Shown here piece by piece: positions 1 through 64,000 of a stretch of DNA of 64,000 nucleotides. The position numbers and the translations under genes were made by a program. The notes beneath the pieces are model-generated. The model saw only the letters and a list, made by a program, of their open reading frames with translations, was not told where the DNA came from and did no database searches. The stretch lies in contig JQNH01000001.1 in NCBI GenBank assembly GCA_000745135.1, positions 1,302,001 to 1,366,000 on the forward strand, in the 5' to 3' direction. The stretch is from Rhizobiales bacterium YIM 77505 (GTDB taxonomy: Bacteria; Pseudomonadota; Alphaproteobacteria; Rhizobiales; Beijerinckiaceae). Position 1 is the first letter of the stretch, and the number at the start of each line of letters is the position of its first letter.

Positions 1-1049
1 ACGACCATTACCTGGAGGTCGACTACGACCTGTCGAACGTGATGTTCATCACGACGGCGAACACCCTCAACATCCCGCCGGCCCTCCTCGACCGGATGGA
101 GGTGATCCGCATCGCCGGCTACACGGAGGATGAGAAGGTCGAGATCGCGCGTCGGCACCTGATCCCGAACGCGATCAAGAAGCACGGCCTTGATCCGAAG
201 GAGTGGTCGATCACCGACGAGGCGCTGCTCACGCTGATCCGGCGCTACACCCGCGAGGCGGGCGTGCGCAACCTCGAGCGCGAGCTGTCGAACCTCATCC
301 GCAAGGCGGTGAAGGAGATCCTGATCTCGAAGTCCAAGTCGATCACGGTCACCCCGGAGAACCTGGCCGACTTCCTCGGCGTGCCGAAATATCGCTATGG
401 CGAAGTCGAGGACGAGGATCAGGTCGGTGTCGTCACCGGACTGGCCTGGACGGAGGTCGGCGGCGAGCTCTTGACCATCGAAGGCATCATGATGCCGGGC
501 AAGGGCAAGATGACCGTCACCGGCAACCTGCGCGATGTCATGAAGGAGTCGATCTCGGCGGCGGCGTCCTATGTCCGCTCCCGGGCCGTCGACTTCGGCG
601 TCGAGCCGCCCTTGTTCGAGAAGCGTGACATCCACGTCCACGTGCCCGAGGGGGCGACCCCGAAGGACGGCCCGTCGGCGGGCATCGCCATGGCGACCGC
701 CATCGTCTCGGTGGTCACGGGCATTCCGGTGCGGCGGGACGTCGCCATGACCGGCGAAGTGACCCTGCGCGGACGGGTGCTACCGATCGGCGGGCTCAAG
801 GAGAAGCTCCTTGCCGCCTTGCGAGGCGGGATCAAGAAGGTGCTGATCCCCGAGGAGAATGCGAAGGATCTCGCCGAGATTCCGGCGAGCGTGAAGAATG
901 CCCTCGAGATCGTGCCGGTGTCGCGCATGGACCAGGTTCTGGAGCATGCCCTGGTCCGCCGGCCCGAGCCCATCGAATGGGATCATCGCTGGCCCGAGCA
1001 GACGCCAGCATCCGCCGAAGACGACGGTTCGGGGCTCGTCGCTCACTGA
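1..1049 (+). CDS. lon: ATP-dependent protease Lon, C-terminal part (5' end outside window)
   Basis: Lon is a cytosolic AAA+ serine protease that degrades misfolded and regulatory proteins. The frame is open from base 3, so the gene begins before the window; about 348 codons of a protein normally near 800 residues are present. The fragment starts at the AAA+ sensor-1 region (FITTAN), runs through the small helical domain, and contains the full peptidase domain. The catalytic serine lies in KDGPSAGIA (Ser codon at 675-677) and the catalytic lysine in PIGGLKEK about 41 residues later. The stop at 1047-1049 is followed closely by a strong terminator. hupB follows on the same strand, the usual order in Hyphomicrobiales. 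Confidence 0.97.
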
Positions 1050-1072
1050 GCCGAGCAGCGAAGGCACTCCAG

Positions 1073-1103
1073 AGCTCCCGGGGAAACCTGGGAGCTTTTT
1101 CTT
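1073..1103 (+). terminator. Rho-independent terminator of lon
   Basis: A 7-bp perfect stem (AGCTCCC at 1073-1079 with GGGAGCT at 1090-1096) is followed directly by a T-rich tract. It begins 24 bases after the lon stop. Confidence 0.85.
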
Positions 1104-1235
1104 TGGAAGAGGCCGTCGAGCGGCCCTGGGGCATGCCCGCCGCTCTTGCTTCGCCCAGCGCTTTGCGTCACACGAAGCGTCCCTGAATCGGCGGCAGAGC
1201 AAGGGTTTCAGCGCCGCCCAGCGAGGAGGATGATC

Positions 1236-1535
1236 ATGAACAAAGGCGAGCTCGTGAACGCCATTGTTGAAACGACCGGACTAGGGCGCGGCCAGGCCGG
1301 CGAGGCGCTCGACGCCGCGATCGGGGCGATCACGCAAGCTCTCCGCAGCGGCGAGGACGTCAAGATCGTCGGGTTCGGCACGTTCACGGTGGTGCAGCGC
1401 AAGGCCGGCAAGGCGCGCAACCCGCGGACGGGCGAGGCGGTCTCGGTGCCCGCAAGCAAGGTTCCGAAGTTCCGGGCCGGCGCTGGTCTCAAGCAGGCGG
1501 TGAACACGAGCCGCAGGGGCGGCAAGCGCCGCTGA
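1236..1535 (+). CDS. hupB: DNA-binding protein HU (beta type)
   Basis: HU is a small basic nucleoid protein that binds and bends DNA as a dimer. The product is 99 residues. It shows the HU pattern MNKGELVNAIVE at the N-terminus, the DNA-binding arm around GFGTFTVVQRKAGKARNP, and a basic tail ending RRGGKRR. Two ATGs lie close together (1230 and 1236). The one at 1236 is chosen because GGAGGA at 1225-1230 would directly abut the first ATG but is properly spaced from the second. The frame is open further upstream, but that part has no HU similarity. The position right after lon is the standard arrangement in Hyphomicrobiales. Confidence 0.95.
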   Translation: MNKGELVNAIVETTGLGRGQAGEALDAAIGAITQALRSGEDVKIVGFGTFTVVQRKAGKARNPRTGEAVSVPASKVPKFRAGAGLKQAVNTSRRGGKRR

Positions 1536-1561
1536 TCCGGTCCCAGAGCCTGCATTTTGAC

Positions 1562-1597
1562 GGCCGGCGGCGGTTGCGCCGTCGGCCTGAGCTTTTT
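1562..1597 (+). terminator. Rho-independent terminator after hupB
   Basis: An 11-bp stem (GGCCGGCGGCG at 1562-1572, CGCCGTCGGCC at 1577-1587, one G-U pair, GTTG loop) is followed by TGAGCTTTTT. It sits 26 bases after the hupB stop and just before tRNA-Val. Confidence 0.85.
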
Positions 1598-1608
1598 ATG
1601 TGAAGGTA

Positions 1609-1684
1609 GGGCGGTTAGCTCAGCTGGTAGAGCATCTCGTTTACACCGAGAGGGTCGGCGGTTCGAACCCGTCACCGCCCACCA
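1609..1684 (+). tRNA. tRNA-Val (anticodon TAC)
   Basis: The acceptor stem GGGCGGT pairs with ACCGCCC. The D-arm contains TAGCTCAGCTGGTAGAGC, the anticodon loop is TTTACAC (anticodon TAC), and the T-arm contains GGTTCGAACCC. CCA is encoded at 1682-1684. The cloverleaf is complete. Confidence 0.97.
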
Positions 1685-1706
1685 GCGGAAAGCGCCAATC
1701 CCGCGC

Positions 1707-1735
1707 TTGACAGGGGGGAGTGGCGCTCGTAAGTC
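1707..1735 (+). promoter_or_regulatory. Sigma-70-type promoter of tRNA-Asp
   Basis: A perfect -35 box TTGACA (1707-1712) is separated by 17 bases from TAAGTC (1730-1735). Transcription would start about 25 bases before the mature tRNA-Asp end at 1768. The -10 box is a weak match; the call rests on the -35 box, spacing and position. Confidence 0.6.
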
Positions 1736-1767
1736 ACGCCGCACCGCCGCTCGACGGCGTGCATCGC

Positions 1768-1844
1768 GCGGGCGTAGCTCAGTCGGTTAGAGTGCCGGCC
1801 TGTCACGCCGGAGGTCGCGGGTTCGAGCCCCGTCGCCCGCGCCA
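1768..1844 (+). tRNA. tRNA-Asp (anticodon GTC); probable integration target
   Basis: Acceptor stem GCGGGCG/CGCCCGC, anticodon loop CTGTCAC (anticodon GTC), T-arm GGGTTCGAGCCCC and an encoded CCA at 1842-1844 give a complete cloverleaf. A tyrosine integrase gene ends only 73 bases downstream on the opposite strand, the classic geometry of an element inserted into a tRNA 3' end. I found no second copy of the tRNA 3' end in the window by eye, so an attR site is not identified. Confidence 0.97.
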
Positions 1845-1917
1845 TATCTCCCAAGCACTTAGGCGCAACCGGAGAGCGGCGTTCCGACTCACGCGGGCCG
1901 GGTGTTCCGACTTTTCG

Positions 1918-3090
1918 TCACGATCCGTTCTGCGCCCTCAAGCGCTGGCGCCCCTTGCGGCGGGCTTCCGCAACTTGGGTCACTGTGGCCATCTGCACCG
2001 GGACGTAGGTCTCGTAGAGTTGATTCGATGCGGCCAGCGTGTTGCCCATGGCATGGGCGAGGTGCTCCGCCTTTGCCTCGCCAATGATCGCCTCCACGGC
2101 CCCCGACCGACGGAAGTCGAGCATCTGCCGACGTTCTGCATCGCCGAAGACGGCAGTGCGCACCTCGCGAAAGTCCTCGGCAAAGGCATTCTTGAGGTAA
2201 GGCTGGCCGGACCGGTTGCGGAACACGTAGGCCTCGCCGTGTAAATCGACCCCGAGCTCTTTCAGGTACGCTTCGAGGATTGCAGTCGACCGTGAGCTTA
2301 GGACGCCACCTACCGCAACGCCTGTCTTACTCCGCTCGGCAAAGTAGATCTGTCCCTGGCGATCCTTTGTCAGCTGGCAAGCTCTGAGCGCTCGCACGTC
2401 TCCAGGGGAGAGATGGGTATCCCACATCACCGCCAACCCGGCCGCCAAGCCGCGGTAGCCCATCCTCCAGGCCTGCTTGACTAGCCGGACGGCCTCGCCT
2501 TCCGTCCAGGTCGCCGAGCGCCCGCGGGCAGCCGTGTTGCGGACGCCCCACGATGGATCATGGTCCTTGTCGCAGTAGTGCATCGCGGCCATGACTTGCC
2601 ACAGCGCGCGCCAGATCTTCACAGCCCGGTGCGCCTCCCGCAGCGACACCTTCTGCTCGATCGTCTGGCGCCACGCGCTGATCAGCGTGAGGTCTACGGT
2701 GCGAGGATCAACGTCGCCGAAGATAGGCTTGATGCGCTTCCATCCGCGCCACCAGTCTTCTCGGGTGCGCGGAGCCTTCCGGCGCCATTCTTCTGTCCGG
2801 CGATACTTTCGGAAGGCCTCTCCGATTGATCCAACAGGATAGACGGTCAGCTCTTCGGCGCGCTCCGGCGAAAGGTTGCCTTCCTCGAGGAGGCGTGCCG
2901 GGGCGGGCTCCTCGCCGCGCCTCACGCGCTGCCAGCGTGCATTCCACTCGTTCGCGATTGCCCATGCCGCCGGCCCGTCCACGCCACAGGGTACGCTTCG
3001 GAAGCCGAGCGCACGCATTTTCCGTGTCGGCTCCCAGAAGCCACGCCCGTTCCTCCGGACCGTGTAATAGGGGATGTCGACCTTACCCAC
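1918..3090 (-). CDS. Tyrosine-type site-specific integrase
   Basis: The product is 390 residues, close to the usual phage-integrase length. It has an N-terminal Arm/core-binding region and a C-terminal catalytic half. Recognisable parts are box I (SPGDVRALR, Arg near residue 233), the box II segment LDFRRSG, the LAHAMGNT motif (usual LGHxxxxT) and the YETYVPV segment carrying the nucleophilic Tyr near residue 362. In box II the usual His three residues before Arg is a Leu. The GTG at 3090 is chosen as start: it overlaps the stop of the upstream small gene (GTGGGTAA) and has GAGGA upstream. A longer reading to an ATG at 3135 would overlap that gene by 53 bases. Transcription runs toward tRNA-Asp, consistent with an integrase beside its attachment site. 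Confidence 0.85.
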   Translation of the reverse strand: MGKVDIPYYTVRRNGRGFWEPTRKMRALGFRSVPCGVDGPAAWAIANEWNARWQRVRRGEEPAPARLLEEGNLSPERAEELTVYPVGSIGEAFRKYRRTEEWRRKAPRTREDWWRGWKRIKPIFGDVDPRTVDLTLISAWRQTIEQKVSLREAHRAVKIWRALWQVMAAMHYCDKDHDPSWGVRNTAARGRSATWTEGEAVRLVKQAWRMGYRGLAAGLAVMWDTHLSPGDVRALRACQLTKDRQGQIYFAERSKTGVAVGGVLSSRSTAILEAYLKELGVDLHGEAYVFRNRSGQPYLKNAFAEDFREVRTAVFGDAERRQMLDFRRSGAVEAIIGEAKAEHLAHAMGNTLAASNQLYETYVPVQMATVTQVAEARRKGRQRLRAQNGS

Positions 3091-3355
3091 CGCGCATCCT
3101 CGCAAGTCGCTCCGGACCGACTGCCCTAGCGTCATGGGCGAGGGGCATCGTCGTCAAGTTGAACAAGCGCGGGTTCCGGAGGCGGCGCCAAGCGTCGATA
3201 GCCTCGAGGTCATAGTTGCCGGTGTCCGGGTCGGGTGGCGGAACGCCACGGCCCAGAAGCCGGGGAAGAACTTCGGTGAACTGGGCGAGGCTCAGCCCCA
3301 GGCGGCGAGCAGCCACCTCGGCAGGCACGTCGCCAGGCTCGACCCGGAAACGCAT
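3083..3355 (-). CDS. Small excisionase-like/helix-turn-helix protein next to integrase
   Basis: This 90-residue product begins MRFRVEPGDVPAEVAARRLG, which reads like a winged-helix/MerR-type excisionase start (AARRLGLSLAQF, then LPRLLGRGVPPP and DLEAIDAWRR). Short DNA-binding proteins of this kind commonly sit directly upstream of tyrosine integrases in alphaproteobacterial elements. Its stop overlaps the integrase GTG start, implying translational coupling. It starts 10 bases after the end of the frameshifted RHH gene, so the three form one minus-strand unit. Function as recombination directionality factor is inferred from size and position only. Confidence 0.6.
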   Translation of the reverse strand: MRFRVEPGDVPAEVAARRLGLSLAQFTEVLPRLLGRGVPPPDPDTGNYDLEAIDAWRRLRNPRLFNLTTMPLAHDARAVGPERLARMRGG

Positions 3356-3364
3356 GATGGGCGC

Positions 3365-3560
3365 CTAAGCCTCCTGGCGCTTGCCCGCGCGACGCATCGA
3401 GGCCTGGAGGCCCCGTCGGAGCTAAGAGCCGTATGGCGGCTGTGCGGTTCTCCATGCCGGCGCTGATCGCCCAAGCGTCGATCGCTTCTAGTTCTGCCGT
3501 CGGCAGGGCGAGGTTGACGCGCACGGTACTGCCGCGCGCCGCGCTGTATGCGCTTCGCAT
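3365..3560 (-). pseudogene. Ribbon-helix-helix (CopG-like) regulator with a one-base frameshift
   Basis: From the ATG at 3560 the frame encodes a ribbon-helix-helix segment (TVRVNLALPTAELEAIDAWA, then GMENRTAAIRLL). The reading then drifts into a low-complexity tail that overlaps the next gene. Skipping one base near 3422 restores a coherent end, LLLRRGLQASMRRAGKRQEA, followed by a TAG at 3365-3367 just 10 bases before the next ATG. The corrected product is about 65 residues, typical of RHH proteins. Either the gene is inactivated by a 1-nt insertion or the base is a sequencing error. No strong ribosome binding site is visible. Confidence 0.55.
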
Positions 3561-3597
3561 GGTTGATATCCAGGTTCTGTAGGGGAGAGCGCGCAAC

Positions 3598-3621
3598 AAA
3601 AAACCCGCCGGCGGGCGGGTT
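3598..3621 (-). terminator. Rho-independent terminator upstream of the RHH/xis/int unit
   Basis: Read on the minus strand, AACCCGCC pairs with GGCGGGTT (3614-3621 with 3602-3609) and is followed by a run of T (A6 at 3598-3603 on the plus strand). It lies before, not after, the integrase unit, so it shields that unit from upstream transcription or works as an attenuator. Confidence 0.7.
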
Positions 3622-3782
3622 CGGGCGCATTGCTGCGATGTACCCAGATCACGCCAGAAGCGTGCGCACCGGTCAAGGCCGTTTTGTGCGAAACGCGTGT
3701 TTTTGGTGCGCGCACCTCTGAAGGATTTCGCTGGGAATTCAACATGTTAGCTGAACAACTGCGACAAGCTGTCCATGCGCAC

Positions 3783-3814
3783 AAAAAAGGCCCGACCGCG
3801 TGAGCGATCGGGCC
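3783..3814 (-). terminator. Rho-independent terminator of the 80-residue orphan gene
   Basis: On the minus strand GGCCCGA and TCGGGCC (3808-3814 with 3789-3795) form a stem followed by six T. It lies 43 bases after the stop of the gene at 3857-4099. Confidence 0.75.
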
Positions 3815-3856
3815 GGAAAAATCGCAGTCTTGCGGCTCGTGTGGTGTGCCGCGGCG

Positions 3857-4099
3857 CTAGTGCGCCCGAGCCGCGCTCCAGGCGTGGAACGCATCGATGA
3901 TCTCGCGGACGCGCTCCCGATTGGCCGGGTAGCGCTCGAGGTCCAGGCTGCGCAGGCGCGCGACGCTGTGGGCGTCGTACCATCTGTCATCGCCCGCCCC
4001 GCCGTAGGGCGCCACGGGGACGTCTTGGTAGTCGGCAGGGCGGTAGCGGAGTGCGTCGACGGGGCAGGATTCGATTGCGCTGCTAGTGACGTAGGGCAT
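3857..4099 (-). CDS. Small hypothetical protein of the accessory region
   Basis: I do not recognise this 80-residue product. It begins MPYVTSSAIESCP, is soluble, mildly basic at the C-terminal half, and has no signal peptide or membrane segment. Support for a real gene comes from an AAAGGA ribosome binding site nine bases before the ATG and from a good terminator shortly after the stop. It is the second gene of a minus-strand pair with the orphan at 4131-4472. Its location between an integrase module and an XRE regulator suggests an element-encoded accessory protein. Confidence 0.5.
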   Translation of the reverse strand: MPYVTSSAIESCPVDALRYRPADYQDVPVAPYGGAGDDRWYDAHSVARLRSLDLERYPANRERVREIIDAFHAWSAARAH

Positions 4100-4130
4100 T
4101 GGCTAGTCCTTTCGAGGTAGGTTCGTGGGT

Positions 4131-4472
4131 TTACGAAACAGGGTTGTGGCCCTGGATCTCTGCAAGGAGCCCTGCCGGCCGATAGCGCCGCTCAAGCTCC
4201 TGAATCAGGTGATGAACCTCGAAAAAGGCGAACCTGAGCGTTTCGGCCTCATCAGTCTGCGCGACGAAAACGTTGAACCCATACGGAACCTGCTCGGCCA
4301 GGCTAGGCCAATGGTCGCGGTTGCACCGGACAGATACGCGCTCAGCGTAGTTCATCGCCAGGGCCATCATATAGGACAGACGCTCTAGCTCGAGGTGCAG
4401 CACCTCGCGATCAACCTTGTCATCGTCCTGCTCACGGCGGGCACACCGCTCCTGTTCGCGTTCCATGGGCAT
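4131..4472 (-). CDS. Hypothetical protein divergent from an XRE regulator
   Basis: The product is 113 residues when started at the ATG at 4472, which has GAGGAG about eight bases upstream. The frame is open to a TTG at 4559, but that longer form would swallow the operator-like palindromes between the two divergent genes. The sequence is rich in Glu, Arg and Asp, with a helical stretch LERLSYMMALAMNYAERV and a C-terminal FEVHHLIQELERRYRP. No family is recognised. It is transcribed away from the XRE gene, whose product probably controls both. Confidence 0.5.
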   Translation of the reverse strand: MPMEREQERCARREQDDDKVDREVLHLELERLSYMMALAMNYAERVSVRCNRDHWPSLAEQVPYGFNVFVAQTDEAETLRFAFFEVHHLIQELERRYRPAGLLAEIQGHNPVS

Positions 4473-4498
4473 GGCGCGTTGCTCCTCGGCTAGGAAGT

Positions 4499-4515
4499 TG
4501 ATAACTTCGTTATCA
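4499..4515. promoter_or_regulatory. Palindromic operator between divergent orphan and XRE genes
   Basis: TGATAAC-TTC-GTTATCA is a perfect 7-bp inverted repeat with a 3-base centre. A second, weaker copy of the half-site (ATTATCA on the plus strand, 4545-4551) lies just before the XRE start. This fits a dimeric XRE repressor acting on the shared intergenic region. Confidence 0.5.
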
Positions 4516-4558
4516 TCTTCTCGTAGCCTTACGTCAATATCAAAATTATCATCCCGCA

Positions 4559-4816
4559 ATGATCACGGTCGCTCAGCTTCGCGCAGCGCGCGCGCTCCTC
4601 AATTGGTCGCAGGATGATCTTGCGGTCCGGTCTGGCGTGTCGAAGCCGACCATTGCGCGGCTCGAGCTCGGGGACGGGATGCTGGGGGGATACGGCAGCA
4701 CGCGGGAGAAGCTAATAGCAGCCCTCGAAACCGCCGGCGTGATCTTCATCCCCGAGAATGGTGGCGGACCCGGTGTGAGGCTGAGGACGGGAAGTGACCC
4801 GTCACGTAATCATTGA
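4559..4816 (+). CDS. XRE-family helix-turn-helix transcriptional regulator
   Basis: This 85-residue protein has a single Cro/C1-type HTH in its first 60 residues: AQLRAARALLNWSQDDLAVRSGVSKPTIARLE is split across the two HTH helices, followed by TREKLIAALETAGVIFIPENG. That ending is characteristic of the short Hyphomicrobiales XRE proteins often found in mobile elements. The ATG at 4559 lacks a clear Shine-Dalgarno sequence, so translation may be leaderless or weak. Two palindromic half-site arrays lie immediately upstream, suggesting autorepression. Outward neighbours are an orphan gene (minus strand) and the outer-membrane protein gene (plus strand). Confidence 0.85.
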   Translation: MITVAQLRAARALLNWSQDDLAVRSGVSKPTIARLELGDGMLGGYGSTREKLIAALETAGVIFIPENGGGPGVRLRTGSDPSRNH

Positions 4817-4830
4817 CTTCCGGCGCCGCC

Positions 4831-4887
4831 TATAATTGCATTCCTCGCATGTGGAACAGCCCTTTCTAAAGGCACCACAGGGCTGTT
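4831..4887 (+). promoter_or_regulatory. Candidate -10 box and leader hairpin of the outer-membrane protein gene
   Basis: A consensus TATAAT is present at 4831-4836. TTGACT (4813-4818) lies upstream, but the gap is only 12 bases, too short for a standard promoter. A perfect 9-bp inverted repeat (AACAGCCCT at 4855-4863, AGGGCTGTT at 4879-4887) would form a hairpin in the leader just before the start region. Confidence 0.35.
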
Positions 4888-4897
4888 AGGGGGGGCA

Positions 4898-5941
4898 ATG
4901 ATGAGGGGCGCTGTTACCGCGTCAGCCGTCGCGCTGGTCTCATTCTCGAGCACCGTCAAGGCGGCACCTACGGCCGAAGAACTCTATGCAATGGTTCAGG
5001 CCTTGCAGGGTCGCATCGCTGTTCTTGAGAGCGAGGTTCGTACCAGTCGGCGCGAAGCTGCCTTAGCGAAGGACGAGCTCCGACGCCTAAAGGGCAAAGC
5101 GGAGAAGGTGGACAGACACGAGACGCCACTACACCAAGCGGGTATGAGCTCACATTTTTCCCAGCAACAACCAAGCTATTGGGATGGTTTTTACATCGGG
5201 GGTTCACTTGCCGGTTCAATATCTTCATTGAGAGCGGATCAAACGGCTTATCAGAGAACATTATCCATAAGCACGGGTACATCCTACTTCTGCCCACCCT
5301 GCACCATTGGAACATATACAACGGAGACGAATAGAGAATATTTCTACAATGCGCACGGAGACAGTAAGTCTGCACTTGGCCTCGGAAGTACATTTTTCGG
5401 CGGTTATAGCTTTGTCATTCGTCCGCGCTTTGTGACTAGCATACAGTTAGAAGCAGGACATATTACCCTGGACTCAACAGTAGTTTCGCTTGGTAAAGTG
5501 CGGGACATTTCGACTACTCGAACCTGGGAGACAGTCGGCGGCGTAACAAGAGGCCCTCGAGAGAGTATTTGGAGTAATACTTGGTCTTGGGGAGGAGTGT
5601 TTGTCGGTCGCGCGACTTGGCAGGCATCTGCGGTAGGGCGCGTCGGTTTCTTGATTGATCCACGGGTGCTTCTCTTTGCCACCAGCGGTTGGACCGTGGT
5701 CAATTTTGAAAATGAGCCCCGGAGAATGCATGGCCCGATGGCAGGTATCGGCGCAGAGGTGAAGCTCGACGATCGTTGGTCATTGGGGGCAGAGTTTCGC
5801 TACACGTACCTGCTAGAGGAAACCATCAACAACCCCGCTTTTGCGCTGGGCAGCAACACAGTTACAGCCTACGATACCGGCGCAAAGGTCGGAGGCAGTT
5901 TTCAGACGCTTCGTGTGAACGTCAGTCGGTATTTTCAATAA
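4898..5941 (+). CDS. Outer-membrane beta-barrel protein with N-terminal coiled coil
   Basis: The 347-residue product starts with a signal peptide (cleavage expected near VKAAP, residues 21-24). A helical, probably coiled-coil segment follows (about 26-75: LYAMVQALQGRIAVLESEV and onward). Then comes a barrel beginning YWDGFYIGGSLAGS near residue 93, with alternating beta strands to the end. This is the layout of the P25/OmpA-like porin family common in Hyphomicrobiales. The gene is clearly richer in A+T than its neighbours, suggesting horizontal origin. The protein ends RYFQ rather than with the usual terminal aromatic, and the stop codon directly abuts the IS5 remnant, so the last codons may have been altered at that junction. 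Natural ligand or role is unknown. Confidence 0.75.
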   Translation: MMRGAVTASAVALVSFSSTVKAAPTAEELYAMVQALQGRIAVLESEVRTSRREAALAKDELRRLKGKAEKVDRHETPLHQAGMSSHFSQQQPSYWDGFYIGGSLAGSISSLRADQTAYQRTLSISTGTSYFCPPCTIGTYTTETNREYFYNAHGDSKSALGLGSTFFGGYSFVIRPRFVTSIQLEAGHITLDSTVVSLGKVRDISTTRTWETVGGVTRGPRESIWSNTWSWGGVFVGRATWQASAVGRVGFLIDPRVLLFATSGWTVVNFENEPRRMHGPMAGIGAEVKLDDRWSLGAEFRYTYLLEETINNPAFALGSNTVTAYDTGAKVGGSFQTLRVNVSRYFQ

Positions 5942-6370
5942 CGACGCGGGCCCTGGTCAGGGCTGACGACCAAGATCCACGCGCTCGTCGACGCCAACGG
6001 TCTGCCCGTGATGCTCAGGCTCACCGAAGGCCAGGCGCATGACGGCCGCAGCGCCGCCGACATGCTCACCGGCCTCGGTCCCGGCCAGATCCTCATGGCG
6101 GATCGAGCCTACGACTCGGACGCGCTCCGACAGGCGATGACGGCACAAGGTGCCTGGGCCAACATCAAGCCGATGCCCCGACGCGTGAACGTCCCGGCCT
6201 TCAGCCCCTTCCTGTACCGCTATAGGAACCTCGTCGAGCGCTTCTTCAACAAGCTCAAGCACTTCAGAGCCGTTGCGACCCGCTACGAGAAGCACGCCGT
6301 CAACTACCTCGCCCTGGTCAAACTCGCCTCAACACGCATCTGGTTGCGAGCTTATGAGTCGGTGACCTAG
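5942..6370 (+). pseudogene. IS5-family transposase, 3' remnant
   Basis: The frame from 5942 encodes RRGPWSGLTTKIHALVDANG and continues through ADRAYDSDALR (DDE domain, second Asp) to YRYRNLVERFFNKLKHFRAVATRYEK (Y-R-E signature with the catalytic Glu) and a normal-looking C-terminus. These are the hallmarks of the C-terminal part of IS5/IS427-type transposases. The N-terminal half, including the first catalytic Asp, and the left IS end are missing. The sequence starts immediately after the stop codon of the outer-membrane protein gene. Its TAG stop (6368-6370) consists of the TA target of the adjacent IS630 element plus that element's first base. It cannot encode an active transposase. Confidence 0.85.
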
Positions 6371-6382
6371 AGCACGCTCTGT

Positions 6383-6979
6383 TTAGACGGAAGCATAGCC
6401 GGCGTTTGTCAGGTAGTTGGCGCATTCCGTGGGTGGGAAGAGCTCGAGAAGGTCGCCCAGCTTTCGCCAGGTGGCCTCGACGGTGCGGGCTTCGGCCCTG
6501 CGGATCAGGTGCTTGAGCTTGGCGAAGAGCTGCTCGATCGGGTTCAGGTCGGGGCTGTAGGGGGGCAGGAACAGAAGATGGGCGCCGGCGGCCCGGACGG
6601 CGCGTCGCGCGGCTTGCCCTTTGTGGCTGCCGAGATTGTCGAGGACGACGACGTCACCCGGAGCGAGCGTCGGAACGAGCACCTTCTCGACATAGAGGGT
6701 GAACAGCTCGCCGTTGATCGGGCCGTCGATGATCCAGGGAGCATCGATGCGATCGGCGCGAAGCGCGGCGATGAAGGTGAGCGTCTTCCAGTGGCCGTGC
6801 GGCACGCGGGCCGCAAGGCGCTGGCCGCGCGGTCCCCAGCCTCGCAGGGGCGCCATATTGGTCTTGACCCATGTCTCGTCGATGAAGACGAGCCGCCTTG
6901 CATCGATGCGGCCCTGATGGGCCTTCCAGCGCGCCCGCCTGCGGGCGATGTCAGGCCGCGTCTGCTCGGCCGGCAGCAC
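6383..6979 (-). CDS. IS630 transposase, second frame (DDE catalytic part), copy 1
   Basis: This frame encodes the DDE catalytic domain. FIDETW holds the first Asp, VVLDNLGSHKG the second, and PPYSPDLNPIEQLFAKLK the acidic Glu region. It overlaps the first frame by 29 bases and is most likely expressed only as a fusion through slippage at the A8 tract. The ATG at 6979 (MLPAEQ) may not be a real start. The amino-acid sequence is identical to that in copy 2, so both copies are probably active or recently active. Confidence 0.88.
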   Translation of the reverse strand: MLPAEQTRPDIARRRARWKAHQGRIDARRLVFIDETWVKTNMAPLRGWGPRGQRLAARVPHGHWKTLTFIAALRADRIDAPWIIDGPINGELFTLYVEKVLVPTLAPGDVVVLDNLGSHKGQAARRAVRAAGAHLLFLPPYSPDLNPIEQLFAKLKHLIRRAEARTVEATWRKLGDLLELFPPTECANYLTNAGYASV

Positions 6980-7325
6980 GGTTTTTTTTGAAGCTCAGTC
7001 CTTCGGCGTGCAGGAAGACCCAGACGGCGCGGCGGTCGCTCTTAATGCCGCGTTCGGCCAGTTCCATCACCAAGCCGCGGGTCGTAAACGGTCCGGACCG
7101 GCAGCGCTCGCGCAGCCACTCGGCCAGCTCTCCGCGGAGCTTGGGTTTCTTGTGGCCGCCGACTTGGTCGGGCGCCAGCGAGCCCGTCTCGCGCTTGCGC
7201 TTCATCCACTTCGAGATGCAGGACGGGCTGATCCTGAGCGCCGCCGCCACCGCCCGCGTCGTCGCGCCCGCCTCGTAGCGGGCCACAGCCCGTTCGCGCA
7301 AATCCTCAGAGTAGGGTCGTGTCAT
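6951..7325 (-). CDS. IS630 transposase, first frame (helix-turn-helix part), copy 1
   Basis: This frame encodes 124 residues with an N-terminal helix-turn-helix domain (YSEDLRERAVARYEAGATTR, ALRISPSCISKWMKR) and the linker typical of IS630 transposases, ending EGLSFKKNRAAG. It binds the terminal repeats. A run of eight A (plus-strand T8 at 6983-6990) lies near the 3' end. Removing one A in the transcript, or a +1 shift there, joins this frame to the downstream catalytic frame as EGLSFKKTVLPAEQ, the sequence expected for an intact transposase. The start ATG at 7325 lies close to the right terminal repeat. Confidence 0.88.
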   Translation of the reverse strand: MTRPYSEDLRERAVARYEAGATTRAVAAALRISPSCISKWMKRKRETGSLAPDQVGGHKKPKLRGELAEWLRERCRSGPFTTRGLVMELAERGIKSDRRAVWVFLHAEGLSFKKNRAAGRADAA

Positions 7326-7391
7326 CCAATGCTGGCCTCCCCCAGCACAGATCTTGAATCACACCCCGACCTCAAACGGAATCCAATTCCG

Positions 7392-8780
7392 CTAAACCGA
7401 AGCGCGCTCTAGCAGAGCCGCAATGCCGGCGGCGGCGAACGTGTCCGAGCCGTCGACGCCGCGTGTGTCGTCGAGGCGGATGACCTCGCCGGCGCGCAAG
7501 CGCGCCTCGTGGCTCGGGCCGAAGTCGGCCAGCCGGTGGCTACCGAGGATGCCCGGGACCGCCCCCGTCCGCCACTCCTCGGAGACGACGAAGCGCTCGC
7601 CCTCGATCTCGTAGTAGCTCGCTTGGTCTACACCGAGATGCGGGCCCAGCCGCTCGGCCACTGCCGCCATGATCTCGGACGGCGAGGCCAGCCCCCGCAC
7701 CGCGTCGCCCAGCTCGACGCGGAAGCGGTACCGTTTTTCGCTGGCGCGCACCGCCTCCTCGGCGCGCTTGCGCGCGTCGATGTCGATGTTCATCCCCACC
7801 CACTTCTCGATCCTGCCTTCACGATCGAGCACGGGGGTGGCCCGCACGTTGGTCCAGCGCCAGTTGCCGTCGGGCGCACGGAGGCGGAACTCGGCGTCGA
7901 CGAGGCCGCGCGCGGCGACCGCTTCGCGCCATTGCCGCTCGGCATAGGCGCGGTCGTCGGGATGGACCGCATCGAGCCAGCCGTAGCCGAGCAATTCCTC
8001 CAGGGTCTGGCCGGTATAGGCGCGCCAGCTCGGGCTGTCGGCGACGACCACGCCATCGGCATCGGTCTCCCAGGCCGTCTGCACGAGACGGAGCCGCGCC
8101 TCGCTCTCGCGAGCAGCGGCTTGCGCGCGCCGGCGGTCGGTGACCTCGACGAGGATTTCCAGCGCGCCGCCGACCCTGCCCGCGTCATCCCGTATCGGTG
8201 ACCAGGTGGTGTCGAACGCGCGCTCCTCCAGCCGACCGTCCGGACCTCGTAGTTGCACGGAAAGTTCGGCGAGCCTCGTCGACCGGCCAGCGAAAGCCCC
8301 CTCCATTAAGGGGGCGAGCACTTCGGCATGGACTTCGGGCCAGCCCTCGGCGGCGGGGCGGCCGAGCAACGTCGGGTGCCGGTCCTTGGCGATGGCGATG
8401 TAGGCGTCGTTGTAGAGCTGGACGTGCTCTGGTCCCCACAGGATGTTGGCGGGCCCGGGCATGGCGAGGATCAGGTCGATCGTTGTGCGCAGGCTCGGTC
8501 TTGTCCGTCGCAGGCGCACGTCTGGGTGCGTCCGCGCGCCGGGTTCCGTCTCGCTCAGGAGACGGCGTGCGCTGAGCCACGCCATCACCTCGGCCAGGTC
8601 CCACACCACGCATCGAGGCGAGAGCGCAAAGCGGCGAGGGAAGTCGCCCCGCTTCTCCATCTCGTAGATGCTGTCGGCGAGCGGCACGATTGTCCGGAGT
8701 TCACCCCGCCTGATGGTGCGGGGCAGATCAAATGAGGAGCGGGACGCCTTGGTAGTGTCTCGGCTGATGGGATTGGTCAT
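7392..8780 (-). pseudogene. AlpA-like/PAS/PAS/GAF fusion gene, 3' truncated by IS630
   Basis: From the ATG at 8780 (AAGGAGG seven bases upstream), residues 1-80 resemble AlpA-type phage regulators (ELRTIVPLADSIYEMEKRGDFPRRF, CVVWDLAEVMAWL). After a PDVRLRRTRP stretch the reading continues in frame into sensor sequence: a PAS-like domain (ILWGPEHVQLYNDAYIAIAK, about 115-215), a second PAS with PAC (GYGWLDAVHPDDRAYAERQW to KWVGMNIDIDARKRAEE, about 225-345) and the first half of a GAF domain. Such sensors normally end in an HWE or HisKA_2 kinase core. Here the frame runs into the IS630 end and stops there (ERASV then TAG), so the kinase core is lost. The AlpA-sensor junction looks like an older deletion fusion, since AlpA proteins usually end about there. 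Confidence 0.7.
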
Positions 8781-9504
8781 GATCGCCTCCTTCGGATGTC
8801 GAGGAGAACGCCGCCCTCGCGACCTTGGCAGGGCAGCGCAGGCGGTACGGCAATCGGCGGTCACTGGTGTGGGTCTGCGTAGGACGGAGGAGTAGGCGGA
8901 CGGTACGACGGGCCGATGCCATGGCCGTTGTAGTCCAGCGCAGCGCGCTCTGGGGTGCCAGTGGCTGCTTGCCGGGGTGGCTCTTCGCGCCGTAGCGTCG
9001 TAGGCGTGCGGTATGGAACGAGGGGGTGCTTTCCCGTGTCGCGCGGCTCTAGTTCGGTTGTAGACGCGATATTCTTCGATTGTCGTCGTCAGGCCGGAAA
9101 ATAAATTCTCGTGATGATTTCCACGCGAATACAAATGCTTGACCGGCAGCCGACGAAAACGACGGATCGCAGGGCGGGATTATCACGCGCCGGCGGCAAG
9201 AAAGCACGAAATTACAGGCGCTTTAGGCCGTATATGAACGATAGAGTGGGAGTGAGGGAGGATGACGGCGAGTAGGTTGGCACGGGATGGCGTATCGAAA
9301 CGATGATGGGCCTTGCGCGACGGAACAACGCCTGATGGCCGAGCTCCACAAGGTATGGGGAGCATGACAACCCTCACGCTCCTCTTCACGTTTGACGCGC
9401 CACCGAGGCATTGTCGCGCCGACGGCGCGGCGCGGAATGGATCCGACCTGACTTCCGCGCGTCCACCCATGCTGCGCTGAAACCCGGCGTGGAGATTTCG
9501 TGAC
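8781..9504. other. Intergenic region, 724 bases, no supported gene
   Basis: Only short frames without recognisable protein features are seen on either strand. It contains the ribosome binding site for the truncated AlpA fusion gene at its left end. A locally more A+T-rich stretch lies around 9090-9130 (AAAATAAATTCTCGTG), where promoters for the divergent genes could be. No RNA gene, repeat or attachment site was recognised. Confidence 0.5.
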
Positions 9505-10035
9505 ATGGCGAAGTTCGTCTTCGGAATGAACCAGTCCCTGGATGGCTATGTCGACCACGCGGAGATGCGGACAGGCCCCGCGCTTTTTCGGCACTGGATC
9601 GAGCATGTGCGCGGGCTGACTGGCAGTGTGTACGGTCGCCGCATGTACGAGGTCATGCGTTATTGGGACGAAGACCGTCCTGAGTGGAGGGCCGAGCAAC
9701 GCGAGTTCGCGGCGGTGTGGCGGCGCCAACCGAAGTGGGTCGTGTCACGATCGTTGAAGTCGGTGGGCCCCAACGCCACCCTTGTCGAGGGTGACGTCGA
9801 GGCGGCGATGCGTGGTCTGAGGGCTCGGCTCGACGGGGAGGTCGCTGTTTCCGGCCCAGAGCTCGCACGAAGCCTGACGGACCTTGGACTCATTGACGAG
9901 TATCGACTCTACCTCCATCCCGTCGTGCTTGGTCGCGGCAAGCCATTCTTTGCCGGCCCTCGGCCGCCGCTCCGCCTTGTGGCCAGCGATCCGATGGATG
10001 AGGACGTCATTAGGTTGACATACGTTCCCGCGTGA
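9505..10035 (+). CDS. Dihydrofolate reductase-like protein (RibD C-terminal family)
   Basis: The 176-residue protein matches the short stand-alone RibD_C/YyaP-type reductases. It has an N-terminal FVFGMNQSLDGYVD strand and loop, GRRMYEVMRYW (the GRxTYE-like segment), and a C-terminal half with VSGPELARSLTDLGLIDEYRL and HPVVLGRGKPFF, the family's most conserved block. These proteins bind NADPH and are predicted reductases; the substrate is unknown. The ATG at 9505 is close to the start expected for the family. The gene stands alone, with non-coding DNA on both sides. Confidence 0.85.
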   Translation: MAKFVFGMNQSLDGYVDHAEMRTGPALFRHWIEHVRGLTGSVYGRRMYEVMRYWDEDRPEWRAEQREFAAVWRRQPKWVVSRSLKSVGPNATLVEGDVEAAMRGLRARLDGEVAVSGPELARSLTDLGLIDEYRLYLHPVVLGRGKPFFAGPRPPLRLVASDPMDEDVIRLTYVPA

Positions 10036-10299
10036 TCGCGCGACTCGCCCGACGAACTGGCCTGACGCGTCAGATTCGCTTTACGTCGGGAACGGCCACG
10101 TTGGCGGAGCAGGGTCCATGACCGGCTTCAGCGCCATCCGCGTCGACGGTTGCTATCGGCGATTTTGACGTGCTCCTGCCGTTTCCGCCGGCGAGCCCGG
10201 ATTCTTGCTTTACGGGCCGAATTGGAGGCAGCTCCACAGCGATGTCGCCTGGTGGCGGAGCACGGGAGCGAGTCCCCCACGCATGGAACAGGTGCAAGA

Positions 10300-10719
10300 A
10301 TGAAGCCTAACGCCGTCACCATCTACGGCATCAAGAACTGCGACACGATGAAGAAAGCGAAGGCCTGGCTCGATGAGCGCGGCGTTGCCTATCGGTTCCA
10401 CGATTACAAAGCGGCCGGTGTCGAGCGTGCCCGTCTGGAAACCTGGGTGCGCAAGCTCGGTTGGGATGCGCTGCTCAACCGGGCCGGAACAACCTTCCGC
10501 AAGCTGCCGGACGCGGACAAGGACGTGAGGACCGAGGCCAAAGCGGTCGCCCTCATGCTCGCGCAGCCGTCGCTCATCAAGCGACCGGTCCTTGAAGTCG
10601 GTGACAGCCTGCTCGTCGGCTTCAACGCCCGGCAGTATCAAGAGGTGCTAGGCTCCTTTGCGACATCCGCGACGCCCGAGGAGCGACCCGGACTCCCCGG
10701 CATGGTGCGGCGGCAATGA
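10300..10719 (+). CDS. ArsC/Spx-family protein (YffB-like)
   Basis: This 139-residue protein has the thioredoxin-like fold start VTIYGIKNCDTMKKAKAWLDE with a single active-site-type Cys, followed by DALLNRAGTTFRKLPD and SLIKRPVLEVGD, which together define the ArsC/Spx family. The IKRPV motif includes the conserved cis-Pro loop. Members are arsenate reductases, Spx regulators or the uncharacterised YffB group; this one looks most like YffB, so arsenate reduction should not be assumed even though a rSAM arsenosugar-type cassette lies 1.2 kb away. The ATG at 10300 is preferred over an upstream one because upstream residues lack similarity. Confidence 0.85.
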   Translation: MKPNAVTIYGIKNCDTMKKAKAWLDERGVAYRFHDYKAAGVERARLETWVRKLGWDALLNRAGTTFRKLPDADKDVRTEAKAVALMLAQPSLIKRPVLEVGDSLLVGFNARQYQEVLGSFATSATPEERPGLPGMVRRQ

Positions 10720-10726
10720 GCAAGAA

Positions 10727-10750
10727 ATGGCTCCGCCGAAGCGGAGCCAT
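10727..10750. terminator. Terminator hairpin shared by convergent genes
   Basis: A perfect 10-bp stem (ATGGCTCCGC, loop CGAA, GCGGAGCCAT) lies between the convergent ArsC-like and PRC-barrel genes. The minus-strand side continues with TTTCTTG, so it best serves the PRC-barrel gene, but it could act both ways. Confidence 0.75.
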
Positions 10751-10771
10751 CTGCGTCGATGGGAACCGCCC

Positions 10772-11509
10772 TTACTGGCGGGGCTGATTGGTGGCGCCGC
10801 TCGGGGCGGTGTTGCCAGCCGGCGCCGTGGTGTTCCGGTTCGTGTCGCCCTGGTTCGAGCGGGCGTCGTCCGGATTGTAGGCGAAGCGCGGCGCGTTCTG
10901 GAGGTCCGCCTTCGACATGCGCAGGACGCCGCGCTCCGGTGCGCCTTCGCGGTTCGCCCGGGCGGCAGCGGTCGAGCCGGTATTGTCTGTGCGGGACACG
11001 CCACTCTGGTTCGCAGCCATGCCGCTCTGGCCGGCGGTGGAGCCGGTCGACCCGGTGGTCGCCGTCCCAGCGGTCGTGTTGCGATTCGCCGTCGCGTCGT
11101 TCGTGCCGCGGGTCGATGCGGTCGTCGAGGCGTCGCTGTCCCACTGCCACTGGACCGTTTCGAAGGGCACCGCCACGTTCTTCTCGCCAATACCGAGGAA
11201 GCCACCGACGCCGATCACGACGGCCTCAACCTTGCCCTGGCGATCGAGGATGATTTCGTTCACGTCCCCGATGCGCTCGTTATCGGAACCATAGATGGCA
11301 ACACCCACCAGCTTCGACCCCCGAAGCTGGTCGTTCTCCAGCATCGTCAAGAACTTGCCCGACATCGCGGCGCTGGAGCCGGTCGACATCTGGCTTTGAG
11401 TGGCTGGGGCGGTTTGACTTCCGGCAGGAGCCGTCGTGGTCTGGGCGAGCGCCGGAGCGGCCATGAACGCGGTCGCCATCAGGCATGCCGCCATATGCTT
11501 CTTCAGCAT
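10772..11509 (-). CDS. Secreted PRC-barrel domain protein
   Basis: The 245-residue product has a clear signal peptide (MLKKHMAACLMATAFMAAPALAQ). A Thr/Ala/Ser-rich linker is followed by a PRC-barrel domain at about 60-125 (GSKLVGVAIYGSDNERIGDVNEIILD, then EAVVIGVGGFLGIGEKNVAVPF). The tail is a long low-complexity segment rich in Thr, Ala, Asn and Gly. Such proteins are common stress-associated periplasmic proteins in Hyphomicrobiales; molecular function is unknown. The start at 11509 is fixed by AGGAGGAAG upstream and by the signal peptide. A general-stress-type promoter candidate lies about 55 bases before the start. Confidence 0.85.
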   Translation of the reverse strand: MLKKHMAACLMATAFMAAPALAQTTTAPAGSQTAPATQSQMSTGSSAAMSGKFLTMLENDQLRGSKLVGVAIYGSDNERIGDVNEIILDRQGKVEAVVIGVGGFLGIGEKNVAVPFETVQWQWDSDASTTASTRGTNDATANRNTTAGTATTGSTGSTAGQSGMAANQSGVSRTDNTGSTAAARANREGAPERGVLRMSKADLQNAPRFAYNPDDARSNQGDTNRNTTAPAGNTAPSGATNQPRQ

Positions 11510-11564
11510 TTGTCTTCCTCCTGAATTGTGGAGCGTCATGCGCCTTCGCAGCGCATATCGAAGT

Positions 11565-11589
11565 AACGGCGAAGCCGCCGCGTGGTTCG
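11565..11589 (-). promoter_or_regulatory. Candidate EcfG (general stress sigma factor) promoter of the PRC-barrel gene
   Basis: On the minus strand CGAAC is followed by 16 bases and CGTT. The alphaproteobacterial EcfG consensus is GGAAC-N16/17-CGTT, so there is one mismatch. The distance to the start codon is plausible. Confidence 0.35.
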
Positions 11590-11907
11590 ATGGAAACCGC
11601 GATGCGGGCGCGAAACGCGCGTGCCCCGGGGGCGCCGTTGCAGCTCCCTCGGCTTCCCGCGGCTTGTGGAAAACTATGGGGATGGCGGTTCGGATCCGTG
11701 CCGCTGAAAGGCCCTTTTGATGGGGCCGCATCTGTGGACGAGGTGTGATGATCGATCGGGCGGCGGGCCGATCCGATTCTGTTTTGTTCTGCCCTTGTTC
11801 CTCTCCAGGAGCCACCTTCCTTCCGCTCGCCGGGCGTTCAGGCTTGACGCGGACGTGACTTTCCAATCGGCGCCGAAAGGCTAGGCTTCGCTCAGGAGCG
11901 TTCCTGC
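11590..11907. other. Divergent intergenic region between PRC-barrel and arsS-like genes
   Basis: About 320 bases without a supported gene. It holds the leaders of two divergent genes. AGGAG lies about 10 bases before the arsS-like ATG. No convincing sigma-70 promoter, hairpin or repeat was recognised. Confidence 0.4.
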
Positions 11908-12873
11908 ATGCATGACACCTTGCCTCGGCTCGAGGCGATTTGCTTTCCCGACCTCCGCCGCGGCCGGCTGACGACCTTGCAGGTCAATGTCGGCTATCGC
12001 TGCAATCAATCCTGCGTCCATTGCCACGTGGCGGCGGGACCGAACCGGACGGAGGCGATGGCGCCCGAGCTCATCGACCTTGTGCTCGAGGTGCTGGAGC
12101 GGCGACGCCTCTCGATACTCGACATCACCGGCGGCGCGCCTGAGCTCCACCCCGCGTTCCGCCGCCTCGTGGCGGGCGCGCGGGAGCTTGGCATCAAGGT
12201 GATGGATCGGTGCAATCTCACCATCCTGTCGGAGCCCGGCCATGAGGATCTCGCATCCTTCCTCGCGGCCCACGAGGTGGAGGTGGTCGCATCCCTGCCG
12301 TGTTACCTCGAGGGCAATGTGGACGCGCAGCGCGGCAAGGGCGTGTTCGAGCGCAGCATCGCGGGGCTGAGACGCCTCAACGCGCTCGGCTATGGCGACC
12401 CCCGCACGGGCCTCACGCTGAACCTGGTCTTCAATCCGCAAGGTCCGAGCCTGCCGCCGAGCCAGACGGCCCTGGAGGCCGACTACAAGCGGATCCTGGC
12501 CGAGCGCTATGGGGTGATCTTCAACGAGCTGTTCGCGCTGACCAACATGCCGATCCAGCGTTTCGGGTCCATGCTGGTGTCGAAGCACCAGTTCGACGAC
12601 TACATGGCGCTCCTGCAGAGCGCCCACCGTCCCGAGAACCTCGAGGGCGTGATGTGCCGCTCGCTGGTCAGCGTCGACTATGAGGGCTTCCTCTACGACT
12701 GCGACTTCAACCAGATGCTGAGCCTGCCGCTCGGCGGCGGGCGGGCGCATTTGCGCGACCTTCTTGCGGACGATCTCGACGGCCGGCCGATCCGCGTCGC
12801 CGGCCATTGCTACGGCTGCACGGCTGGCCAGGGATCGAGCTGCGGCGGAGCTCTCAAAGAGGCGGCCGAGTGA
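11908..12873 (+). CDS. arsS: Radical SAM protein of the ArsS (arsenosugar biosynthesis) type
   Basis: This 321-residue protein carries the radical-SAM cluster motif CNQSCVHCH (C-x3-C-x2-C) near residue 31. It also shows the family's ITGGAPELHP and VMDRCNLTIL segments, a Cys in SLPCYLEGNV, and a C-terminal Cys-rich region (MCRSL, DCDFNQML, HCYGCTAGQGSSCGG). This is the ArsS/DUF3641 architecture, in which a C-terminal domain may bind a second cluster. ArsS makes a deoxyadenosyl-arsenic intermediate in arsenosugar synthesis; related proteins occur in operons with unknown products. Two glycosyltransferases characteristic of this rSAM partner follow directly. No arsM methyltransferase is seen in the window. 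Confidence 0.88.
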   Translation: MHDTLPRLEAICFPDLRRGRLTTLQVNVGYRCNQSCVHCHVAAGPNRTEAMAPELIDLVLEVLERRRLSILDITGGAPELHPAFRRLVAGARELGIKVMDRCNLTILSEPGHEDLASFLAAHEVEVVASLPCYLEGNVDAQRGKGVFERSIAGLRRLNALGYGDPRTGLTLNLVFNPQGPSLPPSQTALEADYKRILAERYGVIFNELFALTNMPIQRFGSMLVSKHQFDDYMALLQSAHRPENLEGVMCRSLVSVDYEGFLYDCDFNQMLSLPLGGGRAHLRDLLADDLDGRPIRVAGHCYGCTAGQGSSCGGALKEAAE

Positions 12874-12907
12874 CAAGGATCGCAGCGCCTTGCCCGAGGG
12901 CGCGGCT

Positions 12908-13594
12908 GTGAGGCTTTCCATCGTGATACCGGTCCTGAACGAGGCCGAGCGCATCGCCTCTCATCTGCGTTCGCTCGCCTGTTTTCGCGAGCGCGGGGCC
13001 GAGATCGTGGTGGTGGACGGGGGCAGCAGCGATGGGACCGCCTCAGCCGCCAAGGGGCTGGCGGACGCGATCCTCTCCGCGCCTCGCGGGCGGGGGAGCC
13101 AAATGAATGCAGGCGCCAGCGCCGCGAAAGGCGACATCCTCCTTTTTCTGCACGCCGACACCTGCTTGCCGGAAAGCGCCGACGCGCTCGTGGCCGAAGC
13201 CATTCGGCGAGGCAGGCCCTGGGGGCGCTTCGATGTCGCAATCGAGGGGCGTCATGGGCTGCTGCGGCTCGTCGCCCTCATGATGAACGCTCGTTCCCGG
13301 CTCACCGGCATCGCCACCGGGGACCAGGCGATCTTCGTCACTCGGAGCGCGTTTGCGGAGGTGGGCGGCTATCCGGACATACCGCTCATGGAAGACATCG
13401 CCCTGTCGAGGGCGCTGAAACGCCTCGGCCCGCCGGGATGTCTGCGCAGCCGCGTGACCACCTCGGGTCGGCGCTGGGAGCGCCAGGGAGTCCTTCGCAC
13501 GATCGCCAGGATGTGGTGCCTTCGCCTCGCCTTCTTCCTCGGCGCCGATCCGCAGCGCCTCGCGAGGGCTTATGGCTATGAGCCCCGTGCCTGA
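12908..13594 (+). CDS. Glycosyltransferase of the rSAM-associated family (TIGR04283-like)
   Basis: The 228-residue protein begins VRLSIVIPVLNEAERI, the GT-A start of family 2 glycosyltransferases. EIVVVDGGSSDGT and GDILLFLHADTCLP follow (nucleotide-sugar and metal binding, DxD-like HAD). The later TGIATGDQAIFVTRSAF and MEDIALSRALKR are typical of the rSAM/arsenosugar-associated transferase 2 family. The GTG at 12908 is chosen because homologous proteins begin there; the frame is open further upstream but overlaps arsS without similarity. It lies 34 bases after arsS and overlaps the next gene by 23 bases, so the three are one operon. Confidence 0.85.
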   Translation: MRLSIVIPVLNEAERIASHLRSLACFRERGAEIVVVDGGSSDGTASAAKGLADAILSAPRGRGSQMNAGASAAKGDILLFLHADTCLPESADALVAEAIRRGRPWGRFDVAIEGRHGLLRLVALMMNARSRLTGIATGDQAIFVTRSAFAEVGGYPDIPLMEDIALSRALKRLGPPGCLRSRVTTSGRRWERQGVLRTIARMWCLRLAFFLGADPQRLARAYGYEPRA

Positions 13595-14261
13595 GACCGC
13601 CGTCGCGGTCTTCGCGAAGGCGCCGGTCGCCGGCTACGCCAAGACGCGCCTCGTTCCGCTCTTGGGCAGAGAAGGGGCGGCGGCGCTGCAACGGGCACTA
13701 GCCGACAACGCTCTGCGGACCGCAATCGAGGCCGGGATCGGGCCGGTCACGCTGTGGGGAGCGCCCGACGCGACCCACCCCTGGTTCGGGCTCGCGGCTC
13801 GGCGCTTCGGCCTTTCGTTGCTTGGACAAGGGCCAGGCGATCTCGGCCGCCGGATGCTTGCCGCGTTCGAGGCGATGCCGTGCGAGAAGGGCCTCGTGCT
13901 CATCGGCAGCGACTGCCCCAGCCTCACCTCCGACGATCTGCGCCATGCCGCCGCCGCCCTGCATGACGGCGCGGATGTTGCGCTCGCCGAGGCCGAGGAC
14001 GGGGGCTATGGGCTCATCGCCGCGCGCCGGCCCTATCCCATGCTGTTCCACGACATTCCTTGGGGAACCGACCGCGTGGCGTCGCTCACAAGAGACCGCG
14101 CTCATGGGGCTGGTTTGCGCCTCGTGGAGCTGCGTCGCGTCTGGGACGTGGACACGCCCGCCGACTACCGACGAGCCGTCGCGGCGGGACTCGTGATGCC
14201 GGTCTGCACAGAGGTCGAGGGCGAGCCGCCGGCTTTGTTGCACCGGCGCAACATCAAGTAA
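13572..14261 (+). CDS. Glycosyltransferase/nucleotidyltransferase of the rSAM-associated family (TIGR04282-like)
   Basis: The 229-residue product starts with AVAVFAKAPVAGYAKTRLVP, the diagnostic block of the rSAM-associated transferase 1 family (CofC-like fold). GLVLIGSDCPSLTSDDL, LAEAEDGGYGLIAA and a DIPWGTDRV segment follow, also family hallmarks. It is the last gene of the arsS cassette. Its start overlaps the preceding transferase gene, implying coupled translation. The two transferases are thought to add or modify the sugar moiety in arsenosugar-type pathways; the exact reaction here is inferred from the neighbourhood only. Confidence 0.85.
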   Translation: MAMSPVPETAVAVFAKAPVAGYAKTRLVPLLGREGAAALQRALADNALRTAIEAGIGPVTLWGAPDATHPWFGLAARRFGLSLLGQGPGDLGRRMLAAFEAMPCEKGLVLIGSDCPSLTSDDLRHAAAALHDGADVALAEAEDGGYGLIAARRPYPMLFHDIPWGTDRVASLTRDRAHGAGLRLVELRRVWDVDTPADYRRAVAAGLVMPVCTEVEGEPPALLHRRNIK

Positions 14262-14513
14262 ACATCCCGAGAGCGCCACGGCCGGCACCAACCTCCGCCG
14301 CGATGCCGCCATAAACGAAGAGCACCTCTTCGATCGTCGTAAACTGCTTTCACCTCAACGCTTTATGGATGATCTCCAGAGGCGTCGGAGGCCGCTCATG
14401 GCCTCTCCTTTCCGCCTTTGTGCTGCGTTGCACGGAAAAGCGACGGCGTGGCAGATCAACAACGGTTCTGTAACAGCGGACCTGTAAAGCGAAGAAACGA
14501 AAGCGGGGGTGTC

Positions 14514-16244
14514 ATGGACGCGCGCGTGAGCGATAAGCGCCGGTTGCCGAGCCGGCATGTGACAGAGGGGCCGGAACGCGCCCCCCATCGCTCATACTAC
14601 TACGCGATGGGTCTGACGCGCGAGCAGATTCACCAGCCCTTCGTGGGTGTCGCCACCTGCTGGAACGAAGCCGCCCCTTGCAACATCGCTCTCATGCGCC
14701 AGGCCCAGGCGGTGAAGAAGGGCGTTGCAGCAGCCGGAGGCACTCCGCGCGAGTTCTGCACCATCACCGTCACCGACGGCATCGCCATGGGTCACCAGGG
14801 CATGAAGTCCTCGCTGCCCTCCCGCGAGGTGATTGCCGACTCGGTTGAACTCACCATGCGCGGCCATGCCTATGACGCGCTCGTGGGCCTCGCGGGCTGC
14901 GATAAATCCTTGCCCGGCATGATGATGGCCATGGTGCGCCTGAACGTGCCGTCGATCTTCATCTATGGCGGCTCGATCCTGCCTGGCACCTTCAAGGGCA
15001 AGCCGGTGACGGTGCAGGACGTGTTCGAGGCGGTGGGCAAGCACTCGGTCGGTGCCATGTCGGATGCCGATCTCGAGGAACTGGAGCAGGTGGCCTGCCC
15101 GTCGGCGGGCGCCTGCGGAGCCCAGTTCACCGCCAACACGATGGCGACCGTTTCGGAGGCGATCGGCCTGGCGCTGCCTTACTCTGCGGGCGCTCCGGCT
15201 CCCTACGATCTCCGCGACCGCTTCTGCGCGACGGCGGGCGAAATGGTCATGGAGCTCCTCGCCCGCAACATCCGTCCGCGGGACATCGTCACCCGCAAGG
15301 CGCTGGAGAACGCGGCGACCGTGGTCGCCGCGTCCGGCGGCTCGACCAATGCCGCCCTGCATCTTCCGGCGATCGCCCACGAGGCCGGCATCAAGTTCGA
15401 CCTGTTCGACGTGGCCGAGATCTTTCGGCGCACCCCGTACATCGCCGATCTCAAGCCGGGCGGACGCTATGTCGCCAAGGACCTGTTCGAGGCCGGCGGC
15501 ATCCCGCTCCTCATGAAGACGCTCCTCGACCACGGTTTCCTGCACGGCGATTGTCTGACCGTCACCGGGCGCACCATCGCCGAGAATCTGGCCTCGGTCG
15601 CCTGGAACCCGGACCAGGACGTGGTCCGCCCGGCCGACAACCCGATCACCAAGACGGGCGGCGTCGTCGGCCTCAAAGGCAATCTCGCCCCCGAAGGCGC
15701 CATCGTGAAGGTCGCCGGCATGCCGGCCGACAAGCAGACCTTCCGCGGGCCGGCCCGCTGCTTCGACGGGGAGGAGGCGTGCTTCGAGGCCGTCAAGAAC
15801 CGGCGGTACAAGGAGGGCGAGGTCCTCGTCATCCGCTACGAGGGGCCAAGGGGCGGCCCCGGCATGCGCGAGATGCTGGCGACCACGGCGGCGCTTTACG
15901 GGCAGGGCATGGGCGACAAGGTCGCCCTCATCACCGATGGCCGCTTCTCCGGGGCGACACGCGGCTTCTGCATCGGTCATGTGGGACCGGAGGCCGCTGT
16001 CGGCGGCCCGATCGGGCTCCTTCGCGACGGTGACATCATCGCCATCGATGCCGTCAAGGGCACGCTCGACGTCGAGCTCTCCGACGAGGAATTGAACGCG
16101 AGGCGTGCGCAATGGCAGCCCCGCGAGACGGACTTCGGCTCCGGCTATCTCTGGAAATACGCGCAGACGGTCGGCTCGGCCAAGGACGGCGCCGTGACTC
16201 ATCCGGGCGGCGCCCACGAAAAACAGTGCTATGCGGACATCTAG
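14514..16244 (+). CDS. ilvD: Dihydroxy-acid dehydratase
   Basis: IlvD dehydrates 2,3-dihydroxy-3-methylbutanoate and its homologue in valine, isoleucine and leucine synthesis, using an Fe-S cluster. The 576-residue protein shows VATCWNEAAPCN (first cluster Cys), AGCDKSLPGMMMA (signature 1, second Cys), CPSAGACGAQFTANTM (third Cys) and the C-terminal LITDGRFSGATRGFCIGH (signature 2). The ATG at 14514 with GGGGG upstream gives the expected length; the frame is open upstream but without similarity. The preceding 250 bases hold no gene. Its 3' end overlaps the exoR-like gene by 14 bases. Confidence 0.97.
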   Translation: MDARVSDKRRLPSRHVTEGPERAPHRSYYYAMGLTREQIHQPFVGVATCWNEAAPCNIALMRQAQAVKKGVAAAGGTPREFCTITVTDGIAMGHQGMKSSLPSREVIADSVELTMRGHAYDALVGLAGCDKSLPGMMMAMVRLNVPSIFIYGGSILPGTFKGKPVTVQDVFEAVGKHSVGAMSDADLEELEQVACPSAGACGAQFTANTMATVSEAIGLALPYSAGAPAPYDLRDRFCATAGEMVMELLARNIRPRDIVTRKALENAATVVAASGGSTNAALHLPAIAHEAGIKFDLFDVAEIFRRTPYIADLKPGGRYVAKDLFEAGGIPLLMKTLLDHGFLHGDCLTVTGRTIAENLASVAWNPDQDVVRPADNPITKTGGVVGLKGNLAPEGAIVKVAGMPADKQTFRGPARCFDGEEACFEAVKNRRYKEGEVLVIRYEGPRGGPGMREMLATTAALYGQGMGDKVALITDGRFSGATRGFCIGHVGPEAAVGGPIGLLRDGDIIAIDAVKGTLDVELSDEELNARRAQWQPRETDFGSGYLWKYAQTVGSAKDGAVTHPGGAHEKQCYADI

Positions 16245-17049
16245 GTTCACCTGCTGCGCGGCCGGGGCGGTGCTTGCGTTTTTGGCGAGCGGTCTGCCGG
16301 TGGTGGCGCTTGACGGGCCCATGCGCCCGCAGGCGCCGGCGGTCGGCTTTCGCACGGCCAAGGAAGCCTTGCGCGTCGGGATGCGCGACTACAATGCCGG
16401 CAACAAGCTCGGCGCGGCGCAGGCGCTCGAGTTCGCCGCCACGAAGGGGGATGCCCTCGCCTTGTGGAAGCTCGGCCACATGTACGCGAAGGGCGACGGG
16501 GTCGAGCACGACGATCTGAAGGCGTTTGAGTACTTCTCCAAGATCGCGGACGAGCACGCGGACGAGCCGCCGGATTCTCCCAATGCCGGGGTGGTGGCGA
16601 GCGCCTTCGTGGCGCTCGGCGGCTATTTCCTCGAGGGCATCAAGAACACCTATGTGAAGCCCAATGCCTCCCGCGCCCACGAGATGTTCCATTACGCCGC
16701 TTCGTATTTCGGCGACCCGAACGCCCAGTACAATCTGGCGCGCCTCTATCTCGACGGGAACGGGGTGGCGCAGGATGTGCGGCAGGCGGCCCGCTGGTTC
16801 AATCTCGCGGCCGAGAAGGGCCACTATCAGGCACAGGCGCTGCTCGGTCATCTTCTGGCGCATGGGGAGGGCGTGCCTCGCCAGCGGGCGCTCGGGCTCA
16901 TGTGGCTGACGCTTGCTCGTGACGCCTCTGATCCGGCGCGCGACCAATGGATCGCCAAGCTCTACGACAGGGCATTCGCGGCCGCGAGCGAGCGCGACCG
17001 TGCCGCGGCTCTCAGCTACCTTGAACAGTTCATGAAGCGGCCGCGGTGA
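16231..17049 (+). CDS. exoR: ExoR-like periplasmic Sel1-repeat protein
   Basis: The 272-residue product has a signal peptide (residues 1-27, ending near VVALD) and Sel1-like/TPR repeats: ALEFAATKGDALALWKLGHM, MFHYAASYFGDPNAQYNLAR and WFNLAAEKGHYQAQALLGHL. Length, repeat spacing and the insert around LGGYFLEGIKNTYVKP closely follow rhizobial ExoR. ExoR is the periplasmic inhibitor of the ExoS-ChvI two-component system that controls exopolysaccharide, motility and acid response. No exoS or chvI lies in the window. The start overlaps the end of ilvD by 14 bases, so the gene is probably co-transcribed with ilvD. Assignment to ExoR rather than a generic Sel1 protein is likely but not certain. Confidence 0.75.
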   Translation: MRTSRFTCCAAGAVLAFLASGLPVVALDGPMRPQAPAVGFRTAKEALRVGMRDYNAGNKLGAAQALEFAATKGDALALWKLGHMYAKGDGVEHDDLKAFEYFSKIADEHADEPPDSPNAGVVASAFVALGGYFLEGIKNTYVKPNASRAHEMFHYAASYFGDPNAQYNLARLYLDGNGVAQDVRQAARWFNLAAEKGHYQAQALLGHLLAHGEGVPRQRALGLMWLTLARDASDPARDQWIAKLYDRAFAAASERDRAAALSYLEQFMKRPR

Positions 17050-17079
17050 TTTCGCTCCCGTGAGGGAAGGGCCGGCAGT

Positions 17080-19233
17080 TCAACCGGCGGCCGCTTCCGC
17101 TGCTGCGCGCTCGGCGGCCAGCGTGGCGTAGAAGCCCCGATAGACAGCGCCGATCGGATGGCGGGCGCATTCCTGGAGGAGGGCCTGCCCACCCGGGTCG
17201 CCGGCCTGGCACAGGCGAACTGCCTCGTCATGTCTGGTTCGGAAGGCCTCGAACTCGGCGGTCGCCGCGCTCTCGTCGCCATGCAACGCATAAAGAAGCG
17301 TCTCGCTGCGGCGACCGCGCAGCGCCACCGCCCCGATGAGGAGATAGGCGAAATCGGGCGCCGCTTCGACCACCGCCGAGGAGACGAGGGTGCCGACCTT
17401 GAACGTCTTGCACAGGGGCTCGATGCGTGCGGCGGTGTTCACCGTGTCGCCGATCGCCGAGTAGTCGAAGCGCTGGGCCGAACCGACATTGCCGACGCAA
17501 GCGGGGCCGGTATGAAGCCCGATGCCCACTGCCACCGGCGTATGCTCGACCCCTCGCGCCTCGTCCTCGGCGCGAAATCGCTCATCCATGGCGCGCACGC
17601 TGTCCTGCATGCGCAAGGCGCATCGAAGGGCCGCCCTGACGTGGTCCGGGACTTCGACGGGAGCGTTCCAGAACGCCATCATCCCGTCGCCGATGTATTT
17701 GTCGAGGGTGCCGCCCGTGTCGAGCACGTGCTGGGTGAGCGGCGTATGGATCGAGTTGAGGAAGCCGACGACGTCCTCCGCCGACAGGCTCTCCGACCGG
17801 GAGGTGAAGCCGCGGATGTCGGAGAACATCACCGTGATCTCCCGGGTCTCGCCGCCGAGCTTGAGGCTGGCCGGATTGCGCGCGAGCCGTTCGACCACGA
17901 CGGGTGAGAGGTAATGCGCGAAGGCCTCGCGGACCTGGCGGCGTTCGCGCTCGGTCTGTCGCAGCACGGAGATGGCGGCAATGCCAAAGGAGCCGATCGC
18001 CGCAAGACTCGGCCACAGTGGGTCGAAGAGACGTTGGAGGTGGGCGAACGCGATCCCGCTGGCGAGAAGCAAGCCGCCGATCAGGACCGAGGTGACGATG
18101 GCGCCGGAGAGCGGCGGCAGCCGCGAGGCGGCGGCAAGGCCGAATAGCCCAGCCACGAAGACGAGCAAGGTTTCGAGCCCGCGAAAGTAATCGGGCCTTG
18201 CGAGATGAGCGCCGGTCAGGATGCTCTCGATCATCTCGGCATGAATGTCGATGCCCGGCACGGCGCCTTCGAGCGGCGTCGCCCGCAGATCGTGGAGGGC
18301 CACCGCGGTGGCGCCGATGAGCGCGATCGCTCCCTCCACCCCCTGCCGCTCGAACTCGCCGGCGAGAATCCGCCAGGCTGGGATGTGGCGCTCCGGACGG
18401 CTTCCTGCGTAACGGATGCGGATCGCGCCGTTCGGACCGGTCGGCGTCTGCAGGGACCCGACCTTGAGGCTCGTGACCCCGGTCTGCTCTCCGAAGGTGC
18501 GCTCCCCGCTCGCATTGCTCGATCGCAGGACAAAGGTCGATGCGCCTTGAGCAACCCGCAGCGCCTCGATCGCCAGGCTCGGCACGAGCTGGCCAGCGAC
18601 GTTGAAGACGGTCGGCAGTTCACGCGCGACGAGGTCCCGCTCCGAGACGAGGTTCATCGCCCCAAGACCCGCGGCATCCGCACGGATGGCCTCGAGCGGC
18701 AGGACGCCGCCGCCGAATGTCGGCAGGAAGAGCCGAGGATCGTCGCCTGCCGTCGCAAAGCCAGCCTTCGCCGGCGGCACGGCTCCGGCTTCCGCAAGCG
18801 CGATGCCGAGCGCTACATTGGCCCGCGCCACCGCCGCCGCGAGCCGCTGGTCGCCTGCAGGCTCGGAAGCTCCGAGCGGGATGCGTTCCGGCTCCGACAG
18901 GAGCACGTCGAGGGCAATGGCCGCGGCTCCCGCCTCGGCGAGGCGTTCAACGATTTCCGCGATGGCGGCGCGCGGCCAGGGCCACTGCCCGAGGCGCTTC
19001 AGCGATTCCTCGTCGATCGCGATCACCCGCACGGGGACGGACGGATCGTAAGGGCGGGGCGAGAGCCGCTGATAGGCATCGAACACAAGGTCCCGCAGGG
19101 CCCGGACGCCGAACGGCTCCCATTGCGAGAGCGTTGCGCAGAGAAGCATCGGCATCAGTGCCGCCACCAGGCCGCTCCAGCTCAAGGGCTGGCTGCGCCT
19201 CCATTTGCCGCGGCGAGGCAGGGACGAGGTCAT
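17080..19233 (-). CDS. CHASE2-domain adenylate/guanylate cyclase
   Basis: The 717-residue protein has an N-terminal membrane anchor (SGLVAALMPMLLCATLS, about 20-36) and an extracytoplasmic CHASE2 sensor (about 45-330, with VRVIAIDEESLKRLGQWPWPRAAIAEI and EGAIALIGATA). Three membrane helices follow (about 345-420, beginning LETLLVFVAGLFGLAA). A class III cyclase domain sits at about 455-640 (EITVMFSDIRGFTSRSE with metal Asp; LDKYIGDGMMAFWNAP; FDYSAIGDTVNTAARIE). It would make cAMP in response to an unknown periplasmic signal. The C-terminal 70 residues have no recognised domain. It is convergent with the exoR-like gene. Confidence 0.92.
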   Translation of the reverse strand: MTSSLPRRGKWRRSQPLSWSGLVAALMPMLLCATLSQWEPFGVRALRDLVFDAYQRLSPRPYDPSVPVRVIAIDEESLKRLGQWPWPRAAIAEIVERLAEAGAAAIALDVLLSEPERIPLGASEPAGDQRLAAAVARANVALGIALAEAGAVPPAKAGFATAGDDPRLFLPTFGGGVLPLEAIRADAAGLGAMNLVSERDLVARELPTVFNVAGQLVPSLAIEALRVAQGASTFVLRSSNASGERTFGEQTGVTSLKVGSLQTPTGPNGAIRIRYAGSRPERHIPAWRILAGEFERQGVEGAIALIGATAVALHDLRATPLEGAVPGIDIHAEMIESILTGAHLARPDYFRGLETLLVFVAGLFGLAAASRLPPLSGAIVTSVLIGGLLLASGIAFAHLQRLFDPLWPSLAAIGSFGIAAISVLRQTERERRQVREAFAHYLSPVVVERLARNPASLKLGGETREITVMFSDIRGFTSRSESLSAEDVVGFLNSIHTPLTQHVLDTGGTLDKYIGDGMMAFWNAPVEVPDHVRAALRCALRMQDSVRAMDERFRAEDEARGVEHTPVAVGIGLHTGPACVGNVGSAQRFDYSAIGDTVNTAARIEPLCKTFKVGTLVSSAVVEAAPDFAYLLIGAVALRGRRSETLLYALHGDESAATAEFEAFRTRHDEAVRLCQAGDPGGQALLQECARHPIGAVYRGFYATLAAERAAAEAAAG

Positions 19234-19290
19234 CGACCGGAGAATAGCGCGTGGAGCGCCTCGGGGGGCAAGCCGCTTGCGGACTGCTTC

Positions 19291-20076
19291 TTATGCGAGG
19301 TCGAGGTCGACCGAGACGGGCACGTGATCGGAGGGCTTCTCCCAGGTGCGGGTGTGCTTGTGAACGCTGGCGCCGCGCAGGCGATCGGCGGCCTGGGGCG
19401 AGAGCACAAGGTGGTCGATCCGGATCCCGTCGTTCTTCTGCCAAGCGCCCGCCTGATAGTCCCAGAAGGTGTAAACGCCGGGGCCTTCGTGGCAGGCCCG
19501 CACGCCGTCGGTCAGGCCGAGCGCAAGGAGTTCGCGGTACTTGGCGCGGCTCTCCGGCTGGAAGAGCGCGTCGTTCGTCCATTTCTGCGGGTTTGCCGCG
19601 TCCTGCGGCTCGGGGATGACGTTGAAGTCGCCGGCAAGCACAAAGGGCTCCTCATGCGTCAAGAGCCGCGCCGCATGGTGGATGAGCCGCTCCATCCAGG
19701 CGAGCTTGTAGGCGAATTTGGGGGTGCCGATCGGGTTGCCGTTGGGAAGATAGATCGAGGAGATGCGCACCACCCCGCGCGGCACCGACACGACGGCTTC
19801 AAGATAGCGGGCGTGGTCGTCCGCGTCGTTCCCGGGGAGGCCGGGCGCCACGTCCTCGAGCCGCCATCGGGACAGGATCGCGACTCCGTTGAATGCCTTC
19901 TGGCCATGGGTTGCGACGTTATAGCCGAGTCCTTCGATCTCGAGACGCGGAAAGGCCTCGTCGACGCATTTCGTCTCCTGGAGGCAGACGACGTCAGGCC
20001 GCTCCTCCCGCAGGAACGCCAGAAGGTGCTCGAGGCGCTGCTTGATGGAGTTGACGTTCCAGGTGACGATCCGCAT
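19291..20076 (-). CDS. xth: Exodeoxyribonuclease III (AP endonuclease)
   Basis: The 261-residue protein is a full-length Exo III-type enzyme of the EEP family, acting in base-excision repair at abasic sites. Motifs include MRIVTWNVNSIKQRL at the N-terminus, VVCLQETK (catalytic Glu), VLAGDFNVIPEPQD (Asp/Asn pair), and the C-terminal RIDHLVLSP and SDHVPVSVDL (Asp-His pair). The start ATG at 20076 is supported by this N-terminal motif. The next gene downstream on the same strand is the CHASE2 cyclase, 57 bases away. Confidence 0.95.
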   Translation of the reverse strand: MRIVTWNVNSIKQRLEHLLAFLREERPDVVCLQETKCVDEAFPRLEIEGLGYNVATHGQKAFNGVAILSRWRLEDVAPGLPGNDADDHARYLEAVVSVPRGVVRISSIYLPNGNPIGTPKFAYKLAWMERLIHHAARLLTHEEPFVLAGDFNVIPEPQDAANPQKWTNDALFQPESRAKYRELLALGLTDGVRACHEGPGVYTFWDYQAGAWQKNDGIRIDHLVLSPQAADRLRGASVHKHTRTWEKPSDHVPVSVDLDLA

Positions 20077-20160
20077 GGCTTGGCATTAAGCCGGGGCGAG
20101 CCCGTTGTCATCGGGCTTTCGTCGGGCGCCGTGGCACGAGAGGGAAACGGGCGGACCGGG

Positions 20161-20886
20161 ATGTCCTCCGATTGGCATGCCCCCATCGACGCCTATTGCG
20201 AGCGGCTCGACGCGAGCTTCTGGTCGGAGCCCGTCAACGCGCTCAGCAATGCCGGCTTCCTGCTCGCGGCAGCCGCAGCCCTCGCGCGTTGGCGACGGGA
20301 CGGGGGCGGCGATTGGCCCGGACTGTTGTTGATCGTCGCGGTCGCTGTGATCGGCATCGGCAGTTTTCTCTTCCACACCGTCGCGACCCGTTGGGCGAGG
20401 CTCGCAGACGTGATCCCCATCGGCGTGTTCATCTACGGTTATTTCTCCCTCGCCATGGCGCGCTATTTCGGCGTCGGCGCGGTCGCCACCGCATTCTTGA
20501 CGCTCGCTTTCGCGGCCTTGAGCGCAGCCTTCGCCCGAGGTTGGATCATGGCTCTCCAGGGCGGGCCCGATTGGACCAATGGCTCCTTCGGCTATGTTCC
20601 CGCCGCCATGGCGCTTGCGGGCGTGGGCGGTCTCCTGATCGTCCAAGCCAGGGATCGCAGGGAAGACTCGCGTGCTGCGGCGCAGGAGAGGGCCGGCCGG
20701 GCCTTGATCCTTGCAGCCGCCGTCTTCGTCGCGTCCCTCGCTTTCCGGACGATCGACCTCGCCATATGCAGCGCCTGGCCGCTCGGCACTCACTTCCTCT
20801 GGCACCTCCTGAACGCCCTGGTGTTGTTCATCCTCTTGCGGACGGCGCTCGCCTTCCGGAAAGCCGCTGTCAGCGCAGGACCTTGA
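20161..20886 (+). CDS. Ceramidase-like integral membrane protein (CREST superfamily)
   Basis: The 241-residue protein has about seven membrane helices. It has the family's pattern: an N-terminal FWSEPVNALSNAGFLLAAA (S-x-x-S-N type), GIGSFLFHTVATRWARLADVIPI (Ser-x3-His and Asp), and a C-terminal GTHFLWHLLNALVLF (His-x3-His). These Ser, Asp and His residues bind zinc in alkaline ceramidases and related CREST hydrolases. Bacterial members are mostly uncharacterised, so the lipid substrate is unknown. The ATG at 20161 is taken because the family begins near there. The same frame stays open almost 2 kb upstream, antisense to two real genes, which is coincidence in GC-rich DNA. Confidence 0.85.
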   Translation: MSSDWHAPIDAYCERLDASFWSEPVNALSNAGFLLAAAAALARWRRDGGGDWPGLLLIVAVAVIGIGSFLFHTVATRWARLADVIPIGVFIYGYFSLAMARYFGVGAVATAFLTLAFAALSAAFARGWIMALQGGPDWTNGSFGYVPAAMALAGVGGLLIVQARDRREDSRAAAQERAGRALILAAAVFVASLAFRTIDLAICSAWPLGTHFLWHLLNALVLFILLRTALAFRKAAVSAGP

Positions 20887-22048
20887 TGGCGACCTTCCGG
20901 CGGACGAGGTCGCGGTCGGAGGTGATTGTGCAACCGTCGACCCTCAGGGTCGCAAAGAACAGGTCGGCGCTCTCGCCCACATTGTCGAAATTGCGCCCCT
21001 CCGCCTCTGCATCGATCAGGGAGGGGTAGGCGATGAGCTGCCCATCCGAGGCGCAAGGGTCGTCGTAGAGCGTCGGGCCGGCGAGGAGGAGGCGGGGCTG
21101 GTCCCAAGCGAAGAGGTCGACGGAGGCGCTGACGTAGAAGCCGGACTGAGGGAAGCTGTTGCCATCGGCCTTCGCCTGAAAGACGGCGAGCCAGGCGCCG
21201 CTCGGTCGGTGCCGGACCACGGCGCCGACGGGAGCGGGGAAGGGGGCGATCGGCCGGCACGCCCCCCTTGGCCGCTCCCGGCTGCGGTAGGGGTCGGGGA
21301 AGCGGATGGAGAACGCGGTGCCGTCCCAGGCCCGCCAGGATGTGGGATCGTGGGGCGTTCCTGAGCGAAACAGGCAGGCGCCGAAGGGCTGGCCGCCCCA
21401 TCCGGTGGTGGCGGCGAAGAAATACTTCTCGCTTCCGGCGGCGAAGATGTTGGAGGGGTTGAAGAAACCGCGATGGCGCCCCTGGCCGACCTCCTGATGG
21501 AAGGGGGCTGCCGCGACCACGACGGGAGGTTCGGCGCGACGAAAGCTCTGCCCGCCGTCTTCGGAGCGAGACGCGACGATCGTGTTGTACCAGCAGGCGA
21601 GGTATTCCTTGTGGCGGCAGCGGCCGGGATGGGTGTTCGCCTGATACTCGTGATGCAGGAGCGCCTCGACGCGCTGTCCGTCCTCCGTCCAGGTGGCCGT
21701 GATCCAGCTCTTGTCGTCGTAAGCCGCAGGGTCGACCGCCGCCTTCGACGCGAGGACCACGCGGCAGTCGATCTTGAGGGTGTCGAGGCTGGGCCCCCGT
21801 AACGCCCTGTTGTGGTAGTGCAGGGCGAACAGGACGATCTGACCTTTGGCGTCGCGAAAGGCACGTGCGGGCGCATCCGGCACGTCGTGCCCGTCGCAGG
21901 CGTCCCGCTGTGCCGAGAAGACAACCTGCGCGGGCCCCACCACGGCGACGGCTGCAAGCGGCGGCTCGGCGGCATGGGTGATCGCCCCGGCAGCGGTGGC
22001 CATCACGAGGGCGCCCCACAGGCGCAGCATTGGTCTGATGTGGAGCAA
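20870..22048 (-). CDS. Secreted protein of unknown function, possibly beta-propeller
   Basis: The 392-residue product has a signal peptide (LWGALVMATAAGAITHAAEP, starts at Met1 or Met7). The mature part has repeated beta-rich, aromatic-rich motifs such as GFFNPSNIFAAGSEKYFFAATTGWGG, SWRAWDGTAFSIRFPDPY and GFYVSASVDLFAWDQPRLL. That pattern resembles five-bladed glycoside-hydrolase or sialidase-like propellers, but I cannot assign a family. Six or more Cys residues suggest disulfides in the periplasm or outside. Its 3' end overlaps the convergent ceramidase-like gene by 17 bases. The divergent neighbour is an NnrU-like gene. Confidence 0.75.
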   Translation of the reverse strand: MLHIRPMLRLWGALVMATAAGAITHAAEPPLAAVAVVGPAQVVFSAQRDACDGHDVPDAPARAFRDAKGQIVLFALHYHNRALRGPSLDTLKIDCRVVLASKAAVDPAAYDDKSWITATWTEDGQRVEALLHHEYQANTHPGRCRHKEYLACWYNTIVASRSEDGGQSFRRAEPPVVVAAAPFHQEVGQGRHRGFFNPSNIFAAGSEKYFFAATTGWGGQPFGACLFRSGTPHDPTSWRAWDGTAFSIRFPDPYRSRERPRGACRPIAPFPAPVGAVVRHRPSGAWLAVFQAKADGNSFPQSGFYVSASVDLFAWDQPRLLLAGPTLYDDPCASDGQLIAYPSLIDAEAEGRNFDNVGESADLFFATLRVDGCTITSDRDLVRRKVAIKVLR

Positions 22049-22115
22049 GGCGCGAAGCGACTCCCTCTCTCATCATCCGCGGCATAAGTTGACGCGGGCT
22101 TTCGGGACCTATCGA

Positions 22116-22712
22116 ATGACGCTGCTGCTCCTGGGACTGGCGATTTTTCTCGGCGGCCACGCCTTTGCCATGGCGCGCGGGCCGCGCCACACGTTCATCG
22201 AGCGGATCGGGGAGGGGCGCTACAAGGCCCTGTTCTCCATCGTCTCCTTCATCGGCCTCATTCTCATCATCGTCGGCTTCGGGCGCTACCGGGCGGCGGG
22301 CTACATTCCGGTCTGGGACCCTCCGGTCTGGACGCGCCATCTGGCGCTGCTCCTCCTCTGGCCCGCCTTCGTGATGCTGTTTGCGGCCTATCTTCCCGGA
22401 CGCATCAAGCGGGCCCTCAAGCACCCGATGCTGGCCGCGGTCAAGGTGTGGGCGCTCGCCCATCTCCTCGCCAATGGGGATCTCGGTTCCATGCTGCTCT
22501 TCGGTCTCTTTCTCGCCTGGGCGGTGGCGGCGCGCATTGCCGCCAAGCGGCGGGATGAGGCGGTGCCGCACGGCGCGCCTATGGCAGAGCCGGCCGGCGG
22601 GCGCAACGACCTCCTCGCCGTCGGCCTCGGCACCGCCGTCTACCTTGCTTTCGTTTTCTGGCTCCATCCGCTCCTGATCGGCGTGCCCGTCCTGCCCGGG
22701 CGCGGCGCTTGA
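22116..22712 (+). CDS. NnrU-family integral membrane protein
   Basis: The 198-residue protein has about five or six membrane helices and the N-terminal pattern LLGLAIFLGGHAFAM, FRTRLIERIGEGRYK-like (here RHTFIERIGEGRYKALFSIVS) and AHLLANGDLGSMLLFGLFLAWAV seen in NnrU proteins. NnrU was described near nitrite/nitric-oxide reductase genes; related proteins include cis-carotene isomerase Z-ISO, and heme binding is proposed. No denitrification genes are present here, so a nitrogen-oxide role is not supported. The ATG at 22116 begins directly at the first helix. Confidence 0.8.
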   Translation: MTLLLLGLAIFLGGHAFAMARGPRHTFIERIGEGRYKALFSIVSFIGLILIIVGFGRYRAAGYIPVWDPPVWTRHLALLLLWPAFVMLFAAYLPGRIKRALKHPMLAAVKVWALAHLLANGDLGSMLLFGLFLAWAVAARIAAKRRDEAVPHGAPMAEPAGGRNDLLAVGLGTAVYLAFVFWLHPLLIGVPVLPGRGA

Positions 22713-22788
22713 CGCTCTCGCCAAGCACCGTCCGCTGTGATAGGCGACCCGCCTTGTCGCGGAACGAACCGCGAATGGGATCAAAGCC

Positions 22789-23457
22789 TTGGCCGAGAGC
22801 AACGAATTTTTCCGCGAGGTCGATGAGGAGTATCGCCGCGACCGCATCGCGCAGATCTGGAAGCGCTATCAGACCCTCATCATCAGCCTCGCCGTCGTGA
22901 TTGTGGCCGCAGTGGGCGGCTGGCGCTATTGGCAGCATGTGGAGCGCAGCCGCGCCGAAGCGGCGGCCGCCCGCTACCAGGAGGCCATTCGCCTCGCGCA
23001 GGACGGCAAGGGCGAGGAGGCTGCGCAAATCCTGCGCACCCTCGCTGACGACTCGGCCACCGGCTACAAGATCCTTGCCCGCTTCCGGCTGGCCGCCGAG
23101 CTCGCTCAGCAGCGTGCGGAGGAGGGAGCCAAAGCCTTCGATGCCCTTGCGGCGGACGGCAGCGTGCCAGCGACGCTGCAGGATCTGGCGCGCCTGCGCG
23201 CCGCCATGCTGAGGCTCGATGCCGATGCGGCTGCCGCTCAGCAGGGCCTCGAGAAGCTCGCCACGCCCACCAACCCCTGGCGGCACACGGCGCGGGAAAT
23301 GCTCGGGCTCTCGGCCTTGAAGCGCGGCGACTATGACGCTGCCGGGCGCTGGTTCGACCAGATCGCCGCGGATCGGGAGGCGCCCCAGGCCCTGAGAAGC
23401 CGGCTGGAAATCTATACGGCGCTGGTTGCCGGCGGGCCTGTTCAAGTCACACAGTAG
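22789..23457 (+). CDS. YfgM-like TPR membrane protein
   Basis: The 222-residue product begins with the conserved NEFFREVDEEYRRDR segment, has one membrane helix at about 29-47 (LIISLAVVIVAAVGGWRYW) and periplasmic TPR-like helices thereafter. This is the TPR_21/YfgM family, an ancillary subunit of the SecYEG translocon that works with periplasmic chaperones. The start is a TTG, because the conserved N-terminus begins there and no in-frame ATG fits. der follows after 15 bases. In enterics yfgM-bamB-der is the order; bamB is absent between them here. Confidence 0.85.
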   Translation: MAESNEFFREVDEEYRRDRIAQIWKRYQTLIISLAVVIVAAVGGWRYWQHVERSRAEAAAARYQEAIRLAQDGKGEEAAQILRTLADDSATGYKILARFRLAAELAQQRAEEGAKAFDALAADGSVPATLQDLARLRAAMLRLDADAAAAQQGLEKLATPTNPWRHTAREMLGLSALKRGDYDAAGRWFDQIAADREAPQALRSRLEIYTALVAGGPVQVTQ

Positions 23458-23472
23458 CGAGCTGACGAGGGC

Positions 23473-24825
23473 ATGACGGCCACTGTCGCCATCGTTGGGC
23501 GCCCGAATGTTGGCAAATCGACGCTCTTCAACCGGCTCGTCGGCAAGAAGCTGGCGCTGGTCGACGACCGCCCGGGCGTGACCCGCGATCGTCGCGAGGG
23601 CGAAGCTCGCCTCGGTTCCCTGCGCTTCAATGTCATTGACACGGCGGGGCTGGAGGAGGCGGAAGAGGGCTCCCTTCTTGGCCGCATGCGCGCGCAGACG
23701 GAGGCCGCCATTGCCGACGCCGACGTCATCCTCTTCCTGATGGATGCAAGGGTCGGGGTGCTTCCGGCCGACCAGCCTTTCGCCGACCTCGTCCGCCGCT
23801 CCGGCAAGCCGGTGATCCTCGTCGCCAACAAGGCGGAAGGCGGGGCGGGCCTTGCCGGCGCTTACGATGCCTTCGCGCTCGGCCTTGGCGAACCGGTGCC
23901 GATCTCCGCCGAGCACGGGGAGGGCATGGCGGAGCTCTACGAGGCTCTGGCTGCCTATGTCGCCGGGGACGAGGAGGAGCGCGAGAGCGACGAAGAGCGT
24001 GACGAGAGCCGCCCGATCAAAGTGGCGATCGTCGGCCGCCCCAACGCCGGCAAATCGACGCTCATCAACCGGATGATCGGCGCCGAGCGCCTTCTGACGG
24101 GCCCCGAGGCCGGCATTACCCGCGACTCCATCGCTGTCGATTGGCGCTGGCGCGGGCACTCCATCAAGCTCTACGACACGGCGGGCCTGCGCAAGCGCGC
24201 GCGGGTCGAGGACAAGCTCGAGAAGCTCTCGGTCGCCGACGCCCTGCGAGCCGTCCGCTTCGCCGAGGTGGTGGTCGTGCTGCTCGACGCCACCATCCCC
24301 TTCGAGAAGCAGGACCTCTCCATTGCCGATCTGGTGGAGCAGGAGGGGCGGGCAATCGTGATCGGTCTCAACAAGTGGGATCTCGTGGCGGACAAGCCGG
24401 GGCTCTTGAAGGAGCTGCGCGAGGACGCTGCGCGGCTCCTGCCACAGATCAAGGGAGCATCGGTCGTTCCTCTGTCTGGACTGGCGGGAGAGGGCATCGA
24501 CCGCCTCATGGAGGCAGTGCTCCTAGCCTTCGAGGTGTGGAACCGGCGCATTCCAACAGCAAAGCTCAATCAATGGCTTGCCGAGGCCGTCGCAGCCAAT
24601 CCGCCACCCGCGGTCTCAGGGCGGCGCATCAAGATCCGCTACATGACGCAGGCAAAGACGCGCCCGCCGCACTTCGCCATCTTCGGGAACCAGCTCGACG
24701 CCCTGCCGAAATCCTATACGCGCTACCTTATCAACGGGCTGCGGGAGACCTTCGATCTGCCAGGGACGCCGATCCGGGTGTCGCTGCGGATGGGCAAGAA
24801 CCCCTTCGACAAGGAACGGCGCTGA
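23473..24825 (+). CDS. der: Ribosome-assembly GTPase Der (EngA)
   Basis: The 450-residue protein contains two tandem GTPase domains, the signature of Der. Domain 1 has [15 protein letters not shown] (P-loop), DTAGLEE (G3) and NKAE (G4). Domain 2 starts near residue 180 with [29 protein letters not shown] and LNKWD. A KH-like C-terminal domain follows (about 365-450, [18 protein letters not shown]). Der is required for 50S subunit maturation. The gene follows the YfgM-like gene by 15 bases and is probably in the same transcript. Confidence 0.96.
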
Positions 24826-24849
24826 CACGCTGGATCGAAAAACCGTCGG

Positions 24850-25440
24850 TCAGCCCCCCAGCCGGCAGGTGGCGCTCTCCGTCTGGATGGAGACGAACTC
24901 GCGGTACCCGGGACCGCCCCCGCCGCCCACGGGATATCCGCCGATTCCGGCCCGCGGGCCGCGGCGCCCGCCTCCGAGGCCTCCAAGACCGCGCCCTCCA
25001 CCACCCAGGAAGACATAGGTGCTGTAGCCGGGCTTCAGATCATTGCGGACGGACACCTGACAGGTCGAGCCGGAGACCTTGACCACGACCGTTTCCACAT
25101 GCTGGGGATGTTCGGCGCGTCGAATGAGGCTGTTGCCCTCGCCCACCCGCCACAAAAGCGAGGCGCGCCGGCCGACATTCTCCTCTCGGAAGGCTGACTC
25201 TGTCTGGATCTGCCGCGTGCCGCGGCGACCCGAGATGGTCGCCACCTCATGGACGCGGTTGCCTTGGAGCCGCAGAACGAACTGCCGGCTGACCCTGCCG
25301 ACCCCGCCGCCGAGCCCCTGACGAAGGTCGTTGATCTCGATCGTGAGATATCCGACACCTTGCGCGTGCGCCTCGGGCGCGACGACCCCAAGGCTTGCAA
25401 GGCAAGCCGTGGCGGGCACAAGTCGCTGCAGCCAGGCCAT
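24850..25440 (-). CDS. Secreted protein of unknown function with Gly-rich tail
   Basis: The 196-residue product has a signal peptide (MAWLQRLVPATACLASLGVVAPEAHA, cleavage after AHA). A globular part of about 115 residues includes two Cys (STCQVSV near residue 125 and ATCRLGG at the end). A Gly-rich loop at about 145-178 (FLGGGGRGLGGLGGGRR and onward) precedes the last strand. No family is recognised. It is convergent with der and downstream of no obvious partner on its strand. Confidence 0.7.
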   Translation of the reverse strand: MAWLQRLVPATACLASLGVVAPEAHAQGVGYLTIEINDLRQGLGGGVGRVSRQFVLRLQGNRVHEVATISGRRGTRQIQTESAFREENVGRRASLLWRVGEGNSLIRRAEHPQHVETVVVKVSGSTCQVSVRNDLKPGYSTYVFLGGGGRGLGGLGGGRRGPRAGIGGYPVGGGGGPGYREFVSIQTESATCRLGG

Positions 25441-25527
25441 CGCCGAAGGGTAGCGGCAACGGGGCTCGCATCCAAGCCCGATCCGCCCTTTTCGTTTCCG
25501 TGAAGGCGGGAACAGCCGGCGGCGAGG

Positions 25528-26271
25528 TCACGCCGGCATCTGCGGCGTCAGCAGCTTGCCTTGCGGAAAGTCGAAGATCCTGCCGGTTTCGCACCATTCC
25601 GGCGAGGCGAGGCGGACCAGGTGCGGGGCAATCTCTTCCGGGGTTCGCAGCGTCATGGGGTCTTCGCCCGGCATCGCGGCGGCGCGCATGCGGGTGCGCA
25701 AGGGGCCCGGATTGACCAGCATCACCCGGATCGGCGTCGTGGCGGTCTCGTTGGCGTAGGTGCGAACGAGCGCCTCGAGGGCCGCCTTGGAGACGGCGTA
25801 GGGCCCCCAATAGGCGGTGCATTTGTGCGCCGCTCCGGAGGACAGGAAGATGGCGCGGCCCGCGTCTGAGCGGCGCAAGAGCGGATCAAGGGAGCGGATC
25901 AGCCGCCAATTGGCGGTGACGTTCACCGCCATCACCGCGTCCCAGACCGGCTGATCGATATGGGTCAGCGGCGCCATCTCACCGAGGAGGCCCGCATTCC
26001 CCAGCAGGATGTCGAGCCTGCCCCAGCGCTCATGGATGGCTGCGCCGAGCCGGTCGAGGGCCTCGAAATCCTTCAGGTCGACGGGGACGAGGGTGGCCGC
26101 GCCGCCAAGTCTTCGGATCTCGTCGTCGAGTTCCTCCAAGGCCCCCTGCGTGCGGGCGAGTGCGATGACGTGCGCGCCGGCGGCGGCATAGGCCAGAGCC
26201 GCTGCCCGGCCGATGCCGCGCGAGGCGCCCGTGACGACGGCTATCCGGTTTTCGAGCGGTTTGTTCATCAC
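25528..26271 (-). CDS. Short-chain dehydrogenase/reductase (YciK-like SDR)
   Basis: The 247-residue classical SDR has the NAD(P) motif TGASRGIGRAAALAYA near residue 16, the NAG motif in GNAGLLGEM, the catalytic Ser in IFLSSGAAH and the YAVSK active site (Tyr-x3-Lys). It resembles the SDRs that follow purF in many Hyphomicrobiales genomes. Substrate is unknown. It is the last gene of the long minus-strand run and starts 92 bases after purF ends. Confidence 0.9.
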   Translation of the reverse strand: MMNKPLENRIAVVTGASRGIGRAAALAYAAAGAHVIALARTQGALEELDDEIRRLGGAATLVPVDLKDFEALDRLGAAIHERWGRLDILLGNAGLLGEMAPLTHIDQPVWDAVMAVNVTANWRLIRSLDPLLRRSDAGRAIFLSSGAAHKCTAYWGPYAVSKAALEALVRTYANETATTPIRVMLVNPGPLRTRMRAAAMPGEDPMTLRTPEEIAPHLVRLASPEWCETGRIFDFPQGKLLTPQMPA

Positions 26272-26363
26272 AGACAGCGCTGCCTCGTCCCTTGTCCTGC
26301 ACCGGTCCTGCGCCGGTCACCATCACCTGTCCCGCTCCGATGGGGAGAGGAGTCTTTGGGCCC

Positions 26364-27845
26364 TCAATCAGCCTCGGCGAGGATCGCGAGCCGGCGCGGG
26401 GTTGCGATCTCCAGGTCCGTCAGCGGCGTCGGGTAATCGCCGGTGAAGCAATGATCCGTGAACTGCGGCCTCGCAGGATCGCGTCCCTCACACCCCATTG
26501 CGCGGTAGATGCCATCAATGGAAAGAAAGGCCAGGCTGTCGGCCCCGATATAGGCGCGCATGCCTTCCAGATCGTGAGTGGCGGCAAGCAGCTTGTCGCG
26601 CTCGGGCGTGTCGATCCCATAGAAATCGGGGTGGGTGATCGGCGGGCTCGCGATGCGGAAGTGGATCTCGCGGGCGCCGGCCTCGCGCATCATGCGCACG
26701 ATCTTGACCGACGTGGTGCCGCGCACCAGGCTGTCGTCCACGAGGATGATCCGCTTCCCGCTGACGGCGGCGCGGTTCGCCGAGTGCTTCAGGCGCACTC
26801 CAAGCTCACGCACCGATTGGCTCGGCTGGATGAAGGTGCGGCCGACATAGTGGTTGCGGATGATGCCGAGCTCATAGGGAAGGCCGCACTCCTGGGCGTA
26901 GCCGAGCGCGGCAGGGACGCCGGAGTCGGGCACCGGGACGACCACATCGGCGTCGGCCGGGGCTTCGCGGGCGAGTTCCGCTCCCATGCGTTTGCGGCAG
27001 TCATAGACGTTCCGGCCGTTCACCACGGAGTCGGGCCGGGCGAAGTAGATATACTCGAAGATGCATGGCCGCATGGGCTGCGGCAGCGCGTAACGGATCG
27101 ACTCGACGCCCTCTTCAGAGATCACCACCACCTCGCCGTTCTGCACGTCGCGAACGAAGCGGGCGCCGATGATGTCGAGGGCGCAGGTCTCGGAGGCGAG
27201 GATGTAGCGGCCGTCGAGCTCTCCAAGGACCAGCGGCCGGATGCCAAGGGGGTCGCGGGCGCCGATCAGCTTCTTGTTGGTGAGGGCGACGAGGGAGAAC
27301 GCCCCCTCGATCTGGCGGATGGCGTCGATGAAGCGGTCGATCATCCGCGCTTTGCGGCTGCGCGCGACAAGATGAACGATGACCTCGGTGTCGGTGGTGG
27401 ACTGGCATAGGGCGCCCTCGCGGACGAGGTTGCGCCGCAGCGTCAGCCCATTGGTGAGATTGCCGTTGTGAGCCACCGCGAAGCCGCCGCTCTCGAGCTC
27501 GGCGAAGAGCGGCTGGACGTTGCGTAGAACGGTCTCGCCCGTCGTCGAGTAGCGGACATGGCCGATGGCGGCGGAACCTTCCAGCCGCTCGATCGTGCTC
27601 CGGTCCGAGAAGCTGTCGCCCACGAGGCCGAGCTTGCGTTCGAGGTGAAAGACGCGCCCGTCGAAAGAGACGATGCCCGCCGCCTCCTGACCGCGGTGCT
27701 GAAGCGCATGGAGGCCGAGCGCCGTGATCGCGGCAGCGTCGGGATGGCCGAAGATGCCGAAGACACCGCACTCTTCGCGCAGGGTGTCGCCGTCGAGATC
27801 CACCTCGATCGGGCGGATCTGCCGGTTCTCCAACGAAGCTGCCAT
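26364..27845 (-). CDS. purF: Amidophosphoribosyltransferase
   Basis: PurF catalyses the first committed step of purine synthesis, making phosphoribosylamine from PRPP and glutamine. The 493-residue protein has a short leader before the nucleophilic Cys26 (REECGVFGIFGH), which would be exposed by propeptide removal. The N-terminal Ntn glutaminase domain has LQHRGQEAAG and AHNGNLTN. The phosphoribosyltransferase domain holds VVPVPDSGVPAALGYA and the PRPP loop IILVDDSLVRGTTS. The gene follows cvpA by 122 bases, the usual partner of purF. Confidence 0.97.
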   Translation of the reverse strand: MAASLENRQIRPIEVDLDGDTLREECGVFGIFGHPDAAAITALGLHALQHRGQEAAGIVSFDGRVFHLERKLGLVGDSFSDRSTIERLEGSAAIGHVRYSTTGETVLRNVQPLFAELESGGFAVAHNGNLTNGLTLRRNLVREGALCQSTTDTEVIVHLVARSRKARMIDRFIDAIRQIEGAFSLVALTNKKLIGARDPLGIRPLVLGELDGRYILASETCALDIIGARFVRDVQNGEVVVISEEGVESIRYALPQPMRPCIFEYIYFARPDSVVNGRNVYDCRKRMGAELAREAPADADVVVPVPDSGVPAALGYAQECGLPYELGIIRNHYVGRTFIQPSQSVRELGVRLKHSANRAAVSGKRIILVDDSLVRGTTSVKIVRMMREAGAREIHFRIASPPITHPDFYGIDTPERDKLLAATHDLEGMRAYIGADSLAFLSIDGIYRAMGCEGRDPARPQFTDHCFTGDYPTPLTDLEIATPRRLAILAEAD

Positions 27846-27967
27846 CGGTCGGTCCTTCGGCCCTGCCGCGCAAGGCCATCATGTAATACGTCAAGCCCCA
27901 GCCGCCAGTCGGCAGCCCGGGTTATCCGCTTTGATCTTCGCCCATGGGCCCGGCTAGCTGCGCCTGG

Positions 27968-28558
27968 CTAGCTGCGGCGCGGCGGCACGGGCGGCTGGCC
28001 GCCACGCTGGGGGTCGGCCTCGTCCGGCGGCGCCCCTTCCCCTTCGGGACGCGGCTTGCGCAGGTTCTTCAGAAGACCTTCTGGATTCTCCGGCAGCATG
28101 GCGACGAGCGAATTGCCGGTGCTCTCGAGCATGGGGCGCGAGCGCGCGTTGGCCGCCCATTCCGGCATCTTGCCCTGAACGAGCCACGAGAAGAACACCC
28201 AGCCGATCACGCACAGAAGCAGGCCCCGGGCCGCACCGAAGATGAAGCCGAGCGTCCGGTCGATCGCTCCGATGCGCGAGTCCAGGATGGCATCGGACAC
28301 CTTCACCGTGAGGATCGAGACCACGATCAGGGTCACGATGAAGATGGCGCCGATGGCCGCGACGAGGGCGATGGTGTCGCTCGCGATGTACTGCTTGGCG
28401 TAGGGGAGGGCGAGCGGATGCAGGAACCACGCCGCGGCGGCCGCGCTCACCCAAGCGGCGATGGCCAGCACCTCGCGCGTGAAGCCCCGCACGGCCGCCA
28501 ACAGGGCAGAGATCAGCACGACGCCGATGACGACGAGGTCCAGAATGGAAACGGGCAT
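27968..28558 (-). CDS. cvpA: CvpA family membrane protein
   Basis: The 196-residue protein has four membrane helices in its first 150 residues, starting ILDLVVIGVVLISALLAAVRGFTREVLAI and containing GAIDRTLGFIFGAARGLLL, the most conserved CvpA block. A Pro- and charge-rich cytoplasmic tail follows (PRPEGEGAPPDEADPQRGG). CvpA is linked to purF in many bacteria and to envelope homeostasis, and was first named for colicin V production. The ATG at 28558 is chosen because the first helix begins there; upstream open frame has no similarity. Confidence 0.92.
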   Translation of the reverse strand: MPVSILDLVVIGVVLISALLAAVRGFTREVLAIAAWVSAAAAAWFLHPLALPYAKQYIASDTIALVAAIGAIFIVTLIVVSILTVKVSDAILDSRIGAIDRTLGFIFGAARGLLLCVIGWVFFSWLVQGKMPEWAANARSRPMLESTGNSLVAMLPENPEGLLKNLRKPRPEGEGAPPDEADPQRGGQPPVPPRRS

Positions 28559-28646
28559 GGAGGCGGGGCCGAGACGCGCGGAAGGGTTCGTGGAGCGCGG
28601 GCCCTCCTGGCCCGCGGCCGCTGTATAGCGGTTTAGAGACGCGCCG

Positions 28647-30053
28647 TCACCTCGCCCGCATCGCGGCACGGGGACGTGACGTCGCAATGCCGGCGATCAG
28701 GTCGGTGATGTGGCCGATCGATGAGGCGCCCGGCAGGGGCCGCTCGCCCTTCTCGCCTCGGAGGTTCGGGGCGACGGCGGAGGAGAAGCCGAGCTTGGCC
28801 GCCTCCTTCAGCCGCGCCTGAGCATGGGCGACCGGCCGGATGGCCCCGGAGAGGCCGACTTCGCCAAAATAGACCGTGTCTGGCGGAAGCGGCGCTCCGG
28901 TGAGCGAGGAGACGAGCGCCGCCGCTGCGGCAAGATCGGCCGCCGGCTCCGTGATGCGGAGCCCTCCCGCCACATTAAGGTAGATGTCGTGCATGCCGAG
29001 CTTGAGGCCGCCATGGGCCTCGAGCACCGCCAACACCATCGACAAGCGGTTCGGATCCCACCCCACCACCGCCCGGCGCGGCGTCCCAAGCGACGTCGGC
29101 GCGACGAGGGCCTGGATCTCGACGAGGAGCGGGCGCGTCCCCTCCATGCCGGCGAACACGGCGGTGCCGGCGGTTCCCTGGTCGCGGCCCGCGAGGAAGA
29201 GTTCGGACGGGTTCGGGACCTCTGCGAGCCCGCGGTCGGTCATCTCGAAGACCCCGATCTCATCGGTCGGTCCGAAGCGGTTCTTCATGGCACGCAGGAT
29301 GCGGAAATGGTGGCCGGGGTCGCCCTCGAAGGACACCACCGCGTCGACCATATGCTCCACCACCCGGGGGCCGGCGATCTGCCCGTCCTTGGTCACGTGC
29401 CCGACGAGGATGACCGACGTGCCCTGTGTCTTGGCGAAGCGGATGAGAGCCTGGGCGCTTCCGCGCACCTGCGTCACGGTGCCTGGGGCCGATTCGACCG
29501 TCTCCGTCCACATGGTCTGGATCGAGTCGATGATGGCGAGGACCGGGGGGCGGCCCTGTGAGAGGGTCGCGACGATATCCTCGACGTTGGTCTCTGCCGC
29601 GAGCTCGACGGGAGCATGCCCGAGCCCGAGCCGCTCGGCGCGCAGGCGCACCTGCGCGATCGCCTCCTCCCCCGAGATGTAGGCGACGCGTTGCCCGGCG
29701 GCGGCCAGCGCCGCAGAGGCCTGCATGAGGAGCGTCGACTTGCCGATGCCGGGGTCGCCACCGATCAGGATCACCGAGCCGCGGACGAAGCCACCGCCCG
29801 TCACGCGGTCGAGCTCGGCGATGCCGGTGGGGGTGCGCGGCGCCTCGGACGTCGCCCCGGCGAGGCCCTCGAGCTTGAATACGCGTCCCTTCGCCCGGCT
29901 CGGGCGAGTTGCCGCGGGCCCGACCATCGGATGGGCCGCGCCCGTCTCCTCGACGACCGTGTTCCACCCGCCGCAGGCTTCGCACTTGCCCTTCCAGCGA
30001 TTGTAGACGGCCCCGCAGCTCTGGCAGATGAAGGTCTGGTGGTGCTTCGCCAT
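28647..30053 (-). CDS. radA: DNA repair protein RadA
   Basis: The 468-residue RadA is a RecA-like branch-migration helicase in recombination repair. Seen in order: a C4 zinc finger (CQSCGAVYNRWKGKCEACGGW, residues 10-30), Walker A GGDPGIGKSTLLMQ near 95, the RadA-specific MKNRFGPTDEIG (KNRFG) near 255, and a C-terminal Lon-like domain. The ATG at 30053 overlaps the alr stop as TGATG, so the two are translationally coupled; a TTG one codon upstream is not needed. Confidence 0.96.
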   Translation of the reverse strand: MAKHHQTFICQSCGAVYNRWKGKCEACGGWNTVVEETGAAHPMVGPAATRPSRAKGRVFKLEGLAGATSEAPRTPTGIAELDRVTGGGFVRGSVILIGGDPGIGKSTLLMQASAALAAAGQRVAYISGEEAIAQVRLRAERLGLGHAPVELAAETNVEDIVATLSQGRPPVLAIIDSIQTMWTETVESAPGTVTQVRGSAQALIRFAKTQGTSVILVGHVTKDGQIAGPRVVEHMVDAVVSFEGDPGHHFRILRAMKNRFGPTDEIGVFEMTDRGLAEVPNPSELFLAGRDQGTAGTAVFAGMEGTRPLLVEIQALVAPTSLGTPRRAVVGWDPNRLSMVLAVLEAHGGLKLGMHDIYLNVAGGLRITEPAADLAAAAALVSSLTGAPLPPDTVYFGEVGLSGAIRPVAHAQARLKEAAKLGFSSAVAPNLRGEKGERPLPGASSIGHITDLIAGIATSRPRAAMRAR

Positions 30054-31234
30054 CAAAGAGAACCGCCGACATAGGTGCGCCTGTAGCGCCTGCCCAGGCT
30101 CGTGAGGATTTCGTAGCCGATGGTGCCGGCCCGGCGGCCGACCTCGTCGAGATCGAGATCGCCGCCGATGAGGGTGACGAGATCGCCGCGGCAGACGTCC
30201 GCGGCGGGGACTTGGCTGACGTCAAGGACGATCAGATCCATGGAAACCCGGCCGGCGAAGGGGCAGCGGCGGCCGGCGACGATGGCCTCGCCGAAGGCTG
30301 CGCCGCCGGCGCGCTTGGCGTCCGTGGCGCTCGCAGCGCGGGGATAGCCGTCGGCATAACCAACGGAGATCGTGGCAAGGCGCCGCTCGCCAGGCGCAGT
30401 CCATTGGGCGTTGTAGCCGACGGTTTCGCCCTCCCGGACCGTGCGGATCTGCAACACCCGTCCTTCCAGCCGTACCACGGGGGACATCGGATTGGGGCGT
30501 CCCGGCGTGGGATTGCCGCCGTAGAGGGCATAGCCCGGGCGCACCAACTGGTAATGTGGCCGCTGCGGCAGGAAGATGCCGGAGGAATTGGCGAGAGAGG
30601 CAGGAATGCCCGGAAAGACTGCGCGCACCGCCTCGAAGGCGGCGACCTGGCGGGCGTTGATCGGGTTCTCCGGCTCCTCCGAGCTGACGAAATGGCTCGC
30701 GACGAGCGCGAACTCGACATCCTGAACCAGAGCATCGCCCGCGAGCGCCGCCGCCTCGGCGGGCGGAAGGCCCAGCCGGTTCATGCCCGTGTCCACGTGG
30801 AGCATGGCCGGGAGACGCCGGCCGACAGCACGGCTCACCGCCGCCCATTCCTCGATGTCCTCGCGGGACCCGAGCGCCGGCCGAAGGCCATGCCGCACAT
30901 AGGTGTCCCCTGTGCCCGGCGGGAACGAGTTGAGGACGTAGATGACAGCCTGGGGGCACACGGCGCGGACGCGAGCGCCCTCCGACAGCTGCGCCACGAA
31001 GAAGGTCCGGCATCCCGCGGCGGCCAGGGCACGCACGGCGGGCTCGATCCCGATGCCGTAAGCGTCGGCTTTCACCACGGCCGCACACTCCGCCGGGCTG
31101 ACGCGGTCCCGCAGGAGGCGCCAGTTGGCGGCGAGCGCGGCGAGGTCGATGGTGAGGAGGCCGCCGGCCTCGCATGGGGGCGGACAGGTCTCCGTCCACT
31201 CCCACGGGCTGGCGGGAGAAGGGGGGGCGGTCAC
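30053..31234 (-). CDS. alr: Alanine racemase
   Basis: Alr interconverts L- and D-alanine for peptidoglycan using PLP. The 393-residue protein has the PLP lysine in AAVVKADAYGIGIE, HVDTGMNRLGLP, LVRPGYALYGGNP and the catalytic Tyr region TISVGYADGYPR. The GTG at 31234 is the start: it overlaps the dnaB stop as GTGA, and the protein then begins a few residues before the conserved fold. A longer reading to 31387 would lie inside dnaB. It is the middle gene of a dnaB-alr-radA set with overlapping ends. Confidence 0.95.
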   Translation of the reverse strand: MTAPPSPASPWEWTETCPPPCEAGGLLTIDLAALAANWRLLRDRVSPAECAAVVKADAYGIGIEPAVRALAAAGCRTFFVAQLSEGARVRAVCPQAVIYVLNSFPPGTGDTYVRHGLRPALGSREDIEEWAAVSRAVGRRLPAMLHVDTGMNRLGLPPAEAAALAGDALVQDVEFALVASHFVSSEEPENPINARQVAAFEAVRAVFPGIPASLANSSGIFLPQRPHYQLVRPGYALYGGNPTPGRPNPMSPVVRLEGRVLQIRTVREGETVGYNAQWTAPGERRLATISVGYADGYPRAASATDAKRAGGAAFGEAIVAGRRCPFAGRVSMDLIVLDVSQVPAADVCRGDLVTLIGGDLDLDEVGRRAGTIGYEILTSLGRRYRRTYVGGSL

Positions 31235-32718
31235 ATTCGCTCCGGCAGATGGTCCTCCCGGGCCAGATTGGTGAAACGAGTCACATCGGCCTGGAAGGCG
31301 AGTTGAACCGTGCCGGTCGGTCCGTGGCGCTGCTTGCCGATGATGACCTCGGCCCGTCCATGGGCCTGGTCCATCTCCGCCTGCCACTTGAAATGCTCCT
31401 CGGTGCCGGCCTTGGGCTCCTTGTTCTTAAGGTAATACTCCTCCCGGAACACGAACAGCACCACGTCCGCGTCCTGCTCGATCGAGCCCGACTCGCGCAG
31501 ATCCGAGAGCTGCGGGCGCTTGTCGTCGCGCTGTTCCACTTGGCGGGAGAGCTGCGACAGAGCCATGATCGGCACGTTGAGCTCCTTGGCGAGAGCCTTC
31601 AGGCCGGTGGTGATCTCGGTCAATTCCTGCACGCGGTTGTCCCCCTTCTTCGAGGAGCCGGACAGAAGCTGAAGGTAGTCGACCACAAGGACATCAAGGC
31701 CCCGCTGGCGCTTGAGTCGACGGGCGCGCGCGGCGAGCTGGGCGATCGAGATGCCGCCCGTCTGGTCGATGTAGAAGGGGATGCTCTGCATCTCGCGGGC
31801 AACGTCCGTGATCTTGTAGAAATCCTCCTCGCTGATGTCGCCACGACGAATCTTGTAGGAGGGAACGCCGGACTGCTCGGCAATGATGCGGGTGGCGAGC
31901 TGCTCGGCCGACATCTCGAGCGAGAAGAAGCCCACGATGCCGCCATTGACGGTTTTCACCGTCCCGTCCGGCTGTTTCTCCCCTTCATAAGCCTTGGCGA
32001 TATTGAAGGCGATGTTGGTGGCAAGGGCGGTCTTGCCCATGCCGGGGCGTCCGGCCACGATGACGAGATCGGAGGGCTGCAGGCCGCCCATCATGCGGTC
32101 GAGATCGATGAGGCCGGTGGCGATGCCCGAGAGCTTGCCGTCGCGCTTGAACGCGTTGGCGGCCATGTCGATCGCTGCCGTGAGCGCGTCTGAGAAGCGC
32201 TGGAAGCCGCCGTCGTAGCGGCCGGTCTCGGCGAGTTCGTAGAGCCGGCGTTCGGCTTCCTCGATCTGGTCCCGCGGCGAGGATTCGACCGGTGCGTCAT
32301 AGGCGAGGTTCACCATGTCCTCGCCGATGGCGATGAGGCTGCGGCGAATCGCGAGGTCGTAGATGGTGCGGCCGTAATCCTCGGCGTTGATGACGGTCGT
32401 CGCCTCGGCGGCCAGGCGCGCGAGATATTGCGAGACGGTGACGCCTCCAAGATCCTGATCGCCAAGGAAGGTCTTGAGGGTGAGCGGGGTCGCCACCTTG
32501 CCCGCCTTGATCAGGGTGGACGCGACCTCATAGATCCGCCGGTGCAGATCCTCGAAGAAGTGGGCCGGCTCGAGGAAGTCCGACACCCGGTAATAGGCGT
32601 CATTGTTGACCAGGATGGCACCGAGAAGGGCCTGCTCGACCTCGATGTTGTTCGGTGCGACGCGGTAGTCTGCGACGGAGGTTTCCAGGCGAGCAATGAG
32701 AGCGTTGGCGGTCGCCAT
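31231..32718 (-). CDS. dnaB: Replicative DNA helicase DnaB
   Basis: The 495-residue protein has the N-terminal DnaB domain (about 20-120, NNIEVEQALLGAILVNNDAY) and the RecA-like C-terminal domain with Walker A VAGRPGMGKTALATN near 220. Further motifs are the Walker B-type LDVLVVDYLQLL, SQLSRQVEQRDDKRPQLSDLRESGSIEQDAD and a C-terminal KQRHGPTGTVQLAF. It unwinds DNA at the replication fork as a hexamer. The gene is downstream of rplI on the same strand after 167 bases that contain the rplI terminator, so it likely has its own promoter. Confidence 0.97.
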   Translation of the reverse strand: MATANALIARLETSVADYRVAPNNIEVEQALLGAILVNNDAYYRVSDFLEPAHFFEDLHRRIYEVASTLIKAGKVATPLTLKTFLGDQDLGGVTVSQYLARLAAEATTVINAEDYGRTIYDLAIRRSLIAIGEDMVNLAYDAPVESSPRDQIEEAERRLYELAETGRYDGGFQRFSDALTAAIDMAANAFKRDGKLSGIATGLIDLDRMMGGLQPSDLVIVAGRPGMGKTALATNIAFNIAKAYEGEKQPDGTVKTVNGGIVGFFSLEMSAEQLATRIIAEQSGVPSYKIRRGDISEEDFYKITDVAREMQSIPFYIDQTGGISIAQLAARARRLKRQRGLDVLVVDYLQLLSGSSKKGDNRVQELTEITTGLKALAKELNVPIMALSQLSRQVEQRDDKRPQLSDLRESGSIEQDADVVLFVFREEYYLKNKEPKAGTEEHFKWQAEMDQAHGRAEVIIGKQRHGPTGTVQLAFQADVTRFTNLAREDHLPERM

Positions 32719-32833
32719 GCAGGGCTCCGACTCGGGACGAGAGAATCGACTCTAGACGATCGCTAAACCCTCACACCCATTCGGTTGCCATATCCCTACA
32801 TTCCCCGATTCCCACAATGGGAGGGCACGCAGG

Positions 32834-32859
32834 AAAACGGCCGGGCGAGGCCCGGCCGT
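32834..32859 (-). terminator. Rho-independent terminator after rplI
   Basis: On the minus strand a perfect 10-bp stem (ACGGCCGGGC, loop CTC, GCCCGGCCGT) is followed by TTTTCC. It begins 27 bases after the rplI stop and separates the ribosomal operon from dnaB. Confidence 0.85.
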
Positions 32860-32885
32860 CAGACTAGAACAAAGAGAGAACAGAC

Positions 32886-33449
32886 TCAAGCCTCGGCCGG
32901 TCCGGCCTCGGCAAGCGCCGCTCCGACCTCGAGGCCGAGCTCGTCGAGGCTCGTCTCCTCGCGCGCAGTCACGGTCTCGCCGCGAGCCTGACGCTCCGCT
33001 TCTTCGGGGCTGCGCGCCACGTTGATGGTGACTTTGACATCAACTTCAGGGTGCAGGCTCACCGGCACGGTGTGCAGGCCGAGCGTCTTGATCGGCGTGT
33101 TCAGAACGATCTGGTCCCGGTTCACGGTGAAACCGCCCTGCGTCAGGGCCTCGGCAAGGTCGCGGGCCGAGACCGAGCCGTACAGCACGCCCGTTTCGCC
33201 GGCCTGACGGATGACGGTGAAGGTCTGGCCGTCGAGCTTGGCCGCCACGGCCTCGGCTTCCTTGCGGCGCTCCAGGTTGCGGGCCTCGAGCTGGGCGCGC
33301 TGCGCCTCGAAGCGCTTCTTGTTTTCCTCGGTCGCGCGCAGGGCTTTGCCCCGAGGCAGAAGGTAGTTGCGCGCATAACCGTCGCGGACGCGGACGGTTT
33401 CGCCCATTTGGCCGAGCTTGGCGACGCGTTCGAGCAGAATCACTTCCAT
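32886..33449 (-). CDS. rplI: 50S ribosomal protein L9
   Basis: L9 binds 23S rRNA near the L1 stalk and influences reading-frame maintenance. The 187-residue protein has the N-terminal signature [25 protein letters not shown], the long connecting helix (about 40-75, rich in Lys, Glu and Arg) and a C-terminal domain. It is about 35 residues longer than E. coli L9, with an acidic alphaproteobacterial tail. Last gene of rpsF-rpsR-DUF2232-rplI. Confidence 0.96.
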
Positions 33450-33471
33450 GGCTGTCTCCTTGATGTCGTGA

Positions 33472-34467
33472 TCAGGTAGGGGGAGGATCGGACGGGGACC
33501 GCTTGGGCACGGCCATGCGGCGACGCAGCCCCAGCGCGGTATCGGCGATGCCGAACAGAATGACGGCGAGGATGAGGAGCCCTTGGCTCAAGGCGAGCAG
33601 GACATAGGCAATGGCGAGAATGGCGCCGCGCCCGGGTCGACCCACGGTGATGTGGTGCAGCGCAGCCAAGCCCTGAAGGCCGAAGGCCATGAGCATGGCG
33701 CCAATGACGGTCCTCCCGAACACCCCGACGAAGCCGCCGAGATTTGCGAGCAGGACCGCCACGAGGAGCGTCACGAGCGCCGAGCGCGGCATCGTGGTCG
33801 CGGGAATGTAGGGCCAGGGCCGCGGCAGCCGACCGGAGATGGCCACGATCCTCGCTGCCACGAAGATGTAGAGGGTGAGGATCAGGGTGAAGCCCTGGGC
33901 GGCGAAGAGGGGCGCGAGAAAAGCGAACTGCTCGACGAGCGTCTCGCGCTGCGCCGCATGCTCGGCCTCCGTGCCCGTCCCCCGCGGCAGGCGAAGCTGC
34001 GTGTCGAGGAAGAGCTCTGCCATCCGTCGCATGCGCTGGTGGAAGGCGGCATAGTCGGGCGAGGCAACGAAGGCGGTTGCGAGGACGGTCAGCGCCGCAG
34101 TGACCGCGATCCAGGTGAGAAGGCGGCCGAGCGGATACCATTCGACCGTGCCGCTCGGGTCAGGCCGGCCAAGAAGGGCAAGATAGCCAAGCCACCAGGC
34201 GGGCAGCCCGGTGCCAATGGCGAACCCGACCCCCTCCAGAGGAGAGAGGGCGAGCGCCGTCACGATTCCGCCGGCAGCGCAGGCGACGAGGCCCGCCCGG
34301 TGATCCCAGCCCAGCGTGACGATGAGAACCGGAATGGGGGCGAGAAGGAAAAGGAGCAGGGCAAGCGGCGTCGCCTTCGCGACCACCGCAATGAGAAGTG
34401 CCGAGACGAGGCCGGCACCGATGCCCACAAGGGAAAAATTCATCCTACTCGCTGTCCCGCTGCTCAT
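33472..34467 (-). CDS. DUF2232 membrane protein in the rpsF-rplI operon
   Basis: The 331-residue product has about eight membrane helices (first at [17 protein letters not shown], last at [19 protein letters not shown]). It belongs by position and pattern to DUF2232/YybS-like proteins found between rpsR and rplI in alphaproteobacteria. Function is unknown. Either the ATG at 34467 or the ATG at 34443 (MNFSLVGIG) could be the start; the shorter one matches the family but has AGTAGG directly abutting it. Transcription is shared with the ribosomal genes. Confidence 0.85.
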
Positions 34468-34569
34468 GCAGGGTTAGGGGCGGGTCCAAGGCCCGCCCCA
34501 GCGTCCGTTCCTTCCCATAAGGAGAGAAGGCGAGCGCGCCAAGCGCCGTCGGATCAGGGTATCGGCCGC

Positions 34570-34827
34570 CTATTTGATCACATAGGGCAGCAGGCCGAGG
34601 AACCGGGCGCGCTTGATCGCCTTGGCGAGTTCGCGCTGCTTCTTGGCAGATACGGCCGTGATGCGCGAAGGCACGATCTTGCCGCGCTCCGAGATGTAGC
34701 GGGAGAGCAGCTTCGTGTCCTTATAATCGATCTTGGGCGCATTCGCTCCCGAGAAGGGGCAGGTCTTGCGCCGACGGAAGAAGGGACGACGGGCGCCAGC
34801 CGCCCCGCCAACAGATCCGATCGCCAT
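34570..34827 (-). CDS. rpsR: 30S ribosomal protein S18
   Basis: S18 forms a heterodimer with S6 on the platform of the 30S subunit. The 85-residue protein has the usual basic N-terminal extension ([15 protein letters not shown]), the [25 protein letters not shown] core and the [18 protein letters not shown] end. It starts two bases after the rpsF stop, giving coupled translation. Confidence 0.97.
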
Positions 34828-34829
34828 GA

Positions 34830-35222
34830 TTACGCCTCCTCTGTCTCGATCACGTCCTCTTCGCGGGTGCGACGTTCGCGCTCCTTGCGCTCGTCGCGCT
34901 CGCGCTTCTGCATCATCACCGACGGCTCGGGGTCGAGGGCGTCGACGCGGACGGTCAGGAAGCGGAGGATATCCTCGTTGATGCGCATCTGACGCTCCAT
35001 CTCCGCCACGGCGGCATGGGGAGCGTCGATGTTGAACATCATGAAATGGGCCTTGCGGTTCTTCTTGATGCGGTAGGCCAGGGACTTGACGCCCCAGGAC
35101 TCGGTCTTTTCAACCCTGCCGCCATTGGATTCGATCACGCCCTTGTACTGCTCGGCCATGGTTTCGACCTGCTGCGGCGTGACGTCCTGGCGAACCAGGA
35201 ATACGTGCTCGTAGAGAGGCAT
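34830..35222 (-). CDS. rpsF: 30S ribosomal protein S6
   Basis: The 130-residue protein begins [19 protein letters not shown] and contains [20 protein letters not shown], both typical S6 blocks. It has a charged C-terminal tail of about 30 residues ([18 protein letters not shown]). S6 pairs with S18 in the 30S platform. It is the first gene of the operon; the upstream leader can form a small hairpin (35250-35265). Confidence 0.97.
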
Positions 35223-35550
35223 AGTGGGCCTTTCTTCAGGTTTCAGTTAAGCTCGAGAACGAGCTGTCACGCGTCCGGACGGCGCCAAGCCCTTCGAGCC
35301 GTGCAGGCCCGAGCGGTTGTTCGAAGGCGGAGACACGGGACGCCGGCTCCGAAGAGCCTGCGCTGGCGTTTGCATTCAAGCAAACCGCAAGCGCCGTCCG
35401 TTCAGCCCCCGGCCGGAAGCGAACGCGAAGCGGCGCATATACGGGCGAAGCAGCCGGAACGCAAGATCGCTCGACGCGGAAGGATGCCGCCGGCGCCTTG
35501 GCTGCATCGGCAGAGGTCCGGTAAAGGTGAGGGCGAACCGGGAGATCGGA
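35223..35550. other. Divergent intergenic region between rpsF and pdxJ
   Basis: About 330 bases with no supported gene. A perfect 6-bp stem (AGCTCG/CGAGCT, 35250-35265) lies 28 bases before rpsF on its leader. S6-S18 autoregulatory leaders exist in other bacteria, but I could not confirm the defining features here. Promoters for both directions must lie here but are not clear by eye. Confidence 0.35.
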
Positions 35551-36309
35551 ATGGCGCTGCCTTACCTCAGGCTCGGAGTGAACATCGATCACGTGGCGAC
35601 CATCCGCAACGCGCGCGGCGGACGCCATCCCGATCCGGTGCGCGCGGCCCATATGGCGACGCTTGCCGGCGCCGACGGCATCACCGCGCATTTGCGGGAG
35701 GATCGCCGCCACATCCGGGACGAGGACATCGAACGCCTCAAGCGGCAGATCCTGACGCCCCTCAATCTCGAAATGGCGGCCACCGAGGAGATGCTCGAGA
35801 TCGCCGTCCGCACGCGGCCGCACGCCGCCTGCCTCGTGCCTGAAAAGCGCACGGAACGGACCACGGAGGGCGGGCTCGACGTCGTCGGCGGCCACGGGCA
35901 TCTCGCCCCGGTGGTGGACCGCCTCTGCAGGGAGGGGATTCGGGTGTCGCTCTTCGTTGAGCCCCAGGTCGAGGCCCTCCGGGCCGCCCGGGACCTTGGG
36001 GCGCCCGTCGTCGAACTCCATACGGGCACCTATGCCGAGGCGGGTTTCGCCGGCGACGACGAGAAGGCGGCCGAAGAGCTTGATCGTTTGAAGCATGCTG
36101 CTGCCTTCGGGGCGTCGTTGGGGCTTGAGATTCATGCGGGACACGGCCTGACCTTTGACAATGTCCGGCCTGTGGCGGCTATTCCGCAGATCGTAGAGCT
36201 GAATATCGGCCACTTCCTCGTCGGCGAGGCGGTGTTCATGGGGCTTGGCGAGGCCGTGCGTGCCATGAGGGCCGCCATGGACGAGGGAAGGGCTCTTGCG
36301 AGTGCCTGA
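35551..36309 (+). CDS. pdxJ: Pyridoxine 5'-phosphate synthase
   Basis: PdxJ condenses 3-amino-1-phosphohydroxyacetone with 1-deoxyxylulose 5-phosphate in vitamin B6 synthesis. The 252-residue TIM-barrel protein has [17 protein letters not shown] at the N-terminus, [30 protein letters not shown] and [12 protein letters not shown] followed by [14 protein letters not shown], all conserved in the family. The ATG at 35551 has GGAGAT upstream. The frame is open well upstream, without similarity. Confidence 0.96.
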
Positions 36310-36435
36310 GGCGACGTGGGGCTTCGCGGTGCAGCCACAGACGCTCAAGAAGGGCGACGGCGGGCTTGCCCAACCCCGTCGGGGCAGCGCAGGTCACGCT
36401 CGCGACAACTCCAGTGACGACACGGGAGAACGTTC

Positions 36436-36837
36436 TTGATCCTGGGCATCGGCTCCGATCTTTGCGACATACGCCGCATCGAGCGCTCGCTCACGCGCTT
36501 CGGCGACCGCTTCACGCACCGAATCTTCACGGAGGGTGAGCGGGCGCGCAGTGAGCGAAGGGCGCAGCGCGCCGCCTCCTATGCCCGTCGCTTCGCCGCC
36601 AAGGAAGCCTGCGCCAAGGCGCTCGGCACCGGCATGCGCCACGGGGTCTTCTGGCGGGACATGGAGGTGGTGAACCTCCCCGGCGGCCGTCCCACCATGC
36701 GGCTGACGGGCGGTGCGCTGGAGCGCCTCCGGTCCATGACCCCGACGGGCCACGAAGCGGTGGTGCATGTCTCGCTGACCGATGATCCGCCGATGGCGCA
36801 GGCGTTCGTGGTGATCGAGGCACGCATGCCTGCCTGA
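36436..36837 (+). CDS. acpS: Holo-[acyl-carrier-protein] synthase
   Basis: AcpS transfers 4'-phosphopantetheine from CoA to acyl carrier protein. The 133-residue protein has [18 protein letters not shown] (metal-binding Asp) and the [16 protein letters not shown] signature (metal-binding Glu). The start is a TTG at 36436: the conserved N-terminus begins exactly there and GGGAGA lies upstream. It sits between pdxJ and lepB as in most Hyphomicrobiales. Confidence 0.94.
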
Positions 36838-36912
36838 GCGTCCGCTGCGTTGCGGCCACAAGTCCGTTAGGCTAGACCCGCGCGGCGGTCGAGGATCGGC
36901 CGGGAGAAGCGG

Positions 36913-37683
36913 ATGGAACAGGTGCGGGCCAGCGGCAAGGTCAAGAGCAAGCGCGAAGGCGGGGTTCTCGACACCGTCAAGGTCATCATCCAGGCGCTGC
37001 TGATCGCCCTGGTGGTGCGGACCGTTCTCTTTCAGCCCTTCAACATCCCATCGGGGTCGCTCATCCCCACGCTCCTGATCGGGGACTATCTCTTCGTTTC
37101 CAAATACAGCTACGGCTATTCCCGTTATTCCATCCCCTTCGGCCCGCCGGTCATGTCCGGGCGGATCTGGGGCTCCGAGCCCAAGCGTGGCGATATCGCC
37201 GTGTTCAAGCTCCCGAAGGACAATTCGACCGACTACATCAAACGGGTGATCGGGCTCCCCGGCGATCGCATCCAGGTTCTCGGCGGGGTTCTCCACATCA
37301 ACGGACAGCCCGTGAAGCGCGAGCGGGTCGAGGACTTCGAAACGCAGGATGCCTGGGGCCGGCCGATCAAAGTGGCACAGTATCGCGAGACCCTGCCGAA
37401 CGGCGTCAGCCATCTCATCATCGAACGGGAGGGAGACCGCGGCTTCTGGGACAACACGGAGGTTTATACGGTGCCGCCCGGCCACTTCTTCATGATGGGC
37501 GACAATCGCGACAACTCCACCGACTCCCGCGACCTGCAGAGCGTGGGCTTCGTCCCCTTCGAGAACCTGGTCGGCCGGGCCGAAATCATCTTCTTCTCGA
37601 TCGAGGAGGGGGCAAGCGCCTGGCAAGTGTGGGAATGGCCCTGGACCGTCCGCTGGAGCCGCATGCTCAAGCCCATCAAGTGA
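36913..37683 (+). CDS. lepB: Signal peptidase I
   Basis: LepB cleaves signal peptides at the outer face of the inner membrane. The 256-residue protein has one N-terminal membrane helix (VKVIIQALLIALVVRTVLF, about 23-41). It has the catalytic Ser in NIPSGSLIPTLLIGDY and the general-base Lys in DYIKRVIGLPGDRI. The terminal conserved box is FFMMGDNRDNSTDSR. It is followed after 12 bases by rnc, the common lepB-rnc-era arrangement. Confidence 0.96.
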   Translation: MEQVRASGKVKSKREGGVLDTVKVIIQALLIALVVRTVLFQPFNIPSGSLIPTLLIGDYLFVSKYSYGYSRYSIPFGPPVMSGRIWGSEPKRGDIAVFKLPKDNSTDYIKRVIGLPGDRIQVLGGVLHINGQPVKRERVEDFETQDAWGRPIKVAQYRETLPNGVSHLIIEREGDRGFWDNTEVYTVPPGHFFMMGDNRDNSTDSRDLQSVGFVPFENLVGRAEIIFFSIEEGASAWQVWEWPWTVRWSRMLKPIK

Positions 37684-37695
37684 GATCGCAGGGCC

Positions 37696-38454
37696 ATGGC
37701 CCGGCACAAGCCTGATCTCGCCGAACTCGAAGCCCGCATCGGCCACACCTTTTCCGACCGCATGCTGTTGATCCAGGCGCTCACCCATATGAGCGCCGCT
37801 GGAGGCGCCGGCGCGAAAAGCTATCAGCGCCTCGAGTTCCTGGGCGATCGGGTGTTGGGGCTCGCCGTCGCCGAGATGCTCTATGGGGCCTTTCCCCAGG
37901 GCTCGGAAGGGGAGCTGTCGCGGCGCCTCTCGGAGCTCGTCCGAAAGGAGACCTGCGCGGAAGTCGCCGAGAACTGGGGGGCGGGGGCCTTCGTCAAGCT
38001 CGGCGGCGGGGAAAAATCGGGGATCCGCCAGAATCGGTCAGTGCTCGCCGACGTCTGTGAAGCCGTGATCGCAGCCGTGTTTCTCGACGCAGGCTATGCC
38101 GCCGCGCGGAGAGTGGTGGAAACCCATTTCAGCGCCCGCATGCACATCTATTCCAAGCCGCCCTCCAACCCCAAAGCCGCGCTGCAGGAATGGGCCTTGG
38201 CGCGCGGACTGCCGACGCCGACCTATGAGGTCGTGGAGCAGGTCGGCCCCCATCACGCCCCTGAATTCCGCATCGCCGTGACCGTTGCGGGGCTGGAGAG
38301 CGCGACCGGGCTCGGTTCGTCCAAGCGCGCGGCGGAACAGGACGCCGCTGAGAATCTTCTGGTACGCGAAGGAATCTGGAGCCGTCCTGTGGTCGAAGGA
38401 TCGGAGGAGCACGCCCATTCCGCGGAGGCAGGCGACACCCATGCAGATGTCTGA
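37696..38454 (+). CDS. rnc: Ribonuclease III
   Basis: RNase III processes rRNA precursors and other double-stranded RNA. The 252-residue protein has the signature YQRLEFLGDRVLGLAVAEML (catalytic Glu and Asp), the second acidic site in SVLADVCEAVIAAVFLDAGY, and a C-terminal double-stranded-RNA-binding domain (about 160-230, PKAALQEWALARGLPTPTYEV to GSSKRAAEQDAAENLL). Its 3' end overlaps era by 14 bases. Confidence 0.96.
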   Translation: MARHKPDLAELEARIGHTFSDRMLLIQALTHMSAAGGAGAKSYQRLEFLGDRVLGLAVAEMLYGAFPQGSEGELSRRLSELVRKETCAEVAENWGAGAFVKLGGGEKSGIRQNRSVLADVCEAVIAAVFLDAGYAAARRVVETHFSARMHIYSKPPSNPKAALQEWALARGLPTPTYEVVEQVGPHHAPEFRIAVTVAGLESATGLGSSKRAAEQDAAENLLVREGIWSRPVVEGSEEHAHSAEAGDTHADV

Positions 38455-39355
38455 GGAGGCCGCCACGCGGGCCGGCTTCGTCGCGCTGATCGGTGCGCCG
38501 AATGCGGGCAAGTCCACGCTCCTCAACGCGCTCGTGGGCTCGAAGGTGTCGATCGTCTCGCGCAAGGTGCAGACGACGCGCACGCAGATCCGCGGCATCG
38601 TCATCGAAGGCGCGACACAGATCGTCTTCGTCGACACGCCCGGCATCTTCAAGCCGAAGCGGCGCCTCGACCGCGCCATGGTAACCTCGGCTTGGGGCGG
38701 AGCAGGAGATGCGGACGTCGTTTGCCTTCTTGTCGATGTCCGCAAAGGTCTCGACGAGGAGAACGAGGCGATCCTCGAGAAGCTTGCGGAGGTGCGGCGC
38801 CCCAGGATCCTGGTCCTCAACAAGATCGATGTGGTCGAGCGCCCGAAGCTCCTCGAACTGGCGGCCGTCTTCAATGCCCGGCTCGCCTTCGAGGAGACCT
38901 TCATGATCTCGGCGCTCACCGGAGACGGAGTCGCCGATCTGCGGCGGACGCTTGCCGCCCGCATGCCGCCGGGGCCCTGGCTCTATCCCGAGGACCAGAT
39001 CTCGGATGCGCCCTTGCGCTTCCTTGCGGCCGAGATTACCCGCGAGAAGCTCTTCGAGCGGCTCCACGACGAACTGCCCTACCAATCCACCGTCGAGACC
39101 GATAGCTGGCAGGAACGCGCGGACGGGTCGGTGCGCATCGAGCAGACGATCTATGTGGAACGCGAAAGCCAGCGGAAGATCGTGCTCGGTAAAGGTGGCC
39201 AGACGATCAAGAGCATCGGCCAGGCGGCCCGCAAGGAACTCGCCGAGATCGTCGAGGCGCCGGTACACCTCTTCCTTTATGTGAAAGTGCGCGAGGGTTG
39301 GGAGAACGATCCTGCCCGCTACCGCGAGATGGGCCTGGAGTTCCCGAAGGGGTAG
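38441..39355 (+). CDS. era: Ribosome-assembly GTPase Era
   Basis: Era binds the 3' end of 16S rRNA during 30S maturation. The 304-residue protein has the P-loop [29 protein letters not shown] (G3), NKID (G4) and a C-terminal KH domain (ERESQRKIVLGKGGQTIKSIG). The ATG at 38441 is favoured over that at 38447 because GGAGG at 38424-38428 is closer. It overlaps the rnc end. Confidence 0.96.
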   Translation: MQMSEEAATRAGFVALIGAPNAGKSTLLNALVGSKVSIVSRKVQTTRTQIRGIVIEGATQIVFVDTPGIFKPKRRLDRAMVTSAWGGAGDADVVCLLVDVRKGLDEENEAILEKLAEVRRPRILVLNKIDVVERPKLLELAAVFNARLAFEETFMISALTGDGVADLRRTLAARMPPGPWLYPEDQISDAPLRFLAAEITREKLFERLHDELPYQSTVETDSWQERADGSVRIEQTIYVERESQRKIVLGKGGQTIKSIGQAARKELAEIVEAPVHLFLYVKVREGWENDPARYREMGLEFPKG

Positions 39356-39375
39356 GCAAGGGTTAGCGTCCCTGC

Positions 39376-40119
39376 ATGCATTGGTCCGATGAGGGTCTGG
39401 TGCTCGGCGCCCGCCGGCACGGGGAATCGAGCGTCATCCTGGAGCTGATGACACGCGAGCACGGCCGTCATCTCGGCCTCGTGCATGGCGGCCGCTCCAA
39501 GCGCCTGCAGCCGGTTCTCCAGCCCGGGAATTCCGTGCACGCCACCTGGCGGGCGCGCCTCGACGAACACCTCGGGAGCTATGTCATCGAGCCCGGCGCC
39601 ACGCGTTCCGCCCGCTTCATCGACGTGCCGTTGGCGCTCTACGGCGTCGGCGCGCTCGCGGCACTGTTGAGGCTTCTGCCGGAGCGCGATCCTCACCCGG
39701 CCCTGTACGAGGCGGCAACCGTGCTGGCCGGCCATCTCGACGACGTTCACGTGGCGCCGGCGCTGTTCGTCCGCTTCGAGCTCGTGCTGCTCGCCGAACT
39801 CGGCTTCGGCCTTGATCTGTCACGCTGCGCCGCCACAGGTCGCGCGGACGACCTCGCCTATGTCTCGCCCAAGAGCGGCCGGGCCGTCAGCGCCGAAGCA
39901 GGAGCACCTTACAGGCAGCGGCTCCTACCTCTCCCGCGCTTCCTGCTCGCGGGCGCGTCAGGGCGGGACCCGACGGCGGAGGCGGTGAAAGAGGGCTTCG
40001 CCTTGACGGAGCACTTCATGCGCGTGCACCTCTTCGAGCCGCGCGGGCTGGATGTGCCCGAAGAGCGGGCGCGTTTCGTCGCAGCGGCCCTGCGCGCTGC
40101 TGCAGCGCCGGACGTCTAG
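39376..40119 (+). CDS. recO: DNA repair protein RecO
   Basis: RecO loads RecA on gapped DNA with RecR. The 247-residue protein has the N-terminal OB-fold (WSDEGLVLGARRHGESSVILELMTREHGRHLGLVHGG) and the helical middle with LLAELGFGLDLSRCAATGRADDLAYVSPKSGRAVS. The usual zinc-binding Cys pattern of RecO is reduced to a single Cys in SRCAATG, as in many alphaproteobacteria. It starts 20 bases after era. Confidence 0.93.
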   Translation: MHWSDEGLVLGARRHGESSVILELMTREHGRHLGLVHGGRSKRLQPVLQPGNSVHATWRARLDEHLGSYVIEPGATRSARFIDVPLALYGVGALAALLRLLPERDPHPALYEAATVLAGHLDDVHVAPALFVRFELVLLAELGFGLDLSRCAATGRADDLAYVSPKSGRAVSAEAGAPYRQRLLPLPRFLLAGASGRDPTAEAVKEGFALTEHFMRVHLFEPRGLDVPEERARFVAAALRAAAAPDV

Positions 40120-40182
40120 GTTTGTTTCTGATATGTTCTCGCTCCAAACAGCCAACTGATTCGCCTGGGGGTTCATTCCATT

Positions 40183-42426
40183 ATGGGCAAGCCGATCCAG
40201 CCGCCGTCGGGCGGCGAGGGCGTCGAGACCGTCAGCCTGAAAGAAGCGCTCGAGGAGCGCTATCTCGCCTATGCCCTCTCGACCATCATGCACCGGGCGC
40301 TGCCCGACGCCCGCGACGGGCTCAAGCCCGTGCATCGGCGCATCCTCTACGGGATGAACCTGCTGCGCCTGAACCCGGGAGGACCTTTCAAGAAGTCGGC
40401 CAAGGTGGTGGGCGATGTCATGGGATCCTTCCATCCCCATGGTGACCAAGCCATCTACGACGCGCTCGTGCGCCTCGCGCAGGACTTCGCTTCCCGCTAT
40501 CCGCTCGTGGACGGGCAAGGCAACTTCGGCAACATCGACGGGGACAGCGCCGCCGCCTACCGCTACACCGAAGCGCGCATGACGGAGGTGGCAAGCCTGC
40601 TTCTGCGCGGCATCGACGAGGACGCCGTCGATTTCAGGCCGAACTACGACGGCACGAGCGAAGAGCCGGTGGTGCTCCCGGCCGCCTTCCCCAATCTGCT
40701 TGCCAATGGATCTCAGGGCATCGCGGTCGGCATGGCGACCTCGATCCCGCCGCACAATGTGGCGGAGCTCTGCGACGCCGCGCTTTATCTGATTGCGCAC
40801 CCCAAGGCGACCACCGATCAGCTCTTGACCTTCGTGCAGGGCCCAGACTTCCCAACGGGTGGGGTGGTTGTCGAGCCGAAGGAGTCGATCGCCGAGGCCT
40901 ACCGCACCGGCCGGGGCTCCTTCCGGACCCGCGCCCGCTGGCGGAAGGAGACCACCGGCCGCGGCACCTGGGTCATCGTCGTCACCGAGATCCCTTACGG
41001 GGTGCCGAAATCCCGCCTCATCGAGAAGATGGCGGAACTCCTCAACGAGCGGAAGCTGCCGCTCCTCGCCGATGTCCGCGACGAATCGGCGGAGGACATC
41101 CGCATCGTGCTCGAGCCGCGGTCGCGCACGGTCGACCCCGTCATCCTGATGGAATCGCTCTTCAAGCTGACGGAGCTCGAGAGCCGCATTCCGCTTAACC
41201 TCAACGTCCTCTCCGGCGGGCGCGTCCCGAAGGTGTTGAGCCTCGCCGAGTGCCTGAGGGAGTGGCTCGACCACCGGCGCGAGGTGCTCATCCGACGCTC
41301 GCGCTTTCGCCTTGCCCAGATCGAGCGCCGCCTCGAGATCCTGCGCGGCCTGCTCATCATCTATCTCGACCTCGACCGGGTCATCAAAATCATCCGCGAG
41401 CACGACGAGCCGAAACAGGAGCTGATGCGCGTCTTCAAGCTCACCGAGGTGCAGGCGAACGCCATCCTCGACACGCGCCTGCGCGCCTTGCGCAAGCTCG
41501 AGGAGATGGAGCTGAAGCGCGAGCTCGGCGATCTGGAGAAGGAGAAGGACCAGATCGAGAAGCTCCTCGCCTCGCCCGCGGCCCAATGGAAGACGGTCGG
41601 CTGGGAAGTGCGCGAAGTGAAGAAGAGCTTCGGGCCGGACACGCCGCTCGGCAAGCGCCGCACCACCTTCGAGGAGGCGCCGGACACCTCCGACATCGAC
41701 TTCGCCGAGGCCATGGTGGAGCGCGAGCCGATTACCGTCATCGTCTCGCAGAAGGGGTGGATCCGAGCGCTCAAGGGCCACGTGGCCGACCTGTCGACCG
41801 TGCAGTTCAAGGGCGACGACGGGCTCAAGACCTCCTTCTTCACCGAGACGACGGCGAAGATCCTGGTCGCGGCGACGAACGGGAAGGTCTACACACTTGA
41901 GGCCTCCAAGCTCCCCGGCGGCCGCGGCTTCGGCGACCCGATCAGCTTGATGGTCGATCTGGAGGGCGCCGAGATCGTCATGGCATATCCCTACCGGCCA
42001 GGCATGAAGCTCTTGCTCGCCAGCACCGACGGGCGCGGCTTCATCGCGCCGGCTGACGAGCTCATCGCCAACACCCGGAAGGGCCGCAGCGTCCTCACCC
42101 TCGATGCGCCTGCCAAGCTCGCCGTCTTCGCCGAGGGGGACGGCGACCACGTCGCCATCATCGGGGAGAACCGCAAGCTCCTCGTCTTCCCGACCAAGCA
42201 GGTCCCGGAGATGACCCGCGGCAAGGGGGTGCGCCTGCAGCGCTATCGCGATGGCGGCGTCTCCGACGCCAAGACCTTCAAGCTGAAGGAGGGGCTGACC
42301 TGGAGGGACTCATCCGGCCGCACCTGGACGGTGGCGAACGGCGATCTCAGGGAATGGGTCGGCAACCGGGCCGAAGCCGGCCGCCTGCCGCCCAAGGGCT
42401 TCCCGAAGAACAATCGCTTCGGATAG
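40183..42426 (+). CDS. parC: DNA topoisomerase IV subunit A
   Basis: ParC is the DNA-cleaving subunit of topoisomerase IV, which separates daughter chromosomes. The 747-residue protein has the winged-helix domain with [19 protein letters not shown] and the catalytic Tyr in [12 protein letters not shown] long coiled coil follows (about 430-475), and the C-terminal domain is shorter than in GyrA and lacks a GyrA box. At the position of E. coli Ser80 (quinolone-resistance region) there is Gln89, seen also in other alphaproteobacteria, so it need not be acquired. Last gene of the pdxJ-to-parC run. Confidence 0.95.
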
Positions 42427-42533
42427 GCGCGGGCCTTAAGGCGAGAAAATCTCGACCGGGTGTCTGGACGCCCGAAGGGCTGTCGGGGATCAGACCCGAA
42501 GGGACGCACCCGGTCACTTTGCCGACCAACTCC

Positions 42534-42555
42534 GCGCGCCCGCATCCGGGCGCGC
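42534..42555. terminator. Hairpin after parC, possible terminator
   Basis: A perfect 9-bp stem (GCGCGCCCG, loop CATC, CGGGCGCGC) lies 108 bases after parC and 14 bases before the IS630 copy. No T-run follows, so termination is uncertain; the insertion may have removed part of it. Confidence 0.4.
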
Positions 42556-42581
42556 TGAGCCTGTCTTAGAGCACGCTCTGT

Positions 42582-43178
42582 TTAGACGGAAGCATAGCCG
42601 GCGTTTGTCAGGTAGTTGGCGCATTCCGTGGGTGGGAAGAGCTCGAGAAGGTCGCCCAGCTTTCGCCAGGTGGCCTCGACGGTGCGGGCTTCGGCCCTGC
42701 GGATCAGGTGCTTGAGCTTGGCGAAGAGCTGCTCGATCGGGTTCAGGTCGGGGCTGTAGGGGGGCAGGAACAGAAGATGGGCGCCGGCGGCCCGGACGGC
42801 GCGTCGCGCGGCTTGCCCTTTGTGGCTGCCGAGATTGTCGAGGACGACGACGTCACCCGGAGCGAGCGTCGGAACGAGCACCTTCTCGACATAGAGGGTG
42901 AACAGCTCGCCGTTGATCGGGCCGTCGATGATCCAGGGAGCATCGATGCGATCGGCGCGAAGCGCGGCGATGAAGGTGAGCGTCTTCCAGTGGCCGTGCG
43001 GCACGCGGGCCGCAAGGCGCTGGCCGCGCGGTCCCCAGCCTCGCAGGGGCGCCATATTGGTCTTGACCCATGTCTCGTCGATGAAGACGAGCCGCCTTGC
43101 ATCGATGCGGCCCTGATGGGCCTTCCAGCGCGCCCGCCTGCGGGCGATGTCAGGCCGCGTCTGCTCGGCCGGCAGCAC
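42582..43178 (-). CDS. IS630 transposase, second frame (DDE catalytic part), copy 2
   Basis: Identical in protein sequence to the catalytic frame of copy 1: FIDETW, DNLGSHKG and PDLNPIEQLFAKLK carry the acidic triad. Expression is expected only as a fusion with the upstream frame. The intact state of both frames suggests this copy is still mobile or was so recently. Confidence 0.88.
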   Translation of the reverse strand: MLPAEQTRPDIARRRARWKAHQGRIDARRLVFIDETWVKTNMAPLRGWGPRGQRLAARVPHGHWKTLTFIAALRADRIDAPWIIDGPINGELFTLYVEKVLVPTLAPGDVVVLDNLGSHKGQAARRAVRAAGAHLLFLPPYSPDLNPIEQLFAKLKHLIRRAEARTVEATWRKLGDLLELFPPTECANYLTNAGYASV

Positions 43179-43524
43179 GGTTTTTTTTGAAGCTCAGTCC
43201 TTCGGCGTGCAGGAAGACCCAGACGGCGCGGCGGTCGCTCTTAATGCCGCGTTCGGCCAGTTCCATCACCAAGCCGCGGGTCGTAAACGGTCCGGACCGG
43301 CAGCGCTCGCGCAGCCACTCGGCCAGCTCTCCGCGGAGCTTGGGTTTCTTGTGGCCGCCGACTTGGTCGGGCGCCAGCGAGCCCGTCTCGCGCTTGCGCT
43401 TCATCCACTTCGAGATGCAGGACGGGCTGATCCTGAGCGCCGCCGCCACCGCCCGCGTCGTCGCGCCCGCCTCGTAGCGGGCCACAGCCCGTTCGCGCAA
43501 ATCCTCAGAGTAGGGTCGTGTCAT
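43150..43524 (-). CDS. IS630 transposase, first frame (helix-turn-helix part), copy 2
   Basis: This frame is identical in protein sequence to the first frame of copy 1 (124 residues, N-terminal YSEDLRERAVARYEAG). It ends after the same A8 slippage tract (T8 on the plus strand at 43182-43189). It supplies the terminal-repeat-binding half of the transposase and would be joined to the catalytic half by slippage. Confidence 0.88.
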   Translation of the reverse strand: MTRPYSEDLRERAVARYEAGATTRAVAAALRISPSCISKWMKRKRETGSLAPDQVGGHKKPKLRGELAEWLRERCRSGPFTTRGLVMELAERGIKSDRRAVWVFLHAEGLSFKKNRAAGRADAA

Positions 43525-43607
43525 CCAATGCTGGCCTCCCCCAGCACGGATCTTGAATCACACCCCGACCTCAAACGGAATCCGATTCCGCTAAACCGAA
43601 GCGCGCT

Positions 43608-44792
43608 CTAGGGCCGGGCCCGCGCCAAGGCGAGGGCAAGCCAGCCGATCAGGACGCAGGCGAGCATCAGGGCCACCAGGGAAGCGGGCCACAGAAGCAC
43701 GGTGTGGCCGATGATCACGGCGCCGAGCGCCCCGAGGCCGAGCTGGGTCGCCCCAAGGATGCCGGCAGCCGTTCCGGCGAGGTCCGGACGAACCGACAGG
43801 GCCATGGCCGTGCCGCCCGGGATCGTCATGCCGTTCCCGACCGCATTCAGGCACAGGGGCAGGAACAGGGTCGCCGGGGTCCACGGCATGAGGGCCATGA
43901 AGGCGATCTCGCCCGTCACCGAGATCACCGACAAGGCCGTTCCGATCACGACGAGCCGCTCGCTGCCGAGCCGCCGGCCGAACCTCCCGGAAAGGAAATT
44001 GCCGACCATGTAGCCGGCGGCGTTGGCCACGAAATAGACGCCGTAGATGTGCGGCTCCTGCCCCATCACCTCGACGACCACATAGGGCGCGCCAGCCACA
44101 AAAACGAAGAACGACGCCGTGGTGAAGGACAGGGCAAGGCTATAGCCCAGGAACCGGCGATCCCTCATGAGGATCGGGAAGCCGTCGAAGAGGCGCGGGC
44201 TCGCCCCTTCGATGCGCCCGCGCCGAGCCGTCTCGGACAGGAGCGAGAAGGTCGCGAGCGCCACGGGCAGGCTCAAGGCAAGGGTGGCGAGGAAGATGGA
44301 ACGCCAGCCGAAGCGGGCGTCGAGGAAGCCGCCGACGAGCGGAGCGACCATGGGCGAGACGACCATGGCCATGGTGACATAGCCGATCAGGCTCGCGGCC
44401 TCGTCCCGCGAGGCCGTGTCGCGCACGATGGCGCGGGCGAGCGCAAAGCAGGTCCCGCCGCCCATCGCCTGGACGACGCGCGCGAAGAGAAGAGCCTCGA
44501 TGCTGTTCGCGAGCGCGCCCATGAGCGAGCCGCCGATGGAGAGCCCGATGGCGGCGAGCACGCAGGGCCTGCGGCCGATGCGGTCCGAGATGGGGCCGAC
44601 CACGAGCTGCGTTGCGGCGACGGCGAGGAGGTAGAGGGTGAGGGTGAGCTGGACCGTCGCGTAGTCGGTCTGAAGCGAGCGCGCGAGACCGGGCGTCGCC
44701 GGCGCCAGGACGTTGAGCGCGAAGGGCTGCAGCGTCGAGATGGCGACCAGGATGGCGAGCGGCGGGCGGGCGTTGAGGTTCGAGGCCGTCAT
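43608..44792 (-). CDS. Bcr/CflA-type MFS drug exporter, stop codon formed by IS630
   Basis: The 394-residue protein has about 12 membrane helices. Major-facilitator signatures of the Bcr/CflA 12-helix drug exporters are present: PATPGLARSLQTDYATVQLTLTLYLLAVAATQLVVGPISDRIGRRP (motif A and loop) and MGGGTCFALARAIVRD. The ATG at 44792 overlaps the stop of the upstream EamA gene as ATGA. At the other end the reading frame is closed by a TAG made of the TA target plus the terminal base of IS630, directly after LALARARP, so the natural C-terminus may have been a little longer. The substrate is unknown. Confidence 0.88.
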   Translation of the reverse strand: MTASNLNARPPLAILVAISTLQPFALNVLAPATPGLARSLQTDYATVQLTLTLYLLAVAATQLVVGPISDRIGRRPCVLAAIGLSIGGSLMGALANSIEALLFARVVQAMGGGTCFALARAIVRDTASRDEAASLIGYVTMAMVVSPMVAPLVGGFLDARFGWRSIFLATLALSLPVALATFSLLSETARRGRIEGASPRLFDGFPILMRDRRFLGYSLALSFTTASFFVFVAGAPYVVVEVMGQEPHIYGVYFVANAAGYMVGNFLSGRFGRRLGSERLVVIGTALSVISVTGEIAFMALMPWTPATLFLPLCLNAVGNGMTIPGGTAMALSVRPDLAGTAAGILGATQLGLGALGAVIIGHTVLLWPASLVALMLACVLIGWLALALARARP

Positions 44793-45703
44793 GCCGCTTG
44801 CTGATGGCCGAGGCGCGGCGCGGCGGCAAGCGCCTGCTGCCGCAGGCGGACCTGCTCGCGGTGGATGGTGTAGACGCCGCTCGCCCCGATGAGGGCGATG
44901 CCCGCGGCCGCCCAAAGGTCCGGAAGCTCCCCGAACACGAGCACCCCGAAGATGATCGCCAGGGGGATCACGCAATAGCGGAACGGCGACACCACCGACA
45001 CGTCCGTGCCGCGGAAGGCGACGACGATGGCGATGTTGCCGAGGGAGACGAACACCGCCGCGCCCACGAGGTAGACCAGTTCCGGCCCGCCGAGCGGCCC
45101 CCAGCTCTCCCGGACGCCGGCGACCGCGCCGGCAAGGCCGACGGCGCCCGTGGTCGCGAGAGCCACGACCGGGGAGGGGACCTGGACCCCGATCGCGCGT
45201 GTGACGAGGTCCCGGGCAGCCACCAAGACCGCCGCGGCGACGGCGAGGAGGGCGTAGGCGTTGAGCCCGAGGGGGCTCGGCTTCACGATGAGCAGCACGC
45301 CCAGGAAGCCGACGGCGATCGCCGTCCAGCGCCGCCAGCCGACCCGCTCGAGGCCCATCGCCACCGCCATCAGCGTCATGAGGATCGGCGTCGACTGCAG
45401 GATGGCGGTGATGTCGGCGATCGGCAGATGCGCGAGCGAGGTGATGAACAGGAAGGCGACGGCGGCTTCAAGCGCCGCCCGCAACAGCACCATCGGCTGC
45501 GCAAGACAGGCGAGCGCGCGAAGATGTCCGAAGGCCGCCACGAACGCCAGCGCGATGAGCACGGCGAAGGCGCCGCGCACCGCCATGATCTGGCCGGTCG
45601 GATAGGTGACGGAGGCGAGCTTCATCAGGGTGTCGTTGCTGATGAAGCAGCAGGAAGCCGCCAGCATCGCCAGGATGCCGCGCTTGTTGGAGGAAGGTGG
45701 CAT
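44789..45703 (-). CDS. EamA/DMT-family transporter
   Basis: The 304-residue protein has ten predicted helices in two EamA repeats (about 12-145 and 155-290), with GILAMLAASCCFISNDTLMKL at the start and FRYCVIPLAIIFGVLVFGELPDLWAAAGIALIGASGVY near the end. Such proteins export metabolites or amino acids; the substrate cannot be read from sequence. The ATG at 45703 is chosen because the first helix follows directly. It is the first gene of a two-exporter operon, coupled to the MFS gene by an ATGA overlap. Confidence 0.88.
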   Translation of the reverse strand: MPPSSNKRGILAMLAASCCFISNDTLMKLASVTYPTGQIMAVRGAFAVLIALAFVAAFGHLRALACLAQPMVLLRAALEAAVAFLFITSLAHLPIADITAILQSTPILMTLMAVAMGLERVGWRRWTAIAVGFLGVLLIVKPSPLGLNAYALLAVAAAVLVAARDLVTRAIGVQVPSPVVALATTGAVGLAGAVAGVRESWGPLGGPELVYLVGAAVFVSLGNIAIVVAFRGTDVSVVSPFRYCVIPLAIIFGVLVFGELPDLWAAAGIALIGASGVYTIHREQVRLRQQALAAAPRLGHQQAA

Positions 45704-45866
45704 GCGGGTCCAGTCTCGCCCGATCGTGTAGTTCCGTTTCGTCGCCGGGTGAAGGCGCGGCAGCGCCGGGCAGGTGTTCACCGGATGCATCCATCGGAGC
45801 GGCGGTGTTTATGGATTCTTAAGCATGAGGTCCCAGAGTGAGGTTGAGTCACCTCATCGAGCGGAC

Positions 45867-47630
45867 ATGCGACCACTCCAGGCATGGGCGACGTTTCGCC
45901 GCCGCACCGACCGGACGGAAGGTCCGGCCGATCCCGCTTCGGTTCCGCCGCGTGATCCGTCCGCAGAAGGCGCCAACGCTCGGATCGATCCCGAGATCGT
46001 GGATTTCCTCGAAGCCGACGTCCTCAGGGCGATCGCATCCGTCACCGGGGCCATCGCGGCGGCGAGCGGCGAGGTCGGGGCGACGCGGGACGTCATCGGC
46101 CATATCCAGGCCCACATGGCCGAGCTCGCCGCGGCAGGTCGCGGCGCGGCCGCCGAGACGGTCGGGCTTGCGGCCTCCACCGAAGAACTGGCCGCCGCCT
46201 CGAGCGACATCACGGGCGCCATGGACATCGCCACGCGGCGCGTTCTCGACGCGGTCGCCACCGCCAAGGCGGCCAATGCGCTCATCGCCGACCTCGCCAA
46301 GGCGACGGAGGAGATCGTCGGCATCGTCGACACGATTTCCGCCGTGGCGCGGCAGACGAACCTTCTTGCCCTCAATGCCACGATCGAAGCGGCGCGGGCC
46401 GGCGTTGCCGGGCGCGGCTTCGCCGTGGTGGCCGGCGAGGTCAAGGCGTTGTCGGTGGAGACCGGCAGCGCGGCGAACGACATCCGGGCCCGCATCGCCA
46501 ATCTCCAGGAGCGCGCCGCCGCCTCCATCGCCGCGGTGGAGGAGGTGGTGGCCGGCGTCGAGGGCGTGCAGCCCGTCTTCGACACCGTGCGCACGGCCGT
46601 CGACGAGCAGAACGCGTCCCTGGCCGAACTCGCGAAACGCGCCACGCAAGCCTCGACCTATGTGGAGAAGGTCAGCGCCAAGGCGCAGGAGGTGGATGCG
46701 GCCGCGGTGGACGCGGGCGGCCGCGTCGCCGGCGCCCGGCAGGCGGCAGCGAAGGCGGAAGAGGCTGCCAATCTCCTCGGGCAGCGCTTCGTCACCGTCA
46801 TCCGGCAGACCGAAATCGGCGACCGGCGGCGCTTCGACCGTCTTCCGGTCGAGGTCGGCGCCAGGGTGCGGGCCGGCGGGCGGACCGTCTCGACGCGCAG
46901 CATCGACATCAGCCGCGGGGGTGTGCTGCTCGCCAAGGCGGACGGCCTGACGCTCGGGCCGGGCGCGGCCATCGACCTTGACCTTGCCGGCGTCGGCGCC
47001 CTCAAGGCCAAGGTGGTCGCCGTCAGCCCTTTGGGGATCCACTGCGCCTTCGCCCATCTCGACGCCGACGCGGAGGCGCGCGTCGTCGCCTTCGTCGGCG
47101 CCGTCGAGGACGAGTACCGGCCCCTGATCGAGGTGGCGAAGGCTGCCGCGCGCGAGATCGAGACCGTGTTCGCACGCGCCGTGGCGGAGGGTCGTCTCTC
47201 GGTCGAGCAGCTCTTCGACGCCGACTACCGCCCGCTCCCGGACACCAACCCGCAGCAATACGAGACCGCGGCCACCAGGGTCCTCGAAGACCTCCTGCCG
47301 GTCATCCAAGAGCCGCTGCTCCTCTCCGACAACCGGATGGTCTTCTGCCTCGCCATCGACCGCAACGGCTACATCCCGGTCCACAACCGCAAATACTCGC
47401 TGCCCCAGCGGCGCGACGATCCGGTCTGGAACGCCGCCAACTGCCGCAACAAGCGCATCTTCGACGACCGGGCGGGGCTCGCGGCGGCCCGCTCCACGCG
47501 GCCCTTCCTCATGCAATCCTATCTGCGCGACATGGGCGGCGGGGTCATGGTGATGATGCGCGAGGTGGACGCGCCGATCCGCGTCTTCGGCCGCCATTGG
47601 GGCGGCTTCAGAACGGCCTACCGGCTGTAG
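45867..47630 (+). CDS. Cytosolic methyl-accepting chemotaxis-type protein with PilZ domain
   Basis: The product has about 587 residues and no membrane segment. Residues about 60-290 form a coiled-coil signalling domain with the MCP hairpin tip ([26 protein letters not shown] followed by [15 protein letters not shown]). Around 345-420 lies a PilZ domain with the c-di-GMP motifs DRRRFDR (RxxxR) and DISRGG (D/NxSxxG). The C-terminal 150 residues carry a conserved sensor-like module ([51 protein letters not shown]). It would couple c-di-GMP and another signal to a chemotaxis pathway. Start is uncertain between 45825 and 45867. Confidence 0.82.
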
Positions 47631-47708
47631 GGCCAGGCCCTTCTCCCTCCGGCGCCGTCCACCTTCCGGGATCCCGGGCCGAAGGCGGGCCGGGAACCGG
47701 GAGGGGCC

Positions 47709-48740
47709 TCACCCCCCTGTCACGCTCATGTGGCGGCTGACGGCCGGACGATTGCGGCGCCGGTCGATGACGAAGTCGTGGCCCCTGGGCTTGCGGCTGA
47801 TCGCCTCCTCGATCGCCTGCTCCAGGCGCTCATTGCCTTCCGAAAGGCGCAAGGGCGTGCGCAGATCCGCCGCATCCTCCTGACCGAGGCACATGAAGAG
47901 TTGACCCGTGCAGGTGAGGCGCACGCGGTTGCAGCTTTCGCAGAAATTGTGCGTCAGCGGCGTGATGAAGCCGAGCTTGCCGCCCGTCTCCATGACACGC
48001 ACATAGCGCGCCGGCCCCCCCGTGCGTTCATCGAGATCCTCGAGCGTGTAGCGCTCCTGCAGGCGGGCCCGCACGGCCGACAGGGGCAGGAACTGATCGG
48101 CCCGGTGCGTCTCGATTTCGCCGAGCGGCATGACCTCGATCAGCGTCAGGTCCATGCCGCGCCCGTGCGCCCACGTCATCAGCGTCTCGATCTCGTCTTC
48201 GTTCGTGCCTTTCAGGGCCACGGCGTTGATCTTGACCCGCAGGCCGGCGCCTTGCGCCGCGTCGATGCCCTTCAAGACCTTGGCGAGATCGCCCCAGCGG
48301 GTGATCTTGCGGAACTTCTCCGGATCGAGCGTATCGAGGGAGACATTGACGCGCCTCACCCCGTGGCGGACGAGGTCTTCCGCATAGCGGGCGAGCTGCG
48401 AGCCGTTGGTCGTGACCGTCAGCTCGTCGAGGGCGCCCGAACGCAGATGGCGCGACAGGCTCTCGAACAAGGTCATGATGTCGCGCCTGACCAGGGGCTC
48501 GCCGCCGGTGATGCGCAGCTTGCGCACGCCGCGCTCGATGAACACCGTGCAGACGCGGTCGAGCTCCTCCAGCGTCAGGAGGTCCCGCTTCGGCAGGAAG
48601 GTCATGTCTTCCGCCATGCAGTAGACGCAGCGGAAGTCGCACCGGTCGGTGACGGAGACGCGCAAGTAAGTGATGGCCCGGTGGAAGGGATCCACGAGCG
48701 GCAGCCGGGCGCGGGGGGCCTCGGCGGTTCTGTCCGACAT
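47709..48740 (-). CDS. moaA: GTP 3',8-cyclase (molybdenum cofactor synthesis)
   Basis: MoaA is a radical-SAM enzyme converting GTP to 3',8-cyclo-dihydro-GTP with MoaC. The 343-residue protein has the N-terminal cluster motif [12 protein letters not shown] (C-x3-C-x2-C), [11 protein letters not shown], a C-terminal cluster [13 protein letters not shown], and the terminal GG needed for activity. The divergent partner 96 bases away is a DUF971 protein gene, also often linked to molybdenum-cofactor genes. Confidence 0.96.
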
Positions 48741-48836
48741 GACGAGGTGGCTTTCCTGACAGGGGCCGTTTCACGCTATTTAGACCCGAATGCGCCGCCG
48801 TCCAAGGCGCTCCTCCAGCGGAGCCAAGGCACCCCC

Positions 48837-49211
48837 ATGACCACGAAGCACTGGCCGGTTGAAATCCGCCTGGCGAAGGACAAGCGCAGCCTCAAGGTCG
48901 CGTTCGACGACGGGGCCGCCTTCGACCTGCCGGCGGAGTATCTGCGCATCACCAGCCCCTCGGCGGAGGTGCAGGGCCACAGCCCGTCGGAACGGAAGAC
49001 CGTGGCCGGCAAGCGGAACGTCATGATCATCGGCGTCGAGCCGGTCGGGAACTACGCGGTGAGGCTCTCCTTCGACGATCTGCATTCCACCGGCCTCTAT
49101 GGGTGGGACTATCTGTACGACCTGGGCGCCCAATACGAGACGAAATGGGCCGACTACTTGGCCGATCTCGAGGCCAAGGGCCTCTCGCGCGATCCCCCGG
49201 CGCGGCGATAG
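48837..49211 (+). CDS. DUF971/GBBH-like N-terminal domain protein
   Basis: This 124-residue protein matches the DUF971 family (the N-terminal domain of gamma-butyrobetaine hydroxylase, here stand-alone). It has WPVEIRLAKDKRSLKVAFDDG, LPAEYLRITSPSAEVQGH, VMIIGVEPVGNYAVRLSFDDLHSTGLYGWDYLYDLG. Stand-alone members are linked to iron-sulfur or molybdoenzyme functions in several genomes, but the role is unsettled. The ATG at 48837 coincides with the conserved start. The frame is open over 1 kb upstream, antisense to moaA, and that part is not coding. Confidence 0.88.
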   Translation: MTTKHWPVEIRLAKDKRSLKVAFDDGAAFDLPAEYLRITSPSAEVQGHSPSERKTVAGKRNVMIIGVEPVGNYAVRLSFDDLHSTGLYGWDYLYDLGAQYETKWADYLADLEAKGLSRDPPARR

Positions 49212-49219
49212 CGCCGCCC

Positions 49220-49352
49220 CACCTCTCCCCGGTGGGGAGAGGTCGGCGAGCGTCAGCGAGCCGGGTGAGGGGCGGCTCTTCATCCTGACAAGGTCCACAC
49301 CTCACCCGCCCTCCGCTTCGCTCCGGTCGACCTCTCCTTCCAGGGAGAGGTG
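49220..49352. repeat. Long palindromic intergenic repeat, unit 1
   Basis: Left arm (49220-49275) starts CACCTCTCCCCGG, forms a 10-bp hairpin (ACCTCTCCCC/GGGGAGAGGT) and ends GCCGGGTGAGGGGCGG. The right arm (49298-49352) is its imperfect inverse, ending TCCTTCCAGGGAGAGGTG. A 22-base spacer separates the arms. Confidence 0.85.
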
Positions 49353-49368
49353 ACGCACGGCGCCGCCC

Positions 49369-49498
49369 CACCTCTCCCCGGTGGGGAGAGGTCGGCGAGC
49401 GTCAGCGAGCCGGGTGAGGGGCGGCGCCCTTGCCGGAGAAGGCGCGCACTTCACCCCCCGCTTCGCTCCGACCCTCCCCCTTCCCGGGGAGGGGGCGC
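49369..49498. repeat. Long palindromic intergenic repeat, unit 2
   Basis: The left arm is the same as in unit 1; the right arm is diverged (CTTCACCCCCCGCTTCGCTCC, then a CCTCCCCCTTCCCGGGGAGGGGG hairpin split by TT). It lies directly before the end of the NAT fusion gene and may serve as its terminator. Confidence 0.8.
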
Positions 49499-49503
49499 TG
49501 TCC

Positions 49504-50637
49504 TCACCTGTCCGTTGCGGCCGCCTTCTCGATCACCGGGCGCCAGCTGGGCTCGACCGGAAGATCGAAGGTCTGTGCCAGCGCCCGCTCGATCCCGTCG
49601 GCGTCGAGGACCCGGCGCTCGCTGCGCCCATCCGGGGTGCGGATGGTCAGGCGGTTCTTCGCGAGCGTGTAGCGGGCCTCCGGCGTCGTCCGCGCCACGA
49701 TGAGGTCATGGCGGAAATGCGAGGAGGGGTGAGTGGAGGTGAACCAGTTCGGCAGCTCGTAATCGACGTCGAGCTGCGCTTGAGGCGAGAGCTCATAGAG
49801 GGCCCGCCACCTGTCGTCGATCCGGGCCTGCACGAGGAGGGCGGAGCCGAAGGGGATGAGGCGGAAGGTCTCGTAGCGGGTGGCTTGCGGCTCGGTTGTG
49901 CCGAGGCGCAGCGGCGCCGTCGGGACGCAACTGCCGAACCCCACATCGGCCAGCCAGGGCACGCCGTCCACCGTGACGCGCAGGACCATGTGGCTCGGCG
50001 GCGTCGCCGGCGCGCCCGGCGGCTGGAGCCAGCGCACGCGCCCGATCAGCCCCTCGACGGTAAAGCCCATCGCCGTCAGCGCCCGCTTGAACAGGCCGTT
50101 GTGCTCGTAGCAATAGCCGCCGCGGCGGGCATGGATGAGCTTCGCGTCCACGGCGGCCGGGGAGATGTCGACGCCCCGGCCGAGGAGAACGTCGATGGCC
50201 TCGAACACGATCGCCGAGGCGTGCAGGGCGATGAGCGCCCGCAGGGTGTCGAGGGTCGGCGTCCTCGGCCCGTCGTAGCCGATCCGGGCGCAATAGGCGT
50301 CAAGGTCGACCGGCGGGCGCGCCGGCGCGCTTTCCAGTGCGCCTAGGATGTCCGCCACCGCGCGCGGCGCGTGGGTCTTAAGGAGGCGCACCTCGGGATT
50401 CTGCCGGGCGAAGGCGCGGCCGACGCGCTCGCTCGTGGCTCCGGCGAGGCCGCCGCCGAAGGCGATGAGATCGAAGGCGCGGGCGTCGAAGCGGTCCGGA
50501 GCATGCTCGGCGTCGGTCGAGCCCTCGGCATCGAGGCCGAGGTCGCGCAGATCCTGCAGAATGGTCTCGAGCACCTCGGGGCTGCGTCCGAGCACGAGAA
50601 CGCGGGCGGGCCGCGCGGCGCGGGGGAGCGCGGTCAT
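49504..50637 (-). CDS. nat: Arylamine N-acetyltransferase fused to an N-terminal Rossmann/receiver-like domain
   Basis: The 377-residue protein has two parts. Residues 1-105 ([47 protein letters not shown]) look like a small alpha/beta domain with a Gly-rich loop, similar in pattern to receiver or Rossmann folds. Residues 110-377 are a complete [23 protein letters not shown], catalytic Cys in [13 protein letters not shown], His in PPSHMVLRV and Asp in [12 protein letters not shown] acetylates arylamines and hydrazines with acetyl-CoA. The ATG at 50637 overlaps the stop of the flavin reductase gene (ATGA), so both form an operon under a SoxR-type promoter. Confidence 0.85.
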
Positions 50638-51188
50638 GCCGCCGCTCCCTCGTAGGGACGGGCCTCGCGGGCCTCGCGCAGCGCCAGTGCCCACCAGGCG
50701 AGACGGGAGAGAAGGGTCGCCATGGCCCGCGTCGCGCCTTGGCCGTCGAGCGGCGTGCCGTCGGCGCCGAACTGTTGGTGGGCGTTGGCGAAGCTGACCG
50801 TGTCCCGCAGGCCCACCGCATGCAGCTCGGCGAAGACAAGGCGCAGCTGCTCGACGGCGCGCAAGCCGCCGGAGATGCCGCCATAGGACACGAAGCCGAC
50901 GGGCTTCGCCTGCCACTCGTGGTACGCCGAATCGATGAGCGCCTTCAGGGGCGCGGGAAAGGAGTGGTTGTATTCGGGTGTCACGACGACGAAGGCGTCG
51001 GCTTGGCCGATCCGGCGCCTCAGCGTCTCGCCGTCCCGGGCGAGGTCGAGGGCAGCCGGGTCGATGGTGTGAAGCGAGAACTCGGGCCGGCTCTCGATCT
51101 GGGCGGCCGCCCAGCGGGCGACCGTGTCGCAGAAGCGTCCCTCGCGGGCGCTGCCGTAGATGAGGGCGAGCTTGATGGGGGGTGCCAT
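50634..51188 (-). CDS. NADPH-dependent FMN reductase
   Basis: The 184-residue flavodoxin-like protein has [22 protein letters not shown] (phosphate loop), [27 protein letters not shown] (the family hallmark) and [18 protein letters not shown]. Members reduce FMN, quinones or azo and nitro compounds with NADPH. The ATG at 51188 has GGGAGA upstream. It is the first gene of the SoxR-controlled operon and is coupled to the NAT fusion by an ATGA overlap, suggesting a shared job in handling redox-active aromatic compounds. Confidence 0.9.
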
Positions 51189-51225
51189 GTGGCGCGTTCT
51201 CCCTTGCGGTTCCGAAGCGCGCCAG

Positions 51226-51256
51226 GGCATAAGACCTCAACCATGGTTGAGGTCAA
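51226..51256 (-). promoter_or_regulatory. SoxR box within a 19-bp-spaced promoter
   Basis: CCTCAACCATGGTTGAGG (51235-51252) is a perfect 18-bp palindrome with the CCTCAA/TTGAGG ends of the known SoxR operator. On the minus strand it lies between TTGACC (51251-51256) and TATGCC (51226-51231), with the 19-base spacer typical of MerR-family-activated promoters. It would drive the FMN reductase-NAT operon. Confidence 0.8.
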
Positions 51257-51266
51257 GCGGGGAAGG

Positions 51267-51731
51267 ATGATGGGCCGGGTCTCTCCCGAAACCCTCGGCA
51301 AGGAGTTGACGGTCGGGGAGGTGGCAGCCCGCAGCGGCGTCCCGGTCTCGACCATTCATTTCTATGAAGCCAAGGGGCTGATCACGAGCTGGCGCAATCG
51401 CGGCAACCAGCGCCGCTATCCCCGGGAGGTGCTTCGACGCGTCGCCGTGATCAAGGTGGCGCAAAGAGCCGGCGTGCCCCTCGCCAGAATCAAGGAGGCG
51501 TTGAGCGCACTCCCAAATGGACGCACGCCCACCGCGGAGGATTGGGCCGAGCTTTCGGCCCGCTGGCGGGAGGAGCTCGACGCGCGCATCCGCCGCCTGA
51601 CGCGGCTGCGCGATGATCTCGATGGCTGTATCGGCTGCGGCTGTCTGTCGACGAGGCACTGTCCGCTGCGCAACCCCGGTGATGAGCTCGCCGAGGAGGG
51701 CCCGGGGCCGCGGTTGCTCGATCCGGCGTAG
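51267..51731 (+). CDS. soxR: Redox-sensitive MerR-family activator SoxR
   Basis: The 154-residue protein has the MerR winged helix ([50 protein letters not shown]), a dimerisation helix, and the SoxR [2Fe-2S] site [12 protein letters not shown] (C-x2-C-x-C-x5-C, residues about 121-132). SoxR activates transcription when its cluster is oxidised by redox-cycling compounds. An ATG at 51243 also exists but lies inside the operator palindrome; starts at 51267 or 51270 preceded by GGGGAAGG are more likely. The divergent operon is its evident target. Confidence 0.93.
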
Positions 51732-51750
51732 GAGGGCGGACGCGGCGCCT

Positions 51751-51880
51751 CACCTCTCCCCGGTGGGGAGAGGTCGGCGAGCGAAGCGAGCCGGGTGAGG
51801 GGCGGCTCTTCATCCTGACAAGGTCCACACCTCACCCGCCCTCCGCTTCGCTCCGGTCGACCTCTCCTTCCAGGGAGGTG
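51751..51880. repeat. Long palindromic intergenic repeat, unit 3
   Basis: Same left arm, spacer and right arm as unit 1, with GCGAAGCG in place of GCGTCAGCG in the left arm and a 2-base shorter end (CAGGGAGGTG). It starts 20 bases after soxR. Confidence 0.85.
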
Positions 51881-51901
51881 GGCGGCGGCGCCGCCGTGCG
51901 T

Positions 51902-52024
51902 CACCTCTCCCCGGTGGGGAGAGGTCGGCGAGCATCAGCGAGCCGGGTGAGGGGCGGCACCATATCCGGACATGGCCCACACTCACCCGCCGCTGCGCGG
52001 CGACCTCGCCTTTCGGGAGAGGTG
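51902..52024. repeat. Long palindromic intergenic repeat, unit 4
   Basis: Intact left arm (CACCTCTCCCCGG) with a different spacer (ACCATATCCGGACATGG) and a diverged right arm (ACTCACCCGCCGCTGCGCGG, TTTCGGGAGAGGTGG). Confidence 0.8.
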
Positions 52025-52062
52025 GGCGTGAGGAGAGGTGGACGGCGGCTGGCGCCCTTCCT

Positions 52063-52115
52063 AACCTCTCCCGGGTTGGGACGAGGTCGGCGCGCGTCCA
52101 CGCGCCGGTGAGGGC
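52063..52115. repeat. Palindromic repeat arm directly before the DUF559 gene (unit 5)
   Basis: A degenerate left arm (AACCTCTCCCGGGTTGGGACG, GAGGTCGGCGCGCGTCCACGCGCCGGTGAGGG). Its last base is one or two bases before the DUF559 ATG; its GGTGAGGG end acts as the ribosome binding site. No right arm follows; the gene takes its place. Confidence 0.7.
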
Positions 52116-52469
52116 ATGGATCGGTTCAAGGCTCGCGCGCGGGAGCTCCGGAAACAGGACACGAGCGCGGAAGCACGGCTGTGGCAGGCCCTACGCAACC
52201 GCCGTGTGGGAGGCCGGAAGTTCCGTCGGCAGGAAGCGATCGAGGGCTACGTCGTCGACTTCTTCTGTCCCGCGGCGAAGCTCGTCATCGAGGTTGACGG
52301 CGCGACGCACTCGACCGAGCAGGAGCTGGCCCGGGATGCTTACCGCACCCGGGCGCGCGAGCGCTGCGGGCTGCATGTGATCCGGTTCACGAACCACGAG
52401 ATCCATACGAACCTCGACGGCGTGCTGGAAACGATCCTGGCAGAACTCGAACACCGCGTTCATCTCTGA
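52116..52469 (+). CDS. DUF559 (Vsr-like) endonuclease-domain protein within palindromic repeats
   Basis: The 117-residue protein has the restriction-endonuclease-like fold of DUF559. It shows RELRKQDTSAEARLWQALRNRR, GRKFRRQEAIEGYVVDFFCPAAKLVIEVDGATH (catalytic D-x-E-x-D, with VDF and IEVDG), and a C-terminal GLHVIRFTNHEI. DUF559 is related to very-short-patch repair nucleases. The gene is enclosed without gap by repeat arms at 52063-52115 and 52475 onward. An alternative start eight bases upstream lies in another frame. A role in repeat processing is only an inference from context. Confidence 0.88.
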   Translation: MDRFKARARELRKQDTSAEARLWQALRNRRVGGRKFRRQEAIEGYVVDFFCPAAKLVIEVDGATHSTEQELARDAYRTRARERCGLHVIRFTNHEIHTNLDGVLETILAELEHRVHL

Positions 52470-52474
52470 GCGCC

Positions 52475-52595
52475 CCCATCTCTCCTCGGCGGGCGTGAGC
52501 GCGCCAAGTGAGGGTCTGCTCCTCATTCGGAGACCGCCCACACCTCACCCGCCCTCCGCTTCGCTCCGGTCGACCTCTCCTTCCAGGAGAGGTGG
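52475..52595. repeat. Long palindromic intergenic repeat, unit 6
   Basis: Degenerate left arm (CATCTCTCCTCGGCGGGCGTG, CCAAGTGAGGG) starting six bases after the DUF559 stop, followed by an intact right arm (52541-52593) identical to that of unit 1 except for a shorter terminal hairpin. Confidence 0.75.
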
Positions 52596-52615
52596 ACGGC
52601 GGTGCCGCCGCGCCT

Positions 52616-52739
52616 CACCTCTCCCCGGTGGGGAGAGGTCGGCGAGCGTCAGCGAGCCGGGTGAGGGGCGGCGCTTCATCCTGAGAGGGCGCGCACCTCA
52701 CCCGCGCCTTCGGCGCGACCTCTCCTTCCAGGAGAGGTG
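52616..52739. repeat. Long palindromic intergenic repeat, unit 7
   Basis: Intact left arm, spacer CGCTTCATCCTGAGAGGGCGCG, and right arm with CGCGCCTTCGGCGCGACC replacing the CCTCCGCTTCGC part. It ends 16 bases before the L,D-transpeptidase stop codon. Confidence 0.8.
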
Positions 52740-52755
52740 GGCGGAGGCGGCGCGC

Positions 52756-53334
52756 TCAGCGCAGGACGGTGACGCGGGTGCCGACTTTGACGCGGTTGTA
52801 GAGGTCGATCACGTCCTCGTTGGTCATGCGGATGCAGCCCGACGACACGGCTTGGCCGATGGTCTCCGGCTCGTTGGAGCCGTGGATGCGGTAGAGGCTG
52901 CCGCCCAGATACAGGGCACGGGCGCCGAGCGGGTTGTCCGGCCCGCCCGACATGTAGCGCGGCAGGTCGGGGCGCCGGCGCAGCATCTGGGCCGGCGGAC
53001 GCCAGTCGGGCCATTCGCGCTTCATGGTGACGGCCTTCGTGCCGGCCCATTCGAAGCCGGGCCGCCCGACGCCGACGGCGTATCGGATCGCCCGGCCGTC
53101 AGGGAGGATGTAGTAGAGGCGCCGCTCCCGGGTCGAGATCACGATGGTGCCGGGGGCGTAGTGGCCCGGGTTGGAGACGATGTCCCGGCCGATCGGCGTC
53201 GCCTGGGGCCGGAACTCCGGCTCGCTCAAGCCGATCGGCTGCCGCGTCAGCGGATCGATTTCGTAGGCTGCGGAGGCAGGGAGAGAGAAGGCGGCGCAGG
53301 CGATGCCGGCCAGGACGAGGGTCAATCGGCGCAT
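52756..53334 (-). CDS. L,D-transpeptidase (YkuD domain)
   Basis: The 192-residue protein has a signal peptide (MRRLTLVLAGIACAAFSLPASA). Its YkuD catalytic domain has IVISTRERRLYYILPDGRAIRYAVGVGR and YRIHGSNEPETIGQAVSSGCIRMTNEDVIDLY, with His, Ser-Gly-Cys and Arg of the active site. Such enzymes cross-link peptidoglycan 3-3 or attach outer-membrane proteins to it. The ATG at 53334 has GAGGCA upstream and begins the signal peptide. Confidence 0.92.
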   Translation of the reverse strand: MRRLTLVLAGIACAAFSLPASAAYEIDPLTRQPIGLSEPEFRPQATPIGRDIVSNPGHYAPGTIVISTRERRLYYILPDGRAIRYAVGVGRPGFEWAGTKAVTMKREWPDWRPPAQMLRRRPDLPRYMSGGPDNPLGARALYLGGSLYRIHGSNEPETIGQAVSSGCIRMTNEDVIDLYNRVKVGTRVTVLR

Positions 53335-53574
53335 TCTTGCCTCAATTCGGTCACGAGTGGGGAACCTTGGCACTGGCGTGGGACAACGCCCGTCAGGCAT
53401 TTTCGATCCCATCCATGGCGAAGCCGTAAAGGGCGGCCAAGCTCACATGCATGTGAGCGCCTCCGTTTCGCCATTATGTGACTGGCCGACCACAGGGGAC
53501 GGCAAGCGGCGCTGCGAACCGCAAGAAGCTGGTCGGGAAGCAAACGGGACTTTCTCGACGGCACGACAGGTTCC

Positions 53575-53603
53575 TTGACGCGCCGCGAGGAGGAACCTAG
53601 TTA
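53575..53603 (+). promoter_or_regulatory. Promoter of tRNA-Val(CAC)
   Basis: TTGACG (53575-53580) and TAGTTA (53598-53603) are separated by 17 bases. The expected start is within a few bases of the mature 5' end at 53613. Confidence 0.6.
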
Positions 53604-53612
53604 GGGGCCACC

Positions 53613-53687
53613 GGGCGCGTAGCTCAGCGGGAGAGCATTCGCTTCACACGCGAAGGGTCACAGGTTCAATCCCTGTCGCGCCCACCA
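53613..53687 (+). tRNA. tRNA-Val (anticodon CAC)
   Basis: Acceptor stem GGGCGCG/CGCGCCC, D-arm TAGCTCAGCGGGAGAGC, anticodon loop TTCACAC (anticodon CAC), T-arm CAGGTTCAATCCCTG and encoded CCA at 53685-53687. Confidence 0.97.
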
Positions 53688-53706
53688 TCGGCCCTTTACG
53701 GAAGAG

Positions 53707-54390
53707 TCAGGCCGCGGTCTCGGCAAGAAGGTTCTGGACCGCGCCGAACAGCTCGTCGAAATGATCGATGATCAGGTCGGGACCGAAGTCCTGCACAGGC
53801 CTGTCCGGATAGCCGAAGCTCACGGCCACGACCGGAATTCCCGCCGCTTTGGCGGCCGCCACATCGGAATAGGAATCGCCGACCATGACGGCGCGGCACG
53901 CATCGCCGCCGGCCCGCTCGATGGTCATGGTGAGATGGCGCGGGTCGGGCTTGAAATAGGGGAAGGTGTCGCGCCCGCAGATGGCCGCGAATCGATCGGC
54001 GATGCCCAGCGCCTGCAGCAGATTGACGGAGTGGGCCTCGAATTTGTTGGTGCAGACCGCCAGATCGAAGCCCTCCGCCCGAAGGCGGTCGAGCGCGCCG
54101 ATCACGCCCGGATAAAGGCGGGTCGCCACACAGAGGTTGTCGCCATAATGAGCGAGGAAGCGGCGATAGAGCTCCTCGATCAGGCCGGGTGCCGCCTCGC
54201 GTCCGGCCGCCTCGAAGCCGCGCTCGAGAAGACCGCGTCCGCCGGCGCTGATCATGTCGCGGGCCTGATCGATGGGCAGGGGAGGAATGCCCTCCGCCCC
54301 AAGCACGAGGTTGAGCGTCGCCACGAGATCCTGGGCGGTGTCGGCAAGGGTGCCGTCGAGGTCGAAGACGGCGATCGGGGCGGGACTCAT
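53707..54390 (-). CDS. gph: Phosphoglycolate phosphatase (HAD family)
   Basis: The 227-residue HAD-type phosphatase has the nucleophile motif VFDLDGTLADTAQDL, motif II in LAVCTNKF (Thr-Asn), motif III Lys in FPYFKPDP and the acidic motif IV VMVGDSYSDV. It hydrolyses 2-phosphoglycolate from DNA repair or photorespiration-like oxygenation. The gene is convergent with tRNA-Val and lies near rpiA, a common alphaproteobacterial pairing. Confidence 0.92.
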   Translation of the reverse strand: MSPAPIAVFDLDGTLADTAQDLVATLNLVLGAEGIPPLPIDQARDMISAGGRGLLERGFEAAGREAAPGLIEELYRRFLAHYGDNLCVATRLYPGVIGALDRLRAEGFDLAVCTNKFEAHSVNLLQALGIADRFAAICGRDTFPYFKPDPRHLTMTIERAGGDACRAVMVGDSYSDVAAAKAAGIPVVAVSFGYPDRPVQDFGPDLIIDHFDELFGAVQNLLAETAA

Positions 54391-54481
54391 CGGAACTCGC
54401 TAATGGCTTGGCCGCCGCCGATCAAGCCGGCGCCGGTGGTAAGGTTCGCTCTGATTCGGGACGCTCAGTGCGGAGCCTAGG

Positions 54482-54940
54482 ATGCGCTTGTTAAGGAGTC
54501 CTCTACCCTGCCTTGTCCTCGTGGCGAGTGCCCTTGCCGGCCCGGCGCTGGCGGCCTCGTTCGAATTCGCGCCGGCGCCGCAGGCCGATCTCAACCGCAT
54601 CTACCGCCTCGATCGCGTCACCGGCGAGGTCATCTCCTGCCAGTACGGCCTCCAGGAGGGCACGATCGGCGTGACCCTGTGCTTTGGCGCCGGCGAGGGA
54701 GCCGGGCCGCAGCCCCCTTCCGAATACGGCCTGGTCGCCTCCCGCCACCTGCGCGAGGCGGGGATCTTCCGGGTCAATTACCGCACCGGCGAGGTCAGCG
54801 TCTGCTACGTGCTGGAGGAGCGGGTGGTGTGCACGCCGCAGACGACGCCGCCTCCCGGCGGCACGGCGCCAGGGTCGGCGGTCGCCGCGCCGTCCGGCAG
54901 CCGAACCACCCCCGGGGCGGCCACGACGCGGCCCCAATAG
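54482..54940 (+). CDS. Secreted protein with duplicated short motif
   Basis: The 152-residue product has a signal peptide (MRLLRSPLPCLVLVASALAGPALA). A small domain contains two copies of a motif: IYRLDRVTGEVISCQY near residue 40 and IFRVNYRTGEVSVCYV near residue 95, each with a Cys in the same place. A Pro/Gly/Thr-rich tail follows. I do not recognise the family; the repeats suggest short beta hairpins with a structural Cys pair. It stands alone between gph and rpiA. Confidence 0.7.
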   Translation: MRLLRSPLPCLVLVASALAGPALAASFEFAPAPQADLNRIYRLDRVTGEVISCQYGLQEGTIGVTLCFGAGEGAGPQPPSEYGLVASRHLREAGIFRVNYRTGEVSVCYVLEERVVCTPQTTPPPGGTAPGSAVAAPSGSRTTPGAATTRPQ

Positions 54941-55098
54941 GCGGCGAAGCGCCGCTTTCGCCGGGCGCGGACAGTGGTTAAGAGGGCGGGTCCTTCGTCT
55001 GGAGACAAGAACCCGTCCATGACCGTGATCCGACAGTTCCGGGCCGGCCGGCCCTCTCGCACCCGCGCCGCGGGCCGCGCCGTCGTCAGGGGGCCGCG

Positions 55099-55794
55099 GT
55101 GAGCGCGGAGGCGCTCAAGCGTGCCGCCGGCGAGCGCGCCGCGGCGCTCGTCGAGGACGGCATGCGGCTCGGCCTCGGCAGCGGCTCGACCGCCGCCGCC
55201 TTCGTCGCGGCCCTGGGCCAGCGCGTGCGGGGCGGCCTTCGGGTCGTGGGCGTCCCGACCTCCGAGCGCACGCGGGTGCAGGCCGAACGCGAAGGCATCC
55301 CGCTGACGACCCTCGACGAATGCCCCGAACTCGATCTTGCCGTGGATGGCGCCGACGAGATCGACGGCGACCTTCGTCTCATCAAGGGGGGAGGGGGTGC
55401 CCTCCTGCGCGAGAAGATCGTGGCGGCGGCGAGCCGGCGCATGATCGTGATCGCGGATGCCTCGAAGCGCGTCGAGCGGCTCGGACGTTTTCCGCTGCCG
55501 ATCGAGGTGGTGCCCTTCGGCCTTGGCGCGACCCGACGCGCCGTGGCGGCCGCCCTCCAACGGGCGGGCTGTTCGGGCGAGCTGCACCTGCGGCAGGCGG
55601 CGGACGCAGTCTTCGAGACCGACGGCGGCCACTACATCCTCGACGCCCATCTCGGGCAGATCGCCGAGCCCGAGCGGCTGGCGGACGCCCTCAAGTCGGT
55701 GCCGGGCGTGGTCGAGCACGGTCTTTTCCTCGGGCTCGCCTCCGGCGCGATCATCGCGGGCGAGAGCGGGCTCATGGAAATAGGGCAGGTATGA
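55099..55794 (+). CDS. rpiA: Ribose-5-phosphate isomerase A
   Basis: RpiA interconverts ribose 5-phosphate and ribulose 5-phosphate in the pentose phosphate pathway. The 231-residue protein has [41 protein letters not shown] (catalytic Asp and Glu/Lys) and [12 protein letters not shown]. The start is a GTG at 55099 with AGGGGG upstream. The DUF2059 gene follows directly. Confidence 0.95.
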
Positions 55795-55841
55795 CGCCCG
55801 CCTCGTTCAGATCCTTCAGTCCACTGGGGAGACATTTCGAA

Positions 55842-56378
55842 ATGCGTTCGCGCTCCATTCCTATCGCTTGCCTCGTGGCGGCATTGGCGGCCGCGCCGGC
55901 GCTCGCGCAGCCGTCAGGCCCGGCTCCGGCGAGCCAAAATGCAACCCAGGCGCCCACCATCTCGCCGAGCCACCTTGCCCTCGCGCAGGAGGTCGCCGTC
56001 GTGTCCGGGATCACGCGCTCGCTCGACGTCATCCCGCCGCAGTTCTTCGAGAGCATTCGTCAGCAGGTCGTGGCGCGCCCCGAATTGACGAAGGATCTCA
56101 ACGAGGTGTTCGCCAGCCTTGATCCAGAAATGGAGCTTCAGAAGAAGCGTGCCGTGGCCGAGATCGGCCGTATCTTCGCCCAGCGCATGACGGAGGCCGA
56201 GCTCAAGGACGTGCTGGCCTTCTTCAAATCGCCCTCCGGGAGGAAGTATGTGGAAGCGCAGCCGCTTGTGCTCGACGACATGGTCAAGGCGATGCAGAAC
56301 TGGTCGCAGGAGCTCGCCGAATACGTGATGGTGCGGGTGCGCGCTGAAATGGGAAAGCGCGGCCATGTCATGCAGTGA
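55842..56378 (+). CDS. Secreted DUF2059-domain protein
   Basis: The 178-residue protein has a signal peptide (MRSRSIPIACLVAALAAAPALAQP) and a C-terminal DUF2059 domain, ELKDVLAFFKSPSGRKYVEAQPLVLDDMVKAMQNW. The ATG at 55842, with GGGGAG upstream, begins the signal peptide. An earlier ATG at 55791 overlaps the rpiA stop (GTATGA) but would add 17 residues before it. Function is unknown; the gene follows rpiA in many Hyphomicrobiales, usually with gor next. Confidence 0.88.
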   Translation: MRSRSIPIACLVAALAAAPALAQPSGPAPASQNATQAPTISPSHLALAQEVAVVSGITRSLDVIPPQFFESIRQQVVARPELTKDLNEVFASLDPEMELQKKRAVAEIGRIFAQRMTEAELKDVLAFFKSPSGRKYVEAQPLVLDDMVKAMQNWSQELAEYVMVRVRAEMGKRGHVMQ

Positions 56379-56415
56379 GACGGCGAGGAGGTGAGGCGAG
56401 GGGCCCCGCGCGGCC

Positions 56416-57915
56416 TCAATCCTCGCTGCCGCGGAACCGGCTCAGGCCGCGCAGGGCGAACGGCGCGATGAGCGCGATCAAGGCGAGGAGGAGCAATCCG
56501 GCCGCGATCGGGCTCTGGATCAGGATGAGCGGATCGCCGAGGCTGATGGAGAGCGCGCGCCGGAGCTGCGCCTCCGCGAGCGGGCCGAGGATGAGGCCCA
56601 CGATCACCGGCGCGATCGGGTAGTCGTAGCGCCGCATCAGGAAGCCCAGCGCCCCGAAGGCGAGCAGCATGACGAGCTCCACCGGGGAGGGATTGGCCGC
56701 GATCGTGCCCATGGCCGCAAACACCAGGATGCCGGCATAGAGCCAGGGCTGCGGGATGGCGAGAAGCCTCACCCACAGCCCGACCAGAGGCAGGTTCAGC
56801 ACCACGAGCATGACATTCGCGACGAAGAGGCTCGCGATCAGCCCCCAGACGAGATCGGGTCGCTCCGCGAACAGCAAGGGGCCCGGGTTCAAGCCGTATT
56901 GCTGAAAGCCCGCCAGGAGGATGGCGGCCGTGGCGGAGGTCGGCAGGCCGAGGGTCAGGAGCGGCATCAGCGTGCCGGCGGCGGAGGCGTTATTGGCTGC
57001 TTCCGGACCTGCCACGCCCTCGATGGCGCCCTTGCCGAATTCCTCGGGGTGCTTCGTCAGGCGCTTCTCGATCGTGTAGGAGAGAAAGGTCGGGATTTCC
57101 GCCCCGCCGGCCGGCAAGGCACCGATGGGGAAGCCGAGCGCCGTCCCCCGCAGCCACGGCTTCCACGACCGCCGCCAATCCTCCCGGGTCATCCAGATCG
57201 AGCCTCGCACCGGGATGATGTCGTCGCCCCCAAAGCGATGGCGCGAGGCAACGAACATCGCCTCGCCGACCGCGAACAGGCCGACGGCGAGGGTCGTCAC
57301 TTCGACCCCGTCCAGAAGCTCCGGGACGCCGAAGCTCAGGCGGGCCTGGCCGGTCAGCGTGTCGATGCCGATCAGGCCGAGGACGAGGCCAAGGAAAAGA
57401 CTGGTCAGGCCGCGCAGCGGCGAGTCCCCGAAGGTGGCCGATACGGTGACGAAGGCGAGGACCATCAAAGCGAAGTAGTCCTCGGGGCCAAACTTGACCG
57501 CAAGCTCCACGAGCGACGGCGAGAAGAGAGCGAGCGCGATGGTGGCAATACAGCCGGCCACGAAGGAGCCGATGGCCGCCGTGGCAAGCGCCGGCCCGCC
57601 GCGGCCGGCGCGAGCCATCCGATTGCCCTCGAGCGCCGTGATCATCGAGGCGCTCTCGCCCGGCGTGTTGATCAGAATTGCGGTCGTCGAGCCGCCGTAC
57701 ATGCCGCCATAGTAGATACCGGCGAACATGATGAGGGAACCGGTCGGGTCGAGCTTGAAGGTCACCGGCAGGAGGAGGGCGACCGTCATCGCCGGCCCGA
57801 TCCCGGGGAGGACGCCGACGGCGGTGCCGAGGAAGACCCCAATCAGCGCGTAGAGGAGCTTTGTCGGCTCCAGGGCCACCAGGAATCCTTGGCCGAGGGA
57901 AGCGAGGGCGTCCAT
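56416..57915 (-). CDS. tctA: Tripartite tricarboxylate transporter, large permease TctA
   Basis: The 499-residue protein has about 11-12 membrane helices. It has the family's conserved [34 protein letters not shown] and [34 protein letters not shown]. TctA is the large membrane subunit of solute importers that work with a periplasmic TctC receptor; substrates range over tricarboxylates, dicarboxylates and aromatic acids. The ATG at 57915 lies 10 bases after tctB ends. Confidence 0.94.
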
Positions 57916-57925
57916 GCCCTTCAAC

Positions 57926-58402
57926 CTACAAGATGTGCTCGATGGGCCCCTGGGGCAGGGAGAGCGCAAGGAGCTTCGTGAACAACAGGTACATCGCGAG
58001 GCCGAGGACAAGCCCGATCCCGAGATCCTGAAGGATGGCGCGACGGCCAAAGGCCCGAGCGGTCGCCGCGAAGAGCACCATCATGGCCACGATGAAGCCG
58101 CCACCGACCCAAAGGATGGCGACAACCGCCGCAAGCCCGCCGCCGATCCAGGCGACAGGCCCGTGATCCGCCGCCTCCCGCGGCGCGCTCGCAGCGGAGA
58201 GAGAAGCGATGAAGTGCCCGATGGCCAGCGCCGCCAGCCCTGTGGCGATGAGGTAGGGGGTGGCCTTTGGCCCCATGCCATAGACGGACGACAAGGTCAG
58301 CCCCGTGGTGTCCCACACGACGAGCAGGGCGAGGCACGACAGGACGACGCCGACCGTCAGAGGCACAGGATCGAGCGAGCGTCCCCCCAGACGCAGCGGC
58401 AT
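57926..58402 (-). CDS. tctB: Tripartite tricarboxylate transporter, small permease TctB
   Basis: The 158-residue protein has four membrane helices ([67 protein letters not shown] and [20 protein letters not shown]), the TctB/DUF1468 layout. It lies between tctC and tctA in the usual order C-B-A. Confidence 0.9.
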
Positions 58403-58475
58403 GGCTTCCCCTCGTGTTGACCGCAGGCCGCGACGGCCGGGTCTGGCCCGGCTCGTCTCTCCGTCGCTCGCGTCG

Positions 58476-59444
58476 CTACTTCACCAGTCCCACGGACTTG
58501 AGGACGTCGGCAACCCGGGCCTGCTCTTCCTTCAGGAAGGCTGCGAATGGATCGCCCGAGAGATAGGCGTCGTCCCAGCCCTTCTGCTTGAGGATCTCCT
58601 GCCAGGCCGGCGATTTCGCCATCTTGTCTATGGTGTCGATCAAGGCCCGGCGCTGCTCGGCGGTGAGACCCGGAGGGGCGACCACGGAGCGCCAGTTGGC
58701 GATGTCGAGGTCGATCCCTTGCTCCTTCAGGGTCGGCGCGTCCACATTGGGCAGCCGGTTCGGAGCGGTGACGGCGAGCAGGCGCAGCTTGCCTGCCTTG
58801 ATCTGGCCCTCGAACTCGCCATAGCCCGAGACACCGGCCGTCACGCGGCCGCCCAGCAAGGCGGCGAGGGCTTCACCACCGCCCGAGAAGGGGATGTAGT
58901 TGATCTTGGTCGGGTCGGCGCCCACCGCTTTGGCAAAGAGCGCGGCGGCGATGTGGTCCACCCCGCCGGCAGAGCCGCCGGCCCAGGTCACCTTGGCGGG
59001 ATCGGCTTTGAGGGCGGCCGCGAGGTCCTTGGCGCTCTTATGGGGTGAATCGGCCGGCACCACGATCGCCAAGTACTCCCCGGTGAGGCGCGCGATCGGG
59101 GTCACCTGGTCGAGGGTGACCGGCGACTTGTTGGTGAGGATGGCTCCCACCATGACGAAGCCGTTCACCATGAGTTGGTTGGGATCGCCCTTCGAGGCAT
59201 TGACCAGTTGCGCCAGGCCCACGGTCCCGCCCGCTCCAGGCACGTTCGTGACCTGCACGCTCTTGGCCGCTCCCGAAGCCACCAGCGCCTGCTGCATGGA
59301 GCGGGCGGTCTGGTCCCACCCGCCCCCCGGCGCTGCTGGAGCCATGATCTTCAGCTCGGGCTGGGCGAAGGCAGAGGTCATGAGACCGGCGGCTGCGATC
59401 GCCGCGAGCGCTGCAAGGCGAAGCCCCCGACCCAGAATACGCAT
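58476..59444 (-). CDS. tctC: Tripartite tricarboxylate transporter receptor TctC (Bug family)
   Basis: The 322-residue protein has a signal peptide ([20 protein letters not shown]) and the Bug-type periplasmic receptor core with [40 protein letters not shown] and [18 protein letters not shown]. It captures the organic acid in the periplasm for TctAB. The ligand cannot be read from sequence. The ATG at 59444 has GGGAGAA upstream. It is the first gene of the tctCBA unit. Confidence 0.93.
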
Positions 59445-59551
59445 GGCGTTCTCCCTTCGAGGCGCCTTGAGGCGCCATCCTTGTTGCGACATGGCCGGGA
59501 CGGTAAAGGCGCATCGCGAACAGGGCAAGCATCCTTGCGAGGCGTCTCGAC

Positions 59552-60787
59552 GTGAAATCCATCCCTTCAGCGGCCGAGGTCCCGCTGCACGCGGCGCGGT
59601 TGTGGCGCGCGGCGGCGGCGGTTCTCGCCGCGCTTCCGCTGGCCATGACCATCGCCAATCGCTCGGCGCCGCTCGTCCTTTCCATCGCGGCGGCGCTCGC
59701 CCTGCTCGCGCTCGCCATCGAAGGGGAGTGGCAGGAGCTTCGGCGGCGCACCGCCGAGGCCCTCGCGAGCTCGCTCGGCTTCACGCTGATCGCCCTTGCG
59801 CTCTATGCCGCGATGAGCGTGCTCTGGAGTCCGCGGCCCGCCGTCTCGCTCCAGGCCTTGGGGGAGTTCGCGCTGCCGTTGGCAGCAACGTTCGTGCTCG
59901 CGATCCTTCTGCCGGGGCGCGCGCCGCGCTTCGCCTTTGCGGCACTGGCGGCGGCGCTGGCGCTCGCCGCGCTCCTCATCATGGTTGAACTCGGGACAGG
60001 ACTTGCGGCGCGCCGGAGCCTTGGTCTGCGCTTCCGGGCTGACGTCTTCAACCGATCCGCGCTGACCTTGCTCATCCTCCTCCCGCCGGTCATCTGGGGC
60101 TGTCGGGACAAGCGATGGCTCGCGTCGGGTGCGGCAGCCCTTGCGATGGCCGCTGTCCTGCAATCCTATAGCGAGGCGGCGGCGCTGGGCCTCGCCCTTG
60201 GGGGGGCAGCCTTTGCGGTGGCGCTCCTGCGGCCTCGGCTCGCCGTCATCCTCGCAGCCCTCGGGATCACCGCCGCCCTGGCGCTTGCGCCGGTCATGGG
60301 CGATGTCCTCGAGCGGGCCATACCGCCGGCGCTCCATGAGCGTCTTGCCGCAGCCCACTCCCAGGCGCGGATCGATATCTGGCGAAGCTTCGGCGCCGTC
60401 GTGGAGCGGCAGCCCTGGTTCGGCGCGGGCTTCGGTCCGGGCACCACCTTCCTGGAGACACCGGGCGCAGCCGGCATCGACCCCGCCTATCGGCATTATC
60501 TCGTCGCGGGCCACCCCCACAACGCGGCCCTGCAGATCTGGACGGAGCTCGGCGCCGTCGGCGTCATGCTCACGGGGCTTGCCCTGCTTCTGGCGCTCCG
60601 TCTCCTGTCGGGGCGAACCGCCGAGGACCTTGCGCCGCGTCTGGCGGTCATGGCATCGGCGGGGGCTGTGTCGCTCGTCGGACATAGTCCCTGGCAAGGA
60701 TGGTGGCCCGCGGTCATCGGTGCCGCGATCGTCTGGTTCCGCATTGCCGACGCCCAAAGGCGACCCTCGGAGAGGTCCACACCATGA
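59552..60787 (+). CDS. O-antigen ligase-like membrane protein (Wzy_C family)
   Basis: The 411-residue protein has about 11 membrane helices and one large loop (about 245-320) with [26 protein letters not shown] and [15 protein letters not shown], carrying the Arg and His conserved in O-antigen ligases and polymerases (WaaL/Wzy). It probably joins or polymerises surface glycans in the inner membrane. The start is a GTG at 59552. Its stop overlaps the gor ATG (ATGA). No other polysaccharide gene is nearby. Confidence 0.82.
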
Positions 60788-62166
60788 GCGCCTTCGACGT
60801 TGATCTGTTCGTGATCGGAGGTGGCTCAGGGGGCGTTCGGGCCGCCCGGATCGCCGCCGGCTACGGGGCGCGTGTGATGCTCGCCGAAGAGTATCGGATG
60901 GGCGGCACCTGCGTGATCCGCGGCTGCGTCCCGAAGAAGCTCCTCGTCTATGCCAGCCGCTTTTCAGGCGAGTTCGAGGAAGCGGCGGGCTTCGGCTGGA
61001 ACGTGCCGACGCCGAGCTTCGATTGGGCCACGCTCATCCGCAACAAGGATGCCGAGATCGCGAGGCTCGAGGGAGTGTACCGCAAGAGCCTCGTTGCTGC
61101 CGGCGTCGAGATTGTCGACAGCCGGGCCGTGATCGAGGACGCCCATACCGTCCGCATCGTCGAGACGGGCTCCCGCGTGCGTGCGCGCATTATCCTGGTG
61201 GCGGTCGGCGCGCACCCCACCCTCGAACCCAGGATCCCCGGCGGCGAGCTTGGCATCACCTCGAACGAGGTCTTCCATCTCGAACGCCTGCCCGAGCGGA
61301 TCCTGGTGGTCGGGGGCGGCTATATCGCTGTTGAGTTCGCCGGCGTCTTCGCCGGCCTCGGCAGCCGCGTGACGCTGCTCCACCGGGGCGACAAGCTCCT
61401 GCGCGGCTTCGACGAGGACATCCGCGACGCCTTGGGCGAAGCCTATGGCCGACGGGGGATCGATCTGCGGCTGCGCCGCACGGTGGAGCGGCTCGATCGC
61501 CACGGCGGCGCCATTCGGGCGACCCTGTCCGATGGTTCGGTTCTCGAGGTCGATGAGGTGCTCGTCGCCACGGGGCGTCGCCCGAACACGGCAGGGCTCG
61601 GCCTTGAGGCCGCCGGCATCGAGGTCGACCGGGCGGGCGCCATTCCCGTCGACGGCTATTCGCAAACCATCACGCCCTCGATCTACGCCGTGGGCGACGT
61701 GACGAACCGCGCCAACCTCACGCCGGTCGCCATTCGGGAAGGGCACGCCTTCGCCGATACCGTGTTCGGGAACAAGCCGGCCATGGTGGATCACTCCCTC
61801 ATTCCGACCGCCGTGTTCTCGACCCCTGAGATCGGCGTCATTGGTCTGAGCGAGGCCGCCGCTCGGCTGCGCGGACCGGTGACAATCTACAAGACGAGCT
61901 TTCGCCCGATGAAGGCGACGCTGTCCGGCCACGATGACCGGGTGCTGATGAAGCTCGTCGTCGATGGCGAAACGGACAAGGTCCTGGGTGTGCACATCCT
62001 CGGCGAGGGAGCGGGAGAGATCATCCAGGCCGTCGGCATCGCCGTCACGATGGGCGCGACGAAGGCCGACTTCGACCGCACCATCGCCGTGCATCCGACC
62101 GCGGCGGAGGAACTCGTCACCATGCGCACGCCCTTCGTCGTCAAGCATCCGCAGGCGGTGGGATGA
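60784..62166 (+). CDS. gor: Glutathione-disulfide reductase
   Basis: The 460-residue flavoprotein reduces glutathione disulfide with NADPH. It has the FAD motif LFVIGGGSGGVRAARIAAGYGARV, the redox disulfide in MGGTCVIRGCVPKKLLVY (C-x4-C), the NADPH motif VVGGGYIAVEFAGVFAGLGS, and a C-terminal dimer domain with the active-site His-Pro-Thr (VHPTAAEELV). The ATG at 60784 overlaps the ligase gene stop. In many relatives gor follows the DUF2059 gene directly; here four genes separate them. Confidence 0.95.
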   Translation: MSAFDVDLFVIGGGSGGVRAARIAAGYGARVMLAEEYRMGGTCVIRGCVPKKLLVYASRFSGEFEEAAGFGWNVPTPSFDWATLIRNKDAEIARLEGVYRKSLVAAGVEIVDSRAVIEDAHTVRIVETGSRVRARIILVAVGAHPTLEPRIPGGELGITSNEVFHLERLPERILVVGGGYIAVEFAGVFAGLGSRVTLLHRGDKLLRGFDEDIRDALGEAYGRRGIDLRLRRTVERLDRHGGAIRATLSDGSVLEVDEVLVATGRRPNTAGLGLEAAGIEVDRAGAIPVDGYSQTITPSIYAVGDVTNRANLTPVAIREGHAFADTVFGNKPAMVDHSLIPTAVFSTPEIGVIGLSEAAARLRGPVTIYKTSFRPMKATLSGHDDRVLMKLVVDGETDKVLGVHILGEGAGEIIQAVGIAVTMGATKADFDRTIAVHPTAAEELVTMRTPFVVKHPQAVG

Positions 62167-62324
62167 CGCGATCGTTCTTCCCGGGCGGCGCGAAGGGCCG
62201 AGCCAGAACTTCGGTTCGCTCCCGTTCCGCGACGGGTGAAACGGTCGAATGATCCTGCTGAGCCACGTGTTTCGAGGTCCCGGGTTCTCGCTTTGCCAGC
62301 CCCGGAATGACAGGGAGGACCGCC

Positions 62325-63464
62325 ATGCCCCTTATCAGCTATCTGACCACCGTCCGCTTCGGCTTCGGCGTCCTCAAGGAGTTGCCCGACGACCTGTCGG
62401 CGCTCGGCATCAAGCGGCCGCTCATCGTCACCGACAAGGGAATTGTCGCAGCGGGCCTCCTCGATCGCCTCTTCGCGGCGCTGCCGGGCGATAACCGCCG
62501 CTTGGTGTTCGACGACGTGCCGACGAACCCCACGGAAGAGGCGGCGTTGGCCGCCCTCGATCTTTATCGGGGTGAGGCGTGCGACGGGCTCGTTGCGCTC
62601 GGCGGCGGCTCGGCCATCGATCTCGCCAAGGCAGTGGCGCTCCTGGCGACGCATCCTGAGCCTCTGTCCCAGTATGCCATGATCGAGGGCGGGGTAGCAC
62701 GCATCAGGGCTGAGGTGGCGCCGCTGATCGCCATTCCCACCACCTCCGGCACGGGCAGCGAGGTTGGACGCGGCTCGGTGATGAACCTCAAGGACGGGCG
62801 GAAGCTCGGCATCATCAGTCCGCACCTCATCCCCAAGCGCGCCATATGCGATCCCGAGCTGACCCTGGGCCTGCCGCCCCTCCTCACGGCGGCGACCGGG
62901 ATGGACGCGCTCTCCCACTGCATCGAGAGCTTCCTTACGCCCACCTACAACCCGCCGGCCGAAGGCATCGCGCTCGACGGGGCCCGCCGCATCGTGCGCC
63001 ACCTGGAGCGGGCGGTGCAGAATGGCGCCGATCGCGAGGCGCGGCAGGAGCTGATGGCCGGAGCCATGGAGGGCGGCATGACCTTCCAGAAGGGACTCGG
63101 CGCTGTTCACGGCCTTTCCCATGCGCTTGGCTCGCTCAAGGAGCCGCGGCTTCACCACGGGATGCTGAACGCGGTGCTGCTGCCGCCGGTCCTGCGCTTC
63201 AACGCCGGCCATGTGGGCGACAAATATGAGCGCCTCGCCCTCGCCATGGGCTTGTCGCCGGACACCGATCTTGCCGCCTTCATCGAGGATCTGAACGCCC
63301 GCATCGGTCTGCCGAAGTCGCTGAAGGACATGGGCGTGCCGGCCTCGGCCATCCCCGAGATGGCTCAGAAGGCGGCTCGCGACCATTGCACAGCCACCAA
63401 CCCGCGGCCGATCGGCGCGGAGGATTATGCCAGGCTCATGCGGGACAGCATCGGATCAGGCTGA
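62325..63464 (+). CDS. Iron-containing alcohol dehydrogenase
   Basis: The 379-residue group III alcohol dehydrogenase has a Rossmann-type N-terminal domain (RPLIVTDKGIVAAGLLDRL, VALGGGSAIDLAKAVALL, IPTTSGTGSEVGRGSV). Its all-helical C-terminal domain carries the metal-binding residues in ALSHCIESFL and AVHGLSHALGSLKEPRLHHGMLNAVLLP. Substrate is unknown. The ATG at 62325 has GGGAGGA upstream. The 158 bases between gor and this gene hold no gene. Confidence 0.92.
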   Translation: MPLISYLTTVRFGFGVLKELPDDLSALGIKRPLIVTDKGIVAAGLLDRLFAALPGDNRRLVFDDVPTNPTEEAALAALDLYRGEACDGLVALGGGSAIDLAKAVALLATHPEPLSQYAMIEGGVARIRAEVAPLIAIPTTSGTGSEVGRGSVMNLKDGRKLGIISPHLIPKRAICDPELTLGLPPLLTAATGMDALSHCIESFLTPTYNPPAEGIALDGARRIVRHLERAVQNGADREARQELMAGAMEGGMTFQKGLGAVHGLSHALGSLKEPRLHHGMLNAVLLPPVLRFNAGHVGDKYERLALAMGLSPDTDLAAFIEDLNARIGLPKSLKDMGVPASAIPEMAQKAARDHCTATNPRPIGAEDYARLMRDSIGSG

Positions 63465-63575
63465 GCCGCAGATCGCCGCTCGCCATCGCGGCGTCACGTC
63501 CTGTATAAGCCACGCCTCAATTCCGGCAGAATGGTGCGTTGCAGGACGTGACGCAGGGACAGGCGGGAGAAGGTC

Positions 63576-64000
63576 ATGAACGAGCGGTGGACGCCGGACA
63601 GCTGGAGGAAAAAGCCCATCCAGCAGGCTCCAACCTATCCGGACGCGGCGGCGCTGCAGAGCGTGGAGCGCCAGCTCGCCGGCTTTCCGCCGCTTGTCTT
63701 TGCAGGCGAGGCGCGCAAGCTCAAACGGGCGTTGGGCAAGGTGGCGGCCGGCGAGTCCTTCCTGCTCCAGGGAGGCGACTGCGCGGAGAGCTTCGCCGAG
63801 CATTCGGCTGACAATATTCGCGACTTCTTCCGTGTCTTCCTCCAAATGGCCGTGGTGCTGACTTTCGCCGGCTCCTGTCCGGTGGTGAAGGTCGGCCGCA
63901 TTGCGGGCCAGTTCGCAAAGCCGCGCTCGGCCCCAACGGAGAAGGCGGGCGGCGTGGAGCTGCCGAGCTACCGCGGCGACATCATCAACGACATCGAGTT
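63576..64000 (+). CDS. aroG: Class II 3-deoxy-7-phosphoheptulonate (DAHP) synthase, 5' part
   Basis: DAHP synthase condenses PEP and erythrose 4-phosphate in the first step of aromatic amino-acid synthesis. About 141 codons are present before the window ends. The start [22 protein letters not shown], then [37 protein letters not shown] (the conserved Cys of class II enzymes) and [17 protein letters not shown] identify the plant-like class II type. The ATG at 63576 has GGAGAAGG upstream. The remaining roughly 320 residues lie outside. Confidence 0.95.

Follow-up and report, generated by a model that had tools for sequence, protein, structure and literature searches.

In many bacteria, DUF559 genes lie between inverted palindromic repeat arms, an association that is close to certain, and we conclude that DUF559 is a repeat-associated nuclease that resembles RAYT but is unrelated to it. 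It probably supplies the partner that was lacking for a repeat family hitherto without a known enzyme. The gene and its arms may well represent a previously unrecognised class of single-gene mobile elements, present in several phyla, in which a Vsr-fold nuclease mobilises its cognate triplex-type palindromes as the non-homologous counterpart of RAYT/REPIN and colonises coding sequences in frame, those of valS, mfd and priA included.

The window, that is, the whole stretch of 64,000 nucleotides analysed here, holds one DUF559 gene amid the repeats listed in Table 1, for which the unit coordinates are partly approximate. The original prediction had counted seven units within 3.5 kb, which was nearly exact, the repeats being six two-arm units plus one single arm. 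An intact arm consists of a hairpin (CCTCTCC..GGAGAGG), a second hairpin and a tail, GGTGAGGGG, and within a two-arm unit the second arm is inverted. The z values in Table 1 compare two units, folded as single-stranded DNA, with shuffled sequences; one fold is clover-like and the other is one long hairpin. The arm upstream of the gene terminates with GGTGAGGG at 52114 and the DUF559 ATG is at 52116, which leaves a single base between them and puts the arm end where a ribosome-binding site is expected, in agreement with the earlier description of an ORF that begins one or two bases past an arm whose end serves as its ribosome-binding site. A unit had also been placed six bases past the stop codon; the stop is at 52469 and the next arm, a degenerate one, begins near 52476, which confirms this spacing of six bases. 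Comparison of the window arms with Rfam gave no fitting curated RNA family and, besides tRNA, only matches below the cut-off. The YkuD-tRNA-HAD gene order of the window was common to three loci found by BLAST (G010 L184, G017 L182 and G064 L185), and none of the 29 loci of relatives contained a DUF559 match.

Table 1. Repeat units and DUF559 gene in the window (positions are those of the whole stretch).
Feature	Position	Strand	Remarks
Two-arm palindromic unit, REPIN-like, gene-less	49220..49352	+	
Two-arm palindromic unit with a less exact second arm; matches at 83% over the full length	49369..49495	+	
Two-arm palindromic unit	51751..51882	+	51751-51880 forms one long hairpin, z -6.15
Two-arm palindromic unit	51902..52026	+	
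Single arm	52062..52114	+	Hairpin 1 (CCTCTCCC...GGGACGAGG), hairpin 2, G-rich tail GGTGAGGG
DUF559 gene (117 aa) for a PD-(D/E)XK-type nuclease of Vsr fold that retains the conserved residues	52116..52469	+	
Two-arm unit 3' of DUF559 gene; first arm degenerate, second (inverted) intact	52476..52595	+	
Two-arm palindromic unit	52616..52741	+	36 genome-wide matches; clover-like fold, z -5.60

In the source genome (G000, 4.19 Mb in a single contig) the arm pattern matches 61 times and the reversed control pattern never, and the whole two-arm unit accounts for the 36 matches given in Table 1. It carries five DUF559 genes, four of which have a strong inverted pair (flanking-arm scores 186, 46, 62 and 70 for L001-L004), and the fifth, L005, scores 27 yet has hairpins on both sides. 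By eye, each of these genes has its own arm variant, and the types include CCTCTCC..GGTGAGGG, CCCCTCCCC..GGGGTGGGG and CCTTCCCC..GGAAGGGG.

The window protein belongs to PF04480 (DUF559; E 5e-37, 126 bits against a cut-off of 20.6), its Pfam matches being DUF559, MTES_1575 and DUF2726 only. Alignment with 53 of 72 other proteins (8 of the 80 were left out because of stops, missing starts or open ends) showed that E19, R38, Q39, D48, E59, D61, G62 and H65, among others, are invariant in all 54 sequences, window included. The AlphaFold model (pLDDT 89) is closest in fold to NGO0050 (PDB 3hrl, Z 16.7), followed by the homing endonuclease I-Bth0305I (PDB 3r3p, Z 12.4, rmsd 2.7 over 95 residues, with a sequence-profile match at E 3.4e-5) and Vsr (Z 10.4). 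Holliday resolvase and TnsA come next, at Z of about 7, a likeness that may reflect the common nuclease core only, and toxin B-subunit chains that appeared in the PDB sequence search were dismissed as low-scoring noise (E above 0.2). I-Bth0305I has a motif named EDxHD, which might correspond to E19, D48, H65 and D74 of the window protein. The DUF559 genes are under purifying selection, with dN/dS of 0.05-0.35 in 11 gene pairs, some of which have high or saturated dS. At L003, L012, L026 and other DUF559 loci the C-termini continue into the downstream arm (PTPPLEGEGR, PSPSRGG and PSPQGGGE), so that the final residues are encoded by the repeat.

The Vsr-like fold predicted by the model would suit an ordinary Vsr-like mismatch-repair enzyme to which the nearby repeats are incidental, as proposed for Caulobacter VsrA, a DUF559 protein that, according to the accessible part of its description, is required for SOS induction in cells without cytosine methylase (PMC12907096). 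We regard this as very improbable. The window protein had no match to the Vsr profile PF03852 at E 0.001, nor did any protein of the source genome. Against the mismatch-repair reading, true Vsr genes are unbracketed (an inverted arm pair in 0 of 26 loci tested with 500-nt flanks, four short ones of the 30 having been left out, against 65/83 for DUF559 tested likewise) and their number does not track arm number in the same 60 genomes used for DUF559 (rho 0.05), and DUF559 cassettes move and insert into genes.

Enclosure was measured with a motif-free test, in which the 300 nt upstream of a gene were aligned locally with the reverse complement of the 300 nt downstream and a best score of at least 40 was taken as a pass. 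Within the same taxonomic family, 64 of 83 DUF559 loci passed; the set consisted of 85 loci, with weak, short or contig-end DUF559 rows left out, and the short loci L020 and L030 were left out of this count, as they were, together with L041, of the control comparison. The inverted arm pair was found around none of 30 cold-shock (CSD) genes and around 2 of 15 Y1 transposase genes. A broader, phylogenetically mixed set consisted of the best 80 loci among the matches listed, chosen by protein similarity only, of which the 72 with at least 300 bp of flank were used, and here 52 of the 72 DUF559 genes were enclosed against 3 of 577 neighbouring ORFs (p 9e-35). Chance proximity due to the arms being intergenic is ruled out by the neighbouring ORFs, the CSD genes and the Vsr genes. 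By record title, and many of the records are metagenome bins, these 52 enclosed loci from the best 80 listed include Alpha-, Beta- and Gammaproteobacteria and Desulfuromonadales, as well as Gastranaerophilales, Chloroflexi, Ignavibacteriae and Phycisphaerales. The original prediction that DUF559 genes sit beside arms more often than chance thus held against near-zero controls in both sets, and the pairing is not special to an alphaproteobacterial repeat, since record titles place it in several further groups as well.

Loci without a strong inverted pair (19/83 in the family and 20/72 in the broad set from the best 80 listed) mostly retain a hairpin on at least one side, 17 of the 19 and 17 of the 20, respectively. 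Overall, 80/83 family loci and 63/72 broad loci from the best 80 listed had a hairpin of this type on one side or both within 300 nt, compared to 42/577 ORFs, and a strict hairpin was absent within 300 nt from 3/83 and 9/72 loci, the latter again from the best 80 listed. DUF559 genes of close relatives in the same genomic place without repeats had been named as the case that would count against the pairing, and a few relatives do count against it, in that they have an arm on one side only (L013/L229 and L033/L221). In E. coli K-12, inspection by eye of ycjD (L035:3704-3741 and 3893-3930) showed, on the 3' side only and 166 bp downstream of the stop, a triplex-like motif, as well as a motif-like stretch spanning the stop region of the gene itself. 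Since this one-sided motif was seen by eye and ycjD was negative in the strict hairpin test, it was left out as support.

Arm number follows DUF559 number across genomes. In 60 genomes, the 36 that have a strong DUF559 match carry a median of 103.5 arm matches, against 6.5 in the 24 that lack one (p 2e-8); among these 24, G003, G039, G040 and G055 have a weak partial match. Arm matches were added over both strands, so that a perfect hairpin may count twice. The two numbers were correlated in these 60 genomes (Spearman 0.79), and the partial coefficient of 0.67 at fixed genome size rules out genome size as the sole cause. A weak relation to DUF559 number is seen for the reversed control pattern as well (rho 0.33, p 0.01, medians 4 and 2), so that base composition or genome size may account for a small part of the correlation. 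Among same-genus pairs that differ in DUF559 number, arm number differs in the same way in 11 of 12, the exception being G043 (182 arm matches, DUF559 absent) against G007 (104, one DUF559 with a stop). G006 has 283 arm matches and DUF559 only as two partial pieces, and it is possible that G043 and G006 hold relic repeat populations left after loss of the enzyme. The expectation that repeat number follows DUF559 presence is supported by the medians and the genus pairs, and the lack of correlation named beforehand as its counter-case is contradicted by the coefficient.

The same relation was observed within arm classes, where copy number tracks the DUF559 that bears the class; the relation is clear in class B and weak in class C. 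Class B hairpins (CCTTCTCC) have a median of 60 copies in the 12 genomes with a B-armed DUF559, 4 in the 22 with DUF559 of other classes only (p 0.0001 against B-armed) and 0 in the 26 genomes without an examined DUF559 locus, which include G011 and G059, where DUF559 rows are present and the loci short. The corresponding medians for class C were 22 (n=19), 5 (n=15) and 0 (n=26), with p 0.027. The repeat class CCTTCTCC..GGAGAAGGTGGC..GGATGAGGG, with matching DUF559 genes at L007, L011, L018 and other loci, reaches 153 hairpins in one genome (G030).

Arm sequence is tied to the protein and not to the genome that carries it, and arm class and DUF559 are co-inherited. In 34 of 45 paralogue comparisons, which are not fully independent, the arm resembled the one beside the closest DUF559 of a different genome more than those of paralogues in its own (p 3e-6). 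The Mantel rank correlation is weak, at 0.17, and was reached by none of 1000 permutations. On a tree of 112 DUF559 domains (24 had no clear arm class, which leaves 88), built from few columns and with many open forks, arm class takes 21 changes, compared to 38.6 with shuffled labels, and none of 200 shuffles was as low. The G-rich tail also tracks its own stem; in 109 arms with a scorable hairpin, tail against own stem scored 5.39 and against swapped tails 5.16 (maximum of 500 swaps 5.28). Cassettes that carry their own arms would, however, give the appearance of co-inheritance also with a protein that has no action on the arms.

Another idea is that of a passenger or domesticated partner, in which another enzyme spreads the arms and DUF559 is kept for regulation, with the arm as ribosome-binding site, or for policing of the repeats. 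The arm tail at the start codon of the window gene, the arm-rich genomes G043 and G006 without intact DUF559 and the purifying selection on DUF559 genes all agree with it, but the arm-gene-arm span (median 563 bp, quartiles 498 and 670, n=64) is too small for a second gene of usual size, arms enclose just the 3 of 577 neighbouring ORFs (loci from the best 80 listed), arm class follows protein clade, and Y1 transposases occur in 8 of the 60 genomes, the source genome not among them. We consider this explanation doubtful, and less probable than the homing-type drive discussed below. RAYT itself was rejected as mobiliser of the arms, given that six of the eight genomes with Y1_Tnp have few arm matches (G049 7, G014 15, G040 6, G055 6, G013 14 and G038 27); the two arm-rich ones, G022 (173) and G033 (235), have weak Y1 matches.

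That DUF559 cassettes move is well supported. Three cassette copies in G022 are 83-87% alike over 571-626 bp, with similarity that extends somewhat past the arms and unrelated sequence outside; two copies in G008 are 97% alike over 619 bp, with gene and downstream arms in common and a different upstream arm; and in G027 a pair of copies is 85% alike over 505 bp. In the source genome, the 517-bp cassette of L002 separates two ABC-transporter genes, for the binding protein and the permease, and is missing from the corresponding gap of the sister genome G031, which has 83-84% nucleotide identity on both sides, and from the gap in G017, G009, G011 and G016. The G031 gap holds a different palindromic repeat, TCATCCCGGACGC..GGATGACG (L193:1359-1499), in G011 stop and start are just 12 bp apart, and the more distant G007 (L198; permease 66% identical) has, by eye, a gene-less two-arm unit of another class in this gap, which seems to have been struck by different palindromes. 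The empty site was inspected, and the flanks are too diverged for a target-site duplication to be called.

Cassettes have also entered coding sequences. DUF559 and its arms lie in frame within mfd (L093:6612-10991) and valS (L118:7287-10496) of one Rickettsiales genome (records JAOIVE01), two insertions that derive from a single organism, and within priA (L114:7290-9920) of a Gastranaerophilales bin, with domains of the host protein matched on either side of each insert. In the reading frame, the arms become peptide linkers (PHPNPLPKEGEG and similar). In-frame arms of this kind recall Rickettsia palindromic elements. At L093 whole arm units are directly repeated on either side, and at L150 DUF559 lies upstream of recF in a single open frame. 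Phages and plasmids were rejected as main carriers, since the 2 phage and 33 plasmid records with DUF559 matches are all below 60% identity and several of the 33 plasmid records are of chromosome size.

Part of this evidence could also come from a homing-type drive only, in which DUF559 cuts gene-less arm-like sites and is copied into them through its arms, while solo units spread by other means. The nearest fold with known mobility is that of I-Bth0305I, the G008 copies have different upstream arms, as if copying tracts ended in arms, and both the direct repeats of arm units at L093 and the gene-less unit seen by eye in the G007 gap speak for it too. Against it, the L002 site has no such arms in the nearer gene-less relatives, namely G031, with its other palindrome, and G011, with its 12 bp. 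Moreover, the number of gene-less hairpins tracks DUF559 and, in class B, its arm class as well, which suggests that the spread of solo units, too, is linked to the enzyme, and we hold a homing-type drive alone to be unlikely.

We infer, with moderate confidence, that DUF559 cutting its own arms and thereby driving their spread is the most economical reading. DUF559 and its arms would form a minimal mobile partnership, which we are inclined to accept, in which the protein nicks or cuts its own arm class and host repair spreads the units. The small Vsr-fold endonuclease would recognise an arm of its class, made up of a pyrimidine/purine hairpin and, after it, a G-rich tail in which the purine side of the stem recurs. 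Recognition would probably take place on arms that are extruded or single-stranded at a replication fork, and nicking or cutting would follow at that point. PD-(D/E)XK hydrolases are not known to rejoin strands by themselves, and movement would consequently need host repair, which would copy from another arm-bearing locus. Two outcomes are envisaged: the arm pair may spread by itself, which would yield the many REPIN-like units without a gene, or the whole cassette of gene and flanking arms, about 0.56 kb long, may do so. Such a partnership would give a likely function to the widespread family DUF559 and an enzyme to a repeat class long described without one and linked to genome instability.

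Several known systems share part of this arrangement. NGO0050, Caulobacter VsrA and E. coli YcjD belong to the same Pfam family as the window protein. The accessible part of the VsrA paper does not mention palindromes or flanking repeats (PMC12907096), and no title or opening of an abstract found in the open-licence literature ties DUF559 to palindromic repeats. I-Bth0305I has its fold in common with the window protein, but the DUF559 gene differs in being enclosed by palindromic arms with many solo copies, and neither an intron family at the window locus nor an intein domain in the window protein was found.

In layout the arms correspond to the intrastrand triplex repeats (TM/PIT), in which a hairpin is joined by a third strand similar to the purine side of its stem. 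As far as the available text of that work goes, the triplex motif has been reported in more than 260 genomes (Holder 2015, PMC4666352) and consists of a C-rich strand, a purine strand, a loop and a second purine-like strand, occurs in inverted pairs and many copies, and lies at loci said to be unstable; the same text describes the E. coli K-12 triplex repeats as associated neither with mobile elements nor with a functional class of neighbours (PMC4666352). A 100-copy repeat of triplex type in Enterobacter 638 has been interpreted, in the part of the genome report at hand, as presumed terminators (PMC2869309). Unlike these descriptions, a specific nuclease family is found inside the repeats here, and the arm classes go beyond GGGAGAGGG.

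The closest likeness is to RAYT and its REP/REPIN repeats. In the accessible parts of the corresponding papers, two inverted REPs flank RAYT genes and coevolve with them, and REP abundance follows the gene (Nunvar 2010, PMC2817692). The features in common with DUF559 are the inverted palindromes around the gene, the co-evolution of gene and repeat class, the repeat number that goes with presence of the gene, the clusters of units beside it and the clover-like folding (PMC2817692, PMC3116915). The differences are that the DUF559 enzyme is a Vsr-fold nuclease and not a Y1/HUH tyrosine transposase, and that RAYT genes are described as single-copy in the available text of Bertels and Rainey (2011, PMC3116915), whereas DUF559 cassettes have near-copies within one genome. 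No Y1 (HUH) transposase domain was found in the window protein by Pfam, and no such gene in the source genome; DUF559 thus works in a RAYT-like manner but is not a member of the RAYT system, whose defining transposase domain is absent. The RAYT-comparable role first proposed for the protein is partly supported: its genomic predictions hold, RAYTs being too rare here to account for the arms, the cutting at arm hairpins is an inference, and the pairing extends beyond an alphaproteobacterial repeat. If true, two unrelated nuclease folds have independently joined the same partnership with palindromic repeats, and the question of why such partnerships persist becomes open to comparison and to simple in vitro tests.
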